From the NCBI RefSeq assembly GCF_036699995.1, contig NZ_CP144906.1, positions 2,743,001 to 2,807,000 of the forward strand: DNA of 64,000 bases. The letters are read 5' to 3'. Under the pieces are notes generated by a model. The model had not been told where the DNA came from, did no database searches, and saw only the letters and a program-made list of their open reading frames with translations. The translations under genes were made by a program, and so were the position numbers. Source of the stretch: Clostridium beijerinckii. Lineage in GTDB: Bacteria > Bacillota > Clostridia > Clostridiales > Clostridiaceae. This document shows, in pieces, positions 1 to 64,000 of the stretch (positions are counted from its first letter, which is position 1; every line of letters starts with the position of its first letter).

Positions 1-314
1 TGGGAATTAGAATTGCGCTTGATGACTTTGGCACGGGATATTCATCATTAAGCTATCTTAGAAGAATTCCTATAACTACATTAAAGATCGATAAATCATT
101 TATAGACAATATTTCCTCAAATAAGAAAGAAGAAGCGATTATCAAAAATATTATTCAAATGGCACATAGTATGGAATTAAAAGTTATAGCTGAAGGAGTT
201 GAGACTGAAGATCAGCTTTCGATACTTAAAAGAATGGAATGTGATTATATTCAAGGGTATTATTTTAGCAAACCTCTTCCTGCTAATCAACTTGAAGAGT
301 TACTGGAAAGATAG
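1..314 (+). CDS. EAL-domain c-di-GMP phosphodiesterase, C-terminal part (cut by window edge)
   Basis: The open frame runs in from the left edge with its first full codon at position 3 and ends at TAG 312-314. The 103 visible residues are the second half of an EAL domain, with the DDFGTGYSSLSYL motif, the IDKSFI segment, the conserved EGVET loop and the terminal YIQGYYFSKPL stretch. EAL domains hydrolyse cyclic di-GMP to pGpG. The N-terminus, and so any GGDEF or sensor domain, lies outside the window. It closely resembles the end of the GGDEF-EAL protein at 38.7-41.2 kb. Confidence 0.9.
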   Translation, partial: GIRIALDDFGTGYSSLSYLRRIPITTLKIDKSFIDNISSNKKEEAIIKNIIQMAHSMELKVIAEGVETEDQLSILKRMECDYIQGYYFSKPLPANQLEELLER

Positions 315-467
315 AAAATTAAGTATGCTTGGATTTAAGGTGTTAAAATATAAGGGTCACATATAGGTGTAAGATTACTATAAATGAATTAGTGTTATTC
401 ATTTGTCACATAATATTAATAAGTATACAGAAATAAATAATTTCAAAAGAGAACAGGGAGGAAACAA

Positions 468-917
468 ATGAGTCAAAAGTATGTAAAAAAATCCAATGAA
501 GAATTAAAGAGGAGTCTGACAGATGAACAATATAGAATTACACAAGAAAATGGTACAGAAGCTCCATTTTCTAATAAATATGATAATCTGTTTGAAAAAG
601 GGATTTATGTAGATATAACTTCAGGTGAGCCATTGTTTGTATCAACCGATAAATTCAACTCTGGGTGTGGCTGGCCTGCATTTTCCAAGCCAATAGATAG
701 AAAGGTAATAAAAGAAAAAATAGATAAAAGCCATGGCATGGTAAGAACGGAGGTCCGAAGCAGTACTGGTGATGCACATCTAGGGCATGTATTTACTGAT
801 GGACCTGAAGATATGGGAGGATTAAGATACTGTATAAACTCAGCAGCACTTAAGTTTATCCCAAAAGAAAAGATGAAAGAAGAAGGTTATGAAGAATATT
901 TAGATAAGATACTATAA
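468..917 (+). CDS. msrB: Peptide-methionine (R)-S-oxide reductase MsrB
   Basis: This 149-residue protein is a stand-alone MsrB, which reduces methionine-R-sulfoxide in oxidised proteins. The signature [13 protein letters not shown] lies at about residues 101-113, and the catalytic cysteine is C122 in [12 protein letters not shown]67 in SGCGWPAF is at the usual place of the resolving cysteine. The two CxxC zinc-binding pairs of many MsrB proteins are absent, so this is the zinc-free type. A strong AGGGAGGA ribosome binding site precedes the ATG. It appears monocistronic, with a hairpin at 985-1010 between it and the convergent downstream gene. The role is cytosolic oxidative-damage repair, which fits an anaerobe that also carries rubrerythrin. 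Confidence 0.95.
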
Positions 918-984
918 TAGTAGCATTATTATCATGATATTAATTATAAGTAACTTTAAGAGAATAAATAAAGCTAATATTTCT

Positions 985-1010
985 TAACGGCGGTAAAGAT
1001 ATCGCCGTTA
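985..1010. terminator. Hairpin between convergent genes, probable bidirectional terminator
   Basis: An 8-bp perfect inverted repeat (TAACGGCG / CGCCGTTA) with a 10-nt loop lies between msrB and the convergent DUF523 gene. The run of T after the stem is weak on both strands, so termination efficiency is uncertain. Confidence 0.55.
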
Positions 1011-1030
1011 AAATTTAATCAAAAATCGAA

Positions 1031-1996
1031 TTATATTTCTATCTTTTCTGAATCTTCTAATATAATCAAATCTTCTGGGTAAGGATTAAAATAAGTTTGT
1101 TCTAAAAGGTACTCAATATTAAATCTTAATATATACGATTTAACTAAGAGCATAGGAGACATTATTGTAAGTTTTTTCATTTTGTATTTTTCTAAGGAAT
1201 CCATTAATAATTGTGTTTCTTCATTAGTTATGTATTTTGAAAAATATCCCATGGCATGCATTAGAACATTTATATTATTTGTATACTTAGGAAGTTTTTC
1301 AAATGCCAGATTCAAATTCTTCTCATATTCAGATATAATACTTTTTATATCATTATTTTCACCATTTGCTGCGATTCTACCTAAGATTTTAGTATACTTT
1401 TGGCTATTTGCCATGAGTAGTAATTTATTTCTGCGTTGAAAATGTATTAATTCATTAAGTGAATTAAATTCCTTGACTTTTCTAAAATCTGCATTAATAA
1501 AAATTCTTGTAAGAAAATTATCTCGAATTCTATAATTATGTAATCTGCCTTCATCTTCTATTGGTGCATAAGGAAATTTCTCTTTAATCTTATTTCCAAA
1601 TATTCCAGCACCTCTTGTGCTTCCTGTAACCTTAGCTGTGCCAGTATAAATTTTTACATTTTTATGTCCACAGGAAGGTGAACCGCTTTTTAAGAGAAAA
1701 CCGTCTATATTATTTAAATCTTTCAAATATGACTCTGAAAACTCAACCATTTCTTTTGTGAATTCTTTTCCTTCTTTTGGCTCATATAATTTTAATTCAT
1801 TATTTTCAGAGACAACTCTAATTGTTGGTCTTGGAACTTTAAGTCCTATAGAAGTTTCTGGACAAACATTTATAATATTAACAAAAGGTTTCAATTTTTC
1901 AACGAATGCATCAGTTATCATTTGGCCATTGTAACGACAGGCTTCGAAACCTAAACATTTACTAAAAAAGACATTTGGCTTTAAAAAATCACCCAT
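1031..1996 (-). CDS. DUF523-DUF1722 protein (TudS-like N-domain, YbgA-like C-domain)
   Basis: This 321-residue protein has two domains. Residues about 8-160 are DUF523, with cysteines C14, C20, C45 and the SGSPSCG motif ending near residue 110. In the related thiouracil desulfurase TudS such cysteines bind an iron-sulfur cluster. Residues about 185-300 match the helical DUF1722/YbgA type, with the FNSLNELIHFQRRNKLLLMA signature. The exact substrate is unknown. By family it may be a desulfidase or a base or nucleotide salvage enzyme, which is inference. A good ribosome binding site (AAGGAGTG on the minus strand) precedes the ATG at 1996. A second DUF523 protein with a different C-terminus lies at 36.4-37.4 kb. 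Confidence 0.8.
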   Translation of the reverse strand: MGDFLKPNVFFSKCLGFEACRYNGQMITDAFVEKLKPFVNIINVCPETSIGLKVPRPTIRVVSENNELKLYEPKEGKEFTKEMVEFSESYLKDLNNIDGFLLKSGSPSCGHKNVKIYTGTAKVTGSTRGAGIFGNKIKEKFPYAPIEDEGRLHNYRIRDNFLTRIFINADFRKVKEFNSLNELIHFQRRNKLLLMANSQKYTKILGRIAANGENNDIKSIISEYEKNLNLAFEKLPKYTNNINVLMHAMGYFSKYITNEETQLLMDSLEKYKMKKLTIMSPMLLVKSYILRFNIEYLLEQTYFNPYPEDLIILEDSEKIEI

Positions 1997-2096
1997 GAAA
2001 ACACTCCTTTTTTCAATTTACTTATAATATTATCATTTTATAAGTAAGTAATTCATTAAAAATGTCAATAATATAGAAATCATCGATTTATCATTA

Positions 2097-2125
2097 TTGA
2101 CAGTATTAGATTTTAAGGGTAGGAT
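2097..2125 (+). promoter_or_regulatory. Probable sigma-A promoter for the CobW-like gene
   Basis: TTGACA (2097-2102), a 17-nt spacer and TAGGAT (2120-2125) form a good vegetative promoter. The -35 box is the right arm of a 10-bp inverted repeat (TGTCAATAAT 2063-2072 / ATTATTGACA 2093-2102), which could be an operator. A 9-bp hairpin (TTCTGGAAA 2139-2147 / TTTCCAGAA 2160-2168) lies in the leader ahead of the start codon. Confidence 0.5.
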
Positions 2126-2219
2126 AAAAATGAAATATTTCTGGAAACGACTTTAAATATTTCCAGAAGGAATAACTTTTAAATATATAATTAATATTTA
2201 CATAGAAAGGATTTTTTAT

Positions 2220-3326
2220 ATGACTAAAATAGATATTATTTCAGGGTTTCTTGGGGCAGGAAAGACTACTTTGATTAAAAAATTAATAGAAGAAGCATTT
2301 CAGGGTGAAAAGCTCATGATAATTGAAAATGAATTTGGCGAGATAGGAATTGATGGAGGATTTTTAAATAATTCAGGAATTGAAATAACAGAAATGAATT
2401 CGGGATGTATTTGTTGTTCTTTAGTTGGAGATTTTGGAGTTGCACTTAAAGAAGCATTAGATAAATATTCGCCAGAACGTATAATAATAGAACCATCGGG
2501 AGTTGGTAAATTATCAGATGTAATTAAGGCAATAGAAAATATAAAAAGCGAAGTAGATATTAAACTTAATAGTTTTACGGCAGTTGTTGATGCTGTAAAA
2601 TGCAAAATGTATATGGATAACTTTGGAGAATTCTTTAATAATCAAATTGAAAATGCAAATACTATTGTCTTAAGCCGAACTCAAAAGATTTCAGAAGAAA
2701 AATTAGAAGTATGTGTATCCCAAATAAGAGAACACAACAGTTTTGCAACAATAATAACAACAAACTGGGATGAGATTAATGGAAAGCAAATTCTATCTGC
2801 AATGGAAAGGGAAGAGTCCCTTGAAAAAGAGCTTTTAGTAGAAGTAAAGAATAATAAGTCTGAAAATCATCAACACAGCGAAGAGTGCTGTTGCAATAAT
2901 CATAAGAACCATACTAAGGAAGAATGTGAATGTGATAATCATGAACATCATATAGATTGTAATTGTAATGATCATAACCATGCTCATCATACTCATGATC
3001 ATGAGTGTGGATGTGGACACGATCATCATTCACATGATCATCATCATGCAGATGAAGTATTTACGAGCTGGGGAATGGAAACACCAAAAAAGTTTTCTAA
3101 AGCAGAAATAAATAATATATTAAAAACTTTATCGGAATCTTCTGATTATGGAATTATATTGCGTGCTAAAGGGATAATCCCTTGCTCAGATGGAGGATGG
3201 ATAAACTTTGATTTAGTTCCAGGCGAGTATGAAGTGCGTGAAGGAATAGCAGATTATACTGGAAGGCTATGCGTTATAGGTACAAATTTAAATAAAAATG
3301 AAATAGAAGAATTATTTGATGTATAG
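2220..3326 (+). CDS. CobW/COG0523-family metal-chaperone GTPase with His/Cys-rich linker
   Basis: A G3E-family P-loop GTPase of 368 residues. The Walker A motif GFLGAGKT is at residues 9-16 and the family CxCC metal-binding motif is SGCICCS, with C63, C65 and C66. Residues about 208-280 are an extreme His/Asp/Cys-rich tract with many HDH and HHH runs, a likely Zn, Ni or Co reservoir. The CobW C-terminal domain follows from about residue 285. Members deliver metals to target enzymes under GTP hydrolysis. The usual NKxD guanine motif is not obvious, with VLSRTQ in its place. Which metal and client are served cannot be told from sequence. A second, divergent GTPase of the same superfamily lies 0.9 kb downstream. 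Confidence 0.85.
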   Translation: MTKIDIISGFLGAGKTTLIKKLIEEAFQGEKLMIIENEFGEIGIDGGFLNNSGIEITEMNSGCICCSLVGDFGVALKEALDKYSPERIIIEPSGVGKLSDVIKAIENIKSEVDIKLNSFTAVVDAVKCKMYMDNFGEFFNNQIENANTIVLSRTQKISEEKLEVCVSQIREHNSFATIITTNWDEINGKQILSAMEREESLEKELLVEVKNNKSENHQHSEECCCNNHKNHTKEECECDNHEHHIDCNCNDHNHAHHTHDHECGCGHDHHSHDHHHADEVFTSWGMETPKKFSKAEINNILKTLSESSDYGIILRAKGIIPCSDGGWINFDLVPGEYEVREGIADYTGRLCVIGTNLNKNEIEELFDV

Positions 3327-3846
3327 ATACAAGCTAAATATTTTGGAGTTATATAAAAATTGTGATTAAGGAAGAGGAGTGAACATTACTGATAATATAG
3401 ATAACCCAACTAAGACCTGAACTTATGCATATAACTCCCCGAAATGAATAACATACTTTTGTTCCAGTTTCCAGGTAATTCTGATGTGTGATTCTAAGGC
3501 TATAAAGTTGCACCCAAAGTGCTAGCATCAAAGAACAAGCGCTCACAGAGAAAGTTCGAAGAACGAAATATAAAATGTTCATAGAGAAAGTTCTGCTAAC
3601 CAAATATAAAATTTGCAGCATCGCTTTTCGATTCTCACTTTTTGAACTAGCACATTTGGAACAACTTATAGCCAAAGAATCACAGCCATCAAAATTACCA
3701 ATGAAACATTCCATATTATGACCCTTGTGGTTACAAAAGCATATTACTCATTTCTGTATAGGTGATATTTCATAATCTAAGTATAGTTTATGAGTGTGTT
3801 ATCTATAATAAAACTCCTCTCTTTAATGAATTCAAATAATTTAAAT
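3327..3846. other. Intergenic region holding a structured palindromic element
   Basis: This stretch between the CobW gene and a small minus-strand gene carries the palindrome at 3462-3712 and is noticeably less AT-rich than its surroundings up to about 3720. From 3721 to 3846 only AT-rich sequence without a clear signal is seen. Confidence 0.6.
3462..3712. repeat. Large imperfect inverted repeat with internal 36-bp tandem repeat
   Basis: The left arm (3462-3525) and right arm (3647-3712) are reverse complements with scattered mismatches. They share, for example, GATG..TGTGATTCT..GGCTATAA on opposite strands and CTAGCAC near the inner end. The 121-bp centre contains two adjacent 36-bp direct repeats (3544-3579 and 3580-3615), both beginning CA.AGAGAAAGTTC and containing AAATATAAAAT. 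Such a structure could be a non-coding RNA, a MITE-like mobile element or a relic. The open frame on the minus strand across it has no recognisable product. Confidence 0.7.
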
Positions 3847-4011
3847 TCATTTGAGTTTATTTAGTGATATTATGACATTTTTTTGACTTATATCTGAAGA
3901 AGGACTTTCATCAATTTGGATTTCAGGGATATTTAGAGAATTTTTCTCACCTAAGGCTTTAATTATCCATAAGATTCTTTTTTGATAGTCCTGTAGTAAT
4001 TTCCTATTCAT
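3847..4011 (-). CDS. Small hypothetical protein, 54 residues
   Basis: An ATG at 4011 (minus strand) is preceded by AAGAGGTAATGTCC, a proper ribosome binding site. It opens a 54-codon frame starting MNRKLLQDYQKRILWIIKAL and ending NVIISLNKLK. The N-terminal half looks like one amphipathic helix, and the C-terminal half is polar with the acidic/serine stretch DESPSSD. No membrane segment, cysteine or known motif is seen. The product is not recognised. The codon composition and the ribosome binding site make real coding likely. Confidence 0.6.
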   Translation of the reverse strand: MNRKLLQDYQKRILWIIKALGEKNSLNIPEIQIDESPSSDISQKNVIISLNKLK

Positions 4012-4262
4012 GGACATTACCTCTTTTCATAGAATTTAATATGTAGTAGGTTATACTAATATAAATAAAATATACATTAAATGAAATTTTAAGATAAAGT
4101 ATTTATAATTATGAGGAAAGAAATTTAGAATTAGCAATAGAAATTCATAAGAAAAAACAATTTGAGTTTTGAAATATTAAAAAACTTAAATTATAAATGT
4201 AATTTATAGATAGAATTATGTTACATTTAATTAGAAAAATAAGTGAAAGAAGGAATTGATTT

Positions 4263-5201
4263 ATGACGGATGTACCAGTTTTTCTTATTACTGGTTTTTT
4301 AGAGAGTGGTAAGACTACTTTTATAAAAGAAATATTTAATGATCCAGAGTTTTATGATGGGGAAAAAATTCTTTTAATTGTTTGCGAGAATGGTGTAGAA
4401 GAATATGAAGTTGAATTTTTGAAAAAACACAATGCAAATATTGTTAGCATCAGCAATATAGAAGAATTTACAGAGTTAGCTTTAAAAGAATTCAATCAGA
4501 AATATAAACCAACCAAGGTTGTTTTAGAATACAATGGAATGTGGCAATTTGACATTTTTGATAATCTGAAGTTTCCTGATAGAGGGGAGATTGCTCAAAT
4601 TATAACAACTATTGATGCATCAACATTTGAAAGTTATATGAGTAATATGAAGTCTTTATTAATAGAACAATTTAGGAATTCAGATTTGATTATATTTAAC
4701 CGTTGCAACGATAAAACAAATAAATTGAAATTTAGAAATAGTGTAAAAGCTATTAATTCAAGAGCAAATATGATGTTTGAATTAGAAAATGGTGAGATTG
4801 ATGATAGTCCCTTAGAATTACCATTTGATATACATAATAAAGTAATAGAATTTAAAGACTACGATTATGGAGTTTGGTACTTAGATGCAACAGAATATCC
4901 AGAAAAGTACGAAGGTAAAAATATAAGAGTGAAAGGTCTTGCTTATAGCAATCCGAAGTATCCTAAAGGTGTTTTTGCATTTGGTAGAAATGCAATGACT
5001 TGCTGTGAAGATGATATATCATTTTTAGGTATTCTGTGTCAAACAAGTAAGGCATTTAATTTTAAAGATAAGGAATGGATCGAGCTAGAAGGTATAATTC
5101 ATAAAAAATATATACAGCAAGAACAAAGGGAGATTCCATATATAGTTGTTAAAGATTATAAAAAAATAGATAAGCTTGAGGAAGAATTAGTTTATTTTTA
5201 G
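4263..5201 (+). CDS. CobW-like GTPase fused to a TIGR03943/DUF1980-type C-terminal domain
   Basis: This 312-residue protein starts with a G3E-like P-loop (GFLESGKTT, residues 11-19) but lacks the CxCC metal motif, and it carries NRCND near residues 146-150 in place of the NKxD box. Residues about 200-312 look like the soluble C-terminal domain of TIGR03943 (DUF1980) putative permease subunits. They contain a strand pattern with GKNIRVKGLAYSNPKYPKG, then AMTCCEDD with C247/C248, then WIELEGIIHKKY. TIGR03943 proteins usually sit beside a DUF318 permease and a CobW GTPase, but no permease gene is visible here. A metal-handling role is inferred. AAGAAGGAATTGATTT ahead of the ATG gives an adequate ribosome binding site, and a strong terminator follows at 5233-5276. 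Confidence 0.7.
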   Translation: MTDVPVFLITGFLESGKTTFIKEIFNDPEFYDGEKILLIVCENGVEEYEVEFLKKHNANIVSISNIEEFTELALKEFNQKYKPTKVVLEYNGMWQFDIFDNLKFPDRGEIAQIITTIDASTFESYMSNMKSLLIEQFRNSDLIIFNRCNDKTNKLKFRNSVKAINSRANMMFELENGEIDDSPLELPFDIHNKVIEFKDYDYGVWYLDATEYPEKYEGKNIRVKGLAYSNPKYPKGVFAFGRNAMTCCEDDISFLGILCQTSKAFNFKDKEWIELEGIIHKKYIQQEQREIPYIVVKDYKKIDKLEEELVYF

Positions 5202-5232
5202 TAGATTAGTCATTGACATAAAGTCAATATAT

Positions 5233-5276
5233 AAAAGCAGGTATATTGGAAAATTTCTTAATATACCTGCTTTTTC
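5233..5276. terminator. Strong intrinsic terminator
   Basis: A 15-bp perfect stem (5233-5247 / 5260-5274, core AGCAGGTATATT) is followed by TTTTT on the plus strand. It terminates the CobW-like fusion gene and may act on the convergent HAD gene as well. Confidence 0.9.
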
Positions 5277-5320
5277 TGTTTGTTGAATTTATAAATTTGT
5301 TGAAAGTTTTTAATTAATTT

Positions 5321-6160
5321 TTAACTAATTAAGGTATCTTTTTCTATAAACTTTGCAACTCCATCATCATCGAAGCTTGAGATGACACTTGTTGCAGCTG
5401 CTTTTGCTTCAGGAACTCCATTTTCAGGAACATACGAACGATCTGCAGATTGTAACATTTCAATGTCATTAAAATTATCCCCAAAAGCAATTACTTCATC
5501 TGCGCCAATCAGTTCCTTTAATTCTTTTATAGCAATAGCCTTAGATGCTTTAGAACTAAATATATCTAAAAAGTAATTATCTTTATATACATTTTTGTTA
5601 GGAACACATTTTAATATAGGGTTATCTAAAATGCAATTTTCAACATTTTTTATACGATCAAAAGAACCATACAAAACAAAATATAAAATTGTATACCCAT
5701 CATTTGGAACTTGTGCAAAATCATCATATTGATGACAACGACCTTTGTATAATAAATGCCTTTCTGTAAAATACTCAAGATCATATGGGTCATCAAGATT
5801 GTTGTATATGAAGTGGATATCTCCATCTTTCAATGCGTACATAAATCCGTAGCTTTTATATTTATCAAATATTTTTATTAGATGATTTAACTGAGATGTT
5901 GGAAATTCATTAATTTTTAGATATTGCTCTTTATTTAAATCATAAAATCCTATACCGTTATTTAATATGATAGGAATGTTAATGGGGATTTCACTTATCA
6001 ATCTTTTTGCAGCCTGAAGGTTTCGTGCAGTTGCAATACTAAACAATGTACCTTTTTCTATTTGGTTCTTTAAAATTTTTAATGATGTTTGTGAAACTTC
6101 TCCATTAGAATTTAATAAGGTACCATCTAAATCTGTTACATATAATATTCTTTTATTCAT
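5321..6160 (-). CDS. Cof-type HAD-IIB family sugar-phosphate phosphatase
   Basis: A 279-residue HAD hydrolase of the Cof/YidA class. Motif I is DLDGTLLNS near residues 10-18 (nucleophile D10, acid/base D12). The cap-region start LNNGIGFYD lies near residue 67. Motif IV is GDNFNDIEML at about residues 227-236. These cytosolic enzymes dephosphorylate sugar phosphates, flavin precursors or pyridoxal phosphate, and the substrate cannot be assigned here. The gene is divergent from a DeoR-type regulator, and that pairing suggests, but does not prove, control by a phosphorylated sugar. Confidence 0.88.
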   Translation of the reverse strand: MNKRILYVTDLDGTLLNSNGEVSQTSLKILKNQIEKGTLFSIATARNLQAAKRLISEIPINIPIILNNGIGFYDLNKEQYLKINEFPTSQLNHLIKIFDKYKSYGFMYALKDGDIHFIYNNLDDPYDLEYFTERHLLYKGRCHQYDDFAQVPNDGYTILYFVLYGSFDRIKNVENCILDNPILKCVPNKNVYKDNYFLDIFSSKASKAIAIKELKELIGADEVIAFGDNFNDIEMLQSADRSYVPENGVPEAKAAATSVISSFDDDGVAKFIEKDTLIS

Positions 6161-6331
6161 TTATTGCACCCCTTTATATAAGATAGAATATTTCTGTAAA
6201 ATAAGTATTAAGAGAATTTATATTACAGTAATTTATATATTGTGAGTTTAGCATAAGAAAGCTGTCAATTCAAGGAAAAGCAGGATATATAAATACATTA
6301 AAGTTAATGAATACTGACATTCATGGAAAAA

Positions 6332-6359
6332 TTGACAAATGACTATTTTAAAATATAAT
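6332..6359 (+). promoter_or_regulatory. Sigma-A promoter of the DeoR-type regulator gene
   Basis: TTGACA at 6332-6337 and TATAAT at 6354-6359 with a 16-nt spacer match the vegetative consensus. The predicted transcript starts about 40 nt before the start codon at 6408. Confidence 0.75.
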
Positions 6360-6407
6360 TTATTATAGTATGTAATTAAAAGATAGTTAGAAGTGAAAGG
6401 ACATTTT

Positions 6408-7157
6408 ATGTATCAAGAAGAAAGATTATATGAAATATTAAATATACTTAGAGAAAAAACTGTGTTATCCAATAAAGAAATAATGGACACATTTAATATA
6501 TCAAGGGATACTGCTAGAAGAGACATTGTTAGATTAGTAGACGAAGGAGTTGCTATTCGGACTCATGGAGGAATTGCAGTGCCATCTATAAGAACTGAAA
6601 TTAAGGATTATAAGAGTCGCCTAGCTATAAATTCAGAAGAAAAAATAAAATTGGGTAGATATGCAGCTAAATATATATCAACTAATCAAGTATGTTTTTT
6701 TGATGTGTCTACCACTGTTGAAGCATTATGTCAGTGTGTTGCAGATGATATTTCTATATATACGCATTCTTTAGACAATATGGAAATACTTGCTGAAAAA
6801 AATTGTGACGTTCATTTATTGGGTGGAAAACTGCAACGTAAAAATCGTTTTTTATATGGCAGTGGTACAATAAATCAAATCGAAGATATACATTTTGATA
6901 TAGCATTTTTAGGTGCTGCAGCAATTAGTGAAGATGGGATTTATGTAGTTGATTTTGAGGATTCCTATATAAAGAGAAAGGTAGCAGAAAGAAGTACTTT
7001 TGTATGTGTTATAGCTGATGGTGAAAAGTTTTTTAATTCCAGCACGTTTAAAGCCATTTCCTTTGATAGAATAGATTTATTAATAACTACAAAAGAGCCG
7101 CCTGAGAATATAGAAAAAAGAATGAAAGACTCAGGAACTGTTATTGAAATAGTGTGA
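6408..7157 (+). CDS. DeoR-family transcriptional regulator
   Basis: A 249-residue DeoR/GlpR-type regulator. The winged helix-turn-helix occupies residues about 1-55, with the family pattern LSNKEIMDTFNISRDTARRD and then EGVAIRTHGG. The DeoRC sugar-phosphate sensor domain fills the rest, with FLGAAAIS and the later KRKVAERS segment. The frame is open from GTG 6393. ATG 6408 is preferred because GAAAGG ends 7 nt upstream and the protein then begins MYQEERLYEIL as in the family. It probably senses a phosphorylated sugar and may control itself, the divergent HAD phosphatase, or both. Confidence 0.9.
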   Translation: MYQEERLYEILNILREKTVLSNKEIMDTFNISRDTARRDIVRLVDEGVAIRTHGGIAVPSIRTEIKDYKSRLAINSEEKIKLGRYAAKYISTNQVCFFDVSTTVEALCQCVADDISIYTHSLDNMEILAEKNCDVHLLGGKLQRKNRFLYGSGTINQIEDIHFDIAFLGAAAISEDGIYVVDFEDSYIKRKVAERSTFVCVIADGEKFFNSSTFKAISFDRIDLLITTKEPPENIEKRMKDSGTVIEIV

Positions 7158-7166
7158 TCTTATAAA

Positions 7167-7205
7167 AAATGAGAATAAATTATTTACGCAATTTATTCTC
7201 ATTTG
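7167..7205. terminator. Bidirectional terminator between DeoR gene and fbp
   Basis: AAATGAGAATAAATT and its reverse complement (about 7168-7182 / 7190-7204) form a long AT-rich stem between two convergent genes. T-rich flanks are present in both directions. Confidence 0.8.
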
Positions 7206-7211
7206 ACTTAA

Positions 7212-9203
7212 TTAAATTTTATTTTGCTGCTTTATTAGTCCTTTTCTATAAGCATTAAGAAGCATCTTTAAGTCATCTATTTGCTGCTTGAGATTTACAC
7301 CTACATCAGTATCTTCAACTCTTTTCCTATTTACAACTTGCTCTAGTAAGAGAGTTGTAGATAAGATGTCAGTCTCTTCTTTTATGGCTGCTTCGGTGGA
7401 TTCGAATGGCTGATGAGATACTAACTGAAGCCCAAAAGAGTTATATATTAACGTATATCCAGCTAGTCCGGTTTTGGGTTGATATGCTTTTGAAAAACCT
7501 CCATCTATAACTAGTAGAGTTCCGTTTGCTTTTATAGGGCTTTCTCCCTTTTTTTCTTCAACGGGCATGTGGCCATTTATTATATGAGATTCAGGTGAGC
7601 TAAGCCCAAATTCCTTTAGTATTTTTTTGCAGATATCCTCATTATCTCTTAAGCTAAAATAGGGATCTTTCTTCTCATAATGAGTTTCTTTTTCTTCAAT
7701 AAAATATTGTTCAAATATTGTCATTCTATCCTTACCAAATAATGGCGAAGAGGCACCACACCACAAATACCACATTATATCTTCTTTATTATCAGAATCA
7801 TCCTTGTCTTTTGAAAAATAGGCTTCTCTTGCTAGCATATCCAATTTGTTTAAAAGTTCTTTACCTTTATATTCTTTATCAGCTATTTTGACTTTTTTAA
7901 AGCTTCCATCTTCATTTAATGGTATAAATCCATGATATAGTAAATTGGAATTAAATTTTAAATATAAACTGCCATTTGAATATAGGAATCGAACATGCTT
8001 ATTATATTTATCGCTATTAATAAAAGAGGTTTTTAACTTATCAATTAATTCTTTCTCATCATGAGTAAGTTCATATGGATTTTTAGGATCTATAGTAGGA
8101 AAAAATGAATCTTTCAGTTTATACGTTTTACCGTTTAAGCTAATAGTTCCTTCGTCATAATTAATTTTATTTAATAAAAGCCGATGATTCATATTAAATT
8201 CAGGATGCCTTAAAATCACCTGACCTTCAAGTTTAAATAATATTATAGCTATGGCTTTGTGCATTTGAGCTATTAAATTAATTTCATTAATGCTGTATTT
8301 TTTATCACAATCCATCTTAGGTAAGAAGATATTACAGGGATAATCCTTATAAAAATCCATAGAAAAAGTTGCTAGAGGGAGAAGGTTAATTCCGTATCCA
8401 TTTTCTAAAGTATCCAAGTTAGCATACTTTAGAGAATTTTTTATAACGTTAGCAATACATACGTCTGAACCACAGGCAGCACCCATCCATAAGATATCAT
8501 GATTTCCCCATTGGATGTCAACAGAATGATATTCAACTAAAGTATCCATAATAATATCGGCACCAGGGCCTCTATCGAATATATCCCCTAAAATATGAAG
8601 TCTGTCTATAACAAGTCTTTGTATCAATTTAGAAAGAGCAACTATAAACTCCTTTGATCTATCTGTGTCTATAATAGTTCTAATAATTTGTTCATAATAT
8701 TCATATTTATCTATTCCTTTAGGCTGTTCATGTAAGAGCTCTTCTATTATGTAAGTAAAATCTTTTGGGAGAGCCTTTCTTACTTTTGAACGTGTATATT
8801 TAGAAGAAACATATCTGCATATTTCGATTAATCTATATAAATTTATTTTGTACCAATCATCTATGTTTTCTTCTTGCTTTAATACTATCTCTAGTTTTTG
8901 CTCAGGATAATATATAAGGGTTGCTAAACTTTTTTTCTCACTTTGCATCAAACTATTTCCAAAAAGATCTTCAATTTTTCTTTTTATTACTCCTGATGCG
9001 TTTTTTAATACATGAATAAAAGGCTCATACTCTCCGTGGATATCAGTTAGAAAATGTTCGGTTCCTTTTGGTAAATTTAAAATTGCCTGAAGATTTATTA
9101 TTTCAGTAGAAGCTTCATTGATTGTTGGATATTGTTTAGAAAGCAACTCTAAATATCGCAAGTTGTCAGATATTTCATCAGTTGATAGACCGTATTTTTT
9201 CAT
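7212..9203 (-). CDS. fbp: Class III fructose-1,6-bisphosphatase
   Basis: The 663-residue length and sequence match the Firmicutes class III Fbp (B. subtilis YydE/Fbp type). These enzymes hydrolyse fructose-1,6-bisphosphate in gluconeogenesis and use a metallophosphatase-type active site. Visible signatures are [13 protein letters not shown] near residue 50, [12 protein letters not shown] near 211, [15 protein letters not shown] near 233, and [15 protein letters not shown] in the C-terminal third. It sits in the same orientation as glgX with 135 bp between them. A hairpin after glgX argues for separate transcripts. Confidence 0.95.
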
Positions 9204-9297
9204 TGTTACATCTCCTTTGTTGCTATTAAGATAATATCTTCTATAACTAATTAAATTATAGAAGAAGGTTTAATAATAAACAATAATATTAATAAAA

Positions 9298-9325
9298 TAA
9301 GAGCTTAAAGTAAATCAAGCTCTTA
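9298..9325 (-). terminator. Terminator of glgX
   Basis: A 9-bp stem, TAAGAGCTT (9298-9306) / AAGCTCTTA (9317-9325), is followed on the minus strand by TTTTATT. It lies 14 bp past the glgX stop. Confidence 0.75.
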
Positions 9326-9338
9326 TTATCTTATAAAT

Positions 9339-11519
9339 TTATATTTTGCTTATACCAACAAGAATCATAACAGATCTAGGTTCTATCTCAAGTGTCTCTC
9401 CAACTTGGAGCATCTGATCAATTGAATCGCTAATGTCTTCTCCAGAAGGCATGGCTGTATTTACAGCAATTCGCCATTCTAAGTATATAGGGAGCTCAGG
9501 TAATCTCACATATTGCGTTTCCCAATGCGCATTGATGCAAAGGTACACAATGTCATCTTCTTTTTCTTTTTTATTCCATCCTGCAAACATTATCCCAACT
9601 GTTCTAGTACTATCTGACGGATCTAAATACCAAGGTTCTATACCGTGCTTACTAACAGGAGGTAAGCCACATCGTGATTCTTCAATCCTGTCCTTAATAG
9701 CAGGATGCCGTTTTCGAAAATTTATCATATTTTTAAAGAAAGTAAATAAATCATGATTCTTATATAGGAGACTCCAGTTTAACCATGAAATTTCATTATC
9801 CTGACAATATGGATTATTATTTCCAAACTGTGTATTTCCAAATTCATCTCCAGATAAAAGCATTGGGGCTCCCTGACTTGAAAGAAGAACAGCACAAGCA
9901 TTTTTTATTAGCTTTCTTCGCAATTTTATTATATTTTCATCGTCAGTTTCTCCTTCAGTACCACAATTCCAACTATTATTGTTGTTTTCACCATCTGTAT
10001 TATTCCAACCATTTTCTTCATTGTGTTTATCATTATAAGAATATAAGTCATATAAAGTGAATCCATCATGGCAAGTAATAAAGTTTACTGAAGCATTTTT
10101 TCCTCTTATATCCGGATTATAGAGATCATAAGATCCGGTAATTCTTTCAGCAACAGTATCAGCTAATCCTGAATCGCCCTTTAGAAACCTGCGAATATCA
10201 TCTCTATATTTTCCATTCCATTCACACCATCTTTTCCAAGAGGGAAAACTGCCGACTTGATATAATCCCCCTGCATCCCATGCTTCAGCTATCAATTTTG
10301 TATTTGCAAGAATAGGATCAAATGCCAGGCTTTGCAATAGTGGCGGATTATTCATTGGTGATCCATCTTCGTTTCGGCCAAGGATTGAAGCTAAATCAAA
10401 TCTGAATCCGTCAACACGATATTCTGTAACCCAGTAGCGAAGGCAATCTAAAATCATTCTATGGACTATTGGGTGATTGCAATTTAAAGTATTTCCACAT
10501 CCGCTGAAATTATAATATTTCCCATCTGGTGTAAGCATGTAATAAACATTATTATCAAACCCCTTAAAAGATATATATGGGCCATACTCATTGCCTTCAG
10601 CAGTATGGTTAAAAACAACATCTAAAATAACCTCTATTCCATCTTCATGAAATTTCTTTATCGAAGACTTCAGTTCATCCCCTTCTTTATTACGTTCAAT
10701 TCCAGCAGCGTAACTGGTGTTTGGAGCAAAGAAACATACAGGATTATAACCCCAATAATCACAAAGCAAATTACCTCTAACATATCGTGCATCAAGCATT
10801 TCATCAAATTCAAAAATTGGCATAAGTTCTACAGCATTGATTCCAAGTTCTTTTAAATAAGGAATCTTTTCGGCTAATCCAGCAAATGTTCCAGGATAAT
10901 TAACTTCTGACGATGGATGCTTAGTAAAGCCCCTTACATGCAACTCGTAAATAATCAAATCTTTCATAGGAATTAAAGGTCTTTTACTGTTTCCCCAATC
11001 AAAATCATTAGAGACAACTCTTGATTTATATTGATTTCCACATATTGTTTTTGTTCCCCATACGCTTTGTCCAGCAATCGCTTTTGAGTAGGGATCAAGT
11101 AAATATTTACTACTATCAAAAACTAATCCTCTTTCAGGTATATATGGGCCGTCCACACTATATGCATATTCGAATTCTTCAATATCTAATCCAAGTACTA
11201 TCATAGAGTATACATTACCTATTCGATAGTATTCAGGAAAAGGAATGACAGCATAAGGTTCGCACATAGCAGGCTTAAATAAGAGTAGTTTACATGATGT
11301 TGCGTTCTGAGAGTGGATAGTGAAGTTAACACCTCCCGGTATAACTACTGCACCATTTTCTAGATAAAATCCAGGGCGAATTTTAAATCCCTCAAATTCG
11401 TCCGTGGGGATTAAATTTTTCTGGAGTGTTTTTACAAATTCATCGAAATTTACAGTATTTTTTAAGGTATTTATATCTAGTTCTATATTCTCAGCAATTG
11501 AAAATTTAGAAGTATCCAT
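9339..11519 (-). CDS. glgX: Glycogen debranching enzyme GlgX (GH13 isoamylase type)
   Basis: A 726-residue alpha-1,6-glucan hydrolase. A CBM48/isoamylase N-domain at about residues 45-150 includes GGVNFTIHS. The GH13 barrel follows, with VVFNHTAEG at 301-309, nucleophile D375 in GFRFDLASIL, acid/base E412 in LIAEAWDAG and transition-state D485 in TCHDGFTLYD. No signal peptide is seen, so the enzyme is intracellular and trims glycogen or granulose branches, a storage polymer typical of sporulating clostridia. No glgA, glgB, glgC or glgP is visible nearby. A GGAGG ribosome binding site precedes the ATG. Confidence 0.93.
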   Translation of the reverse strand: MDTSKFSIAENIELDINTLKNTVNFDEFVKTLQKNLIPTDEFEGFKIRPGFYLENGAVVIPGGVNFTIHSQNATSCKLLLFKPAMCEPYAVIPFPEYYRIGNVYSMIVLGLDIEEFEYAYSVDGPYIPERGLVFDSSKYLLDPYSKAIAGQSVWGTKTICGNQYKSRVVSNDFDWGNSKRPLIPMKDLIIYELHVRGFTKHPSSEVNYPGTFAGLAEKIPYLKELGINAVELMPIFEFDEMLDARYVRGNLLCDYWGYNPVCFFAPNTSYAAGIERNKEGDELKSSIKKFHEDGIEVILDVVFNHTAEGNEYGPYISFKGFDNNVYYMLTPDGKYYNFSGCGNTLNCNHPIVHRMILDCLRYWVTEYRVDGFRFDLASILGRNEDGSPMNNPPLLQSLAFDPILANTKLIAEAWDAGGLYQVGSFPSWKRWCEWNGKYRDDIRRFLKGDSGLADTVAERITGSYDLYNPDIRGKNASVNFITCHDGFTLYDLYSYNDKHNEENGWNNTDGENNNNSWNCGTEGETDDENIIKLRRKLIKNACAVLLSSQGAPMLLSGDEFGNTQFGNNNPYCQDNEISWLNWSLLYKNHDLFTFFKNMINFRKRHPAIKDRIEESRCGLPPVSKHGIEPWYLDPSDSTRTVGIMFAGWNKKEKEDDIVYLCINAHWETQYVRLPELPIYLEWRIAVNTAMPSGEDISDSIDQMLQVGETLEIEPRSVMILVGISKI

Positions 11520-11871
11520 AATATATTTTCCTCCTTAATATTATTAGGACCCTCTTAGTTTTATTATATTAGGATGCATATGCTTTTAATCGATAAATGA
11601 AATAATTATTTAATTATTACTTAAATTATTGTATCGAAATTCAAATTTATATGCTTTTAACTAATGTAAGTTGGAAATATAGGATTAAGATATTTAAGTT
11701 GTGGTATAATTTTCATATGAACTATTAATTGCATAAAATTGGCTATATAAAAAATAATTTCCGATGAAGGTAAAGTATATTTATAGATAATAAACAAAAT
11801 ATGGAATGTTTTATATAAAACAAATGGAGAAGCTATATACACTATAAGATTTGGGAATGAGGGGGAATTAG
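11520..11871. other. Divergent promoter region between glgX and a cell-wall-repeat gene
   Basis: These 352 AT-rich bases hold no gene that I can support. A TATAAT at 11705-11710 on the plus strand, in TGTGGTATAATTTTC, is a likely -10 box for the downstream secreted protein. The matching -35 is weak. Confidence 0.4.
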
Positions 11872-12930
11872 ATGACTAAAAAAATAATTTACAGCTTACT
11901 TATTGTAGCAGCGGTAGTTTCTGCAATACCAAAAGAAGTTTCAGCAGAATGGAAGCATAATAATACTGGTTGGTGGTATGAGGAAGGAAAATCTTATAGT
12001 ACTGGTTGGAAACAAATAAATGGGTCGTGGTACTATTTTGGTAATGATGGTTATATGAAGACCGGATGGATTTTAGATAAGGTTTGGTGGTATTATTTAC
12101 AGGATAATGGTGCTATGGCATCTGGAAAAACATCAATTAAAGGAAAGGAGTATAAGCTTGATAATAGTGGGAAATGGATAAATAATGCTCTTCCTAATAG
12201 AAATGTTAATATGAACATTAGCAGGCCTCCTTCAGAGGAAAAAATGACTACAATCACAGATTTTAGCTTGTTTGAGGAAAATGGAAATGAGTATTTTAAA
12301 ATTCAAGATAGCTATTATCTAAAAGGTGTATGGAATATAGATGGTAATATATATATTTTTGATGAAAATGGTGTGTTGCAAAAAGGCGAATATACGTCAG
12401 AAAGTGGCAGAAAATATAGCTTGGGAGAGGATGGCAGAGTTATAGAATGTCTTAGTGATAAAAATTATAATTTATGTACAGAATATGCACTGACTACTAA
12501 ATCAACTACAGAAAACTATGAGGTTAAATTAGATGATAGCAATATGCTTACTATAACTGATGTCAATTCGGATGAACCAGAAAAGGATGGAGTAAGAATT
12601 GAAGATGGAACAGGTTATAAATTAGACAATACTAAACCAAAGGCAACTATTAAGGAAAACACTTTATATTGTAGAACTAATCAAGCTATAGATTTAGGAA
12701 TGATAAAAGTAAGTAGTGTAGATGACAAAAGTTCATCATTTCCTAATTTAATAGTAATGTCTAATAGTGAAGATGATAATATTGCCGTTTCAGGAATAAA
12801 TTTAAGTTTGGAGGATGGATTTTTCAAAGAGATTCATCCAACAGTTATTGCATACAAAGCAGGAAAAACTACTATTACAATAAATGTTAATGGAATCAAG
12901 ACTTCGTTCGATGTAATAGTTACTGAATAA
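11872..12930 (+). CDS. Secreted protein with choline-binding-type cell-wall repeats
   Basis: A 352-residue exported protein. Residues 1-26 form a signal peptide ending VSA-EW. Three or four repeats of about 20 residues follow at 27-105 (GWWYEEG, GSWYYFGNDGYMKTGWI, WWYYLQDNGAMASGK). These are CW_binding_1 / choline-binding repeats that anchor proteins to teichoic acids or other wall glycans. The remaining about 240 residues have one more degenerate repeat (GVWNIDGNIYIFDENGVLQKG) and then a beta-rich region, possibly Ig-like at the end (AYKAGKTTITINVNG). No catalytic domain is recognised. The ribosome binding site is GAGGGGGAATTAG ahead of the ATG. Confidence 0.8.
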   Translation: MTKKIIYSLLIVAAVVSAIPKEVSAEWKHNNTGWWYEEGKSYSTGWKQINGSWYYFGNDGYMKTGWILDKVWWYYLQDNGAMASGKTSIKGKEYKLDNSGKWINNALPNRNVNMNISRPPSEEKMTTITDFSLFEENGNEYFKIQDSYYLKGVWNIDGNIYIFDENGVLQKGEYTSESGRKYSLGEDGRVIECLSDKNYNLCTEYALTTKSTTENYEVKLDDSNMLTITDVNSDEPEKDGVRIEDGTGYKLDNTKPKATIKENTLYCRTNQAIDLGMIKVSSVDDKSSSFPNLIVMSNSEDDNIAVSGINLSLEDGFFKEIHPTVIAYKAGKTTITINVNGIKTSFDVIVTE

Positions 12931-13088
12931 TTTTCTACACTAATATGTAAGGTTAATATTTTTATAATTGTTATGTTTAGTATATATAGAATATTACATT
13001 AAAATATAAACTCAAATAGAAGAATTGAGTAATGTATATATAAGTATTAATACAAGCTTAAATAAAAAAGAAAATAGATATGCTATTT

Positions 13089-13119
13089 TGACTAGTTACA
13101 CAATTTTAGTAACTAGTCA
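13089..13119. terminator. Hairpin downstream of the minus-strand SASP gene
   Basis: A 10-bp perfect stem, TGACTAGTTA (13089-13098) / TAACTAGTCA (13110-13119), lies 22 bp past the SASP stop codon. The flanking T-tracts are poor, so this may be a terminator or an RNA-stabilising end. Confidence 0.5.
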
Positions 13120-13140
13120 TTTATGGTTTTGAAGAGGAGA

Positions 13141-13347
13141 TTACTTGTCAATTAAATTTTTCTCATATTCCTCTATCATTTTTTTTGTCATCAATCCTCC
13201 AATTGGTCCACCTACACGACCATTTAACCTTGATGACTTATTTCCTTTATAATTATCATTAAGTTCTATGCCAAGCTCATTCTCAAATTCTATTTTTAAC
13301 TTATCTAGTTTTGCTCTTGCTTCTGGAACTAAAGGCCTTCTGCTCAT
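13141..13347 (-). CDS. Alpha/beta-type small acid-soluble spore protein
   Basis: A 68-residue SASP that coats and protects DNA in the forespore. It shows the family order VPEARAKLDKLKIEFENELG, then SSRLNGRVGGPIGG, then MTKKMIEEYEKNL. The segment KIEFENELG occupies the place of the GPR germination-protease site (usually TEFASE.G), but the middle is changed, so cleavage may be altered. It is transcribed divergently from a second SASP gene 213 bp away. Both are expected to depend on sigma-G in the forespore. A GGAGGTG ribosome binding site precedes the ATG. Confidence 0.93.
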   Translation of the reverse strand: MSRRPLVPEARAKLDKLKIEFENELGIELNDNYKGNKSSRLNGRVGGPIGGLMTKKMIEEYEKNLIDK

Positions 13348-13560
13348 AATTTAACACCTCCATATCAGTATTAGTTTTATAAATTTATAGTAAAATATAC
13401 TTAATAAATTATTGAATTTAACTGAAGGGATATTCTGGAAAATTAATACAAAGGAGAATTTTAATAATTTTTTTACAAGTATTTGCATAGATTAAAATTT
13501 GTAAGAGTGGTTAATATATTAATGCCAAACAAAATCATAGATTAAGGGAGGTAGATTAAG

Positions 13561-13755
13561 ATGGCTTCAAGAAATAAAACTTTAGTTCCAGAGGCAAAAG
13601 TAGGTTTAAACAGATTAAAAACTGAGGTAGCTTCAGAAATTGGGTTAAATGACTATGAAAACATTGATAAAGGGAACCTTTCTTCAAGACAAAATGGTAG
13701 TGTTGGCGGAGAAATGGTTAAGAGAATGATAGAGAGTTACGAACAAAGTCTCTAG
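13561..13755 (+). CDS. Alpha/beta-type small acid-soluble spore protein
   Basis: A 64-residue SASP with the canonical blocks VPEAKVGLNRLKTEVASEIG (GPR site TEVASE), LSSRQNGSVGGEM and VKRMIESYEQSL. It is shorter than its divergent neighbour at the GG block. GGGAGGT lies 8 nt before the ATG. Expected role: binding forespore DNA, switching it toward the A-like form, and amino-acid supply after germination. Confidence 0.95.
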   Translation: MASRNKTLVPEAKVGLNRLKTEVASEIGLNDYENIDKGNLSSRQNGSVGGEMVKRMIESYEQSL

Positions 13756-13809
13756 AAATAGATACTTAATGTTTTAACTCAGTTCTTCAATTACCATCCA
13801 TCCTAAATG

Positions 13810-13857
13810 AAAGCTAGTAGAATATAGTTAATTACTATTTATTCTACTAGCTTTTTT
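13810..13857 (+). terminator. Intrinsic terminator of the plus-strand SASP gene
   Basis: A 15-bp stem (13810-13824 / 13840-13854; core AGCTAGTAGAAT) is followed by TTTTTT. Confidence 0.9.
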
Positions 13858-14056
13858 ATTGTATATGAATCTATATTCAAATGAAATCTATGGAAAATAA
13901 AAGAGAATAAAAGAAATAGGAAGCATAGATGAGATTCTGAAAAATAATAAAAATAAAATGAGATAAATGGCAGAAAATTTATATGGAATTACTTTACAAT
14001 ATGGTATAAAATGTAAAAGAAGGCGATTAAACATATACTCAAAGGAGTTGAATAAT

Positions 14057-14299
14057 ATGTTATATTTATATACTATATCAATAAAGTTAAGTTGTTTATC
14101 CTTAATATTGCTATTATTTAGGCTTATTATAAACAAGAATAATATTAATATTTTTGCTAACAAGGAAAAAAGAGGTCTACTGATAACCATACTTGTCATT
14201 AGCATTGTACCAATAATTAATATATTTTTTGCAGTTTCAAGTATATATGCGTCAATTTTTATGAAAAAGGAAAAATTTATAAAATTCATCAATGAATAG
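14057..14299 (+). CDS. Small membrane protein, 80 residues, unknown function
   Basis: The frame is open from 13967, but AAAGGAG at 14041-14047 places the start at ATG 14057, giving an 80-residue protein beginning MLYLYTISIKL. Two hydrophobic stretches (LSLILLLFRLII and LLITILVISIVPIINIFFAV) suggest two membrane spans joined by a lysine-rich loop, with a basic tail. The family is not recognised. Coding is supported mainly by the ribosome binding site and the two-helix layout. Confidence 0.55.
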   Translation: MLYLYTISIKLSCLSLILLLFRLIINKNNINIFANKEKRGLLITILVISIVPIINIFFAVSSIYASIFMKKEKFIKFINE

Positions 14300-14589
14300 C
14301 TTTAGTAGAATCTAAGGCTATTTTTTCATGAACTTATTACCTCTATAAACTACTAATAAAAAGTATATGAGGATTTTTCATCATAAAGTAATTATAAATT
14401 TGCTTAGGAAGATAATTTCTGAATATGAAATTATTTATATATATGACAACAATATTACAATATTATTATATATTTTATAAGATTTATATAAGCGTATTTC
14501 ATCTTTCTCAGTTACAGATATAATATTTATAAGAAGTTTAAGATTAATTAAATTATGTATAGATGATTAACCTGGAGGAGATGAGTTTA

Positions 14590-15300
14590 ATGAAAATTAG
14601 ATATATGTTATCGGAATTATGGATTGCGTTTGGTTTTCCAATTATAGTTTTAGGAATTATAATTTTAGTATATTACTTTTCTAAAAAGATAATGAAAAAG
14701 AATATGTTTTTTTATAAGATATTTAGATACATAAAAATATCATCTTGCATCATATTTATTTGTTTTATAATAATAGAAGCTTTAATAATAAATTATCCAA
14801 AGTATAATCGAAATAGTGACGATTATATTATTGTACTTGGCGCAGGACTTGATAATGGAGGAGTTCCTAATTTAATACTTCGGGAAAGACTTGATATTGC
14901 TATAAAATGTATGAAAGAAAATTTAGCTCAGTATATCGTTTTATCCGGAGGACAAGGTACAGATGAAAGTACATCAGAGGCACAGGCCATGAGTGAATAT
15001 TTACAGGCTAAAGGGATAGAAAAAAACAAGATAATATTAGAGGATAAATCAAGAGATACTAATGAAAATCTAAAATATTCTAAAGAAAAGATTGAAGAAT
15101 CTAGCAGCAAATCAATAAGTGACATTAAAGTAAAAATAGTGACAACAGACTTTCATGCTTTTAGAAGCAGTGTTTTAGCAAAGAAGAATGGTTATAAAAA
15201 TTTTGATAATTATTCCAGCACTATGCCTTGGTATTTTGTACCTTCAACATATGCTAGGGAATCCATTGCAGTTATTAAGAGTATATTGCTTGACAAATAA
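14590..15300 (+). CDS. DUF218/YdcF-ElyC-SanA-like membrane protein
   Basis: A 236-residue protein with two N-terminal membrane segments (about residues 10-32 and 48-70) and a DUF218 domain. Family motifs are IIVLGAGLDNGG, VLSGGQGTDES with the following EAQAMSEYL, EDKSRDTNENL and TTDFHAFRS. Members such as SanA and ElyC are linked to envelope polysaccharide or undecaprenyl-phosphate metabolism, with no settled reaction. The open frame begins at ATG 14563, but GGAGGAG at 14574-14580 sits 9 nt before ATG 14590, which is preferred. Confidence 0.85.
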   Translation: MKIRYMLSELWIAFGFPIIVLGIIILVYYFSKKIMKKNMFFYKIFRYIKISSCIIFICFIIIEALIINYPKYNRNSDDYIIVLGAGLDNGGVPNLILRERLDIAIKCMKENLAQYIVLSGGQGTDESTSEAQAMSEYLQAKGIEKNKIILEDKSRDTNENLKYSKEKIEESSSKSISDIKVKIVTTDFHAFRSSVLAKKNGYKNFDNYSSTMPWYFVPSTYARESIAVIKSILLDK

Positions 15301-15439
15301 ATGAGTGATTATGAAATAATTACACTACAACAGGGTTTATAAATTTAATTTATAACAACAAACGATTACAAGCACAAGATATACATAATTAATATATAAT
15401 AATACAAAAGATTATATATTTAGTTAGAAGGGGATAAGT

Positions 15440-15514
15440 ATGTTGGCGGTAGTTATTTTGGTTTGCATAGTATTAATTGCATGTAATACTTTTTATGATA
15501 CGGATGAAAGTTGA
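15440..15514 (+). CDS. Putative 24-residue hydrophobic peptide
   Basis: AGAAGGGGATAAGT precedes an ATG that opens 24 codons: MLAVVILVCIVLIACNTFYD followed by TDES and TGA. The peptide is one hydrophobic span with two cysteines and an acidic tail, like a micro-membrane protein. The intrinsic terminator at 15595-15627 would end its transcript. No family is recognised. Such peptides are usually missed by gene callers. Confidence 0.4.
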   Translation: MLAVVILVCIVLIACNTFYDTDES

Positions 15515-15594
15515 AAAATAAAAATCGTCAAGCAAAATTAGACTAACTGTATAAAACTAAATTGGATTTTTTTAAAAACTAAGCAGATATAATT

Positions 15595-15627
15595 TAAGGC
15601 TATCTATTCATTAAGATAGCCTTTTTA
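15595..15627. terminator. Bidirectional terminator
   Basis: AAGGCTATCT (15596-15605) pairs with AGATAGCCTT (about 15614-15623) and is followed by TTTTA on the plus strand. It lies between the micro-peptide and the convergent histidine kinase gene. Confidence 0.85.
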
Positions 15628-15646
15628 TGTTTATAGAAATTAAAAA

Positions 15647-16681
15647 TTAACATGGTAACTTGATTATAAAAGTAGATCCCTTTTTACATTCACTATATAC
15701 CTCTATTTCTCCACCACATAAGTCAACAATTCTTTTTACTAGTGCTAATCCCAAACCATTGCCTTCAGAAGAATGTGATTTATCGCCTTGATAAAACTTA
15801 TCAAAGATATGCTTTTGTGTATCTTCGTTCATACCTATACCATTATCTGAAATGTTTGTTGTAATCCAGTTTTTATCTTTCTTTAAAGTGCATCTAATAG
15901 TACCATATTCAGGTGTGAATTTTATTGCATTACTAAGTATGTTTATCCATACTTGCATCAACAGTTCTTCATTTCCATGAAAAGTAATTGAGTCTAAATC
16001 TATATCTAAGTCAATATTTTTGTTGGACCATTTGGATTCTAAAAGCAATAGAGTTTGTCTTAGCTGCTCATCTAATTTGAATTTACTTCTTTCTGCTATT
16101 ATATCTTGATTCTCTAATCTTGAAATCTGTAATATGCTGCCAACTAAGCTTGTTAGCCTTTTTGTATTATTTAATATTTTATCTGTATATTTAGACTTTT
16201 CTTCTTTACTTAGATTGTTATCCTGTAGCAAAGTTGTGTAACCTTCAATAGATGCAAGGGGAGTCTTGAATTCATGCGATACATTAGCAATAAAGTCACT
16301 TCGAAAGGTTTCTATGTTGTTTAGCTCGTCTACCATAATATTAAAGTTCTGAGACATTTTTTTTAGCTCTTCAACGTAGTAATACTTATCTTCATCTAAT
16401 TTGATATTAAAATTACCTTTTCCGACTTCCATAATTGCTTCGCTAAATTTTACTAGTGGAGCTAATATTTTTTTGCCTATTATAGCTGATATGGTTGTCC
16501 CAACTATTATACTAATTATAGATAGATCGATAATTGGCCAAAGAAACTTATTAGCTTCCGAAGAGAAATTTGGATGAAAGATTATGGCTAAAATTGCAGT
16601 AAGCACTGATGATACAAACATTATTGAAAAAATAATAAATGAAAAGACTAAGCCTAATTTTAAATTTGGTTTATCATTCAT
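15647..16681 (-). CDS. Sensor histidine kinase (HAMP-HisKA-HATPase)
   Basis: A 344-residue kinase. Membrane helices lie at about residues 12-35 and 48-70 with only a short (about 12-residue) external loop, so it likely senses an intramembrane signal. A HAMP domain follows at about 72-125, a HisKA domain with phospho-acceptor H136 in ANVSHEFKTPLASIEGY, and the ATPase domain with NAIKFTPEYG, DNGIGM and GNGLGLALVKRI boxes. The start codon overlaps the end of the response-regulator gene by 8 bp, so the two are translationally coupled. Confidence 0.93.
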   Translation of the reverse strand: MNDKPNLKLGLVFSFIIFSIMFVSSVLTAILAIIFHPNFSSEANKFLWPIIDLSIISIIVGTTISAIIGKKILAPLVKFSEAIMEVGKGNFNIKLDEDKYYYVEELKKMSQNFNIMVDELNNIETFRSDFIANVSHEFKTPLASIEGYTTLLQDNNLSKEEKSKYTDKILNNTKRLTSLVGSILQISRLENQDIIAERSKFKLDEQLRQTLLLLESKWSNKNIDLDIDLDSITFHGNEELLMQVWINILSNAIKFTPEYGTIRCTLKKDKNWITTNISDNGIGMNEDTQKHIFDKFYQGDKSHSSEGNGLGLALVKRIVDLCGGEIEVYSECKKGSTFIIKLPC

Positions 16682-17351
16682 AATTTTTTACCACCTTATA
16701 TCCGAGTCCTCTTACAGTCAAGATATCAAAATCTATGTTATTTTTAAAGCGATCACGCAAACGGTTAATATGTACATCTACTGTTCTTATATCAGTTTCA
16801 GAATCAAGTCCCCAAAATTCATCCATAAGTTCTTGTCTTGTGAATATGCGATTAGGATATGAAATAAGCTTATATAGAATATAAAATTCCTTTTGTGGAA
16901 GGACTGTTGCCTCACCATTTTGATATACTGATAAGGAATCATATTCAAGCATGGTATCACCAACGATTTGCTTTCTTTCACTAATAATCTGAGCTCTTCT
17001 AAGTAATGCACCTACTCTTAACACCATTTCGTTAACATCAATTGGTTTAACCATGTAGTCATCAATTCCAAGAAGAAAACCACGTTGCTTATCCTGAAAG
17101 CTTTCCTTAGCTGTAATCATTAATATAGGTAGATTAAATTGAGCATCACGAATAGATTTTATTAGTTCAAAACCATCCATATTTGGCATCATGATATCAG
17201 AAATAATTAAATCAATATATTCCTTATCCAAAACATTAAGCGCTTCGATTCCATCTTTCGCACTAGTAGTTTTATAGCCATTTTTAAGTAAAACAGTTGA
17301 AAATAATTCTCTTAACTCTTTGTCGTCTTCTACAATCAAAATATGAAACAT
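16674..17351 (-). CDS. OmpR/PhoB-family response regulator
   Basis: A 225-residue two-domain regulator. The receiver domain (1-118) has the acidic pair in VEDDKEL, phosphorylation site D52 in IISDIMMPNMDGFE, and the switch lysine in DDYMVKPID. The winged-helix DNA-binding domain (about 130-222) has LPQKEFYILYKLI and RTVDVHINRLRDRF. It is the first gene of a two-gene operon with the kinase. GGGAGGT precedes the ATG. The targets are not known. Confidence 0.95.
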   Translation of the reverse strand: MFHILIVEDDKELRELFSTVLLKNGYKTTSAKDGIEALNVLDKEYIDLIISDIMMPNMDGFELIKSIRDAQFNLPILMITAKESFQDKQRGFLLGIDDYMVKPIDVNEMVLRVGALLRRAQIISERKQIVGDTMLEYDSLSVYQNGEATVLPQKEFYILYKLISYPNRIFTRQELMDEFWGLDSETDIRTVDVHINRLRDRFKNNIDFDILTVRGLGYKVVKNYE

Positions 17352-17808
17352 TTGGATACCTCCCTCGTATGCACTAATTATACTTTTTTTTATCTATGTT
17401 TAAAAGTATCATATTTATATATCAATTCAAGTATTTAATTATATATAAAATATTTACTGTAATAATTAAATTTGAAATAAATAGAAAAGTTTAAATTCAG
17501 TTAATAATTCTATGATACACTCCATATTAAAATAACATAAGTAGCAAATGATAGCTATAGATAAATAATAATCCAAACAATTTTAGGCTGATATGTTTTG
17601 TAAATCATAAAAATTAAGATATTTTTTAGGTTACAAACAAAGTATAAAAATTAAAAGTATGGTATTATTTTCATGTACATATAAAATGTTTCAATGATTT
17701 ATTTGCATGTGAATCATTGACTGTCTGGTCGGTCATTTAAATAAAGTGTGAATATAATGAGTCAGTAATTTATTGTAATACAGTATTTTTATAAGTGAGG
17801 TGATTTTT
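17352..17808. other. Divergent regulatory region, two-component system / efflux TetR
   Basis: 457 AT-rich bases without a supportable gene. The only clear signal is the partly palindromic TGAC..GTCA site and promoter at 17717-17758. Confidence 0.4.
17717..17758 (+). promoter_or_regulatory. Promoter with TetR-type operator candidate
   Basis: TGACTGTCTGGTCGGTCA (17718-17735) is an imperfect palindrome of the kind bound by TetR/AcrR repressors (GGTCA half-sites). A TATAAT at 17753-17758 follows. Together they look like an autoregulated promoter for the TetR-adaptor-pump operon. Confidence 0.55.
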
Positions 17809-18423
17809 TTGGCAAGATTGAAAAATAAGGAAAATGAAATTCTTGCCGCTGCAATAGACATATTTTTTAAAAAAGGTTTTTCGGGAACTAATATGCAGGA
17901 TATTGCAGACAAGGCACAGATAGGTAAGGGTACAATATATGAATACTTTAGAAGTAAAGATGATTTATTTGTACAAGCTTTAAAGTACGACCATAGAAAT
18001 TTCACTATAAATGCAAATCAGAAGATATCACAAGAAGAATCATTTCTTAAAAAGCTAGGAAAGCTTATAGAATTAACTGAGCATGCTATTATAGAAAGGG
18101 CTGGAAGGATAAGTTATTATATAACAAATGAGATTTCAGAATTAAATCCTGAAGCAAAACGTGATCTTGAAAATTTTATAAAAGATATAAAAAGAAATGG
18201 AAAAAATATTACATACAATATTCTAAAGCAAGGTATCGAAGAGGGGGAGGTAATGGATACAGGCATAGACATTGATTTTGCTACAAATGTTATAGGAGGA
18301 ATGGTGGCATTACATTGTCATCGGACTTGTCATGAAAATTATTATTCAGTAGAACAAAGAAGAGAGGAAAATGAAAAGCTGATAAGTTTTATTATGGGTG
18401 GAATTGGTACAAAGAAAAATTAA
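17809..18423 (+). CDS. TetR-family repressor, probable local regulator of the RND efflux genes
   Basis: A 204-residue TetR regulator. The HTH lies at about residues 10-50 with the family pattern FFKKGFSGTNMQDIADKAQI and then GKGTIYEYFRSKDDLF. The C-terminal ligand domain is variable and begins with a helix rich in charged residues. The frame is open from GTG 17800, but that codon is inside the AGGTGA ribosome binding site. A TTG at 17809 with 5-nt spacing is the better start. It is transcribed 60 bp ahead of the adaptor gene and probably represses the efflux operon in response to a toxic compound. Confidence 0.88.
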   Translation: MARLKNKENEILAAAIDIFFKKGFSGTNMQDIADKAQIGKGTIYEYFRSKDDLFVQALKYDHRNFTINANQKISQEESFLKKLGKLIELTEHAIIERAGRISYYITNEISELNPEAKRDLENFIKDIKRNGKNITYNILKQGIEEGEVMDTGIDIDFATNVIGGMVALHCHRTCHENYYSVEQRREENEKLISFIMGGIGTKKN

Positions 18424-18482
18424 ATTTATAATATATAAATTAACAAAATAAACTATATGTTTACAGATTAGGAGTGTGAAAC

Positions 18483-19778
18483 ATGAAAAATGTAAAAAAA
18501 ATAGTTATATATGCTGTAATTGTTATAGCTGTAATAGGTTGTGCTGCAGTAGCTAAAACTAAGTTATTCACAGCTAAAAAACAAGCAACCACTGCTGTTG
18601 CAGCTAGTAAAACAGCTGTTGAAGCGCTGGTAGTGAAATCAGAGGAAAAAAGTTTAGGGGATTCATATAAAGCAACCTTAGAAGCCTATCAGCAAGGGAT
18701 TATAACTAGTAAGATAGCAGCAAAGGTTGTTAATGTGTCTGTTGAAAATGGACAATATGTGAATGCTGGTGATACTATAGCTACGCTAGATGACCAAGAT
18801 ATACAAAATAGTATAAAAACCGCACAAGCTCAGGTGCAAGTTAGTGAGCAACAACTAAATTCAACACAACAGCAACTAAATTCATCGCAGGTAACGCTGC
18901 AGAAATTGCAAATTCTTATGGATGATGCACAGCGTAATTATGACAGGCAAAAGACACTTTTTGATGGAGGTGCTATATCAAAAACAGATCTTGAGTCATC
19001 AGAAAAAGCTCTAAACACTTCTAAAGCAGATTATAGTTCAGGATTAGCAAGTATTGAATCGGCAAAAGCAAGCATTGAAAGTTCAAAAGCAAGTTTAGAA
19101 GCACAAAAGGTAAATTTGCAAAAGGCTCAAAGCGATTTAGCTAACACAGTGATTAAAGCGCCTATAAGTGGCGTAATAAGCGATAAAGTTTTAAATGTAG
19201 GGCAGATGGCATCTCAAGGAGCAGCTCTTGCAAAGGTTAATGATATATCCTCTGTATATGCAACAATACAAGTACCGCAAGAAAAAATAGGAGGAGTACA
19301 GATAGGTCAAGCTGCAACAATTACAGTAGATGGAAGTGATAAAACTTATAATGGAACTGTTCAAACTATAGATTCAGCTGCAGATGCTACAACTAGAGTA
19401 TTTAATTGTAAAATAAAAATAGATAATAGTGATAAATCATTACTGCCTGGTATATTTGCAAAGGCTCAGCTTATTAGTGATCAAAAAACACAGGTTTTAA
19501 CTGTTCCAATTAATGCTTTAGTTGGTAATGAAGGGGATTATTCTGTTTTCATAAATGATAATGGAACAGCTAAAAAACAAAAAGTAACTATTGGAGAAAC
19601 AAATCAAAACAGTGTTGAAATAACAGATGGCATTAAAGATGGAGATCAAGTAATTTGCACAAATACAAGTACTATTCAAGATGGTAGTGAAGTAGACGTA
19701 GCTATAAAGGAAGATAATAATTCAGATAAAGCAGCTTCTGAACAAGATGGCAGTGCAGACGATGCAACAACTAAATAG
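18483..19778 (+). CDS. RND efflux membrane-fusion adaptor (HlyD/AcrA family)
   Basis: A 431-residue membrane-fusion protein. The N-terminal hydrophobic segment (7-25) contains VIGC at 17-20, a possible lipobox, so it may be a lipoprotein. The biotin/lipoyl-like half-domains flank a long coiled coil at about residues 110-225 (glutamine- and serine-rich heptads), closing with VIKAPISGVISDKVLNVGQM. Beta-barrel and membrane-proximal domains follow. The tail is acidic. It would link the pump encoded 12 bp downstream to the TolC-like protein. The ribosome binding site is TAGGAGTG. Confidence 0.92.
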   Translation: MKNVKKIVIYAVIVIAVIGCAAVAKTKLFTAKKQATTAVAASKTAVEALVVKSEEKSLGDSYKATLEAYQQGIITSKIAAKVVNVSVENGQYVNAGDTIATLDDQDIQNSIKTAQAQVQVSEQQLNSTQQQLNSSQVTLQKLQILMDDAQRNYDRQKTLFDGGAISKTDLESSEKALNTSKADYSSGLASIESAKASIESSKASLEAQKVNLQKAQSDLANTVIKAPISGVISDKVLNVGQMASQGAALAKVNDISSVYATIQVPQEKIGGVQIGQAATITVDGSDKTYNGTVQTIDSAADATTRVFNCKIKIDNSDKSLLPGIFAKAQLISDQKTQVLTVPINALVGNEGDYSVFINDNGTAKKQKVTIGETNQNSVEITDGIKDGDQVICTNTSTIQDGSEVDVAIKEDNNSDKAASEQDGSADDATTK

Positions 19779-19790
19779 GAGGGATAATAA

Positions 19791-22700
19791 ATGAATATAG
19801 CAAATATTAGCATTAAAAGACCCGTATTTATATCAGTTATAATGATTGTCCTTACTATATTGGGGTTTGTATCTTACAAAAAATTAGCACTTAATGATAT
19901 GCCAAACGCTGATTTACCATATGTTTCAGTAGTTGTTACAGAGAATGGGGCAACACCGGAAGAAATTGAAAGTAAAATAACAAAAAAAGTAGAAGATTCA
20001 GTACAACAAATTTCTGGAGTTCAAAATATAACTTCAAGTGTAAGCTCAGGAATGTCACAAACTGTTATAGAATTTGACTTGAGCAAAGATAGTAAGGTTG
20101 CTGCACAAGAAGTTAGAGATAAGATTTCAAGTGCTCGAGGACAGTTACCAACTGATATCAATGATCCAGTTGTCTCAAATTTTGATATGTCAGCAACATC
20201 AATCATATCTATAGCTGTTTATGGTTCAAGTGATAATCAAGAAATGGCAGACTTTGTAGATAATACTTTAAAAACAAAGTTATATACAGTATCTGGTGTT
20301 GGAGCAATAAATGTATCTGGTGAGGATACAAGGGAAATTCACATAAAGCTAGATAATAATAAATTATTACAATATGGCCTTACATCAAGTGCTGTAGTAA
20401 ATAGTATTAGAAATGATAATATTGATCAATCCACTGGAAAAGTTACAGATGGAGATAATGAGATATCTATTACAACAACTAGTAAAATACAAAAAGTAGA
20501 AGATTTTAAGAATATTTTAGTATCTAATAAAAATGGCACAGAAATTAGGATAAGGGATATTGCAACAGTTGAAAATGGGATTGAAGAGAGAAAAAGTCAG
20601 GCTTATTATCAAGGCAATCCATCAATTGGTATTGATATAGTTAAGCAATCTGGTGCTAATACGGTAGAAGTTGCTAAAGACGCTAAAGCAGCATTAGAAC
20701 AAGTTAAAGCTTCACTACCTAAGGGCATGCATGCTGATATTGTTAGTGATAATTCAACATCTATACGAGATACAGTAGATGATGTTATGAATACTATCAT
20801 AGAGGGATGTATATTAGCAGTTGTTATTGTATTCTTGTTCTTAAATGAATGGGAAAGTACACTTATAAGTGCATCATCTCTTCCAATATCTATAATAACT
20901 ACGTTTGTATGTATGAAAGAGATGAACTTTACACTAAACACTATGTCTCTAATGGCATTATCACTGGCAGTAGGACTTTTAATTGATGACTCTATAGTTG
21001 TTATAGAAAACATTGTACGACATTTGCATATGGGAAAACGTCCAATTGAAGCAGCTAAAGATGCTACGTCAGAAATCGGATTTGCAGTAATTGCAACAAC
21101 TTTAGCTGTTATCGCTGTATTTTTACCTTTAGCAATGATAGAAGGAATTATTGGAAAGTTTTTCATAGAATTCTCACTTACAATTGTTTTTAGTATGGCG
21201 GTTTCATTATTTGTATCATTTACTCTTGTACCGATGATGTCTTCTAGAATGCTTAACTCAGAAAGAAGAGAGAGTAAAACATTTGTTGGTAAGTTTTTCA
21301 AGGGGTTTAATAGTAAATTTGATACATTAGCTGAAAAATATTCACATTTATTAGCTTATCTTCTTCATAAAAGATTAATAGTTTTAGCTGTTTGTGGGGT
21401 TATGTTTATAGCAAGTCTTGCCCTTATTCCATCATTAGGTTTTACTATGATACCTATAACTGATAAAGGACAGATAACTGTTAGTGCTAACTTTGATTCT
21501 GGCATAACGTTAGATACTGCAAGTCAAGAGACTAAACAGATTGAAGAGATAATTAAGAAGAATCCAGAAGTTCAATATTTATACTCAACAGTTACTAATA
21601 GCAAAGCAACAGTTAACATTACATTGGTAGATAAGAAACAGCGTAAGATCACCTCAAGAGATATGGCACAAAAACTTGGAACCGATCTAAAGGTACTACC
21701 TGGAATGGAGGTTACAGCATCAGCCGCATCTATGGGTGGAGGAGGCGGAGGCTCTTCTAAAGATGTAACGTATGACCTTGTTGGTAGTGATAGAGCAAAA
21801 GTTCAAGCTTTTGCAGAAAAAATGAAAGCAGAGATTGCTAAGGATCCTCAGGCAAGCGATGTAGGTGTTAATACTAACTCAGGTACACCGGAAGTAAAGA
21901 TGACTGTAGATCGTGATAAGGCAGCCGATTTAGGCGTTAATAGTTCAGATGTTGCAAGCACTTTGGCTACATTATTTAATGGGTCAACTGTAACTAAATA
22001 TGATGGTGGAAAAGATAGATATGATGTTAAGGTAATGTTACAAGATGGTGAGCGTAAAAATCTTAATAACCTAGATGGAATTTATGTTTCTGGTTCAAAT
22101 AATAAGCTGGTTCCTATAACGGATGTAACTAAAAAAGTTGTTGGGACAACTTCTTCAACATTACACAGATACAATAAACAGGCACAAGTTGAACTTTCTT
22201 GTAATGTAAAAAGTTTGGCTACAGGTACTTTCAAAGATAAATATTTAGCTAAGATAAAAAGTGAATTGCCACCAGGAGTTTCATTATCTGTTGGAGGATC
22301 AATGGGAAGCATGCAGAAGAGTATGGATAGTTTAGTGCAAAATGCAGTTTTATCAGTTCTTCTACTATATTTGGTTATGGCAGCTCAATTTGAAAGTTTT
22401 GTTGATCCTATAGCTATAATGTTTGCTTTACCACTTGCAATGATTGGAGCAATAATAGGATTATTTGCTGGTGGAAGTCAATTAAGTATGATAGCCATGA
22501 TAGGTATCATAATGCTTATGGGACTCGTTGCTAAAAATGGTATCTTGCTGGTTGATGCTGCGAAAGAAAGGATCAAAGAGGGAATGCCTAGGAATGAAGC
22601 ATTAGTCCAAGCTGGGCTTGTAAGATTGCGTCCGATAGTTATGACTACTTTAGCCATGATATTTGGTATGATTCCTACAGCAATAGCTACAGGAGCAGGT

Positions 22701-22883
22701 ACTGAAATGCGTAAGCCGATGGCACAAGCAGTAATTGGAGGATTAATCACTTCAACAATATTAACATTATTCGTAGTTCCAATAGTTTATACGCTACTTG
22801 ATGGATTAAAGAGAAGATTTGCAAAAAAAATTCGTAGAAAAAAATCAACTCCAATTGATAGTGAATCAAATGTAAGCATATAA
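19791..22883 (+). CDS. RND-family multidrug efflux permease (AcrB/MexB type)
   Basis: A 1030-residue proton-driven pump of typical HAE-RND length. The first membrane helix is at 10-28. The porter domains have family signatures (NGATPEEIESKITKKVE, then SGVQNITS). TM4 carries the proton-relay pair in LAVGLLIDDSIVVIENIVRH. Helices 2-6 lie at about 330-480 and 7-12 at about 525-545 and 850-1010, with MVAAQFESF-like AAQFESFVDPIAIMFALPLA. The run of six glycines in the second large loop is unusual. RND pumps act with an adaptor and, in diderms, an outer-membrane channel. Confidence 0.95.
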   Translation: MNIANISIKRPVFISVIMIVLTILGFVSYKKLALNDMPNADLPYVSVVVTENGATPEEIESKITKKVEDSVQQISGVQNITSSVSSGMSQTVIEFDLSKDSKVAAQEVRDKISSARGQLPTDINDPVVSNFDMSATSIISIAVYGSSDNQEMADFVDNTLKTKLYTVSGVGAINVSGEDTREIHIKLDNNKLLQYGLTSSAVVNSIRNDNIDQSTGKVTDGDNEISITTTSKIQKVEDFKNILVSNKNGTEIRIRDIATVENGIEERKSQAYYQGNPSIGIDIVKQSGANTVEVAKDAKAALEQVKASLPKGMHADIVSDNSTSIRDTVDDVMNTIIEGCILAVVIVFLFLNEWESTLISASSLPISIITTFVCMKEMNFTLNTMSLMALSLAVGLLIDDSIVVIENIVRHLHMGKRPIEAAKDATSEIGFAVIATTLAVIAVFLPLAMIEGIIGKFFIEFSLTIVFSMAVSLFVSFTLVPMMSSRMLNSERRESKTFVGKFFKGFNSKFDTLAEKYSHLLAYLLHKRLIVLAVCGVMFIASLALIPSLGFTMIPITDKGQITVSANFDSGITLDTASQETKQIEEIIKKNPEVQYLYSTVTNSKATVNITLVDKKQRKITSRDMAQKLGTDLKVLPGMEVTASAASMGGGGGGSSKDVTYDLVGSDRAKVQAFAEKMKAEIAKDPQASDVGVNTNSGTPEVKMTVDRDKAADLGVNSSDVASTLATLFNGSTVTKYDGGKDRYDVKVMLQDGERKNLNNLDGIYVSGSNNKLVPITDVTKKVVGTTSSTLHRYNKQAQVELSCNVKSLATGTFKDKYLAKIKSELPPGVSLSVGGSMGSMQKSMDSLVQNAVLSVLLLYLVMAAQFESFVDPIAIMFALPLAMIGAIIGLFAGGSQLSMIAMIGIIMLMGLVAKNGILLVDAAKERIKEGMPRNEALVQAGLVRLRPIVMTTLAMIFGMIPTAIATGAGTEMRKPMAQAVIGGLITSTILTLFVVPIVYTLLDGLKRRFAKKIRRKKSTPIDSESNVSI

Positions 22884-22907
22884 CAAAGAAATCACTAATA
22901 TTAATAA

Positions 22908-22938
22908 GATCATACTAAAATTAAGTTTTAGTATGATC
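22908..22938 (+). terminator. Strong hairpin between pump gene and TolC-like gene
   Basis: GATCATACTAAAA and TTTTAGTATGATC form a 13-bp perfect stem with a 5-nt loop. No T-tract follows, so it may be a leaky terminator or an mRNA-processing or stability element that sets the ratio of TolC-like protein to pump. Confidence 0.6.
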
Positions 22939-23116
22939 CATATATAAAGTGTATTAGTTTAAATACAAGGTTCAGGAGTAAATCCTAAATTATGACTACA
23001 TTTACTAAACAATAAAATTGTAGTAAAATAAAGCTACAACAGAAAAATAATCTAGTAAATAAAAAGAGAATTCGAATTTATATTAAAATAAATATTAATG
23101 AAGAGGAGATTTATAC

Positions 23117-24397
23117 ATGAGAAAAAATATAAATAAGATAATAGCATTTGCAATAGGGATTAGTGTTATGAGTGGTAGCGTTGTACCAGCACTTGCAGCA
23201 GATTCAACTCAACAAACAACTACTAGTACAAGCACTGCAACAAATTCACAAATCGTAAACGGAAAGCCATTACTTACTTTAGATGAAGCTGTAAAAGAGG
23301 CAATCAGCATAAGCGAAATATTACAACTTGATACTAGTAAAATAACTTACCAAGATAAAACTAATGATATAAATGAAGACTTGGATGATTATAAAGATGT
23401 TAGTGGAGACGAAGAAGATTTTAATGATGATACTAGAGACGCTAATGCAAATAAAGCTAGGCAACAAAGGGATTTTGATCAAGATGCTTTAATACAAAAA
23501 GTTACTAAAGCATATAATAATATCGTTACAAGTCAAATGAAAATAGATAAAGCCGGAAAAGAATTGCAAATTAAAAACAAGACATTAAACGATGCAAAAC
23601 TTAAAAGCAGTCTAGGAATGGTAACATCAAGTGATTTGAAATCAACTGAACTTGAAATTCAAAATTTACAAATAACACAGAAAACAAGTGAAAATACATT
23701 AAAGGACGCTGAATATAGCTTTAAAGTATTGACAGGTAAGGATGTAACACAATATACTTTGGAACAAGATATTCCTTATGAAACATTAAAAATAGATGGA
23801 TCTATAGATACTTACCTAGATAAAGTTATAGATAACTATTTAAAATATAGGGAACAAATACTTAAGCTTAAGAAAGATCATTATTATGATTCCGATAATA
23901 AAATAAGTGACGGCGATGTAAGTGATGCAAAAAAAATAACAGATGAAGCTCAAGAACCTAAATTAAGTGATTATAACGGAAATATTGAAGCTTATCTCAC
24001 AGATTACAATAAATATCAAGCTGCTAAAAGTGCATATGCAAATGCCATATCGGCACGTTTAACTTATTTAGGTAATAGACTTAGTGTAGATCAAGAACAA
24101 ACAAGTATAGATGAGGACAAAAAGAACTTTAAAAATCAACTAAGAACACTTTATACAAATCTTATTACAGCACAAGATAATATTAATTATATTAAGCAAA
24201 ATATAGAATTAAGCAACAAGAACCTTAGTGATGCAAAACTTAAATATGACTTAGGAATGATAACTGAATCTGCTTATAATTCCCAAGTTTTGAGCAGTGA
24301 AGATCTAAATATTCAATTAAGAAGCCAAATTGATGCTTATAACACGCTAAAGCAAGAAATTCAAAAACCTTGGATAGCATTTTCAGGAGCACAATAG
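23117..24397 (+). CDS. TolC-family (outer-membrane efflux protein-like) secreted protein
   Basis: A 426-residue protein with a signal peptide (1-31, VVPALA-AD). It has the duplicated helical TolC fold: LLTLDEAVKEAISIS opens repeat 1, and the two related helices DAKLKSSLGMVTSSDLKSTE (about 160) and DAKLKYDLGMITESAYNSQV (about 375) mark the two halves. An acidic insert lies near 85-115. In diderms this family forms the outer-membrane tunnel, and no outer membrane is expected here. It may bridge the adaptor to the wall or have another role. It lies 233 bp after the pump gene, in the same direction, with an AGAGGAG ribosome binding site. Confidence 0.85.
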   Translation: MRKNINKIIAFAIGISVMSGSVVPALAADSTQQTTTSTSTATNSQIVNGKPLLTLDEAVKEAISISEILQLDTSKITYQDKTNDINEDLDDYKDVSGDEEDFNDDTRDANANKARQQRDFDQDALIQKVTKAYNNIVTSQMKIDKAGKELQIKNKTLNDAKLKSSLGMVTSSDLKSTELEIQNLQITQKTSENTLKDAEYSFKVLTGKDVTQYTLEQDIPYETLKIDGSIDTYLDKVIDNYLKYREQILKLKKDHYYDSDNKISDGDVSDAKKITDEAQEPKLSDYNGNIEAYLTDYNKYQAAKSAYANAISARLTYLGNRLSVDQEQTSIDEDKKNFKNQLRTLYTNLITAQDNINYIKQNIELSNKNLSDAKLKYDLGMITESAYNSQVLSSEDLNIQLRSQIDAYNTLKQEIQKPWIAFSGAQ

Positions 24398-24520
24398 AAT
24401 TAATATAAAGAACATTTATAATACTTAAATAAATATTAGATTAGTTACAAATCTGATGGTTAAAATAAAACATATTAATTTAAATTTCAGATCTTTAGAG
24501 AGCTAAAGACTTCAAGAATA

Positions 24521-24566
24521 TATTCATACTAATTACCATATTAATAAAAGTAATTAGTATGAATTA
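24521..24566 (+). terminator. Hairpin downstream of the TolC-like gene
   Basis: A 15-bp stem, ATTCATACTAATTAC (24522-24536) / GTAATTAGTATGAAT (24550-24564), is followed by ATTATTAT. A probable terminator of the efflux transcript. Confidence 0.7.
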
Positions 24567-24602
24567 TTATAATATATAAAAGTTCAGTGGAATTAAGACA
24601 GT

Positions 24603-24645
24603 ACAAACTAAGTTTAGATTATAATATTTAGTTTGTTTTTTTTAT
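24603..24645 (+). terminator. Second intrinsic terminator before the TetR gene
   Basis: ACAAACTAA and a TTAGTTTGT arm are followed by TTTTTTTT, a classical terminator. It isolates the following TetR gene from the efflux genes. Confidence 0.85.
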
Positions 24646-24686
24646 TAATGGTGGAAAATGTTAAATAAAAAAGGGAGAATTTTAGG

Positions 24687-25286
24687 GTGGAAATTAAAGA
24701 AAAAATTTTAAAGTCATCTATCAAATTATTTATGGAAAATGGTTTTTTTGAAGTATCTATTAGAGATATTTTTAAACAAATTAACATAAATAAAAGTGCT
24801 TTTTATAAGTATTTTAAAAGTAAAGATGAGCTTATATATAAAGTGATAGAAGAATTTTGTTCTCCATACTTTGATGAAATTATAGGCGCTACCAATTTAT
24901 GTAATGAATCCACAAAAAAAAAGCTGAAAACAATTTTTATAAAATATTGTGGAATAATACCATATTTAAAAAAGATTCTAAATATAAATAGATTTAATTA
25001 TATTGCTGTCACATTTATAACAATTGAAGGATTAAAAAGTTATGAAAATAGAAATCTAGTAAATGATTTTAACCATATATTATTAGAAGGAATAGACAAT
25101 GTTGTAGAAGAAGGAAAGGAATTAGGCGAGATTTTGCCAGAAATTGATTCTCTATCAACATCAAAGAGTATTGTGTCGATGTTGCAAAGTTCTATGGTAC
25201 TTTGGGCAATGAATCAAAATATCGATATAAATTTATTATTCAAAACTAATTTTAAATATTTATGGAAAAGTATCGGAGTAAGTTGA
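24687..25286 (+). CDS. TetR-family transcriptional regulator
   Basis: A 199-residue TetR regulator with the HTH at residues 9-48 (LFMENGFFEVSIRDIFKQIN and then KSAFYKYFKSKDELIYKV). The C-terminal domain has a TM-like hydrophobic helix near 170-180 (SMVLWAM) that usually forms the dimer interface. The start is GTG at 24687, 9 nt after AAGGGAG. It follows two terminators, so it has its own promoter. The target is unknown, though the TolC-like gene upstream and the thioesterase downstream are candidates. Confidence 0.9.
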   Translation: MEIKEKILKSSIKLFMENGFFEVSIRDIFKQININKSAFYKYFKSKDELIYKVIEEFCSPYFDEIIGATNLCNESTKKKLKTIFIKYCGIIPYLKKILNINRFNYIAVTFITIEGLKSYENRNLVNDFNHILLEGIDNVVEEGKELGEILPEIDSLSTSKSIVSMLQSSMVLWAMNQNIDINLLFKTNFKYLWKSIGVS

Positions 25287-25306
25287 ATTTAAATCAATTT
25301 TAAAGC

Positions 25307-25349
25307 AATAACTATATTTAAAGAGAGAGTCTCTTTAAATATAGTTATT
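25307..25349. terminator. Very strong bidirectional terminator
   Basis: A 20-bp perfect inverted repeat (25307-25326 / 25330-25349) with a 3-nt loop lies between the convergent TetR and thioesterase genes. Confidence 0.88.
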
Positions 25350-25358
25350 ATCATTTAT

Positions 25359-25748
25359 TTAGCAATTTTTAGTTTTTCTCATAAAATCTTCTGAGTTTAC
25401 AATAAACCTTATATGAGAACCTTTTCCGATAGTACCTTGGTCATCACTTGCTTCCACATCAAAAAATAATTTTTTCCCATCTACTTTTGTAAGAGTAGCT
25501 TTGCATTTTATATTTGCGCCAATTGGAGATGATTTAATATGTTTGACACTCATATCAATTCCCACTGTAGTATAGCCACTTGGAAGTTCCTCTATTACTA
25601 AACTTTTTGATGCATTTTCCATTAGAGCAATCATAGCAGGGGTTGCATAGACTTCTAGATCACCTGATCCCATTTTTATAGCTGTTTCATTTTCTGTAAC
25701 TTTAAACTCTTTGATATATGAAGTACCTTCAGTTAAATTAAATTCCAT
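25359..25748 (-). CDS. FlK-like hot-dog thioesterase
   Basis: A 129-residue single hot-dog domain protein related to fluoroacetyl-CoA thioesterase FlK. Candidate catalytic residues are T36 in YATPAMIALMENAS, E44 in the same helix and H70 in MSVKHIKSSPIG. Their spacing (8 and 26) equals that of the FlK triad T42, E50, H76. The related clostridial proteins have no known natural substrate, and a small acyl-CoA is likely. It is convergent with the TetR gene. A GGAGAAGTGG ribosome binding site precedes the ATG at 25748. Confidence 0.85.
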   Translation of the reverse strand: MEFNLTEGTSYIKEFKVTENETAIKMGSGDLEVYATPAMIALMENASKSLVIEELPSGYTTVGIDMSVKHIKSSPIGANIKCKATLTKVDGKKLFFDVEASDDQGTIGKGSHIRFIVNSEDFMRKTKNC

Positions 25749-26064
25749 CTAACACCACTTCTCCTCTCAATAAATATAGATTCATTATTAAATATGTTTC
25801 ATTATAATAATTTTATAGTACTAAATATTTTCATACTTTTCAAGAATAATAAAAATTGGTAAGGATTAAGAAAAAGATTGTAGTTTTTTAAAGAGAGGTT
25901 TTTAATATTAAAATAAAACATTTTTTTGATATTTATGGTTTTAAGTATAAATTGTTTTAAAGTTAAAAAGGAAAGTTTATGAAAATTAAATATGAAACAT
26001 AATAAAAAAGTGAGTAAGAAACTAAACCAATTATATTTCAAAGGTTTATTAGAAATTGTTAACA

Positions 26065-26104
26065 AAAAATAACTAGCAGATTAAATTCTACTAGTTATTT
26101 TTTC
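26065..26104. terminator. Terminator of the 49-residue peptide gene
   Basis: AATAACTAG (26068-26076) and CTAGTTATT (26091-26099) form a stem with T-rich flanks on both strands. On the minus strand it lies 57 bp past the stop of the small gene. Confidence 0.75.
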
Positions 26105-26160
26105 TATATGCACACGTAAATATTTACTATTAATAAGTTGTATATATTAAAAATATAATT

Positions 26161-26310
26161 TTATCGCCTCAATTTATCTTCGTAAATATCTCTGTTAGAA
26201 GATGGAGGAGTTACACGAACATATGCATATTCAGGAGCTTTATACCCTGGACCATATATCAAAAATTCGATAATTTTCTTAGCAAAAGCCTTAGAGAGTA
26301 TTTTTTTCAT
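26161..26310 (-). CDS. Small hypothetical protein, 49 residues
   Basis: TAAGGAGTGATGTTAA leads into an ATG at 26310 that opens 49 codons, beginning MKKILSKAFAKKIIEFLIYG and ending IYEDKLRR. A basic amphipathic helix at the N-terminus is followed by a proline- and tyrosine-rich segment (GPGYKAPEYAYVRVTPPSSN). It has its own terminator. The ribosome binding site, the composition and the terminator support a real gene. The family is not recognised, and neither a regulatory peptide nor a spore-associated role can be excluded. Confidence 0.65.
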   Translation of the reverse strand: MKKILSKAFAKKIIEFLIYGPGYKAPEYAYVRVTPPSSNRDIYEDKLRR

Positions 26311-26741
26311 TTAACATCACTCCTTACCTATATGTTACATTAATTATATTGGAATATTCGGAAAATTGCAACATTTTATTAATAAATAATAATTATTATC
26401 CAGTATAATACATTTTTTTGTAGAATAAAAAAGCATAATAGTTTTTTATTCCACTCTTATTATAAATCTATGTTGTATAGGTTAGATTTATTAATTTTTT
26501 CCTATAGTAAATTTTATTTATGCCACTAGATGATAAATAGCGAGTATAATTCCAATGATGATTTATTAAAAGAAGAAATTAGAGAGTTACATAAGAATGT
26601 AACTTCTATTATTTCCCTCCATATCCATAGTAAATCAATTGATTGAAAATGACATTAATTGTATAATTTTAGATGAGTTGATTTGAAGCGGATTAAAAAA
26701 TAACTAAGTACTTAGTGAGAATTAAAAGGAGACTGATCCAT
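26311..26741. other. Intergenic region between the small peptide gene and the lysozyme gene
   Basis: 431 AT-rich bases. The only structure seen is a short hairpin around 26586-26612 (AGTTAC ... GTAACT). No supportable gene. Confidence 0.35.
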
Positions 26742-28202
26742 GTGAATATTAGAAAGAAACTTACTTCGTTTATACTAGTTTTTTTAATTAGTATAAGTTT
26801 TGGACAAGTATTAAATGTACAAGCTGCAACTGCTGATTCAACAATAATATCTAGCAATGCTGTTAACAAGCCATCAGAAGAAATTCCTAATCCAGGTATA
26901 CCTGAAAATAAGCCTAATGAATTAAATATTATTTATAAATATAGTACCCAAGATATTGAAAATAGTGATGATGGAAAAGTTAATATAACATCAACTATTG
27001 GGTGGAAAAAAGAGAATGGATACTGGTATTACTATAAATCCGATAGTACAAGAGCAACTGGGTGGATAAAACCAGATAACAAGTGGTATTATTTAAAATA
27101 CGATGGAAGAATGGTAACAGGATGGTTTAATGTTAATGGCATATGGTATTATTTAGATCAATCAGGCAGTATGGTTACTGGTTGGAGTAAATTAAATAAT
27201 GTTTGGTATTTCTTAAACGGTTCAGGGGCAATGGTGACAGGACTAAATAAAATAGATAATAAAATTTATATGTTTTATAGTAGTGGCGCCATGGCTACAG
27301 GATGGTATAAATCAGGTGATAATTGGTATTACTCTAGCAGTAGCGGAAGTATGGCAACTGGATGGATTAAAGATAATGGAACTTGGTATTATTTATATGA
27401 TACTGGTGCAATGGCTAAAGGATGGGTTAATATTGATGGAAAGTGGTATTATTTAAAATCTAGTGGAGCAATGTCAACAGGATGGATAAATTCTGGAAGT
27501 GATACTTATTATTTAGATAAATCATCTGGGGCTTTAGTTACAAATTCTACAATAGATGGTTATAAAATTGGTTCTGATGGCAAGAAGATAGGGCCAGGAA
27601 ATCCAGTCAATAATAATTCTAATACTTTACTAAAAGGGATAGATATTAGTCACTACAATGGGGACATAGATTTTAAAAAAGTTAAAGCTTCAGGAATCCA
27701 ATGTGTATACATAAAAGCCACAGAAGGGACAACCTATGTTGATAATTATTTAGGAATTAGTTATAATGGAGCTCAAAATGCAGGATTAAAGACAGGTTTT
27801 TATCACTTTTTAGTTGGGACAAGCTCTCCTGAGACTCAAGCACGTAATTTTTACAATAGCATAAAAGATAAGAAGAATGACCTAAAACCGGCTTTAGATA
27901 TAGAACAAGATGGATTTGATGTCATGGGTTATGCATTAAGGTTCATAGATGAATTCAAAAAATTAAGTAATATGGACATTTGTATATATACATATTCAGA
28001 TTTTATAAAAAATAATTTAGATAGTAGATTATCTAAATATACATTATGGGAAGCAAATTATTATAAGAGTCCATTTAACTTATCAGCTAATAGTGTATGG
28101 AATTCTAGAGCAGGACATCAATATACAGATAAAGGTGTTATCGATGGAATCTATGGAGATGTAGACTTAGATGAATTTACACAAGATATTCTTAGCAATT
28201 AA
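26742..28202 (+). CDS. Secreted GH25 lysozyme with N-terminal choline-binding-type repeats
   Basis: A 486-residue exported muramidase. The signal peptide (1-28, ends VQA-A) is followed by an 80-residue low-complexity linker, then about nine CW_binding_1 repeats (GWKKENGYWYYYKSD, WYYLKYDGRMVTGW and similar) at about 85-285, and a C-terminal GH25 catalytic domain from about 300. Candidate catalytic acids are in GIDISHYNGD and PALDIEQDG. It cleaves peptidoglycan and may act in autolysis, sporulation or killing neighbours. GTG 26742, 10 nt after AAAGGAG, is preferred over GTG 26715, which overlaps that site. The nearby ATG is followed at once by TGA. Confidence 0.92.
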   Translation: MNIRKKLTSFILVFLISISFGQVLNVQAATADSTIISSNAVNKPSEEIPNPGIPENKPNELNIIYKYSTQDIENSDDGKVNITSTIGWKKENGYWYYYKSDSTRATGWIKPDNKWYYLKYDGRMVTGWFNVNGIWYYLDQSGSMVTGWSKLNNVWYFLNGSGAMVTGLNKIDNKIYMFYSSGAMATGWYKSGDNWYYSSSSGSMATGWIKDNGTWYYLYDTGAMAKGWVNIDGKWYYLKSSGAMSTGWINSGSDTYYLDKSSGALVTNSTIDGYKIGSDGKKIGPGNPVNNNSNTLLKGIDISHYNGDIDFKKVKASGIQCVYIKATEGTTYVDNYLGISYNGAQNAGLKTGFYHFLVGTSSPETQARNFYNSIKDKKNDLKPALDIEQDGFDVMGYALRFIDEFKKLSNMDICIYTYSDFIKNNLDSRLSKYTLWEANYYKSPFNLSANSVWNSRAGHQYTDKGVIDGIYGDVDLDEFTQDILSN

Positions 28203-28611
28203 ATGTTTTACCCAAAAAGCAAGCAAACCAGCTTAAAAGAAAAGCTATCCTTAAAGGATGGCTTTTTTATATGCCTCAAAACGAAAAAATTCTTTATTAT
28301 AATCAATTAATATTATTGCAATAGAATTTTTTTACTAATTAACAAAGGAATTTACTGAAAGTTTTTACCATAATATTGTAACTTTTTTGTAACGCTTTTA
28401 GTTTAAAAATCTTTTATACTTTAGGTAAGATATAGAAAACACTAAAGTATATATTGAGAAAATAATTCTTCATAATAATTCTAAAAATATTACAAGAATT
28501 CTAGCCGTAATTGTGAAATGAGCAATGTGGATTGAAACATATATATTTTTTGAATTTCCAAGTAGATTAATTATATACAAAAAATAACAAAAATTAGTTA
28601 GGAGAATAATT
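28203..28611. other. Intergenic region with terminator and a 9-bp inverted repeat
   Basis: Beyond the terminator at 28241-28268, an inverted repeat ATACTTTAG (28416-28424) / CTAAAGTAT (28442-28450) lies about 160 bp before the lipoprotein gene and could be an operator. No gene is seen. Confidence 0.4.
28241..28268 (+). terminator. Terminator of the GH25 lysozyme gene
   Basis: AAAGCTATCCTT pairs with AAGGATGGCTTT, followed by TTTTT. Confidence 0.88.
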
Positions 28612-29298
28612 ATGATAAATAAAATTGAAAAGAGATTTAAACTATTGTTTTCAGCGGCCATAATAGGTGTTATCATTATAAGTTCTGCAAGCATAGTTGG
28701 ATGTAGTCCTAAAAAGTCGTCTGAAATAGATCTTGAAAATAAAGAAGTGTCAGTTGAGAAAGTTTCAGAAAATAGCAATCAAACAGAAGGTGAAAAGATA
28801 TCAGAAGAAGTAGTTAGTATTGAAAAATCTAGTAATAATGAGGATAATAAAGAAATAGTAGCTTCACAAGTAAAAAAGAAAAATGATTCAGTAAAAATAA
28901 TTGAAGATAGCAAGTCTATGGATGCCTCAAAGTCGGATAATGGAAAGAATAATTTTACAGAATATATGAATCTATTAGATTTGAGTAAAGAAAAACTTAT
29001 AAGCACATTAAATGAAAAGCCAAGTTCTATCGGAGAAGGTGGAGTGGAATTTAAAAAAGCCGGTATTAGAGTTTGGTTTGATCAGAAAAATAATGATAAG
29101 GTAGAGCAAATCTTTATTATAAGAAATGACTTGAATTTAAATGGTGTAAAGATTGGTGATAAGATAAGTAGATTTAAAGAAGTTTTTGGGAATCCAGTCA
29201 GTGATAAAAATGGAGACGCACATTTTAAGTATAACAATATATTTTTATCTGTAAATTATGATGCAAACACAGGACAAACCTATGCGATATATATTTAA
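28612..29298 (+). CDS. Putative lipoprotein of unknown function
   Basis: A 228-residue protein with a lipoprotein signal peptide: basic start, hydrophobic core IIGVIIISSASIVG and lipobox cysteine C32. A low-complexity Ser/Glu/Lys linker (35-115) separates it from a C-terminal domain of about 110 residues (LLDLSKEKLISTLNEKPSSI, GVKIGDKISRFKEVFGNP, FKYNNIFLSVNYD). This domain resembles clostridial DUF4309-like modules, weakly recognised. It is anchored on the outer face of the membrane. The ribosome binding site is TTAGGAGAATAATT. It may be co-regulated with the lipoprotein-kinase operon 200 bp downstream. Confidence 0.7.
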   Translation: MINKIEKRFKLLFSAAIIGVIIISSASIVGCSPKKSSEIDLENKEVSVEKVSENSNQTEGEKISEEVVSIEKSSNNEDNKEIVASQVKKKNDSVKIIEDSKSMDASKSDNGKNNFTEYMNLLDLSKEKLISTLNEKPSSIGEGGVEFKKAGIRVWFDQKNNDKVEQIFIIRNDLNLNGVKIGDKISRFKEVFGNPVSDKNGDAHFKYNNIFLSVNYDANTGQTYAIYI

Positions 29299-29512
29299 AA
29301 AAATGATTTTTAGTAAATTGAAAACAACTTTCTTATTTTAAAATTATAGGATGATAGCTAAAAGCCAAGTATTGAAGCACAGGCATTTAATGAAAAATAC
29401 AATAAAACGTATAGTTCATATAATCGTTAAAAATTATGGATATGAAGTAATTATATATCATATATAAGGTAACACTAAATAATAACAGAATGAAAAATGG
29501 GGGGAATATGTT

Positions 29513-30766
29513 ATGAGAAAATGTGCAAGAGTTATAATACTGATTATTTCTTTAGGGAGTATTATAACAGGCTGTGGGAATGTTGTAAACGCAACTAGCT
29601 TAATTCAAGCCCCTATGCTCGAAAATGTAGAAGAAAATGAAATTAATAAAGAGCTAAAAGAAATTTTAATGGCTGACAGCGAATTACTAGTCACTAAGAA
29701 TTCACAAGAAAAACAAAGTATTTTTATGGATGATATTGATAAAGATGGTAAAAATGAAGCATTTGTATTATATAGGGATATGAAAGAAAATAGACAAGTT
29801 CATCTATTAGTGCTTAAGGAAGAAAATGAAAAATGGAATAAAATACTTGATATAGCCACTGATTTTAATATTCTAGATTATTTTAGTCTTAAAGATCTTG
29901 ATGGAGATGGGAAAAAAGAAGTGATTTTAGGTGTGTCAGTATCAGATTCTGAACCAAGTAAACAGTTATTTATATATGAATTGAATGGAAAAGAATTAGT
30001 TAATAAAGTTAATCGTACTTACGAATGGATAGATATATCGGATTGCAATGAAGATAATAAACCTGATGTTATAATAATTGATGGAGAAATAGGCAAATCA
30101 AAAACAGCAGAAATGTTTAATTATGAAAATAATCAATTGAAATCTCACACATTTGTGGGGCTAAATCCTGAGGGTGTAATTGAAAATGTCGTTAGTGGAA
30201 AATTAGCAGATGGGAATAATGCGTTATTCATTGATAGTGCATTAGGGGCCCATTCAATGTTAACTGAAATTGTTACTTGCGATAGAGGAAGATTTATTAA
30301 AATTGGAGATGAAAATGATGGTATTTTATTTAAGGCTTACCCATTATATAGTAGAGATATAAACAATGACGGTATTATAGATGTTGGAGGAATGTATATT
30401 CCTAAAGGTTTTGAAGATGCAGCGATGGCAGAAATCCCTTTTATTTATACTTACTCTGATTATAGAGAAGATGGAACACATGAAATTGTAGAAGAAAGAT
30501 ATACAGATAGTGTACAGCATTTCTATATTACAATTCCCTCCAAGTGGCATGGTAAAGTTACAATTCAAAAGCTTGATCAAAGTGTTAGACTTATAGATAA
30601 TGAAAGTCAGGATAATTTATTTGAAGTAAAATGGATAAGCAAAAGTTCATATGGTGAGAACAAAACCAAGCTTGGAGAAACGAAGGATATTATATTTTAT
30701 GATGATATTAAAGAAGAACAGCCTATTTTAAAGGAAAATTTTCATTTACTTAAAGATGAATTTTAA
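29513..30766 (+). CDS. Lipoprotein with FG-GAP/VCBS-like calcium-loop repeats
   Basis: A 417-residue lipoprotein. The signal peptide ends in GSIITGCG with lipobox cysteine C21. Several Dx(D/N)xDG loops occur: DIDKDGKNEAFV, DLDGDGKKEVIL, DCNEDNKPDVII and DINNDGIIDVGG. They are spaced as in FG-GAP/integrin-alpha-like beta-propeller repeats that bind calcium. The stop TAA shares its last base with a possible ATG of the response-regulator gene, so the three genes 29513-32842 form one operon. A co-sensor role for the kinase is inferred from position. Confidence 0.78.
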   Translation: MRKCARVIILIISLGSIITGCGNVVNATSLIQAPMLENVEENEINKELKEILMADSELLVTKNSQEKQSIFMDDIDKDGKNEAFVLYRDMKENRQVHLLVLKEENEKWNKILDIATDFNILDYFSLKDLDGDGKKEVILGVSVSDSEPSKQLFIYELNGKELVNKVNRTYEWIDISDCNEDNKPDVIIIDGEIGKSKTAEMFNYENNQLKSHTFVGLNPEGVIENVVSGKLADGNNALFIDSALGAHSMLTEIVTCDRGRFIKIGDENDGILFKAYPLYSRDINNDGIIDVGGMYIPKGFEDAAMAEIPFIYTYSDYREDGTHEIVEERYTDSVQHFYITIPSKWHGKVTIQKLDQSVRLIDNESQDNLFEVKWISKSSYGENKTKLGETKDIIFYDDIKEEQPILKENFHLLKDEF

Positions 30767-30777
30767 TGGAGGAAAAT

Positions 30778-31464
30778 ATGGAAACAATTCTTGTCGTTGA
30801 GGATGAACTGTCTATTAGAAGTTTTATATGCCTAAATTTAAGAAAGAAAAAGTACGAAGTTCTAGAAGCTGAGAATGGAGAAGAGGCCTTATCTATTTTT
30901 AATAATAGAAAGATTGATATTGTCTTATTAGATTTAATGCTCCCAGGAATTGATGGATTTGAGGTGTGTCAGAAAATTAGAGATATAAGTCAATATGTTG
31001 GAATTATTATGCTAACGGCACGATCTCAGGAAGAAGATAGAGTAAAAGGGCTTGTAGAAGGGGCTGACGATTACTTACTAAAACCATTTAGCATGGTTGA
31101 GCTAGAGGCAAGAATTATTTCGTTAGCACGAAGGTTGAATCATGTATATTCAAAGAAAGAAAGTTCAGTTATTAAATCAGGACCATTTGAGCTTGATGTA
31201 ATAAATAAAAAAGTATCTCGACTTGGAAAGGATATCAAAGTAACTCCAACAGAATATTGCTTGCTTCAATTTTTAATAAATAATAAGAATAAGGTATTTA
31301 CACGAAATGATATTTTGGATGAAGTTTGGGGAATAAATTATGTTGGTGATGAAAAAGTTGTCGATGTAAATATAAGACGTATACGAAGGAAAATAGAGAA
31401 TGATCCATCAGCTCCAGAGTATTTACGCACGGATTGGGGATATGGGTACTTGTGGAAGGAGTGA
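30778..31464 (+). CDS. OmpR-family response regulator
   Basis: A 228-residue regulator. In the receiver domain the acidic cluster is VVEDE, the phosphorylation site is D52 in IVLLDLMLPGIDGFE, and the switch lysine is in DDYLLKPFS. The winged-helix domain has VTPTEYCLLQFLI and VDVNIRRIRRKIE. ATG 30778 follows GGAGG with 5-nt spacing and is preferred over ATG 30766, which overlaps the preceding stop. It is the middle gene of the lipoprotein-regulator-kinase operon. Confidence 0.94.
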   Translation: METILVVEDELSIRSFICLNLRKKKYEVLEAENGEEALSIFNNRKIDIVLLDLMLPGIDGFEVCQKIRDISQYVGIIMLTARSQEEDRVKGLVEGADDYLLKPFSMVELEARIISLARRLNHVYSKKESSVIKSGPFELDVINKKVSRLGKDIKVTPTEYCLLQFLINNKNKVFTRNDILDEVWGINYVGDEKVVDVNIRRIRRKIENDPSAPEYLRTDWGYGYLWKE

Positions 31465-31468
31465 AACT

Positions 31469-32842
31469 ATGAAGCGAAGGATTATTGTTTACTTTATGAT
31501 CATTAGTTTACTTACCTTAAGTCTTGTAATGATAGGTTTTGGAATTGGAATAAGACAATATTATTATCAGGGAATTGCTAATACATTTCAGAGTCAAGCA
31601 GAGGCGATTCCTTCTGTGTTAGCAAGAGAAACTGATTTTACTAATAAAAGCTTGGCGGAATTCAGTGATGAAATTATTAAAAATTATCAGATTAATGGAT
31701 CTGAACTACAACTATTAAAAAGAAATGGTGAATTAATCCAATCATCTACAGGTTTTTATGAAGATAGAACGTATTCTATAGATTCTGATGTACTAGATTT
31801 GAAAACTACATATAAAATTGAGAAAAATTCATATTCAGGTCAGAAAATTATGGCAGTATATACGCCTCTTGTTTTTGACGGGCAAGTATTAGGAATTTTG
31901 CGGTATACAACATCATTAACACAAGTAAATGCTTTAATTATTAATCTATTAATTTATGGAATTATTATCTGCATTTTTATTGCTGTTATTGTGTTTTTTG
32001 TAAGTTTGCGTTTAGGGAATATAATTGTAGAACCGTTAAATGATATTATCAATTTTACAAAGAAAATAGCAGATGGAAAATACAAGGAAAAGATTAAGGA
32101 TACTTATCCAAATGAACTTGGAGAAATAGCAAAAACGCTTAACTATATGGGCGATGAAATATTAAAAACTGATCGTTTAAAGAATGATTTTATATCATCA
32201 ATTTCTCATGAGCTTAGGACACCTTTGACAGGAATTAAGGGATGGATTGAAACTATGCGAGATCAAGACGAATTATCGGATGAGGAATTTAAATTTGGTT
32301 TGGGAATTATTAATGATGAATCAGATCGGCTTATTAGCTTGGTGGAGAATCTTTTAGATTTTTCAAGATACCAGTCAGATAGAATTAAACTAATATTATC
32401 TGATGTCAAGATGGACAAAATTATTCGTGAAGTGATGTTCCAGCTTCAAAAGAAAGCAGAAAAAAAGGAAATTAAATTAGTGGTTGAAACGCACCCAGCA
32501 ATTATTATAGCAGATGGTGATAGATTGAGGCAAGTCATACTAAATGTATTAGATAACGCAATTAAGTTCTCATATAAAAATAGTAAAATCTACGTAATTC
32601 AATCAGTTAGCAAAGAGTGTATTTTAATTAAAATTAGCGATACAGGTATTGGAATTAAAAAACAGGATATAAATCATGTTATGGAATCATTCTATAAAAT
32701 CGATCCTAAATCCATTGGCGCAGGGCTTGGATTAGTCATTTCTAATAATATTATAGGTATGCATAATGGCATTCTTAAAATTGATAGTGAATATGGGAAG
32801 GGAACAACAGTGACAATTTCACTTCCGCTAGCAAAAGTTTAA
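31469..32842 (+). CDS. Sensor histidine kinase with extracytoplasmic sensor domain
   Basis: A 457-residue kinase. TM1 is at about 8-28, an external domain of about 130 residues follows (30-155), TM2 is at 158-182 and HAMP at about 183-235. HisKA has H247 in SSISHELRTPLTGIKGW, and the ATPase boxes are NAIKFSYKNS, DTGIGIKK and GAGLGLVISNNI. The start ATG 31469 lies 7 nt after AAGGAG and 4 nt after the regulator stop. The frame open upstream from 31400 overlaps the regulator gene and is not used. The ligand is unknown. The adjacent calcium-loop lipoprotein could contact the external domain. Confidence 0.93.
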   Translation: MKRRIIVYFMIISLLTLSLVMIGFGIGIRQYYYQGIANTFQSQAEAIPSVLARETDFTNKSLAEFSDEIIKNYQINGSELQLLKRNGELIQSSTGFYEDRTYSIDSDVLDLKTTYKIEKNSYSGQKIMAVYTPLVFDGQVLGILRYTTSLTQVNALIINLLIYGIIICIFIAVIVFFVSLRLGNIIVEPLNDIINFTKKIADGKYKEKIKDTYPNELGEIAKTLNYMGDEILKTDRLKNDFISSISHELRTPLTGIKGWIETMRDQDELSDEEFKFGLGIINDESDRLISLVENLLDFSRYQSDRIKLILSDVKMDKIIREVMFQLQKKAEKKEIKLVVETHPAIIIADGDRLRQVILNVLDNAIKFSYKNSKIYVIQSVSKECILIKISDTGIGIKKQDINHVMESFYKIDPKSIGAGLGLVISNNIIGMHNGILKIDSEYGKGTTVTISLPLAKV

Positions 32843-33151
32843 ATTATACGTAAATGCTTAGATTAAATTAATACTTATTAGCTGAAATTTTAGGTGATAT
32901 AGAAAATTTCAGCTTTAATTTTGTTATAATGATGTATACATCAGTAAGTTTTATGATATAAAAGAAAATATAAAGAAGTTATTATTAAAATGAACGATGA
33001 TTTTGAATTTACTGTACCTATGATAAAATACATGTTACAACGATAAATATATATTTAAAGCTTTAGTAAGTCAAATCCTTAGTCAAGGCTACAATGTAGA
33101 AACCTAATTGTGATATATATAATGAGATATTTGTTTTAAGGAGTAATTTTT
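32843..33151. other. Intergenic region after the two-component operon
   Basis: 309 bases with a terminator at 32880-32914. The short frames near 32990-33110 (for example MNDDFEFTVPMIKYMLQR) end quickly and lack a ribosome binding site. They may be gene remnants, but no parent is recognised. Confidence 0.35.
32880..32922 (+). terminator. Intrinsic terminator of the kinase operon
   Basis: AGCTGAAATTTT (32880-32891) pairs with AAAATTTCAGCT (32903-32914), followed by TTAATTTT. Confidence 0.85.
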
Positions 33152-33949
33152 ATGAAAATGATGCTTTTTACACTAGAAATAATAGATGAAGAAAATAATA
33201 ACTATAAAATTAAAGTCAGTAATGGTACTGAGGACTCCTTAGTAGAATTCAATCCTTTAAAAAAAGAACTACATTTTATAGATAATAACAACTTAAGTGA
33301 TTTTTTTAAAGGTCAGGAATACCAATTTAGGAAAATGCTCCATAATAAGCGTCCAGATACATATTATGTAGGGTTTAATGTAAAAGTAGTTATAAGAGAA
33401 GATAAAGATGTAGCTGCTTTTAATGATAGGAGTAAAATATTAGTCTTAGATAAACGAAACAGTAATTATGATAGTTATGCAATAGAAGAAAGTAAGGCTG
33501 AGGAAAGAATCTATAAGATCTATACAGATGCTAGTTATTTTGAGAAGAAAAATCATGGTGGATTTGCTTTTATAATAGAAGATTTGAAAGGAAATTATAA
33601 TTTATATACAGAAAAAGTGAAAGACATAGGAAGCAGCCAAGCTGAACTCGAAGCAGCTATAAAAGCCCTTGAATTATTAAAAGATGTTGAAAAGATAAGA
33701 ATAATAACTGATAGCCAGTATGTAAGAAAAGGACTCACAGAATGGTTACCTATATGGAAGTTGAATGACTTTAAAACTATTAATGGAGAACCAGCTAAGA
33801 ATATAGAAAAATGGCTTGCTTTTGATAAGGCTTGTAATGGAAAATATATTGAATTTCAGTGGGTAAAGGCACATTCTAACCATTTTGAAAATTCCCTCTG
33901 TGACATGTATGCCAAGGATATAGCTAATAAAAATTCAACCAGCTATTAA
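33152..33949 (+). CDS. Ribonuclease HI-family protein with unknown N-terminal domain
   Basis: A 265-residue protein. Residues about 127-262 are an RNase HI fold with the four acidic catalytic residues: IYTDASYF, SQAELEAAIKALELL, IITDSQYVRKGL and SLCDMYAKDIA. The HSNHFEN segment resembles the histidine-containing loop before the last acid. RNase HI cleaves RNA in RNA-DNA hybrids. Residues 1-125 are not recognised and differ from the usual hybrid-binding domain. GGAGTAATTTTT precedes the ATG. It is monocistronic by position. Confidence 0.85.
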   Translation: MKMMLFTLEIIDEENNNYKIKVSNGTEDSLVEFNPLKKELHFIDNNNLSDFFKGQEYQFRKMLHNKRPDTYYVGFNVKVVIREDKDVAAFNDRSKILVLDKRNSNYDSYAIEESKAEERIYKIYTDASYFEKKNHGGFAFIIEDLKGNYNLYTEKVKDIGSSQAELEAAIKALELLKDVEKIRIITDSQYVRKGLTEWLPIWKLNDFKTINGEPAKNIEKWLAFDKACNGKYIEFQWVKAHSNHFENSLCDMYAKDIANKNSTSY

Positions 33950-34042
33950 TTAAAAAATTTGCAGACAAACATAATGTTAGTATATAATTGTGCATGTTGG
34001 AATTTTATATAGTAATTATATTATTTAAGAGGAGATTTAGTC

Positions 34043-35854
34043 GTGCAAGGTAGATGTTATTATTGTAATAAGGAATTAACTGAAAGAACAATTAAAAGAC
34101 ATGCAAAGAGTTGTTCAGTAATGAAAAAATCAATTGAAGAAAAAATGAATCAGGCTAAAGAGGTAAGAGAACAATTCATAATATCCATGAAAGATAAGTA
34201 TAATCCTAGTTTATATTGTATTTATGTTTCTATAGATGCAAAGTTGCAGCTTCAGCATTTGGACAAATTTATAAGAGATATATGGGTAGAGTGTTGTGGA
34301 CATTTAAGTGCGTTTCATATTGATGAAGAAATATATCATGATAATAGTGATGAACAATATGAGATGAATTTTTATTTAAAAGATGTATTAAATATTAATA
34401 AAAAGTTCGAATATGAATATGATTTTGGCTCAACTACTTATTTGACTTTAGAAGTTGTAGATATAATACAGGTTCCAAGTGAATTTAGCCAGGTAGAAGT
34501 TATTGCTAGAAATAATCCAGAAGAAGGTAAGTTTAATAATTCTCCAAGAGATGGGGTTTGTGGGTATATAGGAAATAAAGATGCAGAAAAAGAATACTTG
34601 CCTGGAAATAATAAGAAATACAAAGTTAGCAATAAAAAGCCTATACATAACAATGATGCTTTCTCAGATTTTGATTATTCTGAACAAATGATAGAGAATG
34701 ATTTTTTAAAACATCATAATAAATTTACAAATAGTTTTATACATACGTTTTTTAAGGAGACATATTCTTTTGATCTAGAAGAATTGATCAAGCCATATCC
34801 TAAAAAGGAAATTTGTAGTCTAGCAGAAAACATTGGTCTTAAATTATCATATAATTTAAATAAGAATCAGGTAATTGAAAGATATATCGATGAATATGAG
34901 AATTATATTAGAAATAAAATGCATGTGATTAATGATGATATGTATAGAATATTATTAAAATACATTAAGAATAATGGAATAATTTCGATTTCTGATAATG
35001 AAGCAGAAAACTATGCGGATAAACATGCTTTTTTTATGAATCAAGGGATGGTATTTCCTTGCTTAAAAGATAGAAAACCAATCTTATTAATGCCCGAAGT
35101 AATGCAGGCAATTGTTAAGCAAAGTGATACTTTAGAGTTTAGAAAGTTAATGAAGAAAAATAGTGAAATCATGAATATCTTTAGAGGTATGATTAAGTTA
35201 TATGGTGTTCTTTGTTTTGAAGATGTTAAAGGATTAATGAAAAGATATGACAATGTAGAAGAGCAAATATTGTTATCTATATTAGAAGAAGGATCTTTTT
35301 ATTATAATAATGAATATTATGGTACAATTGATGATGATGGAAAAATTATATTCGTTAATGTAGAAATAGAGGATTATGAAGAAATATTAAATAATATAGA
35401 CAACAATTTGGATTATTCTATGATTAGTAAAGATGATCTAATCTCCATGTCTAACGAAGATTATTTGGAAAGAAGTAGTATTGGGAGGAAGTTTTCAAAA
35501 GAATTTTCATCTATGTTTTTAGTTGATAAAAATGATGCTGCTGGAACTATGAATATGTTGGCCTTGGATATACAATATAGAAATTCTGAAGAAATACTTG
35601 AAGATATAATTAATGGAATAGATGCAAAACTTGACAAGGAAGATGAAATTAGGGTATTTAACATTGTTAATAAATTTATTAATAATATACCATTATGGAA
35701 ATATAAAGGTGCAACTATAAATGAAAAATCAGGAAATAATAAAACAATTGAAAGCAAAAAAGAGGTTGGAAGAAATGATCCATGCCCATGTCAAAGCGGA
35801 AAGAAGTATAAGAAGTGCTGTGGACGTAATGGAAACGTGATTCAATTGTTTTAA
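34043..35854 (+). CDS. SEC-C motif protein with N-terminal zinc finger and pRiA4b ORF-3-like domain
   Basis: A 603-residue cytosolic protein. Residues 5-24 form a C-x2-C-x11-H-x3-C putative zinc finger (C5, C8, H20, C24). Residues about 50-155 resemble the pRiA4b ORF-3 / IS1096 passenger domain (HLSAFHI and then FEYEYDFGSTTYLTLEV). A long helical middle of unknown type follows. The last 25 residues are a SEC-C zinc motif, GRNDPCPCQSGKKYKKCCG, as in the SecA tail. Such proteins are widespread in clostridia with no known function. The start is GTG 34043, with AGAGGAG 8 nt upstream. Confidence 0.82.
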   Translation: MQGRCYYCNKELTERTIKRHAKSCSVMKKSIEEKMNQAKEVREQFIISMKDKYNPSLYCIYVSIDAKLQLQHLDKFIRDIWVECCGHLSAFHIDEEIYHDNSDEQYEMNFYLKDVLNINKKFEYEYDFGSTTYLTLEVVDIIQVPSEFSQVEVIARNNPEEGKFNNSPRDGVCGYIGNKDAEKEYLPGNNKKYKVSNKKPIHNNDAFSDFDYSEQMIENDFLKHHNKFTNSFIHTFFKETYSFDLEELIKPYPKKEICSLAENIGLKLSYNLNKNQVIERYIDEYENYIRNKMHVINDDMYRILLKYIKNNGIISISDNEAENYADKHAFFMNQGMVFPCLKDRKPILLMPEVMQAIVKQSDTLEFRKLMKKNSEIMNIFRGMIKLYGVLCFEDVKGLMKRYDNVEEQILLSILEEGSFYYNNEYYGTIDDDGKIIFVNVEIEDYEEILNNIDNNLDYSMISKDDLISMSNEDYLERSSIGRKFSKEFSSMFLVDKNDAAGTMNMLALDIQYRNSEEILEDIINGIDAKLDKEDEIRVFNIVNKFINNIPLWKYKGATINEKSGNNKTIESKKEVGRNDPCPCQSGKKYKKCCGRNGNVIQLF

Positions 35855-35948
35855 CAAATTTTAGGTATGCAAATAAATGATGTATGGAATTTTGTATAAT
35901 GTTGCTTTTAGACAAATATATTAACATTATTTTGAATATAGTACGAGG

Positions 35949-35984
35949 AATAAGGGGTTATCAAAGATAGCTCCTTATTTTTTG
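35949..35984 (+). terminator. Intrinsic terminator of the SEC-C gene
   Basis: A 14-bp stem with two G-T wobbles (35949-35962 / 35966-35979) closes an AAA loop and is followed by TTTTT. Confidence 0.85.
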
Positions 35985-36107
35985 AGTGGAAAAAAGTAAA
36001 TGGTGAATTAAATTAAAAAAAGTATAAAAATTCGACATTAAAATGATATTTGGGTATGATATAATAGCACTGTGGATATATAAGGAATTACTAAAGGGTT
36101 TTGTAAA

Positions 36108-36428
36108 ATGAATAAAATTATGGAGAGGATGGTGTTTTGTATTATGTTTGATATTAAAAAGGGATTGAATAAATTCTATATCGGAGAAACGGAAGAAAAT
36201 ACGTTAGCAGAAGTAATATTAAGTGATACTAGTAAGGATATAATAAAAATTGAGCATACTTTTGTAGGTGAAAAGTTGAAGGGCAAAGGAGCAGGCAAAC
36301 TTTTAATAAGAAAAGTTGTAGATTTTGCGATAGAAGAAAATAAGAAGATAATACCAGTATGTGTTTTTGCAGAAAAGGAATTTGATAAAAATAAAGAGTA
36401 TGAGAGTGTTTTATACAAAAACGATTAA
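36108..36428 (+). CDS. GNAT-type N-acetyltransferase, small (YjdJ-like)
   Basis: A 106-residue minimal GNAT domain. Family features are the strand IIKIEHTFVGEKLKGKGAGK, whose GKGAGKLL loop binds the acetyl-CoA pyrophosphate, and then IIPVCVFAEKEFDKNKEYESVL. An internal ATG 36144 (MFDIKKGLNKFYIGE) matches the usual family start, but AAAGGG 9 nt before ATG 36108 favours the longer form. Either is possible. The stop overlaps a possible ATG of the next frame (TAATG), so it is operonic with the DUF523 gene. The substrate is unknown. Confidence 0.85.
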   Translation: MNKIMERMVFCIMFDIKKGLNKFYIGETEENTLAEVILSDTSKDIIKIEHTFVGEKLKGKGAGKLLIRKVVDFAIEENKKIIPVCVFAEKEFDKNKEYESVLYKND

Positions 36429-36448
36429 TGGGTTTAAAGAGGTGTTAT

Positions 36449-37366
36449 ATGGAGAAAGTACTGAAGAAAAAATTAAAAGTAGGTATAAGTGAATGCTGCT
36501 TTGGAGCAAAAGTAAGATATAATGGTAAAGGATTTGATTATGTAAAAAATTTTGGTAGGGAAAATGAGCAATTTGTATTTTATCCTATGTGCCCTGAATG
36601 TCTTGCTGGATTAGGGGTACCTAGAACACCTATAAGTATAAAGGGTGGTAGTGGACAAGATGTTTTAGAAGGCAAGGCAAAGATTAAAAATAAAACTGGT
36701 GAAGATGTTACAGAAAAGCTTATAAAAGCATGTAACTTTTGTTTAGAATTATTGAATAGTGAGGATATATATATTTATATGTACAAGGAGGGTAGTCCAA
36801 GTTGCGGAGTATATAGGACTACTCTTAAGGACAAAAGACTTGGAAACCCACCTGGAGTATTAGGGGCGATGTTGCTTAAAGAAGGATTCTTTTTAGTATG
36901 TGCAGATGATTTAGAAAGCCCAATAAAAAGGTGGGATATAAGAAGAAGATTAAACGCTTTTGTTTGGGCAAGAGAAGTAGAAATAGAGAATAAAAATCAA
37001 CTTTATAATGTATGGCATGCTCTAAAATTTTTATGTCAAGAATTAGATGAGAAGGCGGCTAGAAGTTTAGGAAATAAGTTATCAAATTTAAACGATACTC
37101 AAAAAGAAGATATTGAAAAATACAGACAACTGATCCTTGATATTATTAGAAAGCCATCAAATTTAAGTAGAATAAAGGCATGGTTATGGAAAAATTATAG
37201 CTACTACAGAAAATATAAAGGTATAGAACTTGATATAGTGAAAGAGCCAACAGATCTAAGATCAAATACAATTTTGGCTGAAGAACTAATTAAGCTAGAA
37301 AACAAACTATATAATGAAGGGTATTCCTTTGGATCTAGTCCAATTCTTTATAGAGGAAAAAGATAA
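36449..37366 (+). CDS. DUF523 (TudS-like) domain protein
   Basis: A 305-residue protein with an N-terminal DUF523 domain (about 8-155): GISECCFGAKVRYNG with C16 and C17, YPMCPECLAGLGVPRTP with C48 and C51, and EGSPSCG with C119. These positions would host an iron-sulfur cluster in TudS-like desulfidases. The C-terminal about 150 residues are helical and are not DUF1722, unlike the paralogue at 1.0-2.0 kb. ATG 36449, shortly after AAAGAGGTG, is preferred over ATG 36428. It forms an operon with the GNAT gene. Confidence 0.8.
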   Translation: MEKVLKKKLKVGISECCFGAKVRYNGKGFDYVKNFGRENEQFVFYPMCPECLAGLGVPRTPISIKGGSGQDVLEGKAKIKNKTGEDVTEKLIKACNFCLELLNSEDIYIYMYKEGSPSCGVYRTTLKDKRLGNPPGVLGAMLLKEGFFLVCADDLESPIKRWDIRRRLNAFVWAREVEIENKNQLYNVWHALKFLCQELDEKAARSLGNKLSNLNDTQKEDIEKYRQLILDIIRKPSNLSRIKAWLWKNYSYYRKYKGIELDIVKEPTDLRSNTILAEELIKLENKLYNEGYSFGSSPILYRGKR

Positions 37367-37516
37367 AAAATGCATATTGTGTATAAAAATGTAGAAATAA
37401 AGGTTATGAAAGTAAGAAAGAATAGAAGGAAAAAAGGATATAGATGTTGAAATATATATAATAAGGTAATTAACCTAATAAATATTTATTGAAATGATAG
37501 TGAGGAGAGAGAATTT

Positions 37517-38059
37517 ATGAAAAAATTTGTTTGTACAGTGTGTGGTTATATTCATGAAGGAGAAACAGCACCAGAAAAATGTCCAGTATGTGGTGTAGGA
37601 TCAGAAAAGTTCATAGAGCAAAGTGGGGACTTAGCTTTTGCTGATGAACATGTAATTGGAGTTGCTAAAGGTGTTGAGAAAGAAGTGATTGATGGATTAC
37701 AGGCGAACTTTATTGGAGAATGCACAGAAGTTGGAATGTATTTAGCTATGTCAAGACAAGCTGATAGAGAAGGGTATCCAGAAGTTGCAGAAGCATATAA
37801 GAGAATAGCATTTGAAGAAGCAGAACATGCTGCTAGATTTGCTGAATTACTTGGTGAAGTAGTAGTAGCAGATACAAAAGCTAACTTACAAGCTAGAGTT
37901 GACGCAGAACATGGTGCATGTCAAGGTAAGAAGGATTTAGCAACACTTGCTAAGAAATTAAACTTAGATGCAATACATGATACAGTTCATGAAATGTGCA
38001 AGGATGAAGCTAGACATGGAAAAGCATTTAAAGGATTGTTAGATAGATATTTTGAATAG
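37517..38059 (+). CDS. Reverse rubrerythrin (N-terminal rubredoxin, C-terminal ferritin-like domain)
   Basis: A 180-residue peroxide-reducing protein with domains in the reverse order to classical rubrerythrin. The rubredoxin iron site is C6, C9, C22 and C25 (CTVCGY and CPVCG). The ferritin-like diiron domain follows, with the E..H pairs in [33 protein letters not shown] and [13 protein letters not shown]. In C. acetobutylicum the equivalent proteins reduce hydrogen peroxide and oxygen with NADH-derived electrons and are derepressed through PerR. The ribosome binding site is GAGGAGAGAG. A strong terminator follows. Confidence 0.95.
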
Positions 38060-38721
38060 AGCAGATTACTAATGATATGTTCTTATTAAGCTAATTTATA
38101 CATATTATTAGAAAGCGTTCATAAAGAGCAAAAAAGTCAGATTAGGTTGAGAACTTAATCTGACTTTTTTTATTCTTTATGAAATTATAACTAAGTCAAA
38201 TATATGAATAACTTTTAAAAGTAGCAGAAATATATAGTATTGAAAGCAGATTTTCTTGTAAAAATCGTGTATCCTTATAAATAATAAAATTAACATAGTA
38301 AAGTAATTTTAAAATCAGAATATTATTAAATATAGTTCATATTATTAAAAAACGTAGATTATAAATTTACTAAAATTTCTAAAATGAATTAAGAAAAAGC
38401 GCCTATTCAAAAAATATAATATAATTATTTCGTATATATAGTTGTTATTATTTTATAGCCTGCACAATAAAGAAGCGCTTAAAATAGTATTAAGTAAGTA
38501 GAATTAAAATAAGTAATAATAATTTTTAAAAATTAATTATATTTAATTTTAAGTTTAGATACATTAATAAAAACATTGAATAGTTAAAAGATCAATACTA
38601 GAATTATATTATGTGAAAGAATGTTGAAATATGGAATTAATGTTTTTAGGTGTTAAAGTATAGTAAAGATTATTAATTATATAAATCTGAACTTTTTTGT
38701 GTTTTATGCTGGAGGTGGGGT
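38060..38721. other. Long AT-rich intergenic region before the GGDEF-EAL gene
   Basis: About 660 bases. Apart from the terminator at 38130-38172 nothing definite is visible. I looked for a c-di-GMP riboswitch because of the gene downstream and did not recognise one. Confidence 0.45.
38130..38172 (+). terminator. Terminator of the rubrerythrin gene
   Basis: AAAAAAGTCAGATTA pairs with TAATCTGACTTTTTT, giving a 15-bp stem ending in a T-tract. Confidence 0.92.
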
Positions 38722-41154
38722 ATTATTAAGACTACGTTATTTATATTATTATTTTTATGTTGCGTTTTTTATTTATTTTTAGGAATATACGGCTATAGGA
38801 TAGATAAGAAATCCAAGACAAATCAGATATTTTTATATATTTGTATTTGCTTTGTACTTTGGTCAGGTGGATATGCAATGATGTTGACATCCGACAACAT
38901 CAATGTAGCATTTTTTTGGAGAAATTCTTCGGTTCTAGGGTATTGTTTTTTTAATGGACTTTGGCTATACTTTGCATATTTGCTCAATAATACAGATGAT
39001 TTTGAATATATTTCAATAATAAAATTTTTAGCATATGTTCCAACTACTATATTATTTATTGGAAATGTTATAGTAGAACCATATTCAGCAATGAATAAAG
39101 AATATTATGGTTGGATTGATGTGGCTCCAGAGTTGTTCCCTCAAATTTTATATATAATATGGGCGATAGTAATAGATATTGCAGGTGTTATAGTGCTGTA
39201 TCTGAGAGGTAAATATTCTAAGATAAATAGAGTAAAAAAGCAAACTAAAATTATTTTGATAACTTGTACAATGAGTATCATTATAGGCATAATTACAGAT
39301 TTTATTTTGCCTTTACTCGGAGTAACTATTTTTCCATCAGCAGTATTAACAGGAGTTATAGCTTTAGGAGGGATCTACTATGCAATAAACAGGCACAGAA
39401 TGATGTTGACTACTCCAAAATATATATCAGAATATATTTTTAACAGTGTAAACGAGCCAATATTTATTTTAAGTGAGAACTTTATTATTCAAAATTGTAA
39501 TAATGCATCATTAAGTGTAACTAATTATAAAATTGAAGAAGTCGAAGGAAAAATATTTAGTGAATTACTTAGTAATGTTGATTTTGACTTAAGTGCCATA
39601 ATTAAAAATGCTTATGCAAAAAATATAGAAGTTAACTTGGAAACGAAATATGGAAATAACATTACCTGTGAATTATCCGGCACAGTTATATATGATGAAT
39701 ATAGAGATATATTAGGTATATTGATATTACTACACGATATTTCGGAAAGAAAAAAAATATTAGAAATGGAAAAGAGCTGCAATTTAAAACTAGAAGAAGC
39801 CAATATTATGCTTAAAAATCAAATTCAAGATAAAATAAGGGCTGAGGAGAAAATTCGTCATTTTGTATATTATGATCCTCTTACAGAACTTCCTAACAGA
39901 AAAATGATGTTAGAAAAGCTTAATTTGCTTATAGAAATTGAAAATAATGGTTTCGCGATGCTTTTCATAGATTTAGATGGATTTAAAAGTATAAATGATA
40001 ATTATGGGCATCAACTTGGTGACAAAGTTCTCAAAAATGTTGCAGACACATTAAAAGGTATAATAAGTGATAATGATATAATCAGCAGAATTGGTGGAGA
40101 TGAATTTGTAATTATAGCAACTAATATAAAATCCACTACTTATGTTAAAGAAATTGCTGAAAGTATTCAAAAAGCATTGAAAACTCCTTTTATTTATAAT
40201 GGGGAGGCTTTAAGTGTCGGAGCCAGTATTGGCATAAGTATATTTCCTGAACATGGCAAGGATACAGATACTTTAATTAGAAAAGCAGACATAGCCATGT
40301 ATGAAGTTAAGAAAAATGGTGGTTATAATTATGCTTTATATTCATCAAAAATAAATGATGAATTTCTTGATAAAATCGATATCAAAGAGAAATTAAATAA
40401 AGCCATGAAAAACAATGAATTTATAATTTACTATCAACCAATTATAAGTTTAAGGTCAATGAAAGTTCTATATTCAGAAGCTCTTATCAGATGGAAGCAA
40501 GGTGATAAAATTATTTCTCCTGCAGAGTTTATTCCAATTGCAAAAAGTGTAGGTGAAATAATACCAATTGATAATTGGGTATTAGAAAATGCCTGTAAGC
40601 AATGTGAAATATGGCATGAGCTTGGAGGCAATGAATTTAGTATTTCAGTTAATGTTTCTTATTCACAATTAAAGCAATCTGAGTTCGTATCAATGGTTCA
40701 AAGTATATTGAATCATTACTCGCTTCCAGCAAGGTGCTTAAATATGGAAATTACTGAAGATGAGGCTATGGAGGACTTTGGTACAATTACAGGAATACTA
40801 GAAGAATTAAGAAAAATAGGAATTAGAGTATCTTTAGATGATTTTGGTACAGGCTATTCATCTCTTAGTTATGTCAATAGATTACCTATTGATATGATAA
40901 AAATTGATAAGTCCCTTATAGCTAATTTAGAGAAAGACTATAAAAGCGTAATGATTGTTAGATCAATAATAAATTTAGGGCACAGCTTGAGTCTTAAGAT
41001 TATTGCAGAAGGAATTGAAACACAGGAACAATTTAGAATTTTAAATGAACTTAATTGTGATTATATTCAAGGCTACTTAATAGGAAAACCAATGGAAGCA
41101 TTAGAGTTTGAGCATAGATTTATTAAAAAAGAAACTGAAATTATGAAATCATAA
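38722..41154 (+). CDS. 7TM-PAS-GGDEF-EAL protein, probable ATT start codon
   Basis: An integral-membrane cyclic di-GMP enzyme. The seven-helix N-terminal sensor is followed by a PAS domain (NSVNEPIFILSENF), GGDEF with intact SRIGGDEFVI, and EAL with YSEALIRW, DDFGTGYSSLSYV and EGIET. No RxxD inhibitory site precedes GGDEF. ATG 38878 would delete the first helix. Upstream the frame stays open with LGIYGYRIDKKSKTNQIFLY, typical of these 7TM domains. No ATG, GTG or TTG exists there, but GGAGG at 38711-38715 lies 6 or 9 nt before in-frame ATT codons at 38722 and 38725. I place the start at one of these, giving about 810 residues. Confidence 0.85.
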   Translation: MIKTTLFILLFLCCVFYLFLGIYGYRIDKKSKTNQIFLYICICFVLWSGGYAMMLTSDNINVAFFWRNSSVLGYCFFNGLWLYFAYLLNNTDDFEYISIIKFLAYVPTTILFIGNVIVEPYSAMNKEYYGWIDVAPELFPQILYIIWAIVIDIAGVIVLYLRGKYSKINRVKKQTKIILITCTMSIIIGIITDFILPLLGVTIFPSAVLTGVIALGGIYYAINRHRMMLTTPKYISEYIFNSVNEPIFILSENFIIQNCNNASLSVTNYKIEEVEGKIFSELLSNVDFDLSAIIKNAYAKNIEVNLETKYGNNITCELSGTVIYDEYRDILGILILLHDISERKKILEMEKSCNLKLEEANIMLKNQIQDKIRAEEKIRHFVYYDPLTELPNRKMMLEKLNLLIEIENNGFAMLFIDLDGFKSINDNYGHQLGDKVLKNVADTLKGIISDNDIISRIGGDEFVIIATNIKSTTYVKEIAESIQKALKTPFIYNGEALSVGASIGISIFPEHGKDTDTLIRKADIAMYEVKKNGGYNYALYSSKINDEFLDKIDIKEKLNKAMKNNEFIIYYQPIISLRSMKVLYSEALIRWKQGDKIISPAEFIPIAKSVGEIIPIDNWVLENACKQCEIWHELGGNEFSISVNVSYSQLKQSEFVSMVQSILNHYSLPARCLNMEITEDEAMEDFGTITGILEELRKIGIRVSLDDFGTGYSSLSYVNRLPIDMIKIDKSLIANLEKDYKSVMIVRSIINLGHSLSLKIIAEGIETQEQFRILNELNCDYIQGYLIGKPMEALEFEHRFIKKETEIMKS

Positions 41155-41195
41155 AAATTAGAAGTATTTTACTAAAATATGACATAGATATAAGA

Positions 41196-41232
41196 TCTAT
41201 CCGTATGCTAAAAATGGATAGCTTCTTAATTT
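41196..41232 (+). terminator. Weak hairpin after the GGDEF-EAL gene
   Basis: CTATCC (41197-41202) / GGATAG (41216-41221) is followed by CTTCTTAATTT. A modest candidate terminator. Confidence 0.45.
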
Positions 41233-41295
41233 GCACAGATGAATATTTGGGGTGTAAAATTCAAGTTATGAAATATTTATTAAGGAGATTTAAAA

Positions 41296-42057
41296 ATGGA
41301 GACAACTATTTATTATTTTACTGGAACAGGAAATTCGCTTAAGATAGCTAAAGATTTAAGTGAAAATATCACCAATTGTCGATTGGTACGTATATGCAAA
41401 CGTAATATGAATATAAATGAAGTAACGTCTAAAAGGGTAGGATTTGTTTTTCCTGTTTACTATAGAGGGCTTCCTAAAATAGTTGCAAAATTTATAAAAA
41501 ACTTAGAGGTTAATTCAGGTAAATACTTTTTTGCAGTAGCTAATTTTGGAAGCTATGCAGCATTAACCTTTGAGCAAATTGATGCTATATTAAGACGTAA
41601 AGGAAAATCGCTTTCAGCAAATTTTAGTGTTGAAATGCCTGGAAATATGTGGTTTATGTATTATCCTCATCCGAAAGAAGACTTCATTAATCGAATGAAT
41701 AATCAATCAAAGATAACAATTGATATTGCAAGAATGATTAATAATAACTATGAAAATAATATTCCTGTCATAAAAAACAGAGATAAAGAAGAAAAGATGT
41801 ATAGAGATTTTAATCCAAATAACATTGACGAAAATTTCTGGGTTAGCGAGAAATGTATAGGCTGTGGCATTTGTTCTAAGGTATGTCCGGCTGAAAATAT
41901 AGAAGTTATAGAAACAAAACCTTCGTGGAAACACCGATGTGAACAATGTCTAGCATGTATTCACTTATGTCCACAGACAGCAATTGAATTTAAGAAAGAT
42001 TCAATAAATAAAGAAAGATATAAAAATATATTTATTGAAATGAAGGAGCTCTTTTAA
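41296..42057 (+). CDS. EFR1-family ferredoxin-flavodoxin fusion protein
   Basis: A 253-residue EFR1 protein. A flavodoxin-like N-domain starts YYFTGTGNSLKIAKDL (FMN-phosphate loop) and continues GFVFPVYYRGLPKIV. Two 4Fe-4S clusters at the C-terminus are ligated by CIGCGICSKVCPAENIEV and CEQCLACIHLCPQTAIEF. It probably moves low-potential electrons between soluble carriers in the cytosol. Partners are unknown. AAGGAGATTTAAAA precedes the ATG. A fragment resembling another ferredoxin cluster motif lies just downstream. Confidence 0.92.
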   Translation: METTIYYFTGTGNSLKIAKDLSENITNCRLVRICKRNMNINEVTSKRVGFVFPVYYRGLPKIVAKFIKNLEVNSGKYFFAVANFGSYAALTFEQIDAILRRKGKSLSANFSVEMPGNMWFMYYPHPKEDFINRMNNQSKITIDIARMINNNYENNIPVIKNRDKEEKMYRDFNPNNIDENFWVSEKCIGCGICSKVCPAENIEVIETKPSWKHRCEQCLACIHLCPQTAIEFKKDSINKERYKNIFIEMKELF

Positions 42058-42234
42058 AATCTATTTCCTTAAGTTTAAATTTCAAAGGATGCGCTGGTTG
42101 TTTAGCATGTGTTTAGATAATTGGTACTAAAAACAATAGTAATGCATACCATATAAGTAAATTTAAAGGGAAGGACCAATGGAAATAAGTGGAATTATTG
42201 ATGTTTTAGACTATTTAATTATAAACTAGATATA
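42057..42234 (+). pseudogene. Possible ferredoxin-like remnant and orphan start
   Basis: In the frame 42057-42113 the sequence reads ...SLNFKGCAGCLACV and then TAG. CxxCxxC matches the first half of a 4Fe-4S motif. No start or ribosome binding site exists. Shortly after, GGGAAGGACCA precedes an ATG at about 42180 that opens only 16 codons (MEISGIIDVLDYLIIN). Both look like debris of decayed genes, but the parents cannot be identified. Confidence 0.3.
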
Positions 42235-42275
42235 GAATTACTAGCTGTTTCATTTTTGTTTTTAGGAGGAAGAGC

Positions 42276-43451
42276 ATGGATATTGATAAGATATTTTATA
42301 AAACATTATTTAAGAATCTGTTTAGCGATCCTGTAGAAATAAAATTTTGGGATGGAACTACTGAAAAATATTTAGAAGGAGAACCAGTTTTCAAAATTAT
42401 TTTTAATGAACCAATTTCCAAAGCTGATATTATTAAAAATCCATCATTAGCATTTGGAGAAGGGTATATGACTAAGAAAGTAGATATAGAGGGAAGTGTT
42501 AAAAAAGCTATAGAGTCTATATATAATAATAAGGATAGCTTTTTGAATAATAGTAACATGTATTCAAAGCTTCTAAGAAAAGCTTCAAATAATATCAAAC
42601 ATAGTAAAGAAAATATTGAGTTTCATTATGATATAGGCAATGATTTTTATAAACTATGGTTAGACGATACAATGACATATTCATGTGCGTATTTCAAGAC
42701 ACCTAGTGATTCACTGACACAAGCACAAAAGAATAAGGTGCTACACATCCTTAATAAATTGGACTTAAAAGAAGGAGAAACTTTACTTGATATAGGATGT
42801 GGATGGGGTGAATTAATTATTTCTGCAGCTAAGGAATATAATGTGAAAGCTACTGGAATAACTTTAAGTTCTGAGCAATTTGCAAAAGTCAAAGAAAAAA
42901 TAGATAATGAGAATCTGAACAATCTAGTTGATGTTCAGCTTGTTGATTATAGGGAATTTAAAGATAGGCAATTTGATAAGATAGTTAGTGTAGGTATGCT
43001 GGAACATGTAGGAAAAGATCATATTACTGAATATTTTAATACTATAGATAGATTATTAAATGATAAGGGATTATCTTTACTTCATTGCATAACATCAGTT
43101 ACAGAAGGTGGAAATAATACTTGGATAGATAAGTATATTTTTCCAGGTGGATACGTTCCATCTGTTTCAGAATTGATCTTCTCAATGTCAGATAAAAATT
43201 TCAATGTAATTGATGTAGAAAATCTTAGATTGCATTATGAAAAAACGCTAGAACATTGGGCAAGTAATTTTGAAAATGCTTTACCTGAAATAAGAAAAAC
43301 TAAGGATGAAACATTTATAAGAATGTGGAGATTATATTTAAATGCCTGTGCAGCATCTTTTAATAGTGGAAATGTTCATATACACCAATTTCTATTTGGC
43401 AAAGGAGTAAATAATAATTTACATTGGACTAGAGAGTATATGTATAAATAA
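42276..43451 (+). CDS. cfa: Cyclopropane-fatty-acyl-phospholipid synthase family methyltransferase
   Basis: A 391-residue enzyme of the Cfa family, which adds a methylene from S-adenosylmethionine across double bonds of membrane phospholipid chains. The signatures are FHYDIGNDFYKLWLDDTMTY at about 117-136, SAM-binding LDIGCGWGE at 171-179, MLEHVGKDH near 244 and the IFPGGYVPS block near 288. Clostridia use cyclopropane lipids in stationary phase and under solvent or acid stress. TAGGAGGAAGAGC precedes the ATG. Confidence 0.92.
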   Translation: MDIDKIFYKTLFKNLFSDPVEIKFWDGTTEKYLEGEPVFKIIFNEPISKADIIKNPSLAFGEGYMTKKVDIEGSVKKAIESIYNNKDSFLNNSNMYSKLLRKASNNIKHSKENIEFHYDIGNDFYKLWLDDTMTYSCAYFKTPSDSLTQAQKNKVLHILNKLDLKEGETLLDIGCGWGELIISAAKEYNVKATGITLSSEQFAKVKEKIDNENLNNLVDVQLVDYREFKDRQFDKIVSVGMLEHVGKDHITEYFNTIDRLLNDKGLSLLHCITSVTEGGNNTWIDKYIFPGGYVPSVSELIFSMSDKNFNVIDVENLRLHYEKTLEHWASNFENALPEIRKTKDETFIRMWRLYLNACAASFNSGNVHIHQFLFGKGVNNNLHWTREYMYK

Positions 43452-43469
43452 TATTATCTAAAAGTTTTG

Positions 43470-43521
43470 GCCATATTTTATAATGAATTCTTTTATTAGT
43501 ACCATTCATTATAGGATATGG
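43470..43521 (+). terminator. Long hairpin after cfa
   Basis: GCCATAT..TATAATGAA (from 43470) pairs with TTCATTATA..ATATGGC (to 43521) with a small internal mismatch. No strong T-tract follows. It probably marks the cfa transcript end and abuts a MITE-like relic. Confidence 0.6.
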
Positions 43522-43522
43522 C

Positions 43523-43620
43523 TATATATATGTTGCAATTCACAATGCACAGTTCACAAGCCATAATTACGGCTGAAATTTTTGAAATATCTTTAGAATT
43601 ATGATGAAGAATTATTTTAT
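43523..43620. repeat. MITE-like repeat, copy 1 (right end lost)
   Basis: It starts TATATATATGTTGCAATT like the left end of the complete copy at 47389, contains CACAATGCACAGTTCACAA, and shares the inner part ACGGCT.AAATT and the 20-mer-plus block ending GATGAAGAATTATTTT with that copy. The right terminal TGCAACATATATA is missing. Confidence 0.6.
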
Positions 43621-43719
43621 TTCTAAATGATTAATTTGAATAAATTTTATATTTATATGCAACCTAATCAAGAGTAGATATATAATTTTGAGTATTTATA
43701 TCTAATGGGAGGTATTATA

Positions 43720-44781
43720 ATGAAAATATTTAATAAAAGAATTGCGACGGTATTGTTTACTTTAACTATTTTTTCATTGATATCTATAACTCAAGTTAAA
43801 ACAATAGCAAGTTTGGATTCTAACACTAGTAGAGTGTCTAATATAGCAGTAATATTTTTCGTAACTGATGATCCATTTACTATGAAAGTTATTGAAAGCC
43901 TAAAGAATATAGAAAATGAGAATCAAAATAAAGTGAAATTTACTTTTTTAAATCCTAAGAACAATATAGCAATACAAGATGAACTATTAGATGCTGCGTT
44001 ACAAACAAAATATGATTTGTTTATATTATATTTACCAGACAGAAGAGAAAGTACTGTAGAAAGTGTTATTAACAAGATTAAGCAAAAGAATAAACCTTTA
44101 ATACTAATGAATATTATACCTGAAGTGGCTTCAAAAGCTTCTAAATTATATGATAAGGTTGTTTTTGTAACTCCTGACTCGAAGAAAGCTGGCATTGCTC
44201 AAGGTAAAATTATTGCTGATTTTTGGAATAGAAATAAAAGCGGTTTAGATACAAATGGTGATAATATATTACAGTATGTTTTGTTGCAAGGTCCATCTGA
44301 TGATCCACAGCCCATTGATAGAAGTAAATATGCAATATCAACGCTTAATGATTCTGGAATAAAGACGCAAGAACTTGCTAGAGTAAATGCTAATTGGTCT
44401 AAGGATTTAGCTAAAAGTTCTATTGATAATCTGTTCCTTAAATATAATGGAAGAATTGAAGCAATAATTTCAAACAATGATGCTATGGCAATAGGAGCTA
44501 TTGAGGCATTACAAAAATATGGATATAACAAAGATAATAAGTCAAAAAATATAGCTGTTGTTGGAATTGATGGATTACAAGAAGCAAAAAATTTAATTGA
44601 TAAAGGAATCATGACTGGAACTGTTATTCAAGATCCAAGGATTGAAGCTGAAGTTTTATATAATGTTGGAATGAATTTAATTAAAAATTTAAGCCCAACA
44701 GAAAATACAGATTATAAAGTTGTTGATGGAGAAATTATAATACCATTTCCGTATGATACATATATACGTAGCATTAGTTAA
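43720..44781 (+). CDS. Orphan MglB-like sugar-binding protein (paralogue 1)
   Basis: A 353-residue type-I periplasmic-binding-fold protein resembling galactose/glucose-binding MglB. The conserved region is ISNNDAMAIGAIEALQKYGY followed by VGIDGLQEAKNLIDKG near residues 260-295. An N-terminal hydrophobic segment (about 8-30) looks like a signal peptide, but there is no lipobox cysteine. No ABC permease or ATPase gene is nearby. It may feed a transporter or chemoreceptor encoded elsewhere. ATG 43720 follows GGGAGGT with 6-nt spacing. ATG 43705 overlaps that site. A paralogue lies at 59.5-60.5 kb. Confidence 0.82.
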   Translation: MKIFNKRIATVLFTLTIFSLISITQVKTIASLDSNTSRVSNIAVIFFVTDDPFTMKVIESLKNIENENQNKVKFTFLNPKNNIAIQDELLDAALQTKYDLFILYLPDRRESTVESVINKIKQKNKPLILMNIIPEVASKASKLYDKVVFVTPDSKKAGIAQGKIIADFWNRNKSGLDTNGDNILQYVLLQGPSDDPQPIDRSKYAISTLNDSGIKTQELARVNANWSKDLAKSSIDNLFLKYNGRIEAIISNNDAMAIGAIEALQKYGYNKDNKSKNIAVVGIDGLQEAKNLIDKGIMTGTVIQDPRIEAEVLYNVGMNLIKNLSPTENTDYKVVDGEIIIPFPYDTYIRSIS

Positions 44782-44973
44782 TCATAAATAGGAAAGCTTT
44801 TTAAAATAATCCTTGCATCTGAAATTGTTAATGATAATGAACTTTTTAGAGTAATATATTTCTTAAATTCTTTCTTGTAACTATATATTAAAATACTATG
44901 ATATACGTACTTGACACTTCCTGATGCAAAAGAATTTAAAAAATTGCATGCAAGTAAAGCATTATTTTAAGTT

Positions 44974-45011
44974 AAGCTGGTACTTTTGCTCAAAAAATAC
45001 CAGCTTTTTAA
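44974..45011. terminator. Terminator between the binding-protein gene and the larA-like gene
   Basis: AAGCTGGTA (44974-44982) / TACCAGCTT (44998-45006) is followed by TTTTA on the plus strand. It is placed between convergent genes and may act both ways. Confidence 0.8.
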
Positions 45012-45033
45012 TAGTGTTACAAGCTAATGATTA

Positions 45034-46308
45034 TTATTTAACAACTACACCTACACCATTTGGAATGACTACAACATCTGCATCTTTACCTTTTATGTCA
45101 TATGCAATGCTTAATGCTTCATCAAAAGTATAAGCGTGTTTCATATGCATACTCTTAATCATATTAGGATCGCACATATCTGTAACTACGATCACAGTAT
45201 AGTTACATAAAATTCGTGTTAAAATTTGAATCTCCCATTGATCAGGTATTGTTTCATTTCTAGGAACTTTTAATATTTGTTCAAGAAGTTCTTCAGGAGA
45301 TTTTGAATTTGCTATAGTTTCGTAAAAAGATTGGCCACCATGTCCATCGTTACAAGCGGCTATCATAATAATTACTCCGCCTTTCTTACATGTAGCTTCT
45401 GCAGCTGTCATACCCTTTACAGCTTGGTATATATTTTGATCTAGTGGATATCCCCCATTACTTGAAATTGCAATATCAGCTTGTATGCTTTTTACACTAG
45501 AAAGCTCCATAACAAATTTGCAACCTTCCTCATGGGCAAGTTTACTATCACCAGCAAAAGCATTTATAATATTTTTATCTTCATCTATAACTACATTTAA
45601 TATAAATGCAAGATTTGCTTTTTCAGCAGCATAGAGCATATCTTTGTGTATAGGATTATCTTTTATAATTCCAGTCCTTGCATGATTGCTGTTAATAAAT
45701 TCAGAACAGTGATTTGCCATTATGGTTTTTGCTGAAGCTATTCCAGGTAATATGCTTTTTCTTCCGCCAGAAAATCCAGCAAAAAAATGTGGTTCTATAA
45801 AACCTTCTGCTATTAGGAGCTCGGTTTCCATCGCTAATTTATTTAGAAACAACTCACCACCAGAAGGTAGTGTTCCCACATTTATTAAACTGCTTTCATC
45901 TGTTGAAATATGGTTTATAATCTCTTCGTTATCAACTATGGTTTGCCCGAATTTATTTATCATTTCATCTCTAGTTGTTGGTCTATGAAAACCTGTGGCT
46001 ATAAGAATTTTTATGTTTATGTTGGGATTAACGTTCCTTATTCTTTGTAATAAAATTGGCATGGTAATTTTACTAGGAACAGGTCGTGTATGATCACTAG
46101 TTATAATAACCATATTATTTTTACCAATTACTAATTCCTCTAAAGATTTACTACCTATGCAATTATCAAGAGCTTTATTCACTATATCATTTTGTGAAAT
46201 ATCAGCTTTATAGGTATTTGCCTTGGAAACTAAAATGCCCTTTAGATTTTTATCATCAATGTTTATTTTTAAAGATTTTGTTGAGTATGGAATCTCGATT
46301 GAAGCCAT
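45034..46308 (-). CDS. LarA-family nickel-pincer racemase-like protein
   Basis: A 424-residue protein of the LarA (DUF2088) family. Residues known to matter in lactate racemase appear at the same numbers: SDHTRP with R75, H108 in ATGFHRPT, H174 in EPHFFAGFSGGRK, K184 in the same motif and H200 in IMANH. LarA needs a pyridinium nickel-pincer cofactor made by LarB, LarC and LarE, none of which is encoded here. Substrate is uncertain because LarA homologues act on several 2-hydroxyacids. It is divergent from cutC. A GGGAGGT ribosome binding site precedes the ATG at 46308. Confidence 0.87.
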   Translation of the reverse strand: MASIEIPYSTKSLKINIDDKNLKGILVSKANTYKADISQNDIVNKALDNCIGSKSLEELVIGKNNMVIITSDHTRPVPSKITMPILLQRIRNVNPNINIKILIATGFHRPTTRDEMINKFGQTIVDNEEIINHISTDESSLINVGTLPSGGELFLNKLAMETELLIAEGFIEPHFFAGFSGGRKSILPGIASAKTIMANHCSEFINSNHARTGIIKDNPIHKDMLYAAEKANLAFILNVVIDEDKNIINAFAGDSKLAHEEGCKFVMELSSVKSIQADIAISSNGGYPLDQNIYQAVKGMTAAEATCKKGGVIIMIAACNDGHGGQSFYETIANSKSPEELLEQILKVPRNETIPDQWEIQILTRILCNYTVIVVTDMCDPNMIKSMHMKHAYTFDEALSIAYDIKGKDADVVVIPNGVGVVVK

Positions 46309-46501
46309 AAAATAACCTCCCTAAATAAAAATAATTGTATTTACACTAAAATTATAACATACATTGCTATAATTGGTAAGGCCAATTTAAATGTTTTCAT
46401 AAGTTGGGTAAAAATTCATTATAAATATTTTTTTAGGAATTCATATATGTATTTATTTGATTGACCGAGAAATGTTAAAATATATACAAGTTCTACTTAT
46501 A

Positions 46502-46558
46502 GACTAGTAGAATAAAAAATCAATTTACTAGTCAATCATCGAATATATATATTCGATT
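46502..46558 (+). promoter_or_regulatory. Two palindromes in the cutC upstream region
   Basis: GACTAGTA (46502-46509) / TACTAGTC (46526-46533) and the near-perfect ATCGAATATATATATTCGAT (46539-46558) lie 45-100 bp before cutC. They could be an operator or leader structure. The function is unknown. Confidence 0.35.
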
Positions 46559-46602
46559 TATGAGTTTATAAAAAACTAAAAGAAGAAAATAGGAGGTAGG
46601 TT

Positions 46603-47211
46603 ATGATAATATTTGAAGCATGTGTGGGGAATTATGATGATGCAATTTTAGCTGCTAAAAGGGGAGCAAATAGAATAGAACTTTGTGATAATTTGATTGA
46701 GGGAGGAACCACTCCAAGTTACGGAACAATAAGAAAAATTGTTGAGGATCTCGATATACCAATAATGGTTATTATAAGGCCACGTGGAGGAAGCTTTACT
46801 TATACAAAAGAAGAACTAGAAATAATGAAATACGATGTAAAGATGTGCAAAGAACTAGGAGTTCACGGGGTGGTAATTGGTGCTGTAAAAGATTCTAGGG
46901 TAGATAAAGAAATAATAGAGGAGTTAGTTAACTTGGCAAAGCCTATGACAATAACTTTTCATATGGCATTTGACGAAGTTGAGGATAAAAAGATAGCTCT
47001 AGATGAAATAATTAAATTAAGAATAGATAGAATACTTACTAAGGGCGGATGCGAAAATGCTATGGCTGGAAAAGAATGTTTAAAAGATTTAGTTAAATAT
47101 GCAGACGGTAGAATTTCAATAATGCCAGGAAAAGGAATTACTAAGGAAAATAGAGATTTTCTTTTAGAATATACAGGTGCAGTTGAAATACATGGTACTA
47201 GAGTAGTTTAA
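46603..47211 (+). CDS. cutC: CutC-family TIM-barrel protein
   Basis: A 202-residue protein with CutC signatures: EACVGNYDDAILAAKRGANR, IELCDNLIEGGTTPSYG, IIRPRGGSFTYTKEEL, FHMAFDE and the RILTKGG loop. It was first linked to copper tolerance, but its enzymatic role remains unsettled and a metabolic function has been proposed. It ends VEIHGTRVV, shorter than E. coli CutC by about 45 residues yet with the core barrel intact. Good AGGAGGTAGGTT ribosome binding site. No copper genes are nearby. Confidence 0.92.
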   Translation: MIIFEACVGNYDDAILAAKRGANRIELCDNLIEGGTTPSYGTIRKIVEDLDIPIMVIIRPRGGSFTYTKEELEIMKYDVKMCKELGVHGVVIGAVKDSRVDKEIIEELVNLAKPMTITFHMAFDEVEDKKIALDEIIKLRIDRILTKGGCENAMAGKECLKDLVKYADGRISIMPGKGITKENRDFLLEYTGAVEIHGTRVV

Positions 47212-47388
47212 TATTATATATAACTATACAAAAAGCAGAGTTTTTTTAACAATACTGTATTAAAGTCAGAGGGTTTTCGTAAATTCAATACATTATGGCA
47301 AAATAAACATATTTAATAATGTGGAAAAAATAGTAAAATGATTTATAATATAATTGTTACTAACGATTATTTATAGAGTTTTAAATAA

Positions 47389-47467
47389 TATATATGTTGC
47401 AATGACGGCTAAAATTCTTCCAATATTTTTTGAATTATGATGAAGAATTATTTTTGCAACATATATA
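47389..47467. repeat. MITE-like element, complete copy with 14-bp terminal inverted repeats
   Basis: TATATATGTTGCAA (47389-47402) and TTGCAACATATATA (47454-47467) are perfect inverted termini of a 79-bp non-coding element. An inner inverted pair, ATTCTTC / GAAGAAT, extends the hairpin. It ends 4 bp before the TTAAACTA stretch and 29 bp before the activator start codon, so it may carry or interfere with that gene's promoter. Confidence 0.7.
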
Positions 47468-47495
47468 TAATTAAACTAATACTGGGGGGAGAATT

Positions 47496-50483
47496 TTGCT
47501 GGAAAATAAAATACTGGAGTTAATTGAAAATGAGGACAAAAGAAAGCCATTAACCGACAGTGATATTGCTAAATTAGTAAATACGACTAGAGAATATATA
47601 ACTCAATTTAGAACAGAAAAAAATATAAATAATTCTCGCCAAAGAAAAGAATCAATCCTATATAGTGATATAAAAAAAATAATTATTGAAGATAAAGATA
47701 TTTCAGATAGGCAGCTATGCAAAAGGCTATCTATTCTTGGATATGATATTTCTAGATATTCAGTATCTCAGATTAAAAAAAGTATAATTTCAGAAATTTT
47801 TCCGCAGAATGTTGCTAAAAAATCAAATTTAAATAAAGAGCAATCGAAAAATTTTATAACAGTTAAGTCAGCAGTTGATAAAGATGGGACGGAAATTAAT
47901 AATAGTCCCAATATAGATAATTCAAATAATGGCGATAAAAGTAATACTAATTATTTAAGAAATATTATAGGATATCACGGTTCGTTAAAAAATGCAATTA
48001 GTCAAGCAGAAGCAGCAGTATTATATCCACCTCATGGTCTCCATACTCTTTTACTTGGAGCTTCTGGTGTTGGAAAAAGTTTTTTTGCAGAGGCTATGTA
48101 TAATTTTGCTATTAGTTCTTCGCACTTTGATAAGAATGCACCCTTTGTACTTTTTAACTGTGCTGATTATGTAGATAATCCGCAATTACTTCTTTCTCAA
48201 TTGTTTGGGTACAGTAAAGGTGCCTTTACTGGCGCTAATACGGATAAGGTTGGCTTAGTAGAGAAAGCAAACAATGGGATACTATTCTTAGATGAAGTGC
48301 ATAGATTACCAAGCGAAGGTCAGGAAATATTGTTTTATCTGTTGGATAAAGGAAAGTACAGAAGGCTTGGTGAAACTGAAAATAGTAGGACAGCAAATGT
48401 GATGATAATTGCAGCAACAACAGAAGATCCAAAATCATCCTTGCTACTAACATTCAGAAGAAGAATTCCAATGATAATTGAACTTCCATCTATTAACAAC
48501 AGGCCTGTTAATGAAAAATATGTACTGATTAAAAGTTTTTTTTCACAAGAATCAGCTAGAGTGAGAAAGGAAATTACCATACGATATGAAGTCATCAGAT
48601 CGTTATTGTTATACAATTGTCCAGGGAACATAGGACAGCTACGAAGTGATATACAAGTTGCATGTGCAAGAGGTTTTTGTAATTCCTTAAGTAATAATTC
48701 AAATGAAGTTGTTATCGACATAAAAGATTTACCTAAGCATGTTCCTCTCGAAATATTAAGTGTTAAGGATAGAGAATTAGTTTCAGAAGATATTTTTAAT
48801 GAAGATTTGATTGTTAATCCTAATGATGTTGTAACTCAGAAGTCTAAAGATGATAGATATATGTTACCAGATGGAATATATAGTAATATAGAGGAAAAGT
48901 ATTATAAACTTGAAAAACAGGGGCTAAGTAAAGATGAAATTAATAAAATACTTTGGAGCAAAGTGGAATTCAATCTAAGTAAGTTTGCAAAAAATATAGA
49001 ATCAAATATGTTTTTTCCAAAGGAGGAACTAAAAAATATTATAGATGAAAGAATATTAAATGTGGTTGAAAAAGTAACTAATATTGCAAAACAATATATG
49101 GAAAATATTCAGGAAAATTTTTATTATTGTGTAGCAATGCATTTGAATTCAACTTATGAACGACTAAAACAAGGCAGGATAATAAGGAATCCTGAATCAG
49201 ATTATATAAAGAAGGAATATTACAATGAATACAGAATTGCAAAAATATTAACTAAAGAAATAAATAATAGCTTAGATATTCAACTTCCAGAAGATGAAAT
49301 AGGCTTTATCGCCATGTACTTAAAAACGTTTTCTAAGGTGGATGAGAATGTAAGCAGAGTGGCTGTTATTGTATTAAGTCATGGCCATGTTGCTTGCGGT
49401 ATGGCTGATGTAGCAAATAAGCTATTAGGTACAAATCTTGCAGTTGGAATTGAAATGTCACTAGATGAAAATCCTCAAATTTTGCTTGAAAGAGCTATAG
49501 AAGTAGTGAAAAGGGTTAATGAAGGTAAGGGTTGCTTGATATTGGTTGATATGGGATCCTTAGTTACATTTGGAGAGATAATAACAAAAGAAACTGGAGT
49601 TCCAACTAGAGTCATTGGTAGGGTAGATACTGTAATGGTGCTGGAAGCAGTTAGAAGATCATTAATGGAAAATAGTAATTTATACGAAATCTCCCAAGCT
49701 CTTGATGGGGATAAGAATTACGTTGGTAAAGTTAAAGGCGCAAATAAGTATACTAAAACTATAATTACCATATGTATAACAGGTGAAGGGACCGCGTTAA
49801 AAATAAAAAAGTATCTTGAAGATGTAGTGCTAGGAAATACAAATAAAAATTTAAGAATCATATCAATTGGAATTATAAATAAAAATACTGCTCAAGATGA
49901 AATAATTAAAATTAGTAGAGATCATGATATAGCTGCAATAGTCGGAACTATAGATCCAGAGTTAGAAAGTATTCCATTTATATCTTTTCAGGATATTTTA
50001 AAAGAATCAGGTAAATTAAGATTAAAAGAATTCCTCGGAATAAATAAGAAACAGTTTAATCCTTTAATAAATGTCATTGATGAGGAATTAATAAAAGTTA
50101 ATAATGATAGTTTTACCAAAAGTGATTTAATAGATGAGATGTGTAATCTTCTTATATCAAAAGGGAAAGTTAGTGAGAATTTTACAATGAGTGTGTATAA
50201 GCGAGAAATGCTTGGAGGAACATTGTTTGAAGGAATATTTGGAATACCTCATGGCCTATCAGAATTCGTTGAAAAATCATCTATAGCTATTTTTAAACTT
50301 AATAATCCTATTTTATGGGATTATAATTGTATGGTAGATGTTGTTATTATGTTAGCACTTGAGGAAAATGATGGGAAAGTGGTTAGGCAATTATTTGATA
50401 CCTTATCAAAGACAGAAGTAGCTAATAAATTAAGAAAATCAAATTCTCCGAAAGAGATTTCAGACATATTATTAAAAATCTAA
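47496..50483 (+). CDS. LevR-type sigma-54-dependent activator with PTS regulatory domains
   Basis: A 995-residue enhancer-binding protein. A putative N-terminal DNA-binding region (1-110) is followed by AAA+ (about 155-400) with Walker A GASGVGKS at 188-195, the sigma-54 contact loop GAFTGA at 242-247 and Walker B ILFLDE at 262-267. A PRD domain (about 515-612) includes H549. An EIIA-Man-like domain (about 622-735) has H629 in LSHGHVACG, and an EIIB-Gat-like region (about 752-835) follows. The C-terminal domain (about 870-990) resembles fructose/mannitol EIIA, with IPHG near 920, in place of a second PRD. Phosphorylation by PTS proteins would signal substrate availability. The start is TTG 47496 after GGGGGGAGA. 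Targets are the -24/-12 promoters just downstream. Confidence 0.93.
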   Translation: MLENKILELIENEDKRKPLTDSDIAKLVNTTREYITQFRTEKNINNSRQRKESILYSDIKKIIIEDKDISDRQLCKRLSILGYDISRYSVSQIKKSIISEIFPQNVAKKSNLNKEQSKNFITVKSAVDKDGTEINNSPNIDNSNNGDKSNTNYLRNIIGYHGSLKNAISQAEAAVLYPPHGLHTLLLGASGVGKSFFAEAMYNFAISSSHFDKNAPFVLFNCADYVDNPQLLLSQLFGYSKGAFTGANTDKVGLVEKANNGILFLDEVHRLPSEGQEILFYLLDKGKYRRLGETENSRTANVMIIAATTEDPKSSLLLTFRRRIPMIIELPSINNRPVNEKYVLIKSFFSQESARVRKEITIRYEVIRSLLLYNCPGNIGQLRSDIQVACARGFCNSLSNNSNEVVIDIKDLPKHVPLEILSVKDRELVSEDIFNEDLIVNPNDVVTQKSKDDRYMLPDGIYSNIEEKYYKLEKQGLSKDEINKILWSKVEFNLSKFAKNIESNMFFPKEELKNIIDERILNVVEKVTNIAKQYMENIQENFYYCVAMHLNSTYERLKQGRIIRNPESDYIKKEYYNEYRIAKILTKEINNSLDIQLPEDEIGFIAMYLKTFSKVDENVSRVAVIVLSHGHVACGMADVANKLLGTNLAVGIEMSLDENPQILLERAIEVVKRVNEGKGCLILVDMGSLVTFGEIITKETGVPTRVIGRVDTVMVLEAVRRSLMENSNLYEISQALDGDKNYVGKVKGANKYTKTIITICITGEGTALKIKKYLEDVVLGNTNKNLRIISIGIINKNTAQDEIIKISRDHDIAAIVGTIDPELESIPFISFQDILKESGKLRLKEFLGINKKQFNPLINVIDEELIKVNNDSFTKSDLIDEMCNLLISKGKVSENFTMSVYKREMLGGTLFEGIFGIPHGLSEFVEKSSIAIFKLNNPILWDYNCMVDVVIMLALEENDGKVVRQLFDTLSKTEVANKLRKSNSPKEISDILLKI

Positions 50484-50493
50484 CAACTATTTT

Positions 50494-50543
50494 AAGTTAC
50501 AAGGTAGAAAGTAAAAATTTTATCTTGTAACTTTATATTTTTA
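50494..50543 (+). terminator. Terminator of the activator gene
   Basis: AAGTTACAAG (50494-50503) / CTTGTAACTT (50524-50533) is followed by TATATTTTT. It separates the activator transcript from the sigma-54 promoters. Confidence 0.82.
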
Positions 50544-50570
50544 AATATATATTACCTTTTCAGCATAGTT

Positions 50571-50586
50571 TTGGCACGGCGATTGC
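50571..50586 (+). promoter_or_regulatory. Sigma-54 promoter P1 (-24/-12)
   Basis: TTGGCACGGCGATTGC matches the RpoN consensus, with GG and GC exactly 12 bp apart. It lies in the upstream copy of a duplicated promoter-gene start and now precedes only decayed EIIA starts, though it could still drive the intact gene. Confidence 0.92.
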
Positions 50587-50655
50587 TTTAGAAATATTGT
50601 GAAGATGTAATCAAAGATAAAAAAGTATAAAAACTACATCAAGTAAAGAAGAAGT

Positions 50656-50790
50656 ATGACCACTAGAAATATTAAAGAAAATTTATAGTAAAAGAGGAGG
50701 TAGTTTAATGACTTGAAGCATTGAGAAACTCTTGAGAAGAAATTTAGAAATAAATAACCTTGAAGATAAATTAAAAGCTGATTTTAAAAT
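50656..50790 (+). pseudogene. Two decayed copies of the EIIA gene start
   Basis: At 50656 an ATG after AAGAAGAAGT opens MTTRNIKENL then TAG. At 50708 an ATG after AGGAGGTAGTTTA reads MT, stop, then SIEKLLRRNLEINNLEDKLK. Both match the intact EIIA start MTRSIKEFLRRDLVVNNLEAK. The DNA before the first copy (50541-50630) matches that before the intact gene (50785-50870), including the promoter. This is a truncated tandem duplication in decay. Confidence 0.85.
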
Positions 50791-50817
50791 ATATATTGTT
50801 ACCTTTTCAGCATAGTT

Positions 50818-50833
50818 TTGGCATGATAATTGC
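50818..50833 (+). promoter_or_regulatory. Sigma-54 promoter P2 (-24/-12) of the PTS operon
   Basis: TTGGCATGATAATTGC has the GG/GC pair 12 bp apart. It lies 72 bp before the intact EIIA start codon and shares flanks (CAGCATAGTT and TGAAGATGTAATCA) with P1. Confidence 0.92.
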
Positions 50834-50904
50834 TTTGTAAATATTATGAAGATGTAATCATGGATGAAAACGTATAAAATACTTACAAAAAAGGAGGAAG
50901 TTAA

Positions 50905-51381
50905 ATGACTAGAAGTATTAAAGAATTTTTAAGAAGAGATTTAGTAGTAAATAATCTTGAAGCTAAATCAGCAGAGGATGTCTTTAAGAAGATATCTCCA
51001 ATATTATTAGAAGCAGGATTTGTAGAAGATTCCTTTTTTAATGGGTTAGTAAATAGAGAAAGTAAATTTCCTACAGGTTTATTACTTGGAAAATACAATG
51101 TTGCAATACCCCATACAGATACCATACATGTTAAGAAACCAGCAATAGCCATTGCAACACTAAAAAATCCCGTGAAATTTAATAGTATGGATGGAAATGG
51201 AAGCGTAGATGTCAATATAGTATTTACTATGGCTTTAAATGAACCTCACAGCCAGATAGTAATGTTACAGCAATTAATGTTTTTAATCCAGAATGAAAGC
51301 ATTCTCGAAAATATGCTTCAAGCAAAAAATAGCGACGAGGTGTATGATATCGTTTCAAGCTTTAATTGTAATTGCGAATAA
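50905..51381 (+). CDS. gatA: PTS EIIA component, galactitol/fructose type
   Basis: A 158-residue PTS_EIIA_2 domain that accepts phosphate from HPr and passes it to EIIB. The phosphorylated histidine is H70 in YNVAIPHTDTIHV, preceded by the GLVNRESKFPTGLL block. The C-terminal helix region (IVMLQQLMFLIQNESILENM) is typical. Length and sequence fit stand-alone GatA-like proteins. The ribosome binding site is AAAGGAGGAAG. It is the first gene of the operon driven by sigma-54. Two broken copies of its start lie immediately upstream. Confidence 0.92.
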   Translation: MTRSIKEFLRRDLVVNNLEAKSAEDVFKKISPILLEAGFVEDSFFNGLVNRESKFPTGLLLGKYNVAIPHTDTIHVKKPAIAIATLKNPVKFNSMDGNGSVDVNIVFTMALNEPHSQIVMLQQLMFLIQNESILENMLQAKNSDEVYDIVSSFNCNCE

Positions 51382-51432
51382 GTAATGAGCAATTATTTAA
51401 ATTATATGATTTTATTTTAAGGAGGTAAAAAA

Positions 51433-51717
51433 ATGGACAAACAAAAACTAATATTAGTAGCTTGTGGTACAGGAATAGCAACTTCAACAGTTGTATGTAA
51501 AAAGGTGGAAGACTTGATTAAAACTAATGGCATTAATGCGAGGATTATACAATGCAAGATTTCAGAGGTAGCAGGTTATGAAGATCAAGCAGATCTCTTA
51601 GTAACAACTACAATTTCATCACGAAATTATAAATTCCCTGTAATTAATGCTATGAACTATCTAACTAATATTAATCCAGCAAAAGTTGATCAAGGAATTA
51701 TAGATGCTTTGAAATAA
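51433..51717 (+). CDS. gatB: PTS EIIB component, galactitol type
   Basis: A 94-residue EIIB with the phosphocysteine loop VACGTGIATST, active C11. It carries phosphate from EIIA to the substrate bound by EIIC. The ribosome binding site is AAGGAGGT. A hairpin follows at 51724-51749, before the EIIC gene. Confidence 0.93.
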   Translation: MDKQKLILVACGTGIATSTVVCKKVEDLIKTNGINARIIQCKISEVAGYEDQADLLVTTTISSRNYKFPVINAMNYLTNINPAKVDQGIIDALK

Positions 51718-51723
51718 AAAAAG

Positions 51724-51749
51724 ATAGGCCACTTTAAAGGTGGACCTAT
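51724..51749 (+). terminator. Hairpin between EIIB and EIIC genes
   Basis: ATAGG.CCAC..TTTAAA..GTGG.CCTAT forms an interrupted stem followed by ATAAAAAAATT. It could attenuate transcription or protect the upstream gatAB mRNA. It is not a strong terminator. Confidence 0.45.
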
Positions 51750-51939
51750 ATAAAAAAATTAATTAGACTACTAATTATTATAGCACATAAAAGTATGTAT
51801 TTGAAGCTCAGGATAAAACATCTTAATTAATAGTATTTTTTGTTCAAAAACTAAATCACATATATAAATCTATGATATGAACAGCTTAATTGAGAATTTA
51901 TAAAAGTAAATAAAATTTGATAATATAGGGGGAAAGAAA

Positions 51940-53214
51940 ATGTTATTAAATGTAGTGCAATACATTTTAAACTTAGGACCAACTGTTATGCTGCCATTAA
52001 CAATTACTATTATCGGTATTATATTTGGACAAGGATTTAAAAAAGCATTTAGATCAGGTATTACAATTGGTATTGGTTTTGTTGGGATAAATTTGGTTGT
52101 CGGATTGCTTACAACAAATCTTGGTGGCGCAGCACAACAAATGGTTACTAGATATGGATTACAGCTAAGCATAATAGATGTAGGCTGGCCAGCTGCTGCT
52201 GCAATAAGTTGGGCATCTCCTATAGCAGCAATAATGATTCCAATAGCCATGTTAGTAAATTTAGTAATGCTAGCTACAAAGGCAACAAATGTAGTTGATA
52301 TTGATATATGGAATTATTGGCACTTTACTGCAGCTGGTGCTAGTGTGTACGTATTAACTAATGGTAACTGGCTATTTGCTATTTTGGCTGGTATTTTATA
52401 CGAAGTTGCTGTTATTAAGATTGCAGATAAGACAGCTCCAATGGTTCAAGAATTCTTTGGACTTGAGGGAGTATCATTACCAACCGGCTCAACTGCTGCA
52501 TGTGGTCTAATTGGTATTCCTATTGTCAGTGTAGTAAAAAGAATTCCGGGGATAAAAAATTTAAAAGCAGACCCAGAAACTATTCAAAAAAGATTTGGCG
52601 TTTTTGGAGAACCTATGATGATGGGACTTATTCTTGGTATTGTACTTGGAATTCTTGCCGGCTATGGTGTAGATAAAATCTTGCAAATAGGTATTTCAAT
52701 GGCTGGTGTCATGTTCTTAATGCCTAGAATGGTTAGAATACTTATGGAAGGTTTAATTCCAGTTTCAGAATCAGTTAGAGAATTCTTGCAAAAGAAAAAT
52801 TTTGGGAAAGATAGAAATCTTACAATTGGTTTGGATGCAGCAGTAGCAGTTGGACATCCAGCAGTTATTGCAACAGCACTTGTATTAGTTCCTATTACAT
52901 TATTCTTAGCAGTAATACTACCTGGAAATCAAGTTCTACCTTTTGGAGATTTAGCTACAATATGTTTTTATGTTGCCTTTATAGTTGGTGCGGCAAAAGG
53001 TAATATAGTGCACTCAGTTATATCAGGTACAATTGTTATGGCATTAGGATTACTAATGGCAACAAATATTGCTGGATTCCATACTCAAATGGCTCAAATG
53101 GCTCAGTTTACAATGCCAGCAGGAACATCAACTATTTCAAGCTTAGATATGGGTGGTAATTTCTTAAACTGGATAGTAATTAAGATATTCCAATTATTCA
53201 CAGGAAGTCTATAA
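51940..53214 (+). CDS. gatC: PTS EIIC component, galactitol-type permease
   Basis: A 424-residue membrane permease of the Gat family with about ten to twelve hydrophobic helices. It starts with LNLGPTVMLPLTITIIGIIF and contains GITIGIGFVGINLVVGLL, GWPAAAAISWASPIAA and LDAAVAVGHPAVIATALVLV, all typical of GatC. It imports and phosphorylates a polyol or sugar together with EIIA and EIIB. The actual substrate is not shown by sequence, and the downstream dehydrogenases suggest a small polyol. GGGGGAAAGAAA precedes the ATG. Confidence 0.92.
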   Translation: MLLNVVQYILNLGPTVMLPLTITIIGIIFGQGFKKAFRSGITIGIGFVGINLVVGLLTTNLGGAAQQMVTRYGLQLSIIDVGWPAAAAISWASPIAAIMIPIAMLVNLVMLATKATNVVDIDIWNYWHFTAAGASVYVLTNGNWLFAILAGILYEVAVIKIADKTAPMVQEFFGLEGVSLPTGSTAACGLIGIPIVSVVKRIPGIKNLKADPETIQKRFGVFGEPMMMGLILGIVLGILAGYGVDKILQIGISMAGVMFLMPRMVRILMEGLIPVSESVREFLQKKNFGKDRNLTIGLDAAVAVGHPAVIATALVLVPITLFLAVILPGNQVLPFGDLATICFYVAFIVGAAKGNIVHSVISGTIVMALGLLMATNIAGFHTQMAQMAQFTMPAGTSTISSLDMGGNFLNWIVIKIFQLFTGSL

Positions 53215-53220
53215 AGTGAA

Positions 53221-53433
53221 ACTTAGCTTCAGAGGGAGTTTTCTAGGTACCCCTTGAGGGTAAACCTCCCACTGAAGGTTAGTTGAAGTTATACCCTCAA
53301 GGGGTACACAGTCTAGGGTCGTGCCACTGTTATCTCTCACTTTAATAGAAGATGGGAGTGTTACAGTGGCTAGACATCAGATAAGATTAAATAACCTAAT
53401 TTGTTAAAGAGTGCTTATTAGTACTCTTTAACA
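53221..53433 (+). ncRNA. Candidate structured RNA between gatC and araM (four hairpins)
   Basis: A GC-richer intergenic block. Stem A pairs 53227-53241 with 53262-53277. Its loop holds a near-palindrome (53248-53262) that is also a perfect 15-nt complement of 53292-53306 (stem B), so A and B form a pseudoknot or alternative folds. Stem C pairs GTCTA (53311-53315) and GCCACTGT (53323-53330) with ACAGTGGC (53363-53370) and TAGAC (53371-53375). Stem D is TGTTAAAGAGT / ACTCTTTAACA (53402-53412 / 53423-53433). No U-tract follows, so this is not a simple terminator. No known RNA class is recognised. Confidence 0.6.
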
Positions 53434-53460
53434 CCATTGGTTATTTACAAGGAAAGGATG

Positions 53461-54837
53461 ATGGTTATAGTGGAAGTAATAAATTTAAAAGTAGAAGAAT
53501 TGATTGGAATGGATTTTAAGTGTGAATGTGGGAAAAGGCATAGTGTAGAAATTAATTCTGTAAAAATAGGAAGTAATATAATAGAACAACTTCCAGAATT
53601 CCTTAAAGAGTTTAAGAATAAAAAAATATTAATTGTACAAGATGTACACACATATGATGTAGCTGGAAAAAGAGTTGAAGAAACATTAAATAACGATTTT
53701 TTATTAAAGAAATATGTATTTCCACAGGAACACTTATTACCTGATGTATATGCTCTTGGAAGAGTTTTAATAGAAATAGAAGATGATACAGAACTTATAC
53801 TTGGTGTAGGTTCAGGTGTTATAAATGATATCTGCAGGTATGTGGCTTACAGAGCACATGTGCCTTATGCCATAGTATGTACTGCACCATCCATGGATGG
53901 CTATGCATCTGTGGTATCGCCTTTAATTACAGATGGATTCAAAGAATCTCATAAAGCAGCTTATGCTTATGGAATATATGCGGATATTGATATTATGAAG
54001 AATGCTCCAATGTATTTACTTTGTTCAGGACTTGGGGACGTATTAGGTAAATATACTGCTCTTGCAGACTGGTCAATTACAAACCTCTTAACAGGAGAAT
54101 ATTATTGTAAGACTATTGCAGATATGGTTCAAGCTGCAGTAGATAATTGCGTTGCTGCTGCACCAAGGATTCCAGAAAGGAATCATGAAGTAGTAAAAAA
54201 TATAACAGATGCACTAGTCTTGTCTGGAATAACTATAGGAATGTCAGGTTCTTCAAGACCTGCATCAGGTTCTGAGCATCATATTGCTCATGGCTGGGAA
54301 ATAATGTTTCATACAAGAAATAGTGAAGAAAAATGGGTACATGGAAACTTTGTTGGAGTAGGTACGGTTGTAATGTCTATGTTATTTGAAGCATTAAATG
54401 ATATAGATATAAAAAGTGTTATGGCTAAGAAAAGCTTCAGATACTACGATATGAATAAATGGAGACAAAATATTGAAAGCGTATTTGGTAAAGTGGCAGG
54501 TAATGTAATTAATTATAAAAAGGATGCAATTGAATTAGATCCTGATAAGAGACAAGAAAATGCAGAAAAGATAGCAGCAAACTGGAAGGAAATTCTTGAT
54601 ATTGGATATACTATAGTGCCAAGTTCTGAGAACGTAAAAAAAATACTACAGGACAGTGGATGTGTATGGCATCCTGAAGAACTTGGAATAGACAAGGATT
54701 TATTTATTAAGACTTTTATTGCTGCAAAGGACATAAGAACAAGATATGGCGTTGTGCATTTAATTGATGATCTTGGATTAACAGAAGAAATTGCTAATTT
54801 AATTGCTGATAAATTATATAAGTCCAGTAATATATAA
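53461..54837 (+). CDS. araM: sn-Glycerol-1-phosphate dehydrogenase-like protein (AraM/EgsA family)
   Basis: A 458-residue member of the iron-alcohol/glycerol dehydrogenase superfamily. The NAD-binding loop is LGVGSGVINDICRYVA. A TAPSMDGYAS block follows. Metal ligands are likely D193 (GLGDVLGKY), H273 or H274 (GSEHHIAHGWE) and H294 (WVHGNF). B. subtilis AraM interconverts sn-glycerol-1-phosphate and dihydroxyacetone phosphate with Ni. Activity on a related polyol phosphate is possible. The frame is open from 53437. ATG 53461, 6 nt after CAAGGAA, is favoured, and ATG 53458 or GTG 53470 are alternatives. It follows the structured RNA and precedes a HAD gene by 31 bp, as the araL-araM pair occurs in B. 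subtilis. Confidence 0.88.
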   Translation: MVIVEVINLKVEELIGMDFKCECGKRHSVEINSVKIGSNIIEQLPEFLKEFKNKKILIVQDVHTYDVAGKRVEETLNNDFLLKKYVFPQEHLLPDVYALGRVLIEIEDDTELILGVGSGVINDICRYVAYRAHVPYAIVCTAPSMDGYASVVSPLITDGFKESHKAAYAYGIYADIDIMKNAPMYLLCSGLGDVLGKYTALADWSITNLLTGEYYCKTIADMVQAAVDNCVAAAPRIPERNHEVVKNITDALVLSGITIGMSGSSRPASGSEHHIAHGWEIMFHTRNSEEKWVHGNFVGVGTVVMSMLFEALNDIDIKSVMAKKSFRYYDMNKWRQNIESVFGKVAGNVINYKKDAIELDPDKRQENAEKIAANWKEILDIGYTIVPSSENVKKILQDSGCVWHPEELGIDKDLFIKTFIAAKDIRTRYGVVHLIDDLGLTEEIANLIADKLYKSSNI

Positions 54838-54868
54838 GACAACTATATGTTTTAATGTGGAGGTAAAA

Positions 54869-55684
54869 ATGAATGAGTTAAAAGATATTAAATGTTTTTT
54901 ATTAGATATGGACGGGACTTTCTATCTTGGAAATACAATTATTGATGGAGCTTTAGACTTTCTAGACATTTTAAAAAGTCAACAAAAGAAATTTATATTC
55001 TTAACAAATAACTCTTCGAAAAACAAATCAACGTATAAGCAAAAGCTTTCAGCACTTGGTTGCTATGTTGATGAAGAACAAATTTACACATCCGGTGAAG
55101 CAACCATATGGTATATGAAGAAAAACTGCATAGGTAACAAGATATATCTCATGGGTACAGAACCACTTATGACAGAGTTTGAAAGGGCAGGTTTTATATT
55201 AGTTAAGGACAAAAATGACAAACCAGATTATGTAGTTCTTGGGTTTGACACTACACTAACTTATGAAAAAATATGGACAGCTTGTGATTATCTAAGAGAT
55301 GGAGTACCATTTATAGCTACTCATCCAGATTTTAATTGTCCAATTGAAGATAGCAAATATATGCCTGATACTGGCTCTATGATAAGAATGTTTGAAGCAT
55401 CTACAGGTATTTCTCCTGTGGTTATAGGTAAACCATATGGATATATAGTAGAAGCTATCATTGAAAAGTATGGCCTTAAAAAAGAAGAAGTGGCAATTGT
55501 AGGAGACAGGCTTTACACTGACATTAAAACTGGAGTTAATGCAGGAATAACTAGCATTCTTGTATTAAGTGGCGAGACATCAGAAGCTATGTATAAAGAA
55601 TCTGACATAACTGCAGATTATGTATTCTCATCAATTAAATATATTGGTGAAGAGTTGATGCGATTTTATGAAAGCTTTATTTAA
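54869..55684 (+). CDS. HAD-IIA family phosphatase (NagD/AraL-like)
   Basis: A 271-residue HAD-IIA enzyme. Motif I is LLDMDGTFYLGN. Motif II is FLTNNSSKNKSTY. The C-terminal signature is GKPYGYIVEAII followed by IVGDRLYTDIKTGVNAG. Relatives (NagD, AraL, glycerol-phosphate phosphatase) hydrolyse small sugar or polyol phosphates, and B. subtilis AraL is thought to detoxify excess sugar phosphates. ATG 54869 with GGAGG 5 nt upstream is preferred over the upstream open frame from 54803, which overlaps araM. It probably clears phosphorylated intermediates made by the PTS and dehydrogenases of this operon. Confidence 0.88.
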   Translation: MNELKDIKCFLLDMDGTFYLGNTIIDGALDFLDILKSQQKKFIFLTNNSSKNKSTYKQKLSALGCYVDEEQIYTSGEATIWYMKKNCIGNKIYLMGTEPLMTEFERAGFILVKDKNDKPDYVVLGFDTTLTYEKIWTACDYLRDGVPFIATHPDFNCPIEDSKYMPDTGSMIRMFEASTGISPVVIGKPYGYIVEAIIEKYGLKKEEVAIVGDRLYTDIKTGVNAGITSILVLSGETSEAMYKESDITADYVFSSIKYIGEELMRFYESFI

Positions 55685-55847
55685 GTCCTGGATGATTATA
55701 AGAATTTTATCTAGCCATTGTATGTTTAGAAGAACTTATTTAGCAGCTGTATGTTAAAAAGTATTGAAAATTCATGGAAAATAATTAAATTCTATGAGTT
55801 TTGAGAAATTAAAAAGAAGTTAATATTCAAAATTAGGAGGTAATGTT

Positions 55848-56894
55848 ATGAGCATTATAACAATTATTGGAGCAGGCCAAATGGCATCTGCACTAACTTT
55901 CCCAGCAACAGAAAATAATAATAAGATAAGACTTGTGGGTACACCATTAGATAGAGAAATCATAAATACTGCGAAGGCTACAGGTTTTCATTCGACATTA
56001 AAACGTCAATTACCTGAAACAGGAATTGAATACTATCAAATTGAAGATGTAAATGAAGCAATAGATGGAGCAGAGCTTATTATTTGTGGAGTCAGCAGCT
56101 TTGGTGTTGACTGGTTTGCAGACAATATATTACCTATTATACCAGAAGAGATTCCTATTCTTTCAATAACAAAGGGAATGATTACTGAAGAGGATGGCAA
56201 AATGATAAATTATCCTAACTACTTTTTAAGTAAACTTCCGTCTAATAAGAAACTTTCTATTAGCGCTGTAGGTGGACCATGTACTAGTTATGAACTTGCC
56301 GATAAAGATAATTCTGAAGTCGTATTTTGTGGTGATAACATAAACTTACTTAGAAAGTTTAAGAGTTTATTTGAAACTTCATACTATCATATTAGCTTAT
56401 CTACAGATATTATAGGTGTTGAATGTGCTGTAGCGCTAAAGAATGCTTATGCTTTAGGCGTATCACTAGCTATTGGATTAGCTATTGGAGCTGATGGATC
56501 TGGAAAGGAACATTACAATTCTCAGGCTGCACTTTTTGGACAAAGCATAAAGGAAGCTAAACGCCTTTTGGAAATAGTCGGAGGAGGAGAAGAAAACATT
56601 ATATATTTTGGCGGCGACTTATATGTAACTGTATTTGGTGGACGTACACGTAGAATAGGAACTTTATTAGGACAAGGATTTTCATTTAAGGAAGCTATGG
56701 AACAATTAAAAGGAGTTACATTAGAATCAGTAGTTATTGCTACTCGTGCTGCGAAATACGTACGTTGCTTAGCAGAAAAAGGAGTAGTTAAACTTAGTGA
56801 TTTTCCAATGATAACTCATATTGATGAGATTATAAATTCAGATGGCAAGGTTAATATTCCATGGAAAGCATTCGAGTCTGAAAAAATACTATAA
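55848..56894 (+). CDS. GpsA-like NAD(P)-dependent glycerol-3-phosphate dehydrogenase
   Basis: A 348-residue protein with an N-terminal Rossmann fold (IIGAGQMASALTFP) and GpsA landmarks: SITKGMITEEDG, the phosphate-binding GGPCTSYELA and the helical ECAVALKNAYALGVSLAIGL. GpsA makes sn-glycerol-3-phosphate from dihydroxyacetone phosphate for lipids. Sequence divergence from housekeeping GpsA (GPSFAxE replaced by GPCTSYE) and its place in a catabolic PTS operon suggest another polyol phosphate or the reverse reaction. GGAGGTAATGTT precedes the ATG. It is the last gene before a strong terminator. Confidence 0.83.
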   Translation: MSIITIIGAGQMASALTFPATENNNKIRLVGTPLDREIINTAKATGFHSTLKRQLPETGIEYYQIEDVNEAIDGAELIICGVSSFGVDWFADNILPIIPEEIPILSITKGMITEEDGKMINYPNYFLSKLPSNKKLSISAVGGPCTSYELADKDNSEVVFCGDNINLLRKFKSLFETSYYHISLSTDIIGVECAVALKNAYALGVSLAIGLAIGADGSGKEHYNSQAALFGQSIKEAKRLLEIVGGGEENIIYFGGDLYVTVFGGRTRRIGTLLGQGFSFKEAMEQLKGVTLESVVIATRAAKYVRCLAEKGVVKLSDFPMITHIDEIINSDGKVNIPWKAFESEKIL

Positions 56895-57016
56895 TTTATC
56901 ATTAACTAGCTGAAAATTTGGAATGTAAAGTTTAATAACTTTAATTAAAATTCTAAAGTTAAATTACCATGATTATAAAATGAACGTGTGGTAAATATTA
57001 TTGATATGATATTTTG

Positions 57017-57054
57017 AGTACAGTACTAGATTTAAACTTAGTGCTGTACTTTTC
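57017..57054 (+). terminator. Terminator of the PTS-dehydrogenase operon
   Basis: AGTACAGTACTA (57017-57028) pairs with TAGTGCTGTACT (57039-57050), with one G-T pair, and runs into TTTT. Confidence 0.85.
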
Positions 57055-57196
57055 ATAAGCTTCTTTTACAGTATATGATATAATCATTAAAAGATAAGAA
57101 AAATAAATTCATTATGTTTTCTATTTTTATAAAATTGTTATTCCAGTTAAAGAGAGTTAGTGTTATAATTACATAAGAAAATTGTGTAAAAAAGTG

Positions 57197-57231
57197 AATT
57201 AATATACATGTATGTATATTAATTTCTTTTT
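57197..57231 (+). terminator. Orphan intrinsic terminator
   Basis: AATTAATATACA and TGTATATTAATT form a 12-bp perfect palindrome followed by TCTTTTT. No gene ends nearby, which points to a short RNA or leader transcript. Confidence 0.7.
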
Positions 57232-57638
57232 GTTTACTATATTTCATAGTAACTCATAAAATTTTATTTCGTTAGAATCAAAATTCCATTTAATTTAAGA
57301 TAAGTTTCTATGTTAATAACGCTAATACATATTTAATATTACCAATACATAAAGTTTTTTTATTAGTAAAGTTGGGAAGAAGTTTATTTTAATGAGTATA
57401 TATTATTTAATCACTTTTTATGAAAAGGCATACATTTATGATGTATTTATTTGCATACTTCAAAAAAGTGTTCTTAATAGAGCCTAAACATTTATTTCTA
57501 AAGACATAATATCTATATATGATATTTTTAGAGTATATGAATTTTTAGAACTTATGCATATCTTTAATTTTATAGATGGTGAGATGGTATTCGATATAGT
57601 TTGAGTTACTGATTTTCTTTTTCAGGGGGTAGCAATAT

Positions 57639-59081
57639 ATGTTTCAATGCGAATGCGAGCAAGAAGCAAGTTATATTATAGAATCAAAAAAGAAATGTCT
57701 TGAGTTAGGGTTGGACTCTAATAATCCTAAAATGCCTAAAAATATTATGTCTGAATTAGAATTAGGGAAAAAAAGAGATGCTTATGACGAAATTCTAGAA
57801 GTTGTCAAATTTTTCAGTAATAAAATGATAAAATTGTTAGAAGGTACACCTGTATTAATAACAATTACGGATGAAGATGGATATTTGCTAGATGTTCTTG
57901 GAGATAAATCTATTAGCGAAACAATGTCTGAATTTGGAGTTAAACCAGGTATACAATTTCGAGAAGAGGAAATGGGTACAAATGTAGTTAGTTTAACACT
58001 TAAGCAGAATCACCCAATACAACTAATAGGAAGCAATCACTATCATAAATGTTTTCAAGACTGCGCATGTTATGGAGTTCCATTTCATTATTCAGATGAT
58101 GGTAATTTATTGGGAAGTATATGTATTATGACTGCGATTATACTTCATAATCCATTTTTTTTAATGACATTAACTACTGTAGTTGATGCAATAGAGCGTG
58201 AACTATTGCTAAGAAAGCAAAATCGAAAGATAACTGAACAAAAAGAATTGTTGTATGAATCAGAAAAGAGACAAAGAGAGTTTCTTGAAAAAGATTTAGC
58301 AATGAAGGATGAATTTATAACTTTAATTACACATGAATTTAAAACGCCAATAAATGTTATTTATTCAGCTATACAATTGATTGAACATGTGTATATTAGT
58401 GAAATTCCTGAATCAGTGAATAAACTTATTGGAAGTATAAAACGTAATACATTTAGACAATTGAGACTTGTGAATAATTTACTAGACATTACAAAATTAA
58501 AATCGGATCAGTTTAAATTAAATTTGAAATATTTAGATATTGTATCTTTAACAAGATTAATTACAGAATCAATAAAAGTTTATGCGGATCAAAAGAGAAT
58601 TAATCTTTATTTTAAAACTAATGTTAACAATAAAAATATTTCAATAGATGATGAAAAATATGAACGTATAATCTTAAATTTATTATCAAACGCTATAAAA
58701 TTTACACCGGAAGGAGGCTCAATAACTGTTGAGTTTAAAGAAAATATCAATAATAAAACAGTAGATATATCTGTAACTGATACGGGGGTTGGTATACCAA
58801 AAGAGAAACATAAAGTGATATTCCATAGATTTGGACAAGTTGAAAATAATCTTTCGAGGTTAGCAGAAGGTAGTGGCATTGGATTAGCTCTTGTAAAGAT
58901 GTTAGTAATTATATTAGAAGGAGAAATAGAAGTTGAGAGTGAGGTTGGGTGTGGAAGTAAGTTTACCATAACTTTACCTATTAAAGAGGATATAGTTAAT
59001 GAAGAAAGTAAAATATCACAAAGATATGATAACAGGTTAATAAATGCCATTAATGTTGAATTTTCTGACATATATTTCTGA
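57639..59081 (+). CDS. Histidine kinase with AcoR/DhaR-like N-terminal sensor domain
   Basis: A 480-residue soluble-looking kinase without membrane helices. Residues about 10-185 resemble the GAF-containing sensor of sigma-54 activators such as AcoR and DhaR: KKCLELGLDSNNPKMP, ITITDEDGYLLDVLGD, REEEMGTNVVSLTL and HPIQLIGSNHYH, then a Cys pair in DCACYGVPFH. A coiled coil (190-225) leads to HisKA with H232 in ITHEFKTPINVIYSA and to the ATPase domain (NAIKFTPEGG, DTGVGIP, GSGIGLALVKML). No partner response regulator is adjacent. Cysteines C4, C6, C138, C142 and C144 hint at metal or redox sensing. Confidence 0.88.
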   Translation: MFQCECEQEASYIIESKKKCLELGLDSNNPKMPKNIMSELELGKKRDAYDEILEVVKFFSNKMIKLLEGTPVLITITDEDGYLLDVLGDKSISETMSEFGVKPGIQFREEEMGTNVVSLTLKQNHPIQLIGSNHYHKCFQDCACYGVPFHYSDDGNLLGSICIMTAIILHNPFFLMTLTTVVDAIERELLLRKQNRKITEQKELLYESEKRQREFLEKDLAMKDEFITLITHEFKTPINVIYSAIQLIEHVYISEIPESVNKLIGSIKRNTFRQLRLVNNLLDITKLKSDQFKLNLKYLDIVSLTRLITESIKVYADQKRINLYFKTNVNNKNISIDDEKYERIILNLLSNAIKFTPEGGSITVEFKENINNKTVDISVTDTGVGIPKEKHKVIFHRFGQVENNLSRLAEGSGIGLALVKMLVIILEGEIEVESEVGCGSKFTITLPIKEDIVNEESKISQRYDNRLINAINVEFSDIYF

Positions 59082-59161
59082 TAATATTTAGATATCATTT
59101 CATTTTTGATTATGAATATAAAAATTAGAAAAAGTATAAACTAAAAATGAGGTGAGAAAAA

Positions 59162-59290
59162 ATGACAAACTATAAATTTATTACAAATAATGATGAAAAT
59201 GATTCAACAAATACAACAAATACATCTATGCCAGCAAAAAATAGGAAAAGACATAAACCTGTAAGAGGGATTCCTAGAACTGGAGTATAA
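59162..59290 (+). CDS. Small basic hypothetical protein, 42 residues
   Basis: AATGAGGTGAGAAAAA precedes an ATG opening 42 codons: MTNYKFITNNDENDSTNTTN, then a basic tail (KNRKRHKPVRGIPRTGV). It is polar and probably disordered. A perfect terminator follows at 59319-59366, so this is a self-contained transcription unit after the kinase gene. The product is not recognised. Confidence 0.65.
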   Translation: MTNYKFITNNDENDSTNTTNTSMPAKNRKRHKPVRGIPRTGV

Positions 59291-59318
59291 TAAATGGCAA
59301 CTATAAGTTTGTAGAATC

Positions 59319-59366
59319 AAAAAAGTGCAGTACTAAAAAATATATTTTGGTACTGCACTTTTTAAG
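59319..59366 (+). terminator. Terminator of the 42-residue peptide gene
   Basis: A 14-bp stem, AAAAAGTGCAGTAC (59320-59333) / GTACTGCACTTTTT (59350-59363), with a T-tract. Confidence 0.92.
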
Positions 59367-59473
59367 TTTATATAATTATAATCTAATCACTTTAAATTAA
59401 GAATATTTTTTATATTAAAACACATGATAAATTTAAATATTATAACTTAACGAAAAAATATGGAGGATCGGTA

Positions 59474-60526
59474 ATGAGCATCTTAAAAAAAATAATAATA
59501 TTTATAATTTTAACTTTATTAATAATTACATCACTAGATACTTCAACAAAAAGTGTATATGCTATCCCCAATTTAAGTAAAAACACTCCTATTAAAATAG
59601 CAGTATTTTCAGATAACTCTAGCGCTATGTATATTTCTCTCCTTAAACAAAATTTAGAACGTATTGAAAAAGAAAATGAAGAAAAAGTCAAGTTTACGTT
59701 TTTTGATGCTAAAGACAATCAAGCTAAACAAAATGAAAGCATAGAGAAAGCTCTTTCGCAAGACTTTGATCTTTTTATTATAAGTATAATATCTCCAAAT
59801 TTAAAAGATGTAGAAAGTACTTTGCGCAAAATAATGGAAAAAGACATTCCTATAATTTTGAATCCTGATCCAGTACAAGAAATAATAAACTTTGTTAAAC
59901 CATATAAACGTTTTGTTGTTGTCGGCGCAGATTTTGAACAATCAGGTACAATGGAAGGGAGCATTCTTGTTAATGAATGGAGAGCTAATAAGCGGATAAT
60001 AGATAAAAATCAGGATGATGTATTGCAGTATATTATGCTAAAAGGTAGAATCGGAAGCCCTCTAACATCGTTAAGGACAAAATATTCAATTTTAGCGCTT
60101 AATGATGCTGGAATAAAAACAGAGGAACTTGCTTCTCCATCGTGTGAGTGGATGGAAGATTGTGCCCAAAGTGCTGTGGAGTCATTATTTCTTAAATATG
60201 GTGACAAAATTGAAGCAATAGTTTCAAATAATGATGCGATGGCAATAGGAGCGGTTGAAGCTTTGCAGAAATATGGATACAACAAAGGCGGTAAATCTAA
60301 AACAATTCCAGTTGTAGGCATCGACGGTATGCCGACTGCTAAAGATTTGATAAAAAAAGGGTTTATGTCGGGAACCGTTGTTGTAGAACCTAGCGATCTT
60401 GCTGAAGCTCTTTATTTTATCGGTATGAATTTGGCTTATGGTAAATCACCCATCGAAAACACTAAATATAAATTTGATGAAACTGGATTTAGAGTTCATT
60501 TAAAGTATAAGGAATTCATAAAATAG
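59474..60526 (+). CDS. Orphan MglB-like sugar-binding protein (paralogue 2)
   Basis: A 350-residue paralogue of the protein at 43720-44781. They share IVSNNDAMAIGA.EALQKYGYNK, IPVVGIDGMPTAKDLIKKG and the general MglB fold. The N-terminal hydrophobic segment (5-22) followed by SVYA gives a signal peptide or anchor without a lipobox cysteine. No transporter gene is nearby. AAAATATGGAGGATCGGTA precedes the ATG. Ligand is probably a hexose or related sugar by family, and a signalling or chemotaxis role is possible. Confidence 0.82.
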   Translation: MSILKKIIIFIILTLLIITSLDTSTKSVYAIPNLSKNTPIKIAVFSDNSSAMYISLLKQNLERIEKENEEKVKFTFFDAKDNQAKQNESIEKALSQDFDLFIISIISPNLKDVESTLRKIMEKDIPIILNPDPVQEIINFVKPYKRFVVVGADFEQSGTMEGSILVNEWRANKRIIDKNQDDVLQYIMLKGRIGSPLTSLRTKYSILALNDAGIKTEELASPSCEWMEDCAQSAVESLFLKYGDKIEAIVSNNDAMAIGAVEALQKYGYNKGGKSKTIPVVGIDGMPTAKDLIKKGFMSGTVVVEPSDLAEALYFIGMNLAYGKSPIENTKYKFDETGFRVHLKYKEFIK

Positions 60527-61205
60527 TTGAAGTAATGAGATTTTAATTAGGATTAAAATAATTAATGATGCGAAGTGCTGTGTGAAAGCTAAATAATTCA
60601 AGATTTTTGGCCTTTAAATAGAATTAATATTATATAAATATGGAATTAGGCAGCTGAAAATCATAAGATTTTAGCGAATTTAAATATAGAAAAGGTGTCA
60701 CATCTAATGCGATTCATAATCAAATTTAATTTCCATGAGACTATCACACAGCCAAAGTCTAGAAATATATATGTATACCTATATATTTCATATAAATATT
60801 TTCATTAGTACAATTTAGGACATGCATAGCTTGTAAAATTAAAAAAACAATATATATACGTTGCAATAATAAACTTACATTTAAAATTCTAGCAAGCCAA
60901 GTGCTCAATTAAAATAATAATGTAGAAATTAAATTGTAACATATATATTGATGTAATGAAGTTTATGATTAGCAAATCCAAATAGTATGTAAGATAACAT
61001 TATTGTATAAAAAATATAAATTTTAGAATTAGTAAAATATTTTTGTTGGAGAAATATGCTTATAGAATTAGCTGCAATAGTACATTTTAATTTAAATTTA
61101 GGAAATTAAAATTAAATTTATATTTTAATAGAAGAATTTAATGAATAATTATCATATTCTAATATATAATAAACAATCTAGATAAGAAAAAGGGGTGCAG
61201 CTAAA
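60527..61205. other. Long AT-rich intergenic region with a MITE-like relic
   Basis: 679 bases. A weak hairpin at 60651-60675 may end the binding-protein transcript, and the element at 60848-60950 is repeat-like. Nothing else is recognised. Confidence 0.4.
60848..60950. repeat. MITE-like element, diverged copy 3
   Basis: CAATATATATACGTTGCAAT (60848-60867) is an imperfect reverse complement of ATTGTAACATATATATTG (60933-60950). The ends match the 79-bp element at 47389-47467, but the interior is different or strongly diverged. Confidence 0.5.
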
Positions 61206-61505
61206 TTGACAAAAATATATGATGTTGTATTAAATGCTCCGTTTGGTAGTCAGCAGGGCAGAATTACTTTTGTAATAAATGGTGAATCTTTGACAGGAGT
61301 AATTGATGGAATGGGATTTAAAAGCAAATTTAATAACGGAAGAATTCATGGAAACAATTTTGAATTTTCTGGAGAAATAAAAATTCTATTGGCTAAGTTA
61401 AAATATTCTGCTAAAGGTATTTTAAATGGTAATCTATTGTCAGCATCTGTTGATACAAAATATGGAACATTCTCTGTAACAGGAAGTCTTATATCTCAAT
61501 CTTAA
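61206..61505 (+). CDS. Small beta-rich protein of unknown function
   Basis: A 99-residue protein with alternating hydrophobic residues and glycine turns (GSQQGRITFVINGESLTGVI, KFNNGRIHGNNFEFSGEI, GILNGNLLSASVDTKYG). This suggests an all-beta fold of about eight strands, possibly lipocalin- or jelly-roll-like. No signal peptide. The start is TTG 61206, about 9 nt after AAAAGGGG. I do not recall a named function, though similar short domains occur in clostridial oxidoreductase contexts. It appears monocistronic, with a hairpin at 61598-61631. Confidence 0.7.
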   Translation: MTKIYDVVLNAPFGSQQGRITFVINGESLTGVIDGMGFKSKFNNGRIHGNNFEFSGEIKILLAKLKYSAKGILNGNLLSASVDTKYGTFSVTGSLISQS

Positions 61506-61883
61506 CGTCAATTTAAACAAGATAAATATAAGAAATAATAAAAAAATTTGAAATACAAAAAGATAAAAAATAAGTTTAGATAATATAAATATTTGTTAGA
61601 CAGTAAATTTATTCAATTAGATTTACTGTCTATATTAATTATTAGGATAATTAGTAGAAGTTGAATTTATATTACATAAATAGTATCCGGCAATTATTTG
61701 AAAAGTGAAAAGTATTATTGCTGTGATTATTTACAAGAGTATAATAATTGAACATAAGCAGATAATAAAAAGGGTTATAATTATGTAAGTATGATACAAA
61801 TTAAGAGAAATACTTTCGGTTATATATCGTTTTTACTTATAAAATAAAAGAACTAAAAAACAAAAGAAGAAAGGAGAGATATA
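61506..61883. other. Intergenic region before selO
   Basis: 378 bases. A terminator-like hairpin AGACAGTAAAT (61598-61608) / ATTTACTGTCT (61621-61631) ends the preceding transcript. No other structure is seen. Confidence 0.5.
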
Positions 61884-63356
61884 ATGCAAGATATGAAAAT
61901 AAAATCAGAAGTAGGATGGAAATTAGAGAATACTTATGCTGATCTACCTAAAATATTTTTTAGCAAGCAAAATCCAACACCAGTAAGATCTCCTAAATTA
62001 GTTATTCTTAATCAGCAGCTTACAGAATCATTAGGATTGAAGACAGAAATACTTCATGATAGTGATAGTATAGAAATATTTGCTGGAAATAAAATAGAAG
62101 AAGGAAGCTTGCCTATTGCTCAGGCTTATGCAGGACATCAATTTGGTTATTTTAATATGTTGGGTGATGGTAGAGCTATATTACTTGGTGAACAAATTAC
62201 GCCAAGTGGTGAAAGATTTGATATTCAGCTAAAGGGATCAGGCAGAACACCATACTCTAGAGGTGGCGATGGAAGAGCCGCACTTGGGCCAATGTTGCGT
62301 GAATATATTATTAGTGAAGCAATGCAAGGCCTTGGAATTCCAACAACTCGGAGTCTAGCAGTAGTAACAACTGGAGAGCCTGTAATTAGAGAAAACGTGC
62401 TCTCAGGTGCTATTCTAACTCGGGTAGCTTCAAGCCATATTAGAGTTGCTACCTTTCAGTATGCTGCAAAGTGGGGAACTATAGAGGAACTCAAAGCTCT
62501 AGCTGATTACACTATTAAACGTCATTTTTCTGATGGTGATAAATTAGAGAATCCTTATATTTTTTTACTTCAAGAAGTTATTAAACGGCAAGCTTCATTG
62601 ATATCAAAATGGCAATTAGTCGGTTTTATTCATGGAGTTATGAATACTGACAACATGGCTATTAGTGGAGAAACTATAGATTACGGACCTTGTGCCTTTA
62701 TGGATACATATGATCCGGAAACCGTATTTAGTTCTATTGATAGAGAAGGAAGATATTCATATGGAAATCAACCACCTATAGCTGAATGGAATTTAGCTAG
62801 GTTTGCTGAAACCTTATTGCCACTAATCCATAATAATCATGAAAAATCAGTAGAAATTGCACAAAATGAACTTTCAAAGTTTGCAGATTTATATCACGAT
62901 AATTGGATTAGAGGAATGAGATCAAAACTCGGAATATTCAATAAAGAATCTCAAGATGAAGCACTTATTGAAAATTTGCTAAGTATTATGTATAAATATA
63001 AAGCAGATTATACTAATACATTTAGTTCTTTAACTTTAGATAGATGTTCTGATATGGAGTTATTTAAGACTAAAGAATTTGAGCAATGGCATGAATTATG
63101 GAAGGCAAGATTAGATAGACAGCAGGAATCTAAAGAGTTTTCTAATATGTTAATGAAAAATTCAAATCCTTACGTAATACCACGTAATTATAGAGTTGAG
63201 GAAGCATTGTCGGCTGCTGAAGAAGGCGATTATACAGTTATGAATAAACTATTAAATGTACTATCTAATCCTTACGCATATTCAGATAATCAATCTGAAT
63301 ATGAAAAATTGCCTCCAAAATCTTGTGGCTCGTATCGAACTTATTGCGGAACCTAA
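61884..63356 (+). CDS. selO: SelO-family protein adenylyltransferase (YdiU)
   Basis: A 490-residue pseudokinase-fold AMP transferase. Family blocks are [60 protein letters not shown], and [20 protein letters not shown] with the metal-binding Asn/Asp. SelO attaches AMP to hydroxyl residues of proteins and is linked to redox stress. The C-terminal tail ends RTYCGT, so a cysteine holds the third-last position, where animal SelO has selenocysteine. AAAGGAGAGATATA precedes the ATG. Confidence 0.94.
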
Positions 63357-63656
63357 GTTTAAATAATAATATTAATAAATTTTTAATAAAATAAAAAATA
63401 CCTAAAAAAGGGCGAGACATAATATAGCCCTTTTTTAATTTTGTGAAAAATACATAAATCATTGGGATTATGTATTTAGAATAATAAAAAATATTAGAAT
63501 TATTATGTAAAACTAAAACTAATTTTAATAAAAAATCATATAAAAAATTTAAAAAGTAATAAAAAAGACATAAAATTTATACGTTTACACTTAACAACTA
63601 ATGAAATTTATGGTATAATAAAAAACGTATTCTGGAAATTGAAAAGGAGAGATTTG
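63357..63656. other. Intergenic region between selO and a 3D-domain gene
   Basis: 300 AT-rich bases containing the selO terminator. A TATAAT at about 63614-63619, in GGTATAATAAAA, is a likely -10 box for the next gene. Confidence 0.5.
63404..63438 (+). terminator. Intrinsic terminator of selO
   Basis: AAAAAAGGGC (63404-63413) pairs with GCCCTTTTTT (63427-63436), and the T-run forms the tail. Confidence 0.9.
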
Positions 63657-64000
63657 ATGTCAAAAAGTTATCAATGGATAAAAGTTGCAAAAAAATCAAT
63701 CGTTTTTTTTGTAGCTTTGAGTATTTATTTAGGTATTGGAACTGCTTTTTCAGCTAATTTAGCTAAAGCAGCTGCAACACAAAATAAAGATATAATCTGC
63801 TCAACAACAGCGTACACAGCGGAGTCAGGAAGTGTGACAGCAAGTGGAAAAATAGTAAAGAGAAATGCAAGTGGGATAAGTACAGTAGCGGTGGATCCAA
63901 GCGTAATTCCTTTTGGAACATATTTATATATAGAAGGTTATGGATATGCAATAGCTGCAGACAGTGGAAGTGCGATAAAAGGCAATTCTATTGATGTTTA
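63657..64000 (+). CDS. Secreted 3D-domain protein, N-terminal part (cut by window edge)
   Basis: AAAAGGAGAGATTTG precedes ATG 63657, and the frame is open to the window end (114 full codons). A signal peptide (residues 1-38, [10 protein letters not shown]) is followed directly by a 3D domain: [17 protein letters not shown], then [16 protein letters not shown] and [19 protein letters not shown]. The three conserved aspartates and the double-psi barrel layout are typical of YocH/RpfB-like lytic transglycosylases and of clostridial spore or wall proteins. It probably cleaves or remodels peptidoglycan. The C-terminus is missing. Confidence 0.88.

What the first reader, a model, noticed from the sequence alone, without database searches (positions are those of the whole stretch)
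50541..56894. Sigma-54-driven PTS operon ending in dehydrogenases of opposite glycerol-phosphate stereochemistry
Seen: LevR-type activator, -24/-12 promoters, galactitol-type EIIA/B/C, an AraM-like glycerol-1-phosphate dehydrogenase, a NagD/AraL-like HAD phosphatase and a GpsA-like dehydrogenase, all co-directional and ending in one terminator. Known: AraM acts on sn-glycerol-1-phosphate and GpsA on sn-glycerol-3-phosphate, and the araL-araM pair belongs to an arabinose operon in B. subtilis. Inferred: a symmetric or racemic polyol (glycerol, tetritol or similar) is phosphorylated by the PTS, either end is oxidised, and the phosphatase clears dead-end phosphates. No galactitol-1-phosphate dehydrogenase or aldolase is present, so galactitol itself is unlikely.
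Basis: partly seen in the sequence, partly recalled or inferred. Interest (0 to 1): 0.72.

Follow-up and report, generated by a model that had tools for sequence, protein, structure and literature searches.

The report
Polyol uptake operon with swapped enzymes
A Clostridium operon that probably imports and phosphorylates a sugar alcohol carries an unusual pair of dehydrogenases plus a phosphatase in place of the enzymes found behind some of its closest transporter relatives, and one transporter residue changes along with that swap, which makes its unknown substrate testable.

Summary
The operon is real: LevR-type activator, two exact sigma-54 sites, galactitol-family EIIA/B/C, then AraM-like, HAD-IIA and GpsA-like genes, all on one strand. 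The same PTS and enzyme genes stand together in 16 of 206 family genomes, in two gene orders. In the EIIC tree these operons are interleaved with two whose EIIC (up to 85% identical) leads into Zn dehydrogenases and transketolase, in one also transaldolase-type FSA, Rpe and RpiB: a pentitol-type set. One clade for the AraM/HAD/GpsA-linked EIICs is rejected (AU p 0.0026). One EIIC site, 188, is Cys in 16 of 16 of them and aromatic in the other 11 rows; no other pair of rows gives such a site (1 of 153). AraM and HAD are a unit: fused in three genomes, and the only enzymes in two other types of PTS operon. Best explanation: a pentitol-class PTS operon in which AraM-like and GpsA-like proteins oxidise the imported polyol phosphate. 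Against it: glycerol kinase lies near AraM or GpsA-like genes at three loci, GpsA-like co-occurs with sorbitol-6-phosphate dehydrogenases, site 188 hints at a changed substrate, and every substrate is inferred.

The parts
47496..50483 (+). LevR/DagR-type sigma-54 activator: AAA+ with GAFTGA loop, PRD, EIIA-Man, C-terminal EIIA_2 domain
   Evidence: DagR model 544 bits, cut-off 1400: relative, not DagR
50494..50533 (+). terminator-like hairpin between LevR and the PTS promoters
   Evidence: number of such sites not above chance
50572..50587 (+). distal sigma-54 -24/-12 site TGGCACGGCGATTGCT
50656..50789 (+). two decayed copies of the EIIA gene start (stop codons after a few codons), left by tandem duplication of the promoter region
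   Evidence: read; repeat family D2
50819..50834 (+). proximal sigma-54 site TGGCATGATAATTGCT, 86 bp before EIIA
50905..51381 (+). PTS EIIA, PTS_EIIA_2 (Gat/Fru type), His in AIPHTD
51433..51717 (+). PTS EIIB, Gat type, Cys in VACGTG
51940..53214 (+). PTS EIIC, EIIC-GAT; residue 188 Cys in SLPTGSTAACG
53388..53447 (+). stem-loop before the AraM-like gene; same stem sequence in 7 of 9 genus loci, a different stem in L012, none in L058
53461..54837 (+). AraM-like (long form, 458 aa) Fe-ADH_2/G1PDH-family dehydrogenase; the ORF opens at 53437
54869..55684 (+). HAD-IIA (NagD/AraL-like) phosphatase, all four HAD motifs
55848..56894 (+). GpsA-like NAD-dependent dehydrogenase of a separate subfamily (closest solved sequence 1txg)
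57016..57051 (+). 14-bp hairpin followed by TTTTC, candidate operon terminator
   Evidence: not found by the scan

Best explanation
A sigma-54/LevR-controlled PTS operon for a small sugar alcohol, most likely of the pentitol class and not galactitol. EIIA-EIIB-EIIC import the polyol and phosphorylate it. The AraM-like and GpsA-like proteins are the NAD(P)-dependent polyol-phosphate dehydrogenases that pass it on as a ketose phosphate; they do the work that Zn-dependent dehydrogenases plus pentose-phosphate enzymes do behind closely related EIICs. The HAD phosphatase is AraM's partner and removes phosphate from a product or by-product of AraM. LevR senses PTS phosphorylation and activates two duplicated -24/-12 promoters. 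Shown: gene content, conservation, catalytic residues, promoter sequences, the cassette swap, and the EIIC-188 correlation. Inferred: the substrate class, the direction of each reaction, what HAD acts on, the regulator's signal and co-transcription.
For: PTS, AraM, HAD and GpsA stand together in 16 of the 18 family genomes that have an EIIC of 78% identity or more (206 searched; contexts); the other 2 (L203, L206) carry two Zn dehydrogenases and transketolase halves and, in L203, FSA/TalC, Rpe and RpiB above their cut-offs. L203 sits in one clade with L201, L202, L204, L205 (100/99); AU test p 0.0026 against one clade of AraM-type rows; at least 2 cassette changes. In Bacillus methanolicus a Gat-type PTS with two Zn dehydrogenases handles D-arabitol and yields xylulose-5-P (PMC6685057, PMC7511216, passages seen). 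AraM+HAD are the only enzymes in the run with a distant Gat-type PTS (L011; next gene a chemotaxis receptor) and with a mannose-type PTS (L022; next gene leucyl-tRNA synthetase on the other strand), which suits PTS plus one polyol-P dehydrogenase; in L064 such a run is followed after 658 bp by transketolase halves. AraM-HAD is fused in L061, L062 and L246. AraM metal-site Asp and His 56 of 56 rows, HAD motif residues 31 of 31, GpsA K109, K198, N199, D257, R266 52 of 52, T261 51 of 52 (rows include the window and a few repeats). Sigma-54 site before all 17 loci.
Against: EIIC-188 changes with the cassette, so the substrate may differ from that of the pentitol-type sisters; my own result weakens the parsimony argument. 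The Zn dehydrogenases of the sister operons reach no curated cut-off (nearest models galactitol-1-P and threonine dehydrogenase), so 'pentitol-type' is itself an inference. GpsA-like also sits in glucitol-PTS operons that already have a sorbitol-6-P dehydrogenase (L097, L119, L218, L219, L220), so it may be accessory. GlpK adjoins AraM in L251 and L252 and lies two genes before GpsA-like in L221. GpsA keeps the residues needed for G3P/DHAP (roles recalled); only the Asn after the Arg is changed (Thr 46, Ser 4, Asn 2 of 52). Of the 38 AraM hits outside the operon set, 26 show none of the pentose genes that I could label on the same strand within 6 kb, and 16 show no labelled neighbour at all (GlpK not counted as a pentose gene). 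No activity is tested.
Confidence: 0.45

Rival explanations
1. One reading: glycerol or a tetritol is phosphorylated by the PTS; AraM (sn-1) and GpsA (sn-3) oxidise opposite enantiomers and HAD clears dead-end phosphates.
For: Both enzymes belong to families whose characterised members act on G1P and G3P (PMC5059525 passages; families). GlpK stands beside AraM in L251 and L252 and two genes before GpsA-like in L221. GpsA-like is followed by XylB and an RpiB that resembles, below cut-off, the erythrulose-4-P isomerase model in L224 (L223 alike by BLAST).
Against: Two EIICs of the same clade lead into pentose-phosphate-type enzymes. AraM-HAD recurs with transketolase and ribulokinase. A PTS should give one enantiomer, so two enzymes of opposite preference are not needed for a symmetric substrate (reasoning, not tested).
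Confidence: 0.2
2. Reductive valve: AraM reduces DHAP to G1P and HAD releases glycerol, disposing of extra NADH and phosphate when a reduced polyol is fermented; the GpsA-like enzyme either oxidises the PTS product or makes G3P.
For: AraM-HAD fusion fits reduction followed by dephosphorylation; the module occurs with unrelated transporters; B. subtilis AraM is a G1P dehydrogenase (PMC5059525 passages).
Against: AraM-HAD are the only enzymes in the L011 and L022 runs, which would leave the imported phosphate without a dedicated enzyme there. B. subtilis AraL showed no activity on glycerol-3-P; G1P is not in the list that I saw (PMC3207120 passages).
Confidence: 0.17
3. The enzyme genes are a bystander cluster transcribed apart from the PTS, from their own promoter.
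For: A 246-bp gap with strong hairpins between EIIC and AraM in the window; the AraM-HAD pair moves between PTS types.
Against: The gap is only about 76 bp in L008-L010; linkage is kept in 16 genomes and two gene orders; no exact sigma-54 site lies in the gap.
Confidence: 0.06

Closest known systems
Bacillus methanolicus D-arabitol operon atlABCD-F (Gat-type PTS plus two Zn dehydrogenases; PMC6685057, PMC7511216, passages)
   Same: Gat-type EIIA/B/C annotated as galactitol; two dehydrogenases behind the PTS; PTS-linked regulator
   Different: There the dehydrogenases are MDR enzymes; here they are AraM-like and GpsA-like, with a HAD phosphatase. Activator here is LevR-type with sigma-54 sites; there it is annotated as a BglG-type antiterminator.
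Sigma-54 pentose-phosphate operons of C. beijerinckii (PMC6510779, section 7)
   Same: Same promoter consensus, same species group, PTS and polyol dehydrogenase genes in the figure legend
   Different: Those are described with transketolase, epimerase and isomerase genes; I could not open the supplement to see whether this operon is listed.
araL-araM of the Bacillus subtilis ara operon
   Same: An AraM-family enzyme next to a HAD-IIA phosphatase
   Different: Here the long (458 aa) AraM form, in a PTS operon with GpsA-like and no arabinose genes.
Escherichia coli gatYZABCD
   Same: EIIA/B/C family
   Different: No GatD, no GatYZ aldolase in the operon; EIIC below the galactitol model's cut-off; site 188 Cys, Met in the E. 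coli fragment.

Membership tests
Galactitol-family PTS (EIIC-GAT) | EIIA_2, PTS_IIB and EIIC-GAT domains with active His and Cys | tested here: met
   residues read (their roles recalled)
Galactitol-family PTS (EIIC-GAT) | curated cut-offs of the galactitol-specific models | tested here: not met
   EIIA 97.9 of 139, EIIB 57.8 of 95, EIIC 529.1 of 542.2 bits
LevR-type sigma-54 activator | AAA+ sigma-54 domain with GAFTGA, PRD, EIIA-Man | tested here: met
   GAFTGA read (its role is recalled)
LevR-type sigma-54 activator | second PRD at the C-terminus (recalled for LevR) | tested here: not met
   one PRD, C-terminus is EIIA_2; the relative in L022 has two PRDs
G1P dehydrogenase (EgsA/AraM) | family domain and metal ligands | tested here: met
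   (ligand roles recalled)
G1P dehydrogenase (EgsA/AraM) | curated cut-off of the G1PDH model | tested here: not met
   219.6 of 413 bits
G1P dehydrogenase (EgsA/AraM) | activity on G1P/DHAP | not testable with these tools
   no assay
GpsA G3P dehydrogenase | catalytic Lys, Lys-Asn, Asp, Thr, Arg | tested here: met
   (roles recalled)
GpsA G3P dehydrogenase | Asn after the phosphate-binding Arg (N270 of human GPD1, recalled) | tested here: not met
   Thr in window; Thr/Ser 50 of 52
GpsA G3P dehydrogenase | curated cut-offs of GpsA models | tested here: not met
   best 102.9 of 423 bits
HAD-IIA phosphatase | TIGR01460 cut-off and four HAD motifs | tested here: met
   (158.6 against cut-off 100.15)
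Pentitol PTS operon (atl type) | Gat-type PTS behind a PTS-linked regulator | tested here: met
Pentitol PTS operon (atl type) | Zn-dependent (MDR) polyol-P dehydrogenases in the operon | tested here: not met
Pentitol PTS operon (atl type) | growth or induction on a pentitol | not testable with these tools
   no data
araLM arabinose operon | araA/B/D genes alongside | tested here: not met
   an AraD lies elsewhere in the genome

The most novel reading that the evidence does not exclude
The cassette is an unrecognised polyol route in which both dehydrogenases oxidise the carbon next to the phosphate, as their glycerol-phosphate relatives do. With opposite handedness at C2 they would turn two epimeric polyol-1-phosphates (for example ribitol-1-P by GpsA-like and D-arabitol-1-P by AraM-like) into the same ketose-1-phosphate. 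HAD would then free the ketose for a pentulokinase, a phosphate relay, or an aldolase would cleave it. EIIC-188 (aromatic to Cys) would mark the matching change of transporter specificity. Fits: AraM-HAD fusion in three genomes, ribulokinase or xylulokinase near some AraM and GpsA-like genes, an L-fuculose-phosphate-type aldolase next to GpsA-like in L221, and a xylulokinase in this genome. Against: no gene named FucA in this genome (the second class-II aldolase has no NCBIfam name at 1e-40), the kinases may serve xylose and arabinose only, and some of the kinase neighbours are GlpK.
Probability: 0.12. Interest if true: 0.78.

Novelty: new variant of a known kind. Interest (0 to 1): 0.5.

Why it matters
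By family models, genes of this kind would be called galactitol PTS, glycerol-1-phosphate and glycerol-3-phosphate dehydrogenases, and the context makes those labels doubtful. If the cassette is a polyol-phosphate route, two dehydrogenase families known for setting the handedness of membrane-lipid glycerol phosphate have been reused for sugar-alcohol catabolism, and presence of AraM homologues in bacteria is then poor evidence for archaeal-type lipid synthesis. The paired cassettes behind one EIIC clade, with one covarying residue, give a direct test of what sets specificity in this transporter family.

Tried and rejected
Galactitol: rejected (no gatD/gatYZ in the operon, models below cut-off, site 188). 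A known Rfam element: none reached the gathering score in the window. Plasmid copies of the promoter region: no match. Mapping EIIC onto UlaA: global hhalign failed; hmmsearch with a wider profile gave a weak 10.6-bit alignment placing T182/G183 at UlaA H194/Q195, named as substrate contacts in PMC6048161 (passages), and C188 at S200. The model of EIIC (mean pLDDT 81.4) puts residue 188 in the helix 183-199 just after that tip; whether it touches the substrate is not shown. Structure searches were not run. First guess that every FGGY neighbour was a pentulokinase: wrong, three are GlpK. First guess that the FGGY protein near AraD in this genome is AraB: not borne out; only a weak XylB match, 110 of 380 bits. 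Literature: the listings of searches (2 of 2 papers; 0; 0; 20 of 903; 11 of 11; 12 of 12; 20 of 48; 12 of 261; 8 of 25) and 90 (2 of 2) named no paper on this operon; several of the listings were partial, and the supplement of PMC6510779 was not open to me. In PMC4706839 and PMC6837493 the term galactitol did not occur.

Caveats on counts: rows left out of the careful EIIC tree were L011, L109, L226 and a shorter second L210 copy; identical sequences entered once. The site-188 result was found after the groups were known; the 153-pair control does not correct for relatedness. L011, also AraM+HAD-linked but with an EIIC of 28% identity, has Ala at the aligned place, in an alignment not to be trusted there. 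Neighbour labels are BLAST best hits or clusters; only those put through Pfam or NCBIfam are firm. Whether the cassette's AraM was recruited once is open: both AraM types fall in one group, but with L245 inside it at 87% support.


Full report
What is there. The window lies at 2743001-2807000 of a 5.55 Mb single-contig genome; the nearest named relative of its AraM-like protein found is in Clostridium beijerinckii HUN142 (95%). The operon runs LevR-type activator, EIIA, EIIB, EIIC, AraM-like, HAD-IIA, GpsA-like. Curated cut-offs of the galactitol, G1P-dehydrogenase and GpsA models are missed; the HAD-IIA subfamily cut-off is met. The names are therefore family names, not functions.

Promoters. 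The sigma-54 consensus used for C. beijerinckii in PMC6510779 (section 7 seen) occurs twice in 64 kb, both upstream of EIIA, inside a 247-bp tandem repeat that also holds two decayed EIIA starts. All 17 AraM/HAD/GpsA loci tested (16 genomes; L013 and L208 are the same stretch) have an exact site within 150 bp of the first PTS gene; of 11 relatives with other cassettes, 6 have one within 700 bp and 5 (L210, L211, L215, L216, L217) none. Six of the 17 have two sites in that reach: window, L008 and L056 with spacing 237-247, presumably one event; L058, L202 and L205 with spacings of their own.

Conservation. In 206 family genomes, 47 have an EIIC relative at E<=1e-60 and 18 one of 78% identity or more. 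Of those 18, 16 carry AraM, HAD and GpsA next to the PTS, in two orders: EIIC-AraM-HAD-GpsA (the nine same-genus genomes and L201) and EIIC-GpsA-AraM-HAD (six genomes). A LevR-type gene precedes the PTS in 15; in L201 the contig ends first. In the nine same-genus genomes AraM is 80-100% identical; in the other seven it is 46-49% while EIIC is 78-82% and GpsA 74-78%; in L013, L099 and L207 the LevR gene is only 38% identical. The window's own flanking genes (LarA, CutC, histidine kinase) recur only in L008 and L056, so the unit sits in different places. L011, a second locus in C. beijerinckii HUN142, has AraM (88%) and HAD (92%) behind a different Gat-type PTS (EIIC 28%) and no GpsA.

Cassette swap. 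The remaining two EIICs of 78% or more (L203, L206; each 81% to the window) lead into two Zn-type MDR dehydrogenases and transketolase halves, in L203 followed by FSA/TalC, Rpe and RpiB above their cut-offs. EIICs of 63-69% identity carry the same type of set in L209, L210 and L212-L217 by clustering (L212 without transketolase in view; L209 and L210 with one dehydrogenase), while L211 has FSA and GpsA-like only. On the careful tree of 28 EIICs the AraM/HAD/GpsA rows are not one clade: L203 groups with L201, L202, L204 and L205 at 100/99, AU p 0.0026, at least two changes. A Gat-type PTS with two Zn dehydrogenases is the D-arabitol system of B. methanolicus, where the product is xylulose-5-P (PMC6685057 and PMC7511216, passages). 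That is the reason for placing the window PTS among pentitol systems. The Zn dehydrogenases of the sister operons themselves reach no curated cut-off.

One transporter residue. Within 27 aligned EIICs only position 188 is invariant in the 16 AraM/HAD/GpsA rows (Cys) and absent from the others (Phe in ten, Tyr in L203); among the 153 ways of naming two odd rows in the 18-row clade, only the true pair yields any such site. A looser count, positions fixed in the remaining A rows from which a chosen pair differs, reaches 4 for one control pair, so the separation from the outgroup is what makes the site stand out. L211, with GpsA but without AraM and HAD, has Phe, so Cys goes with AraM+HAD. In 30 more distant EIIC-GAT rows of 52% identity or less (two of them the same protein) the site is Phe, Tyr or Trp in 23 and otherwise Ser, Met, Leu, Val, Asn or, in L184, Cys. 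The solved galactitol EIIC has Leu by the alignment and the E. coli GatC fragment Met. The site lies six residues after the hairpin tip that a weak alignment places at the ascorbate contacts His194/Gln195 of UlaA, in helix 183-199 of the model. This argues that specificity shifted with the cassette, which weakens the simple claim that the substrate is the same pentitol.

The AraM-HAD module. AraM and HAD are adjacent in all 16 operons and fused in L061, L062 and L246 (Pfam). They are the only enzymes of the mannose-type PTS run in L022, whose PTS domains and neighbours were checked (L063 is alike by BLAST), and of L011 (next gene a chemotaxis receptor). In L064 transketolase halves follow a mannose-type PTS-AraM-HAD run after 658 bp. 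Elsewhere AraM relatives adjoin ribulokinase (L061, L254, L255), transketolase (L243, L244) and xylulokinase in the vicinity (L246), but also glycerol kinase (L251, L252). Of the 55 AraM hits tabulated, 17 belong to the operon set (two of them repeats); of the other 38, 12 have a HAD neighbour on the same strand and 3 more are fused, 12 have a labelled pentose-type neighbour, 2 have GlpK, and 16 have no labelled neighbour.

The GpsA-like protein. It belongs to a subfamily nearest by sequence to structure 1txg, an archaeal G3P dehydrogenase (organism recalled), separate from the genome's own canonical GpsA (32%). All 52 rows keep Lys109, Lys198, Asn199, Asp257 and Arg266; the Asn that follows the Arg in the canonical protein is Thr or Ser in 50 of 52. 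Relatives occur with Gat PTS, with glucitol PTS plus sorbitol-6-P dehydrogenase (L097, L119, L218, L219, L220), with pentulose-type FGGY kinases (L100, L101, L113, L116, L223, L224), and in L221 with glycerol kinase, an L-fuculose-phosphate aldolase above its cut-off and an FSA-like protein below it (L101, L116, L223 by BLAST). L218 and L211 fall inside the Gat-linked clade of the GpsA tree, so the gene moves between operon types. This pattern is a polyol-phosphate theme; it does not fix the substrate.

Genome inventory. This genome has GlpK, a xylulokinase next to xylose isomerase, a xylulokinase-like protein just under cut-off, one unnamed FGGY protein, an AraD next to a TalC/FSA, and a second class-II aldolase without a name.

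Verdict. A pentitol-class substrate with AraM-like and GpsA-like as polyol-phosphate dehydrogenases is the best-supported account (0.45), ahead of glycerol/tetritol (0.20) and a reductive glycerol valve (0.17). No enzyme activity, transcript or growth result was available here.

Noticed in passing
window 53247-53307 and 53388-53447: Two strong inverted repeats between EIIC and AraM. The second keeps its stem in 7 of 9 genus loci and is replaced by a different-sequence stem in L012; it has no T tract, so it may be an RNA processing or stability element. The first lies in an extra stretch largely shared with L056 but absent from L008 and L010.
   Followed up: partly
window 51718-51939; L056 7709-8115: The EIIB-EIIC gap varies from about 160 to over 400 bp between close relatives; L056 holds an extra insert.
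   Followed up: no
L058, L202, L205, L206: Tandem sigma-54 sites with spacings different from the window's, as if promoter duplication had happened repeatedly.
   Followed up: partly
window 45034-46308 (-): Nickel-dependent lactate racemase LarA above its curated cut-off, divergent from a CutC gene; a LarA relative (72%) also stands next to the LevR gene of L211.
   Followed up: no
L061 7946-10180, L062 7745-9949, L246 8227-10425: Single-ORF fusions of an AraM-like dehydrogenase and a HAD-IIA phosphatase; in L061 next to ribulokinase.
   Followed up: partly
window 47496-50483: The activator ends in an EIIA_2 domain with a PHG motif instead of a second PRD, unlike the LevR relative in L022, which has two PRDs.
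   Followed up: no
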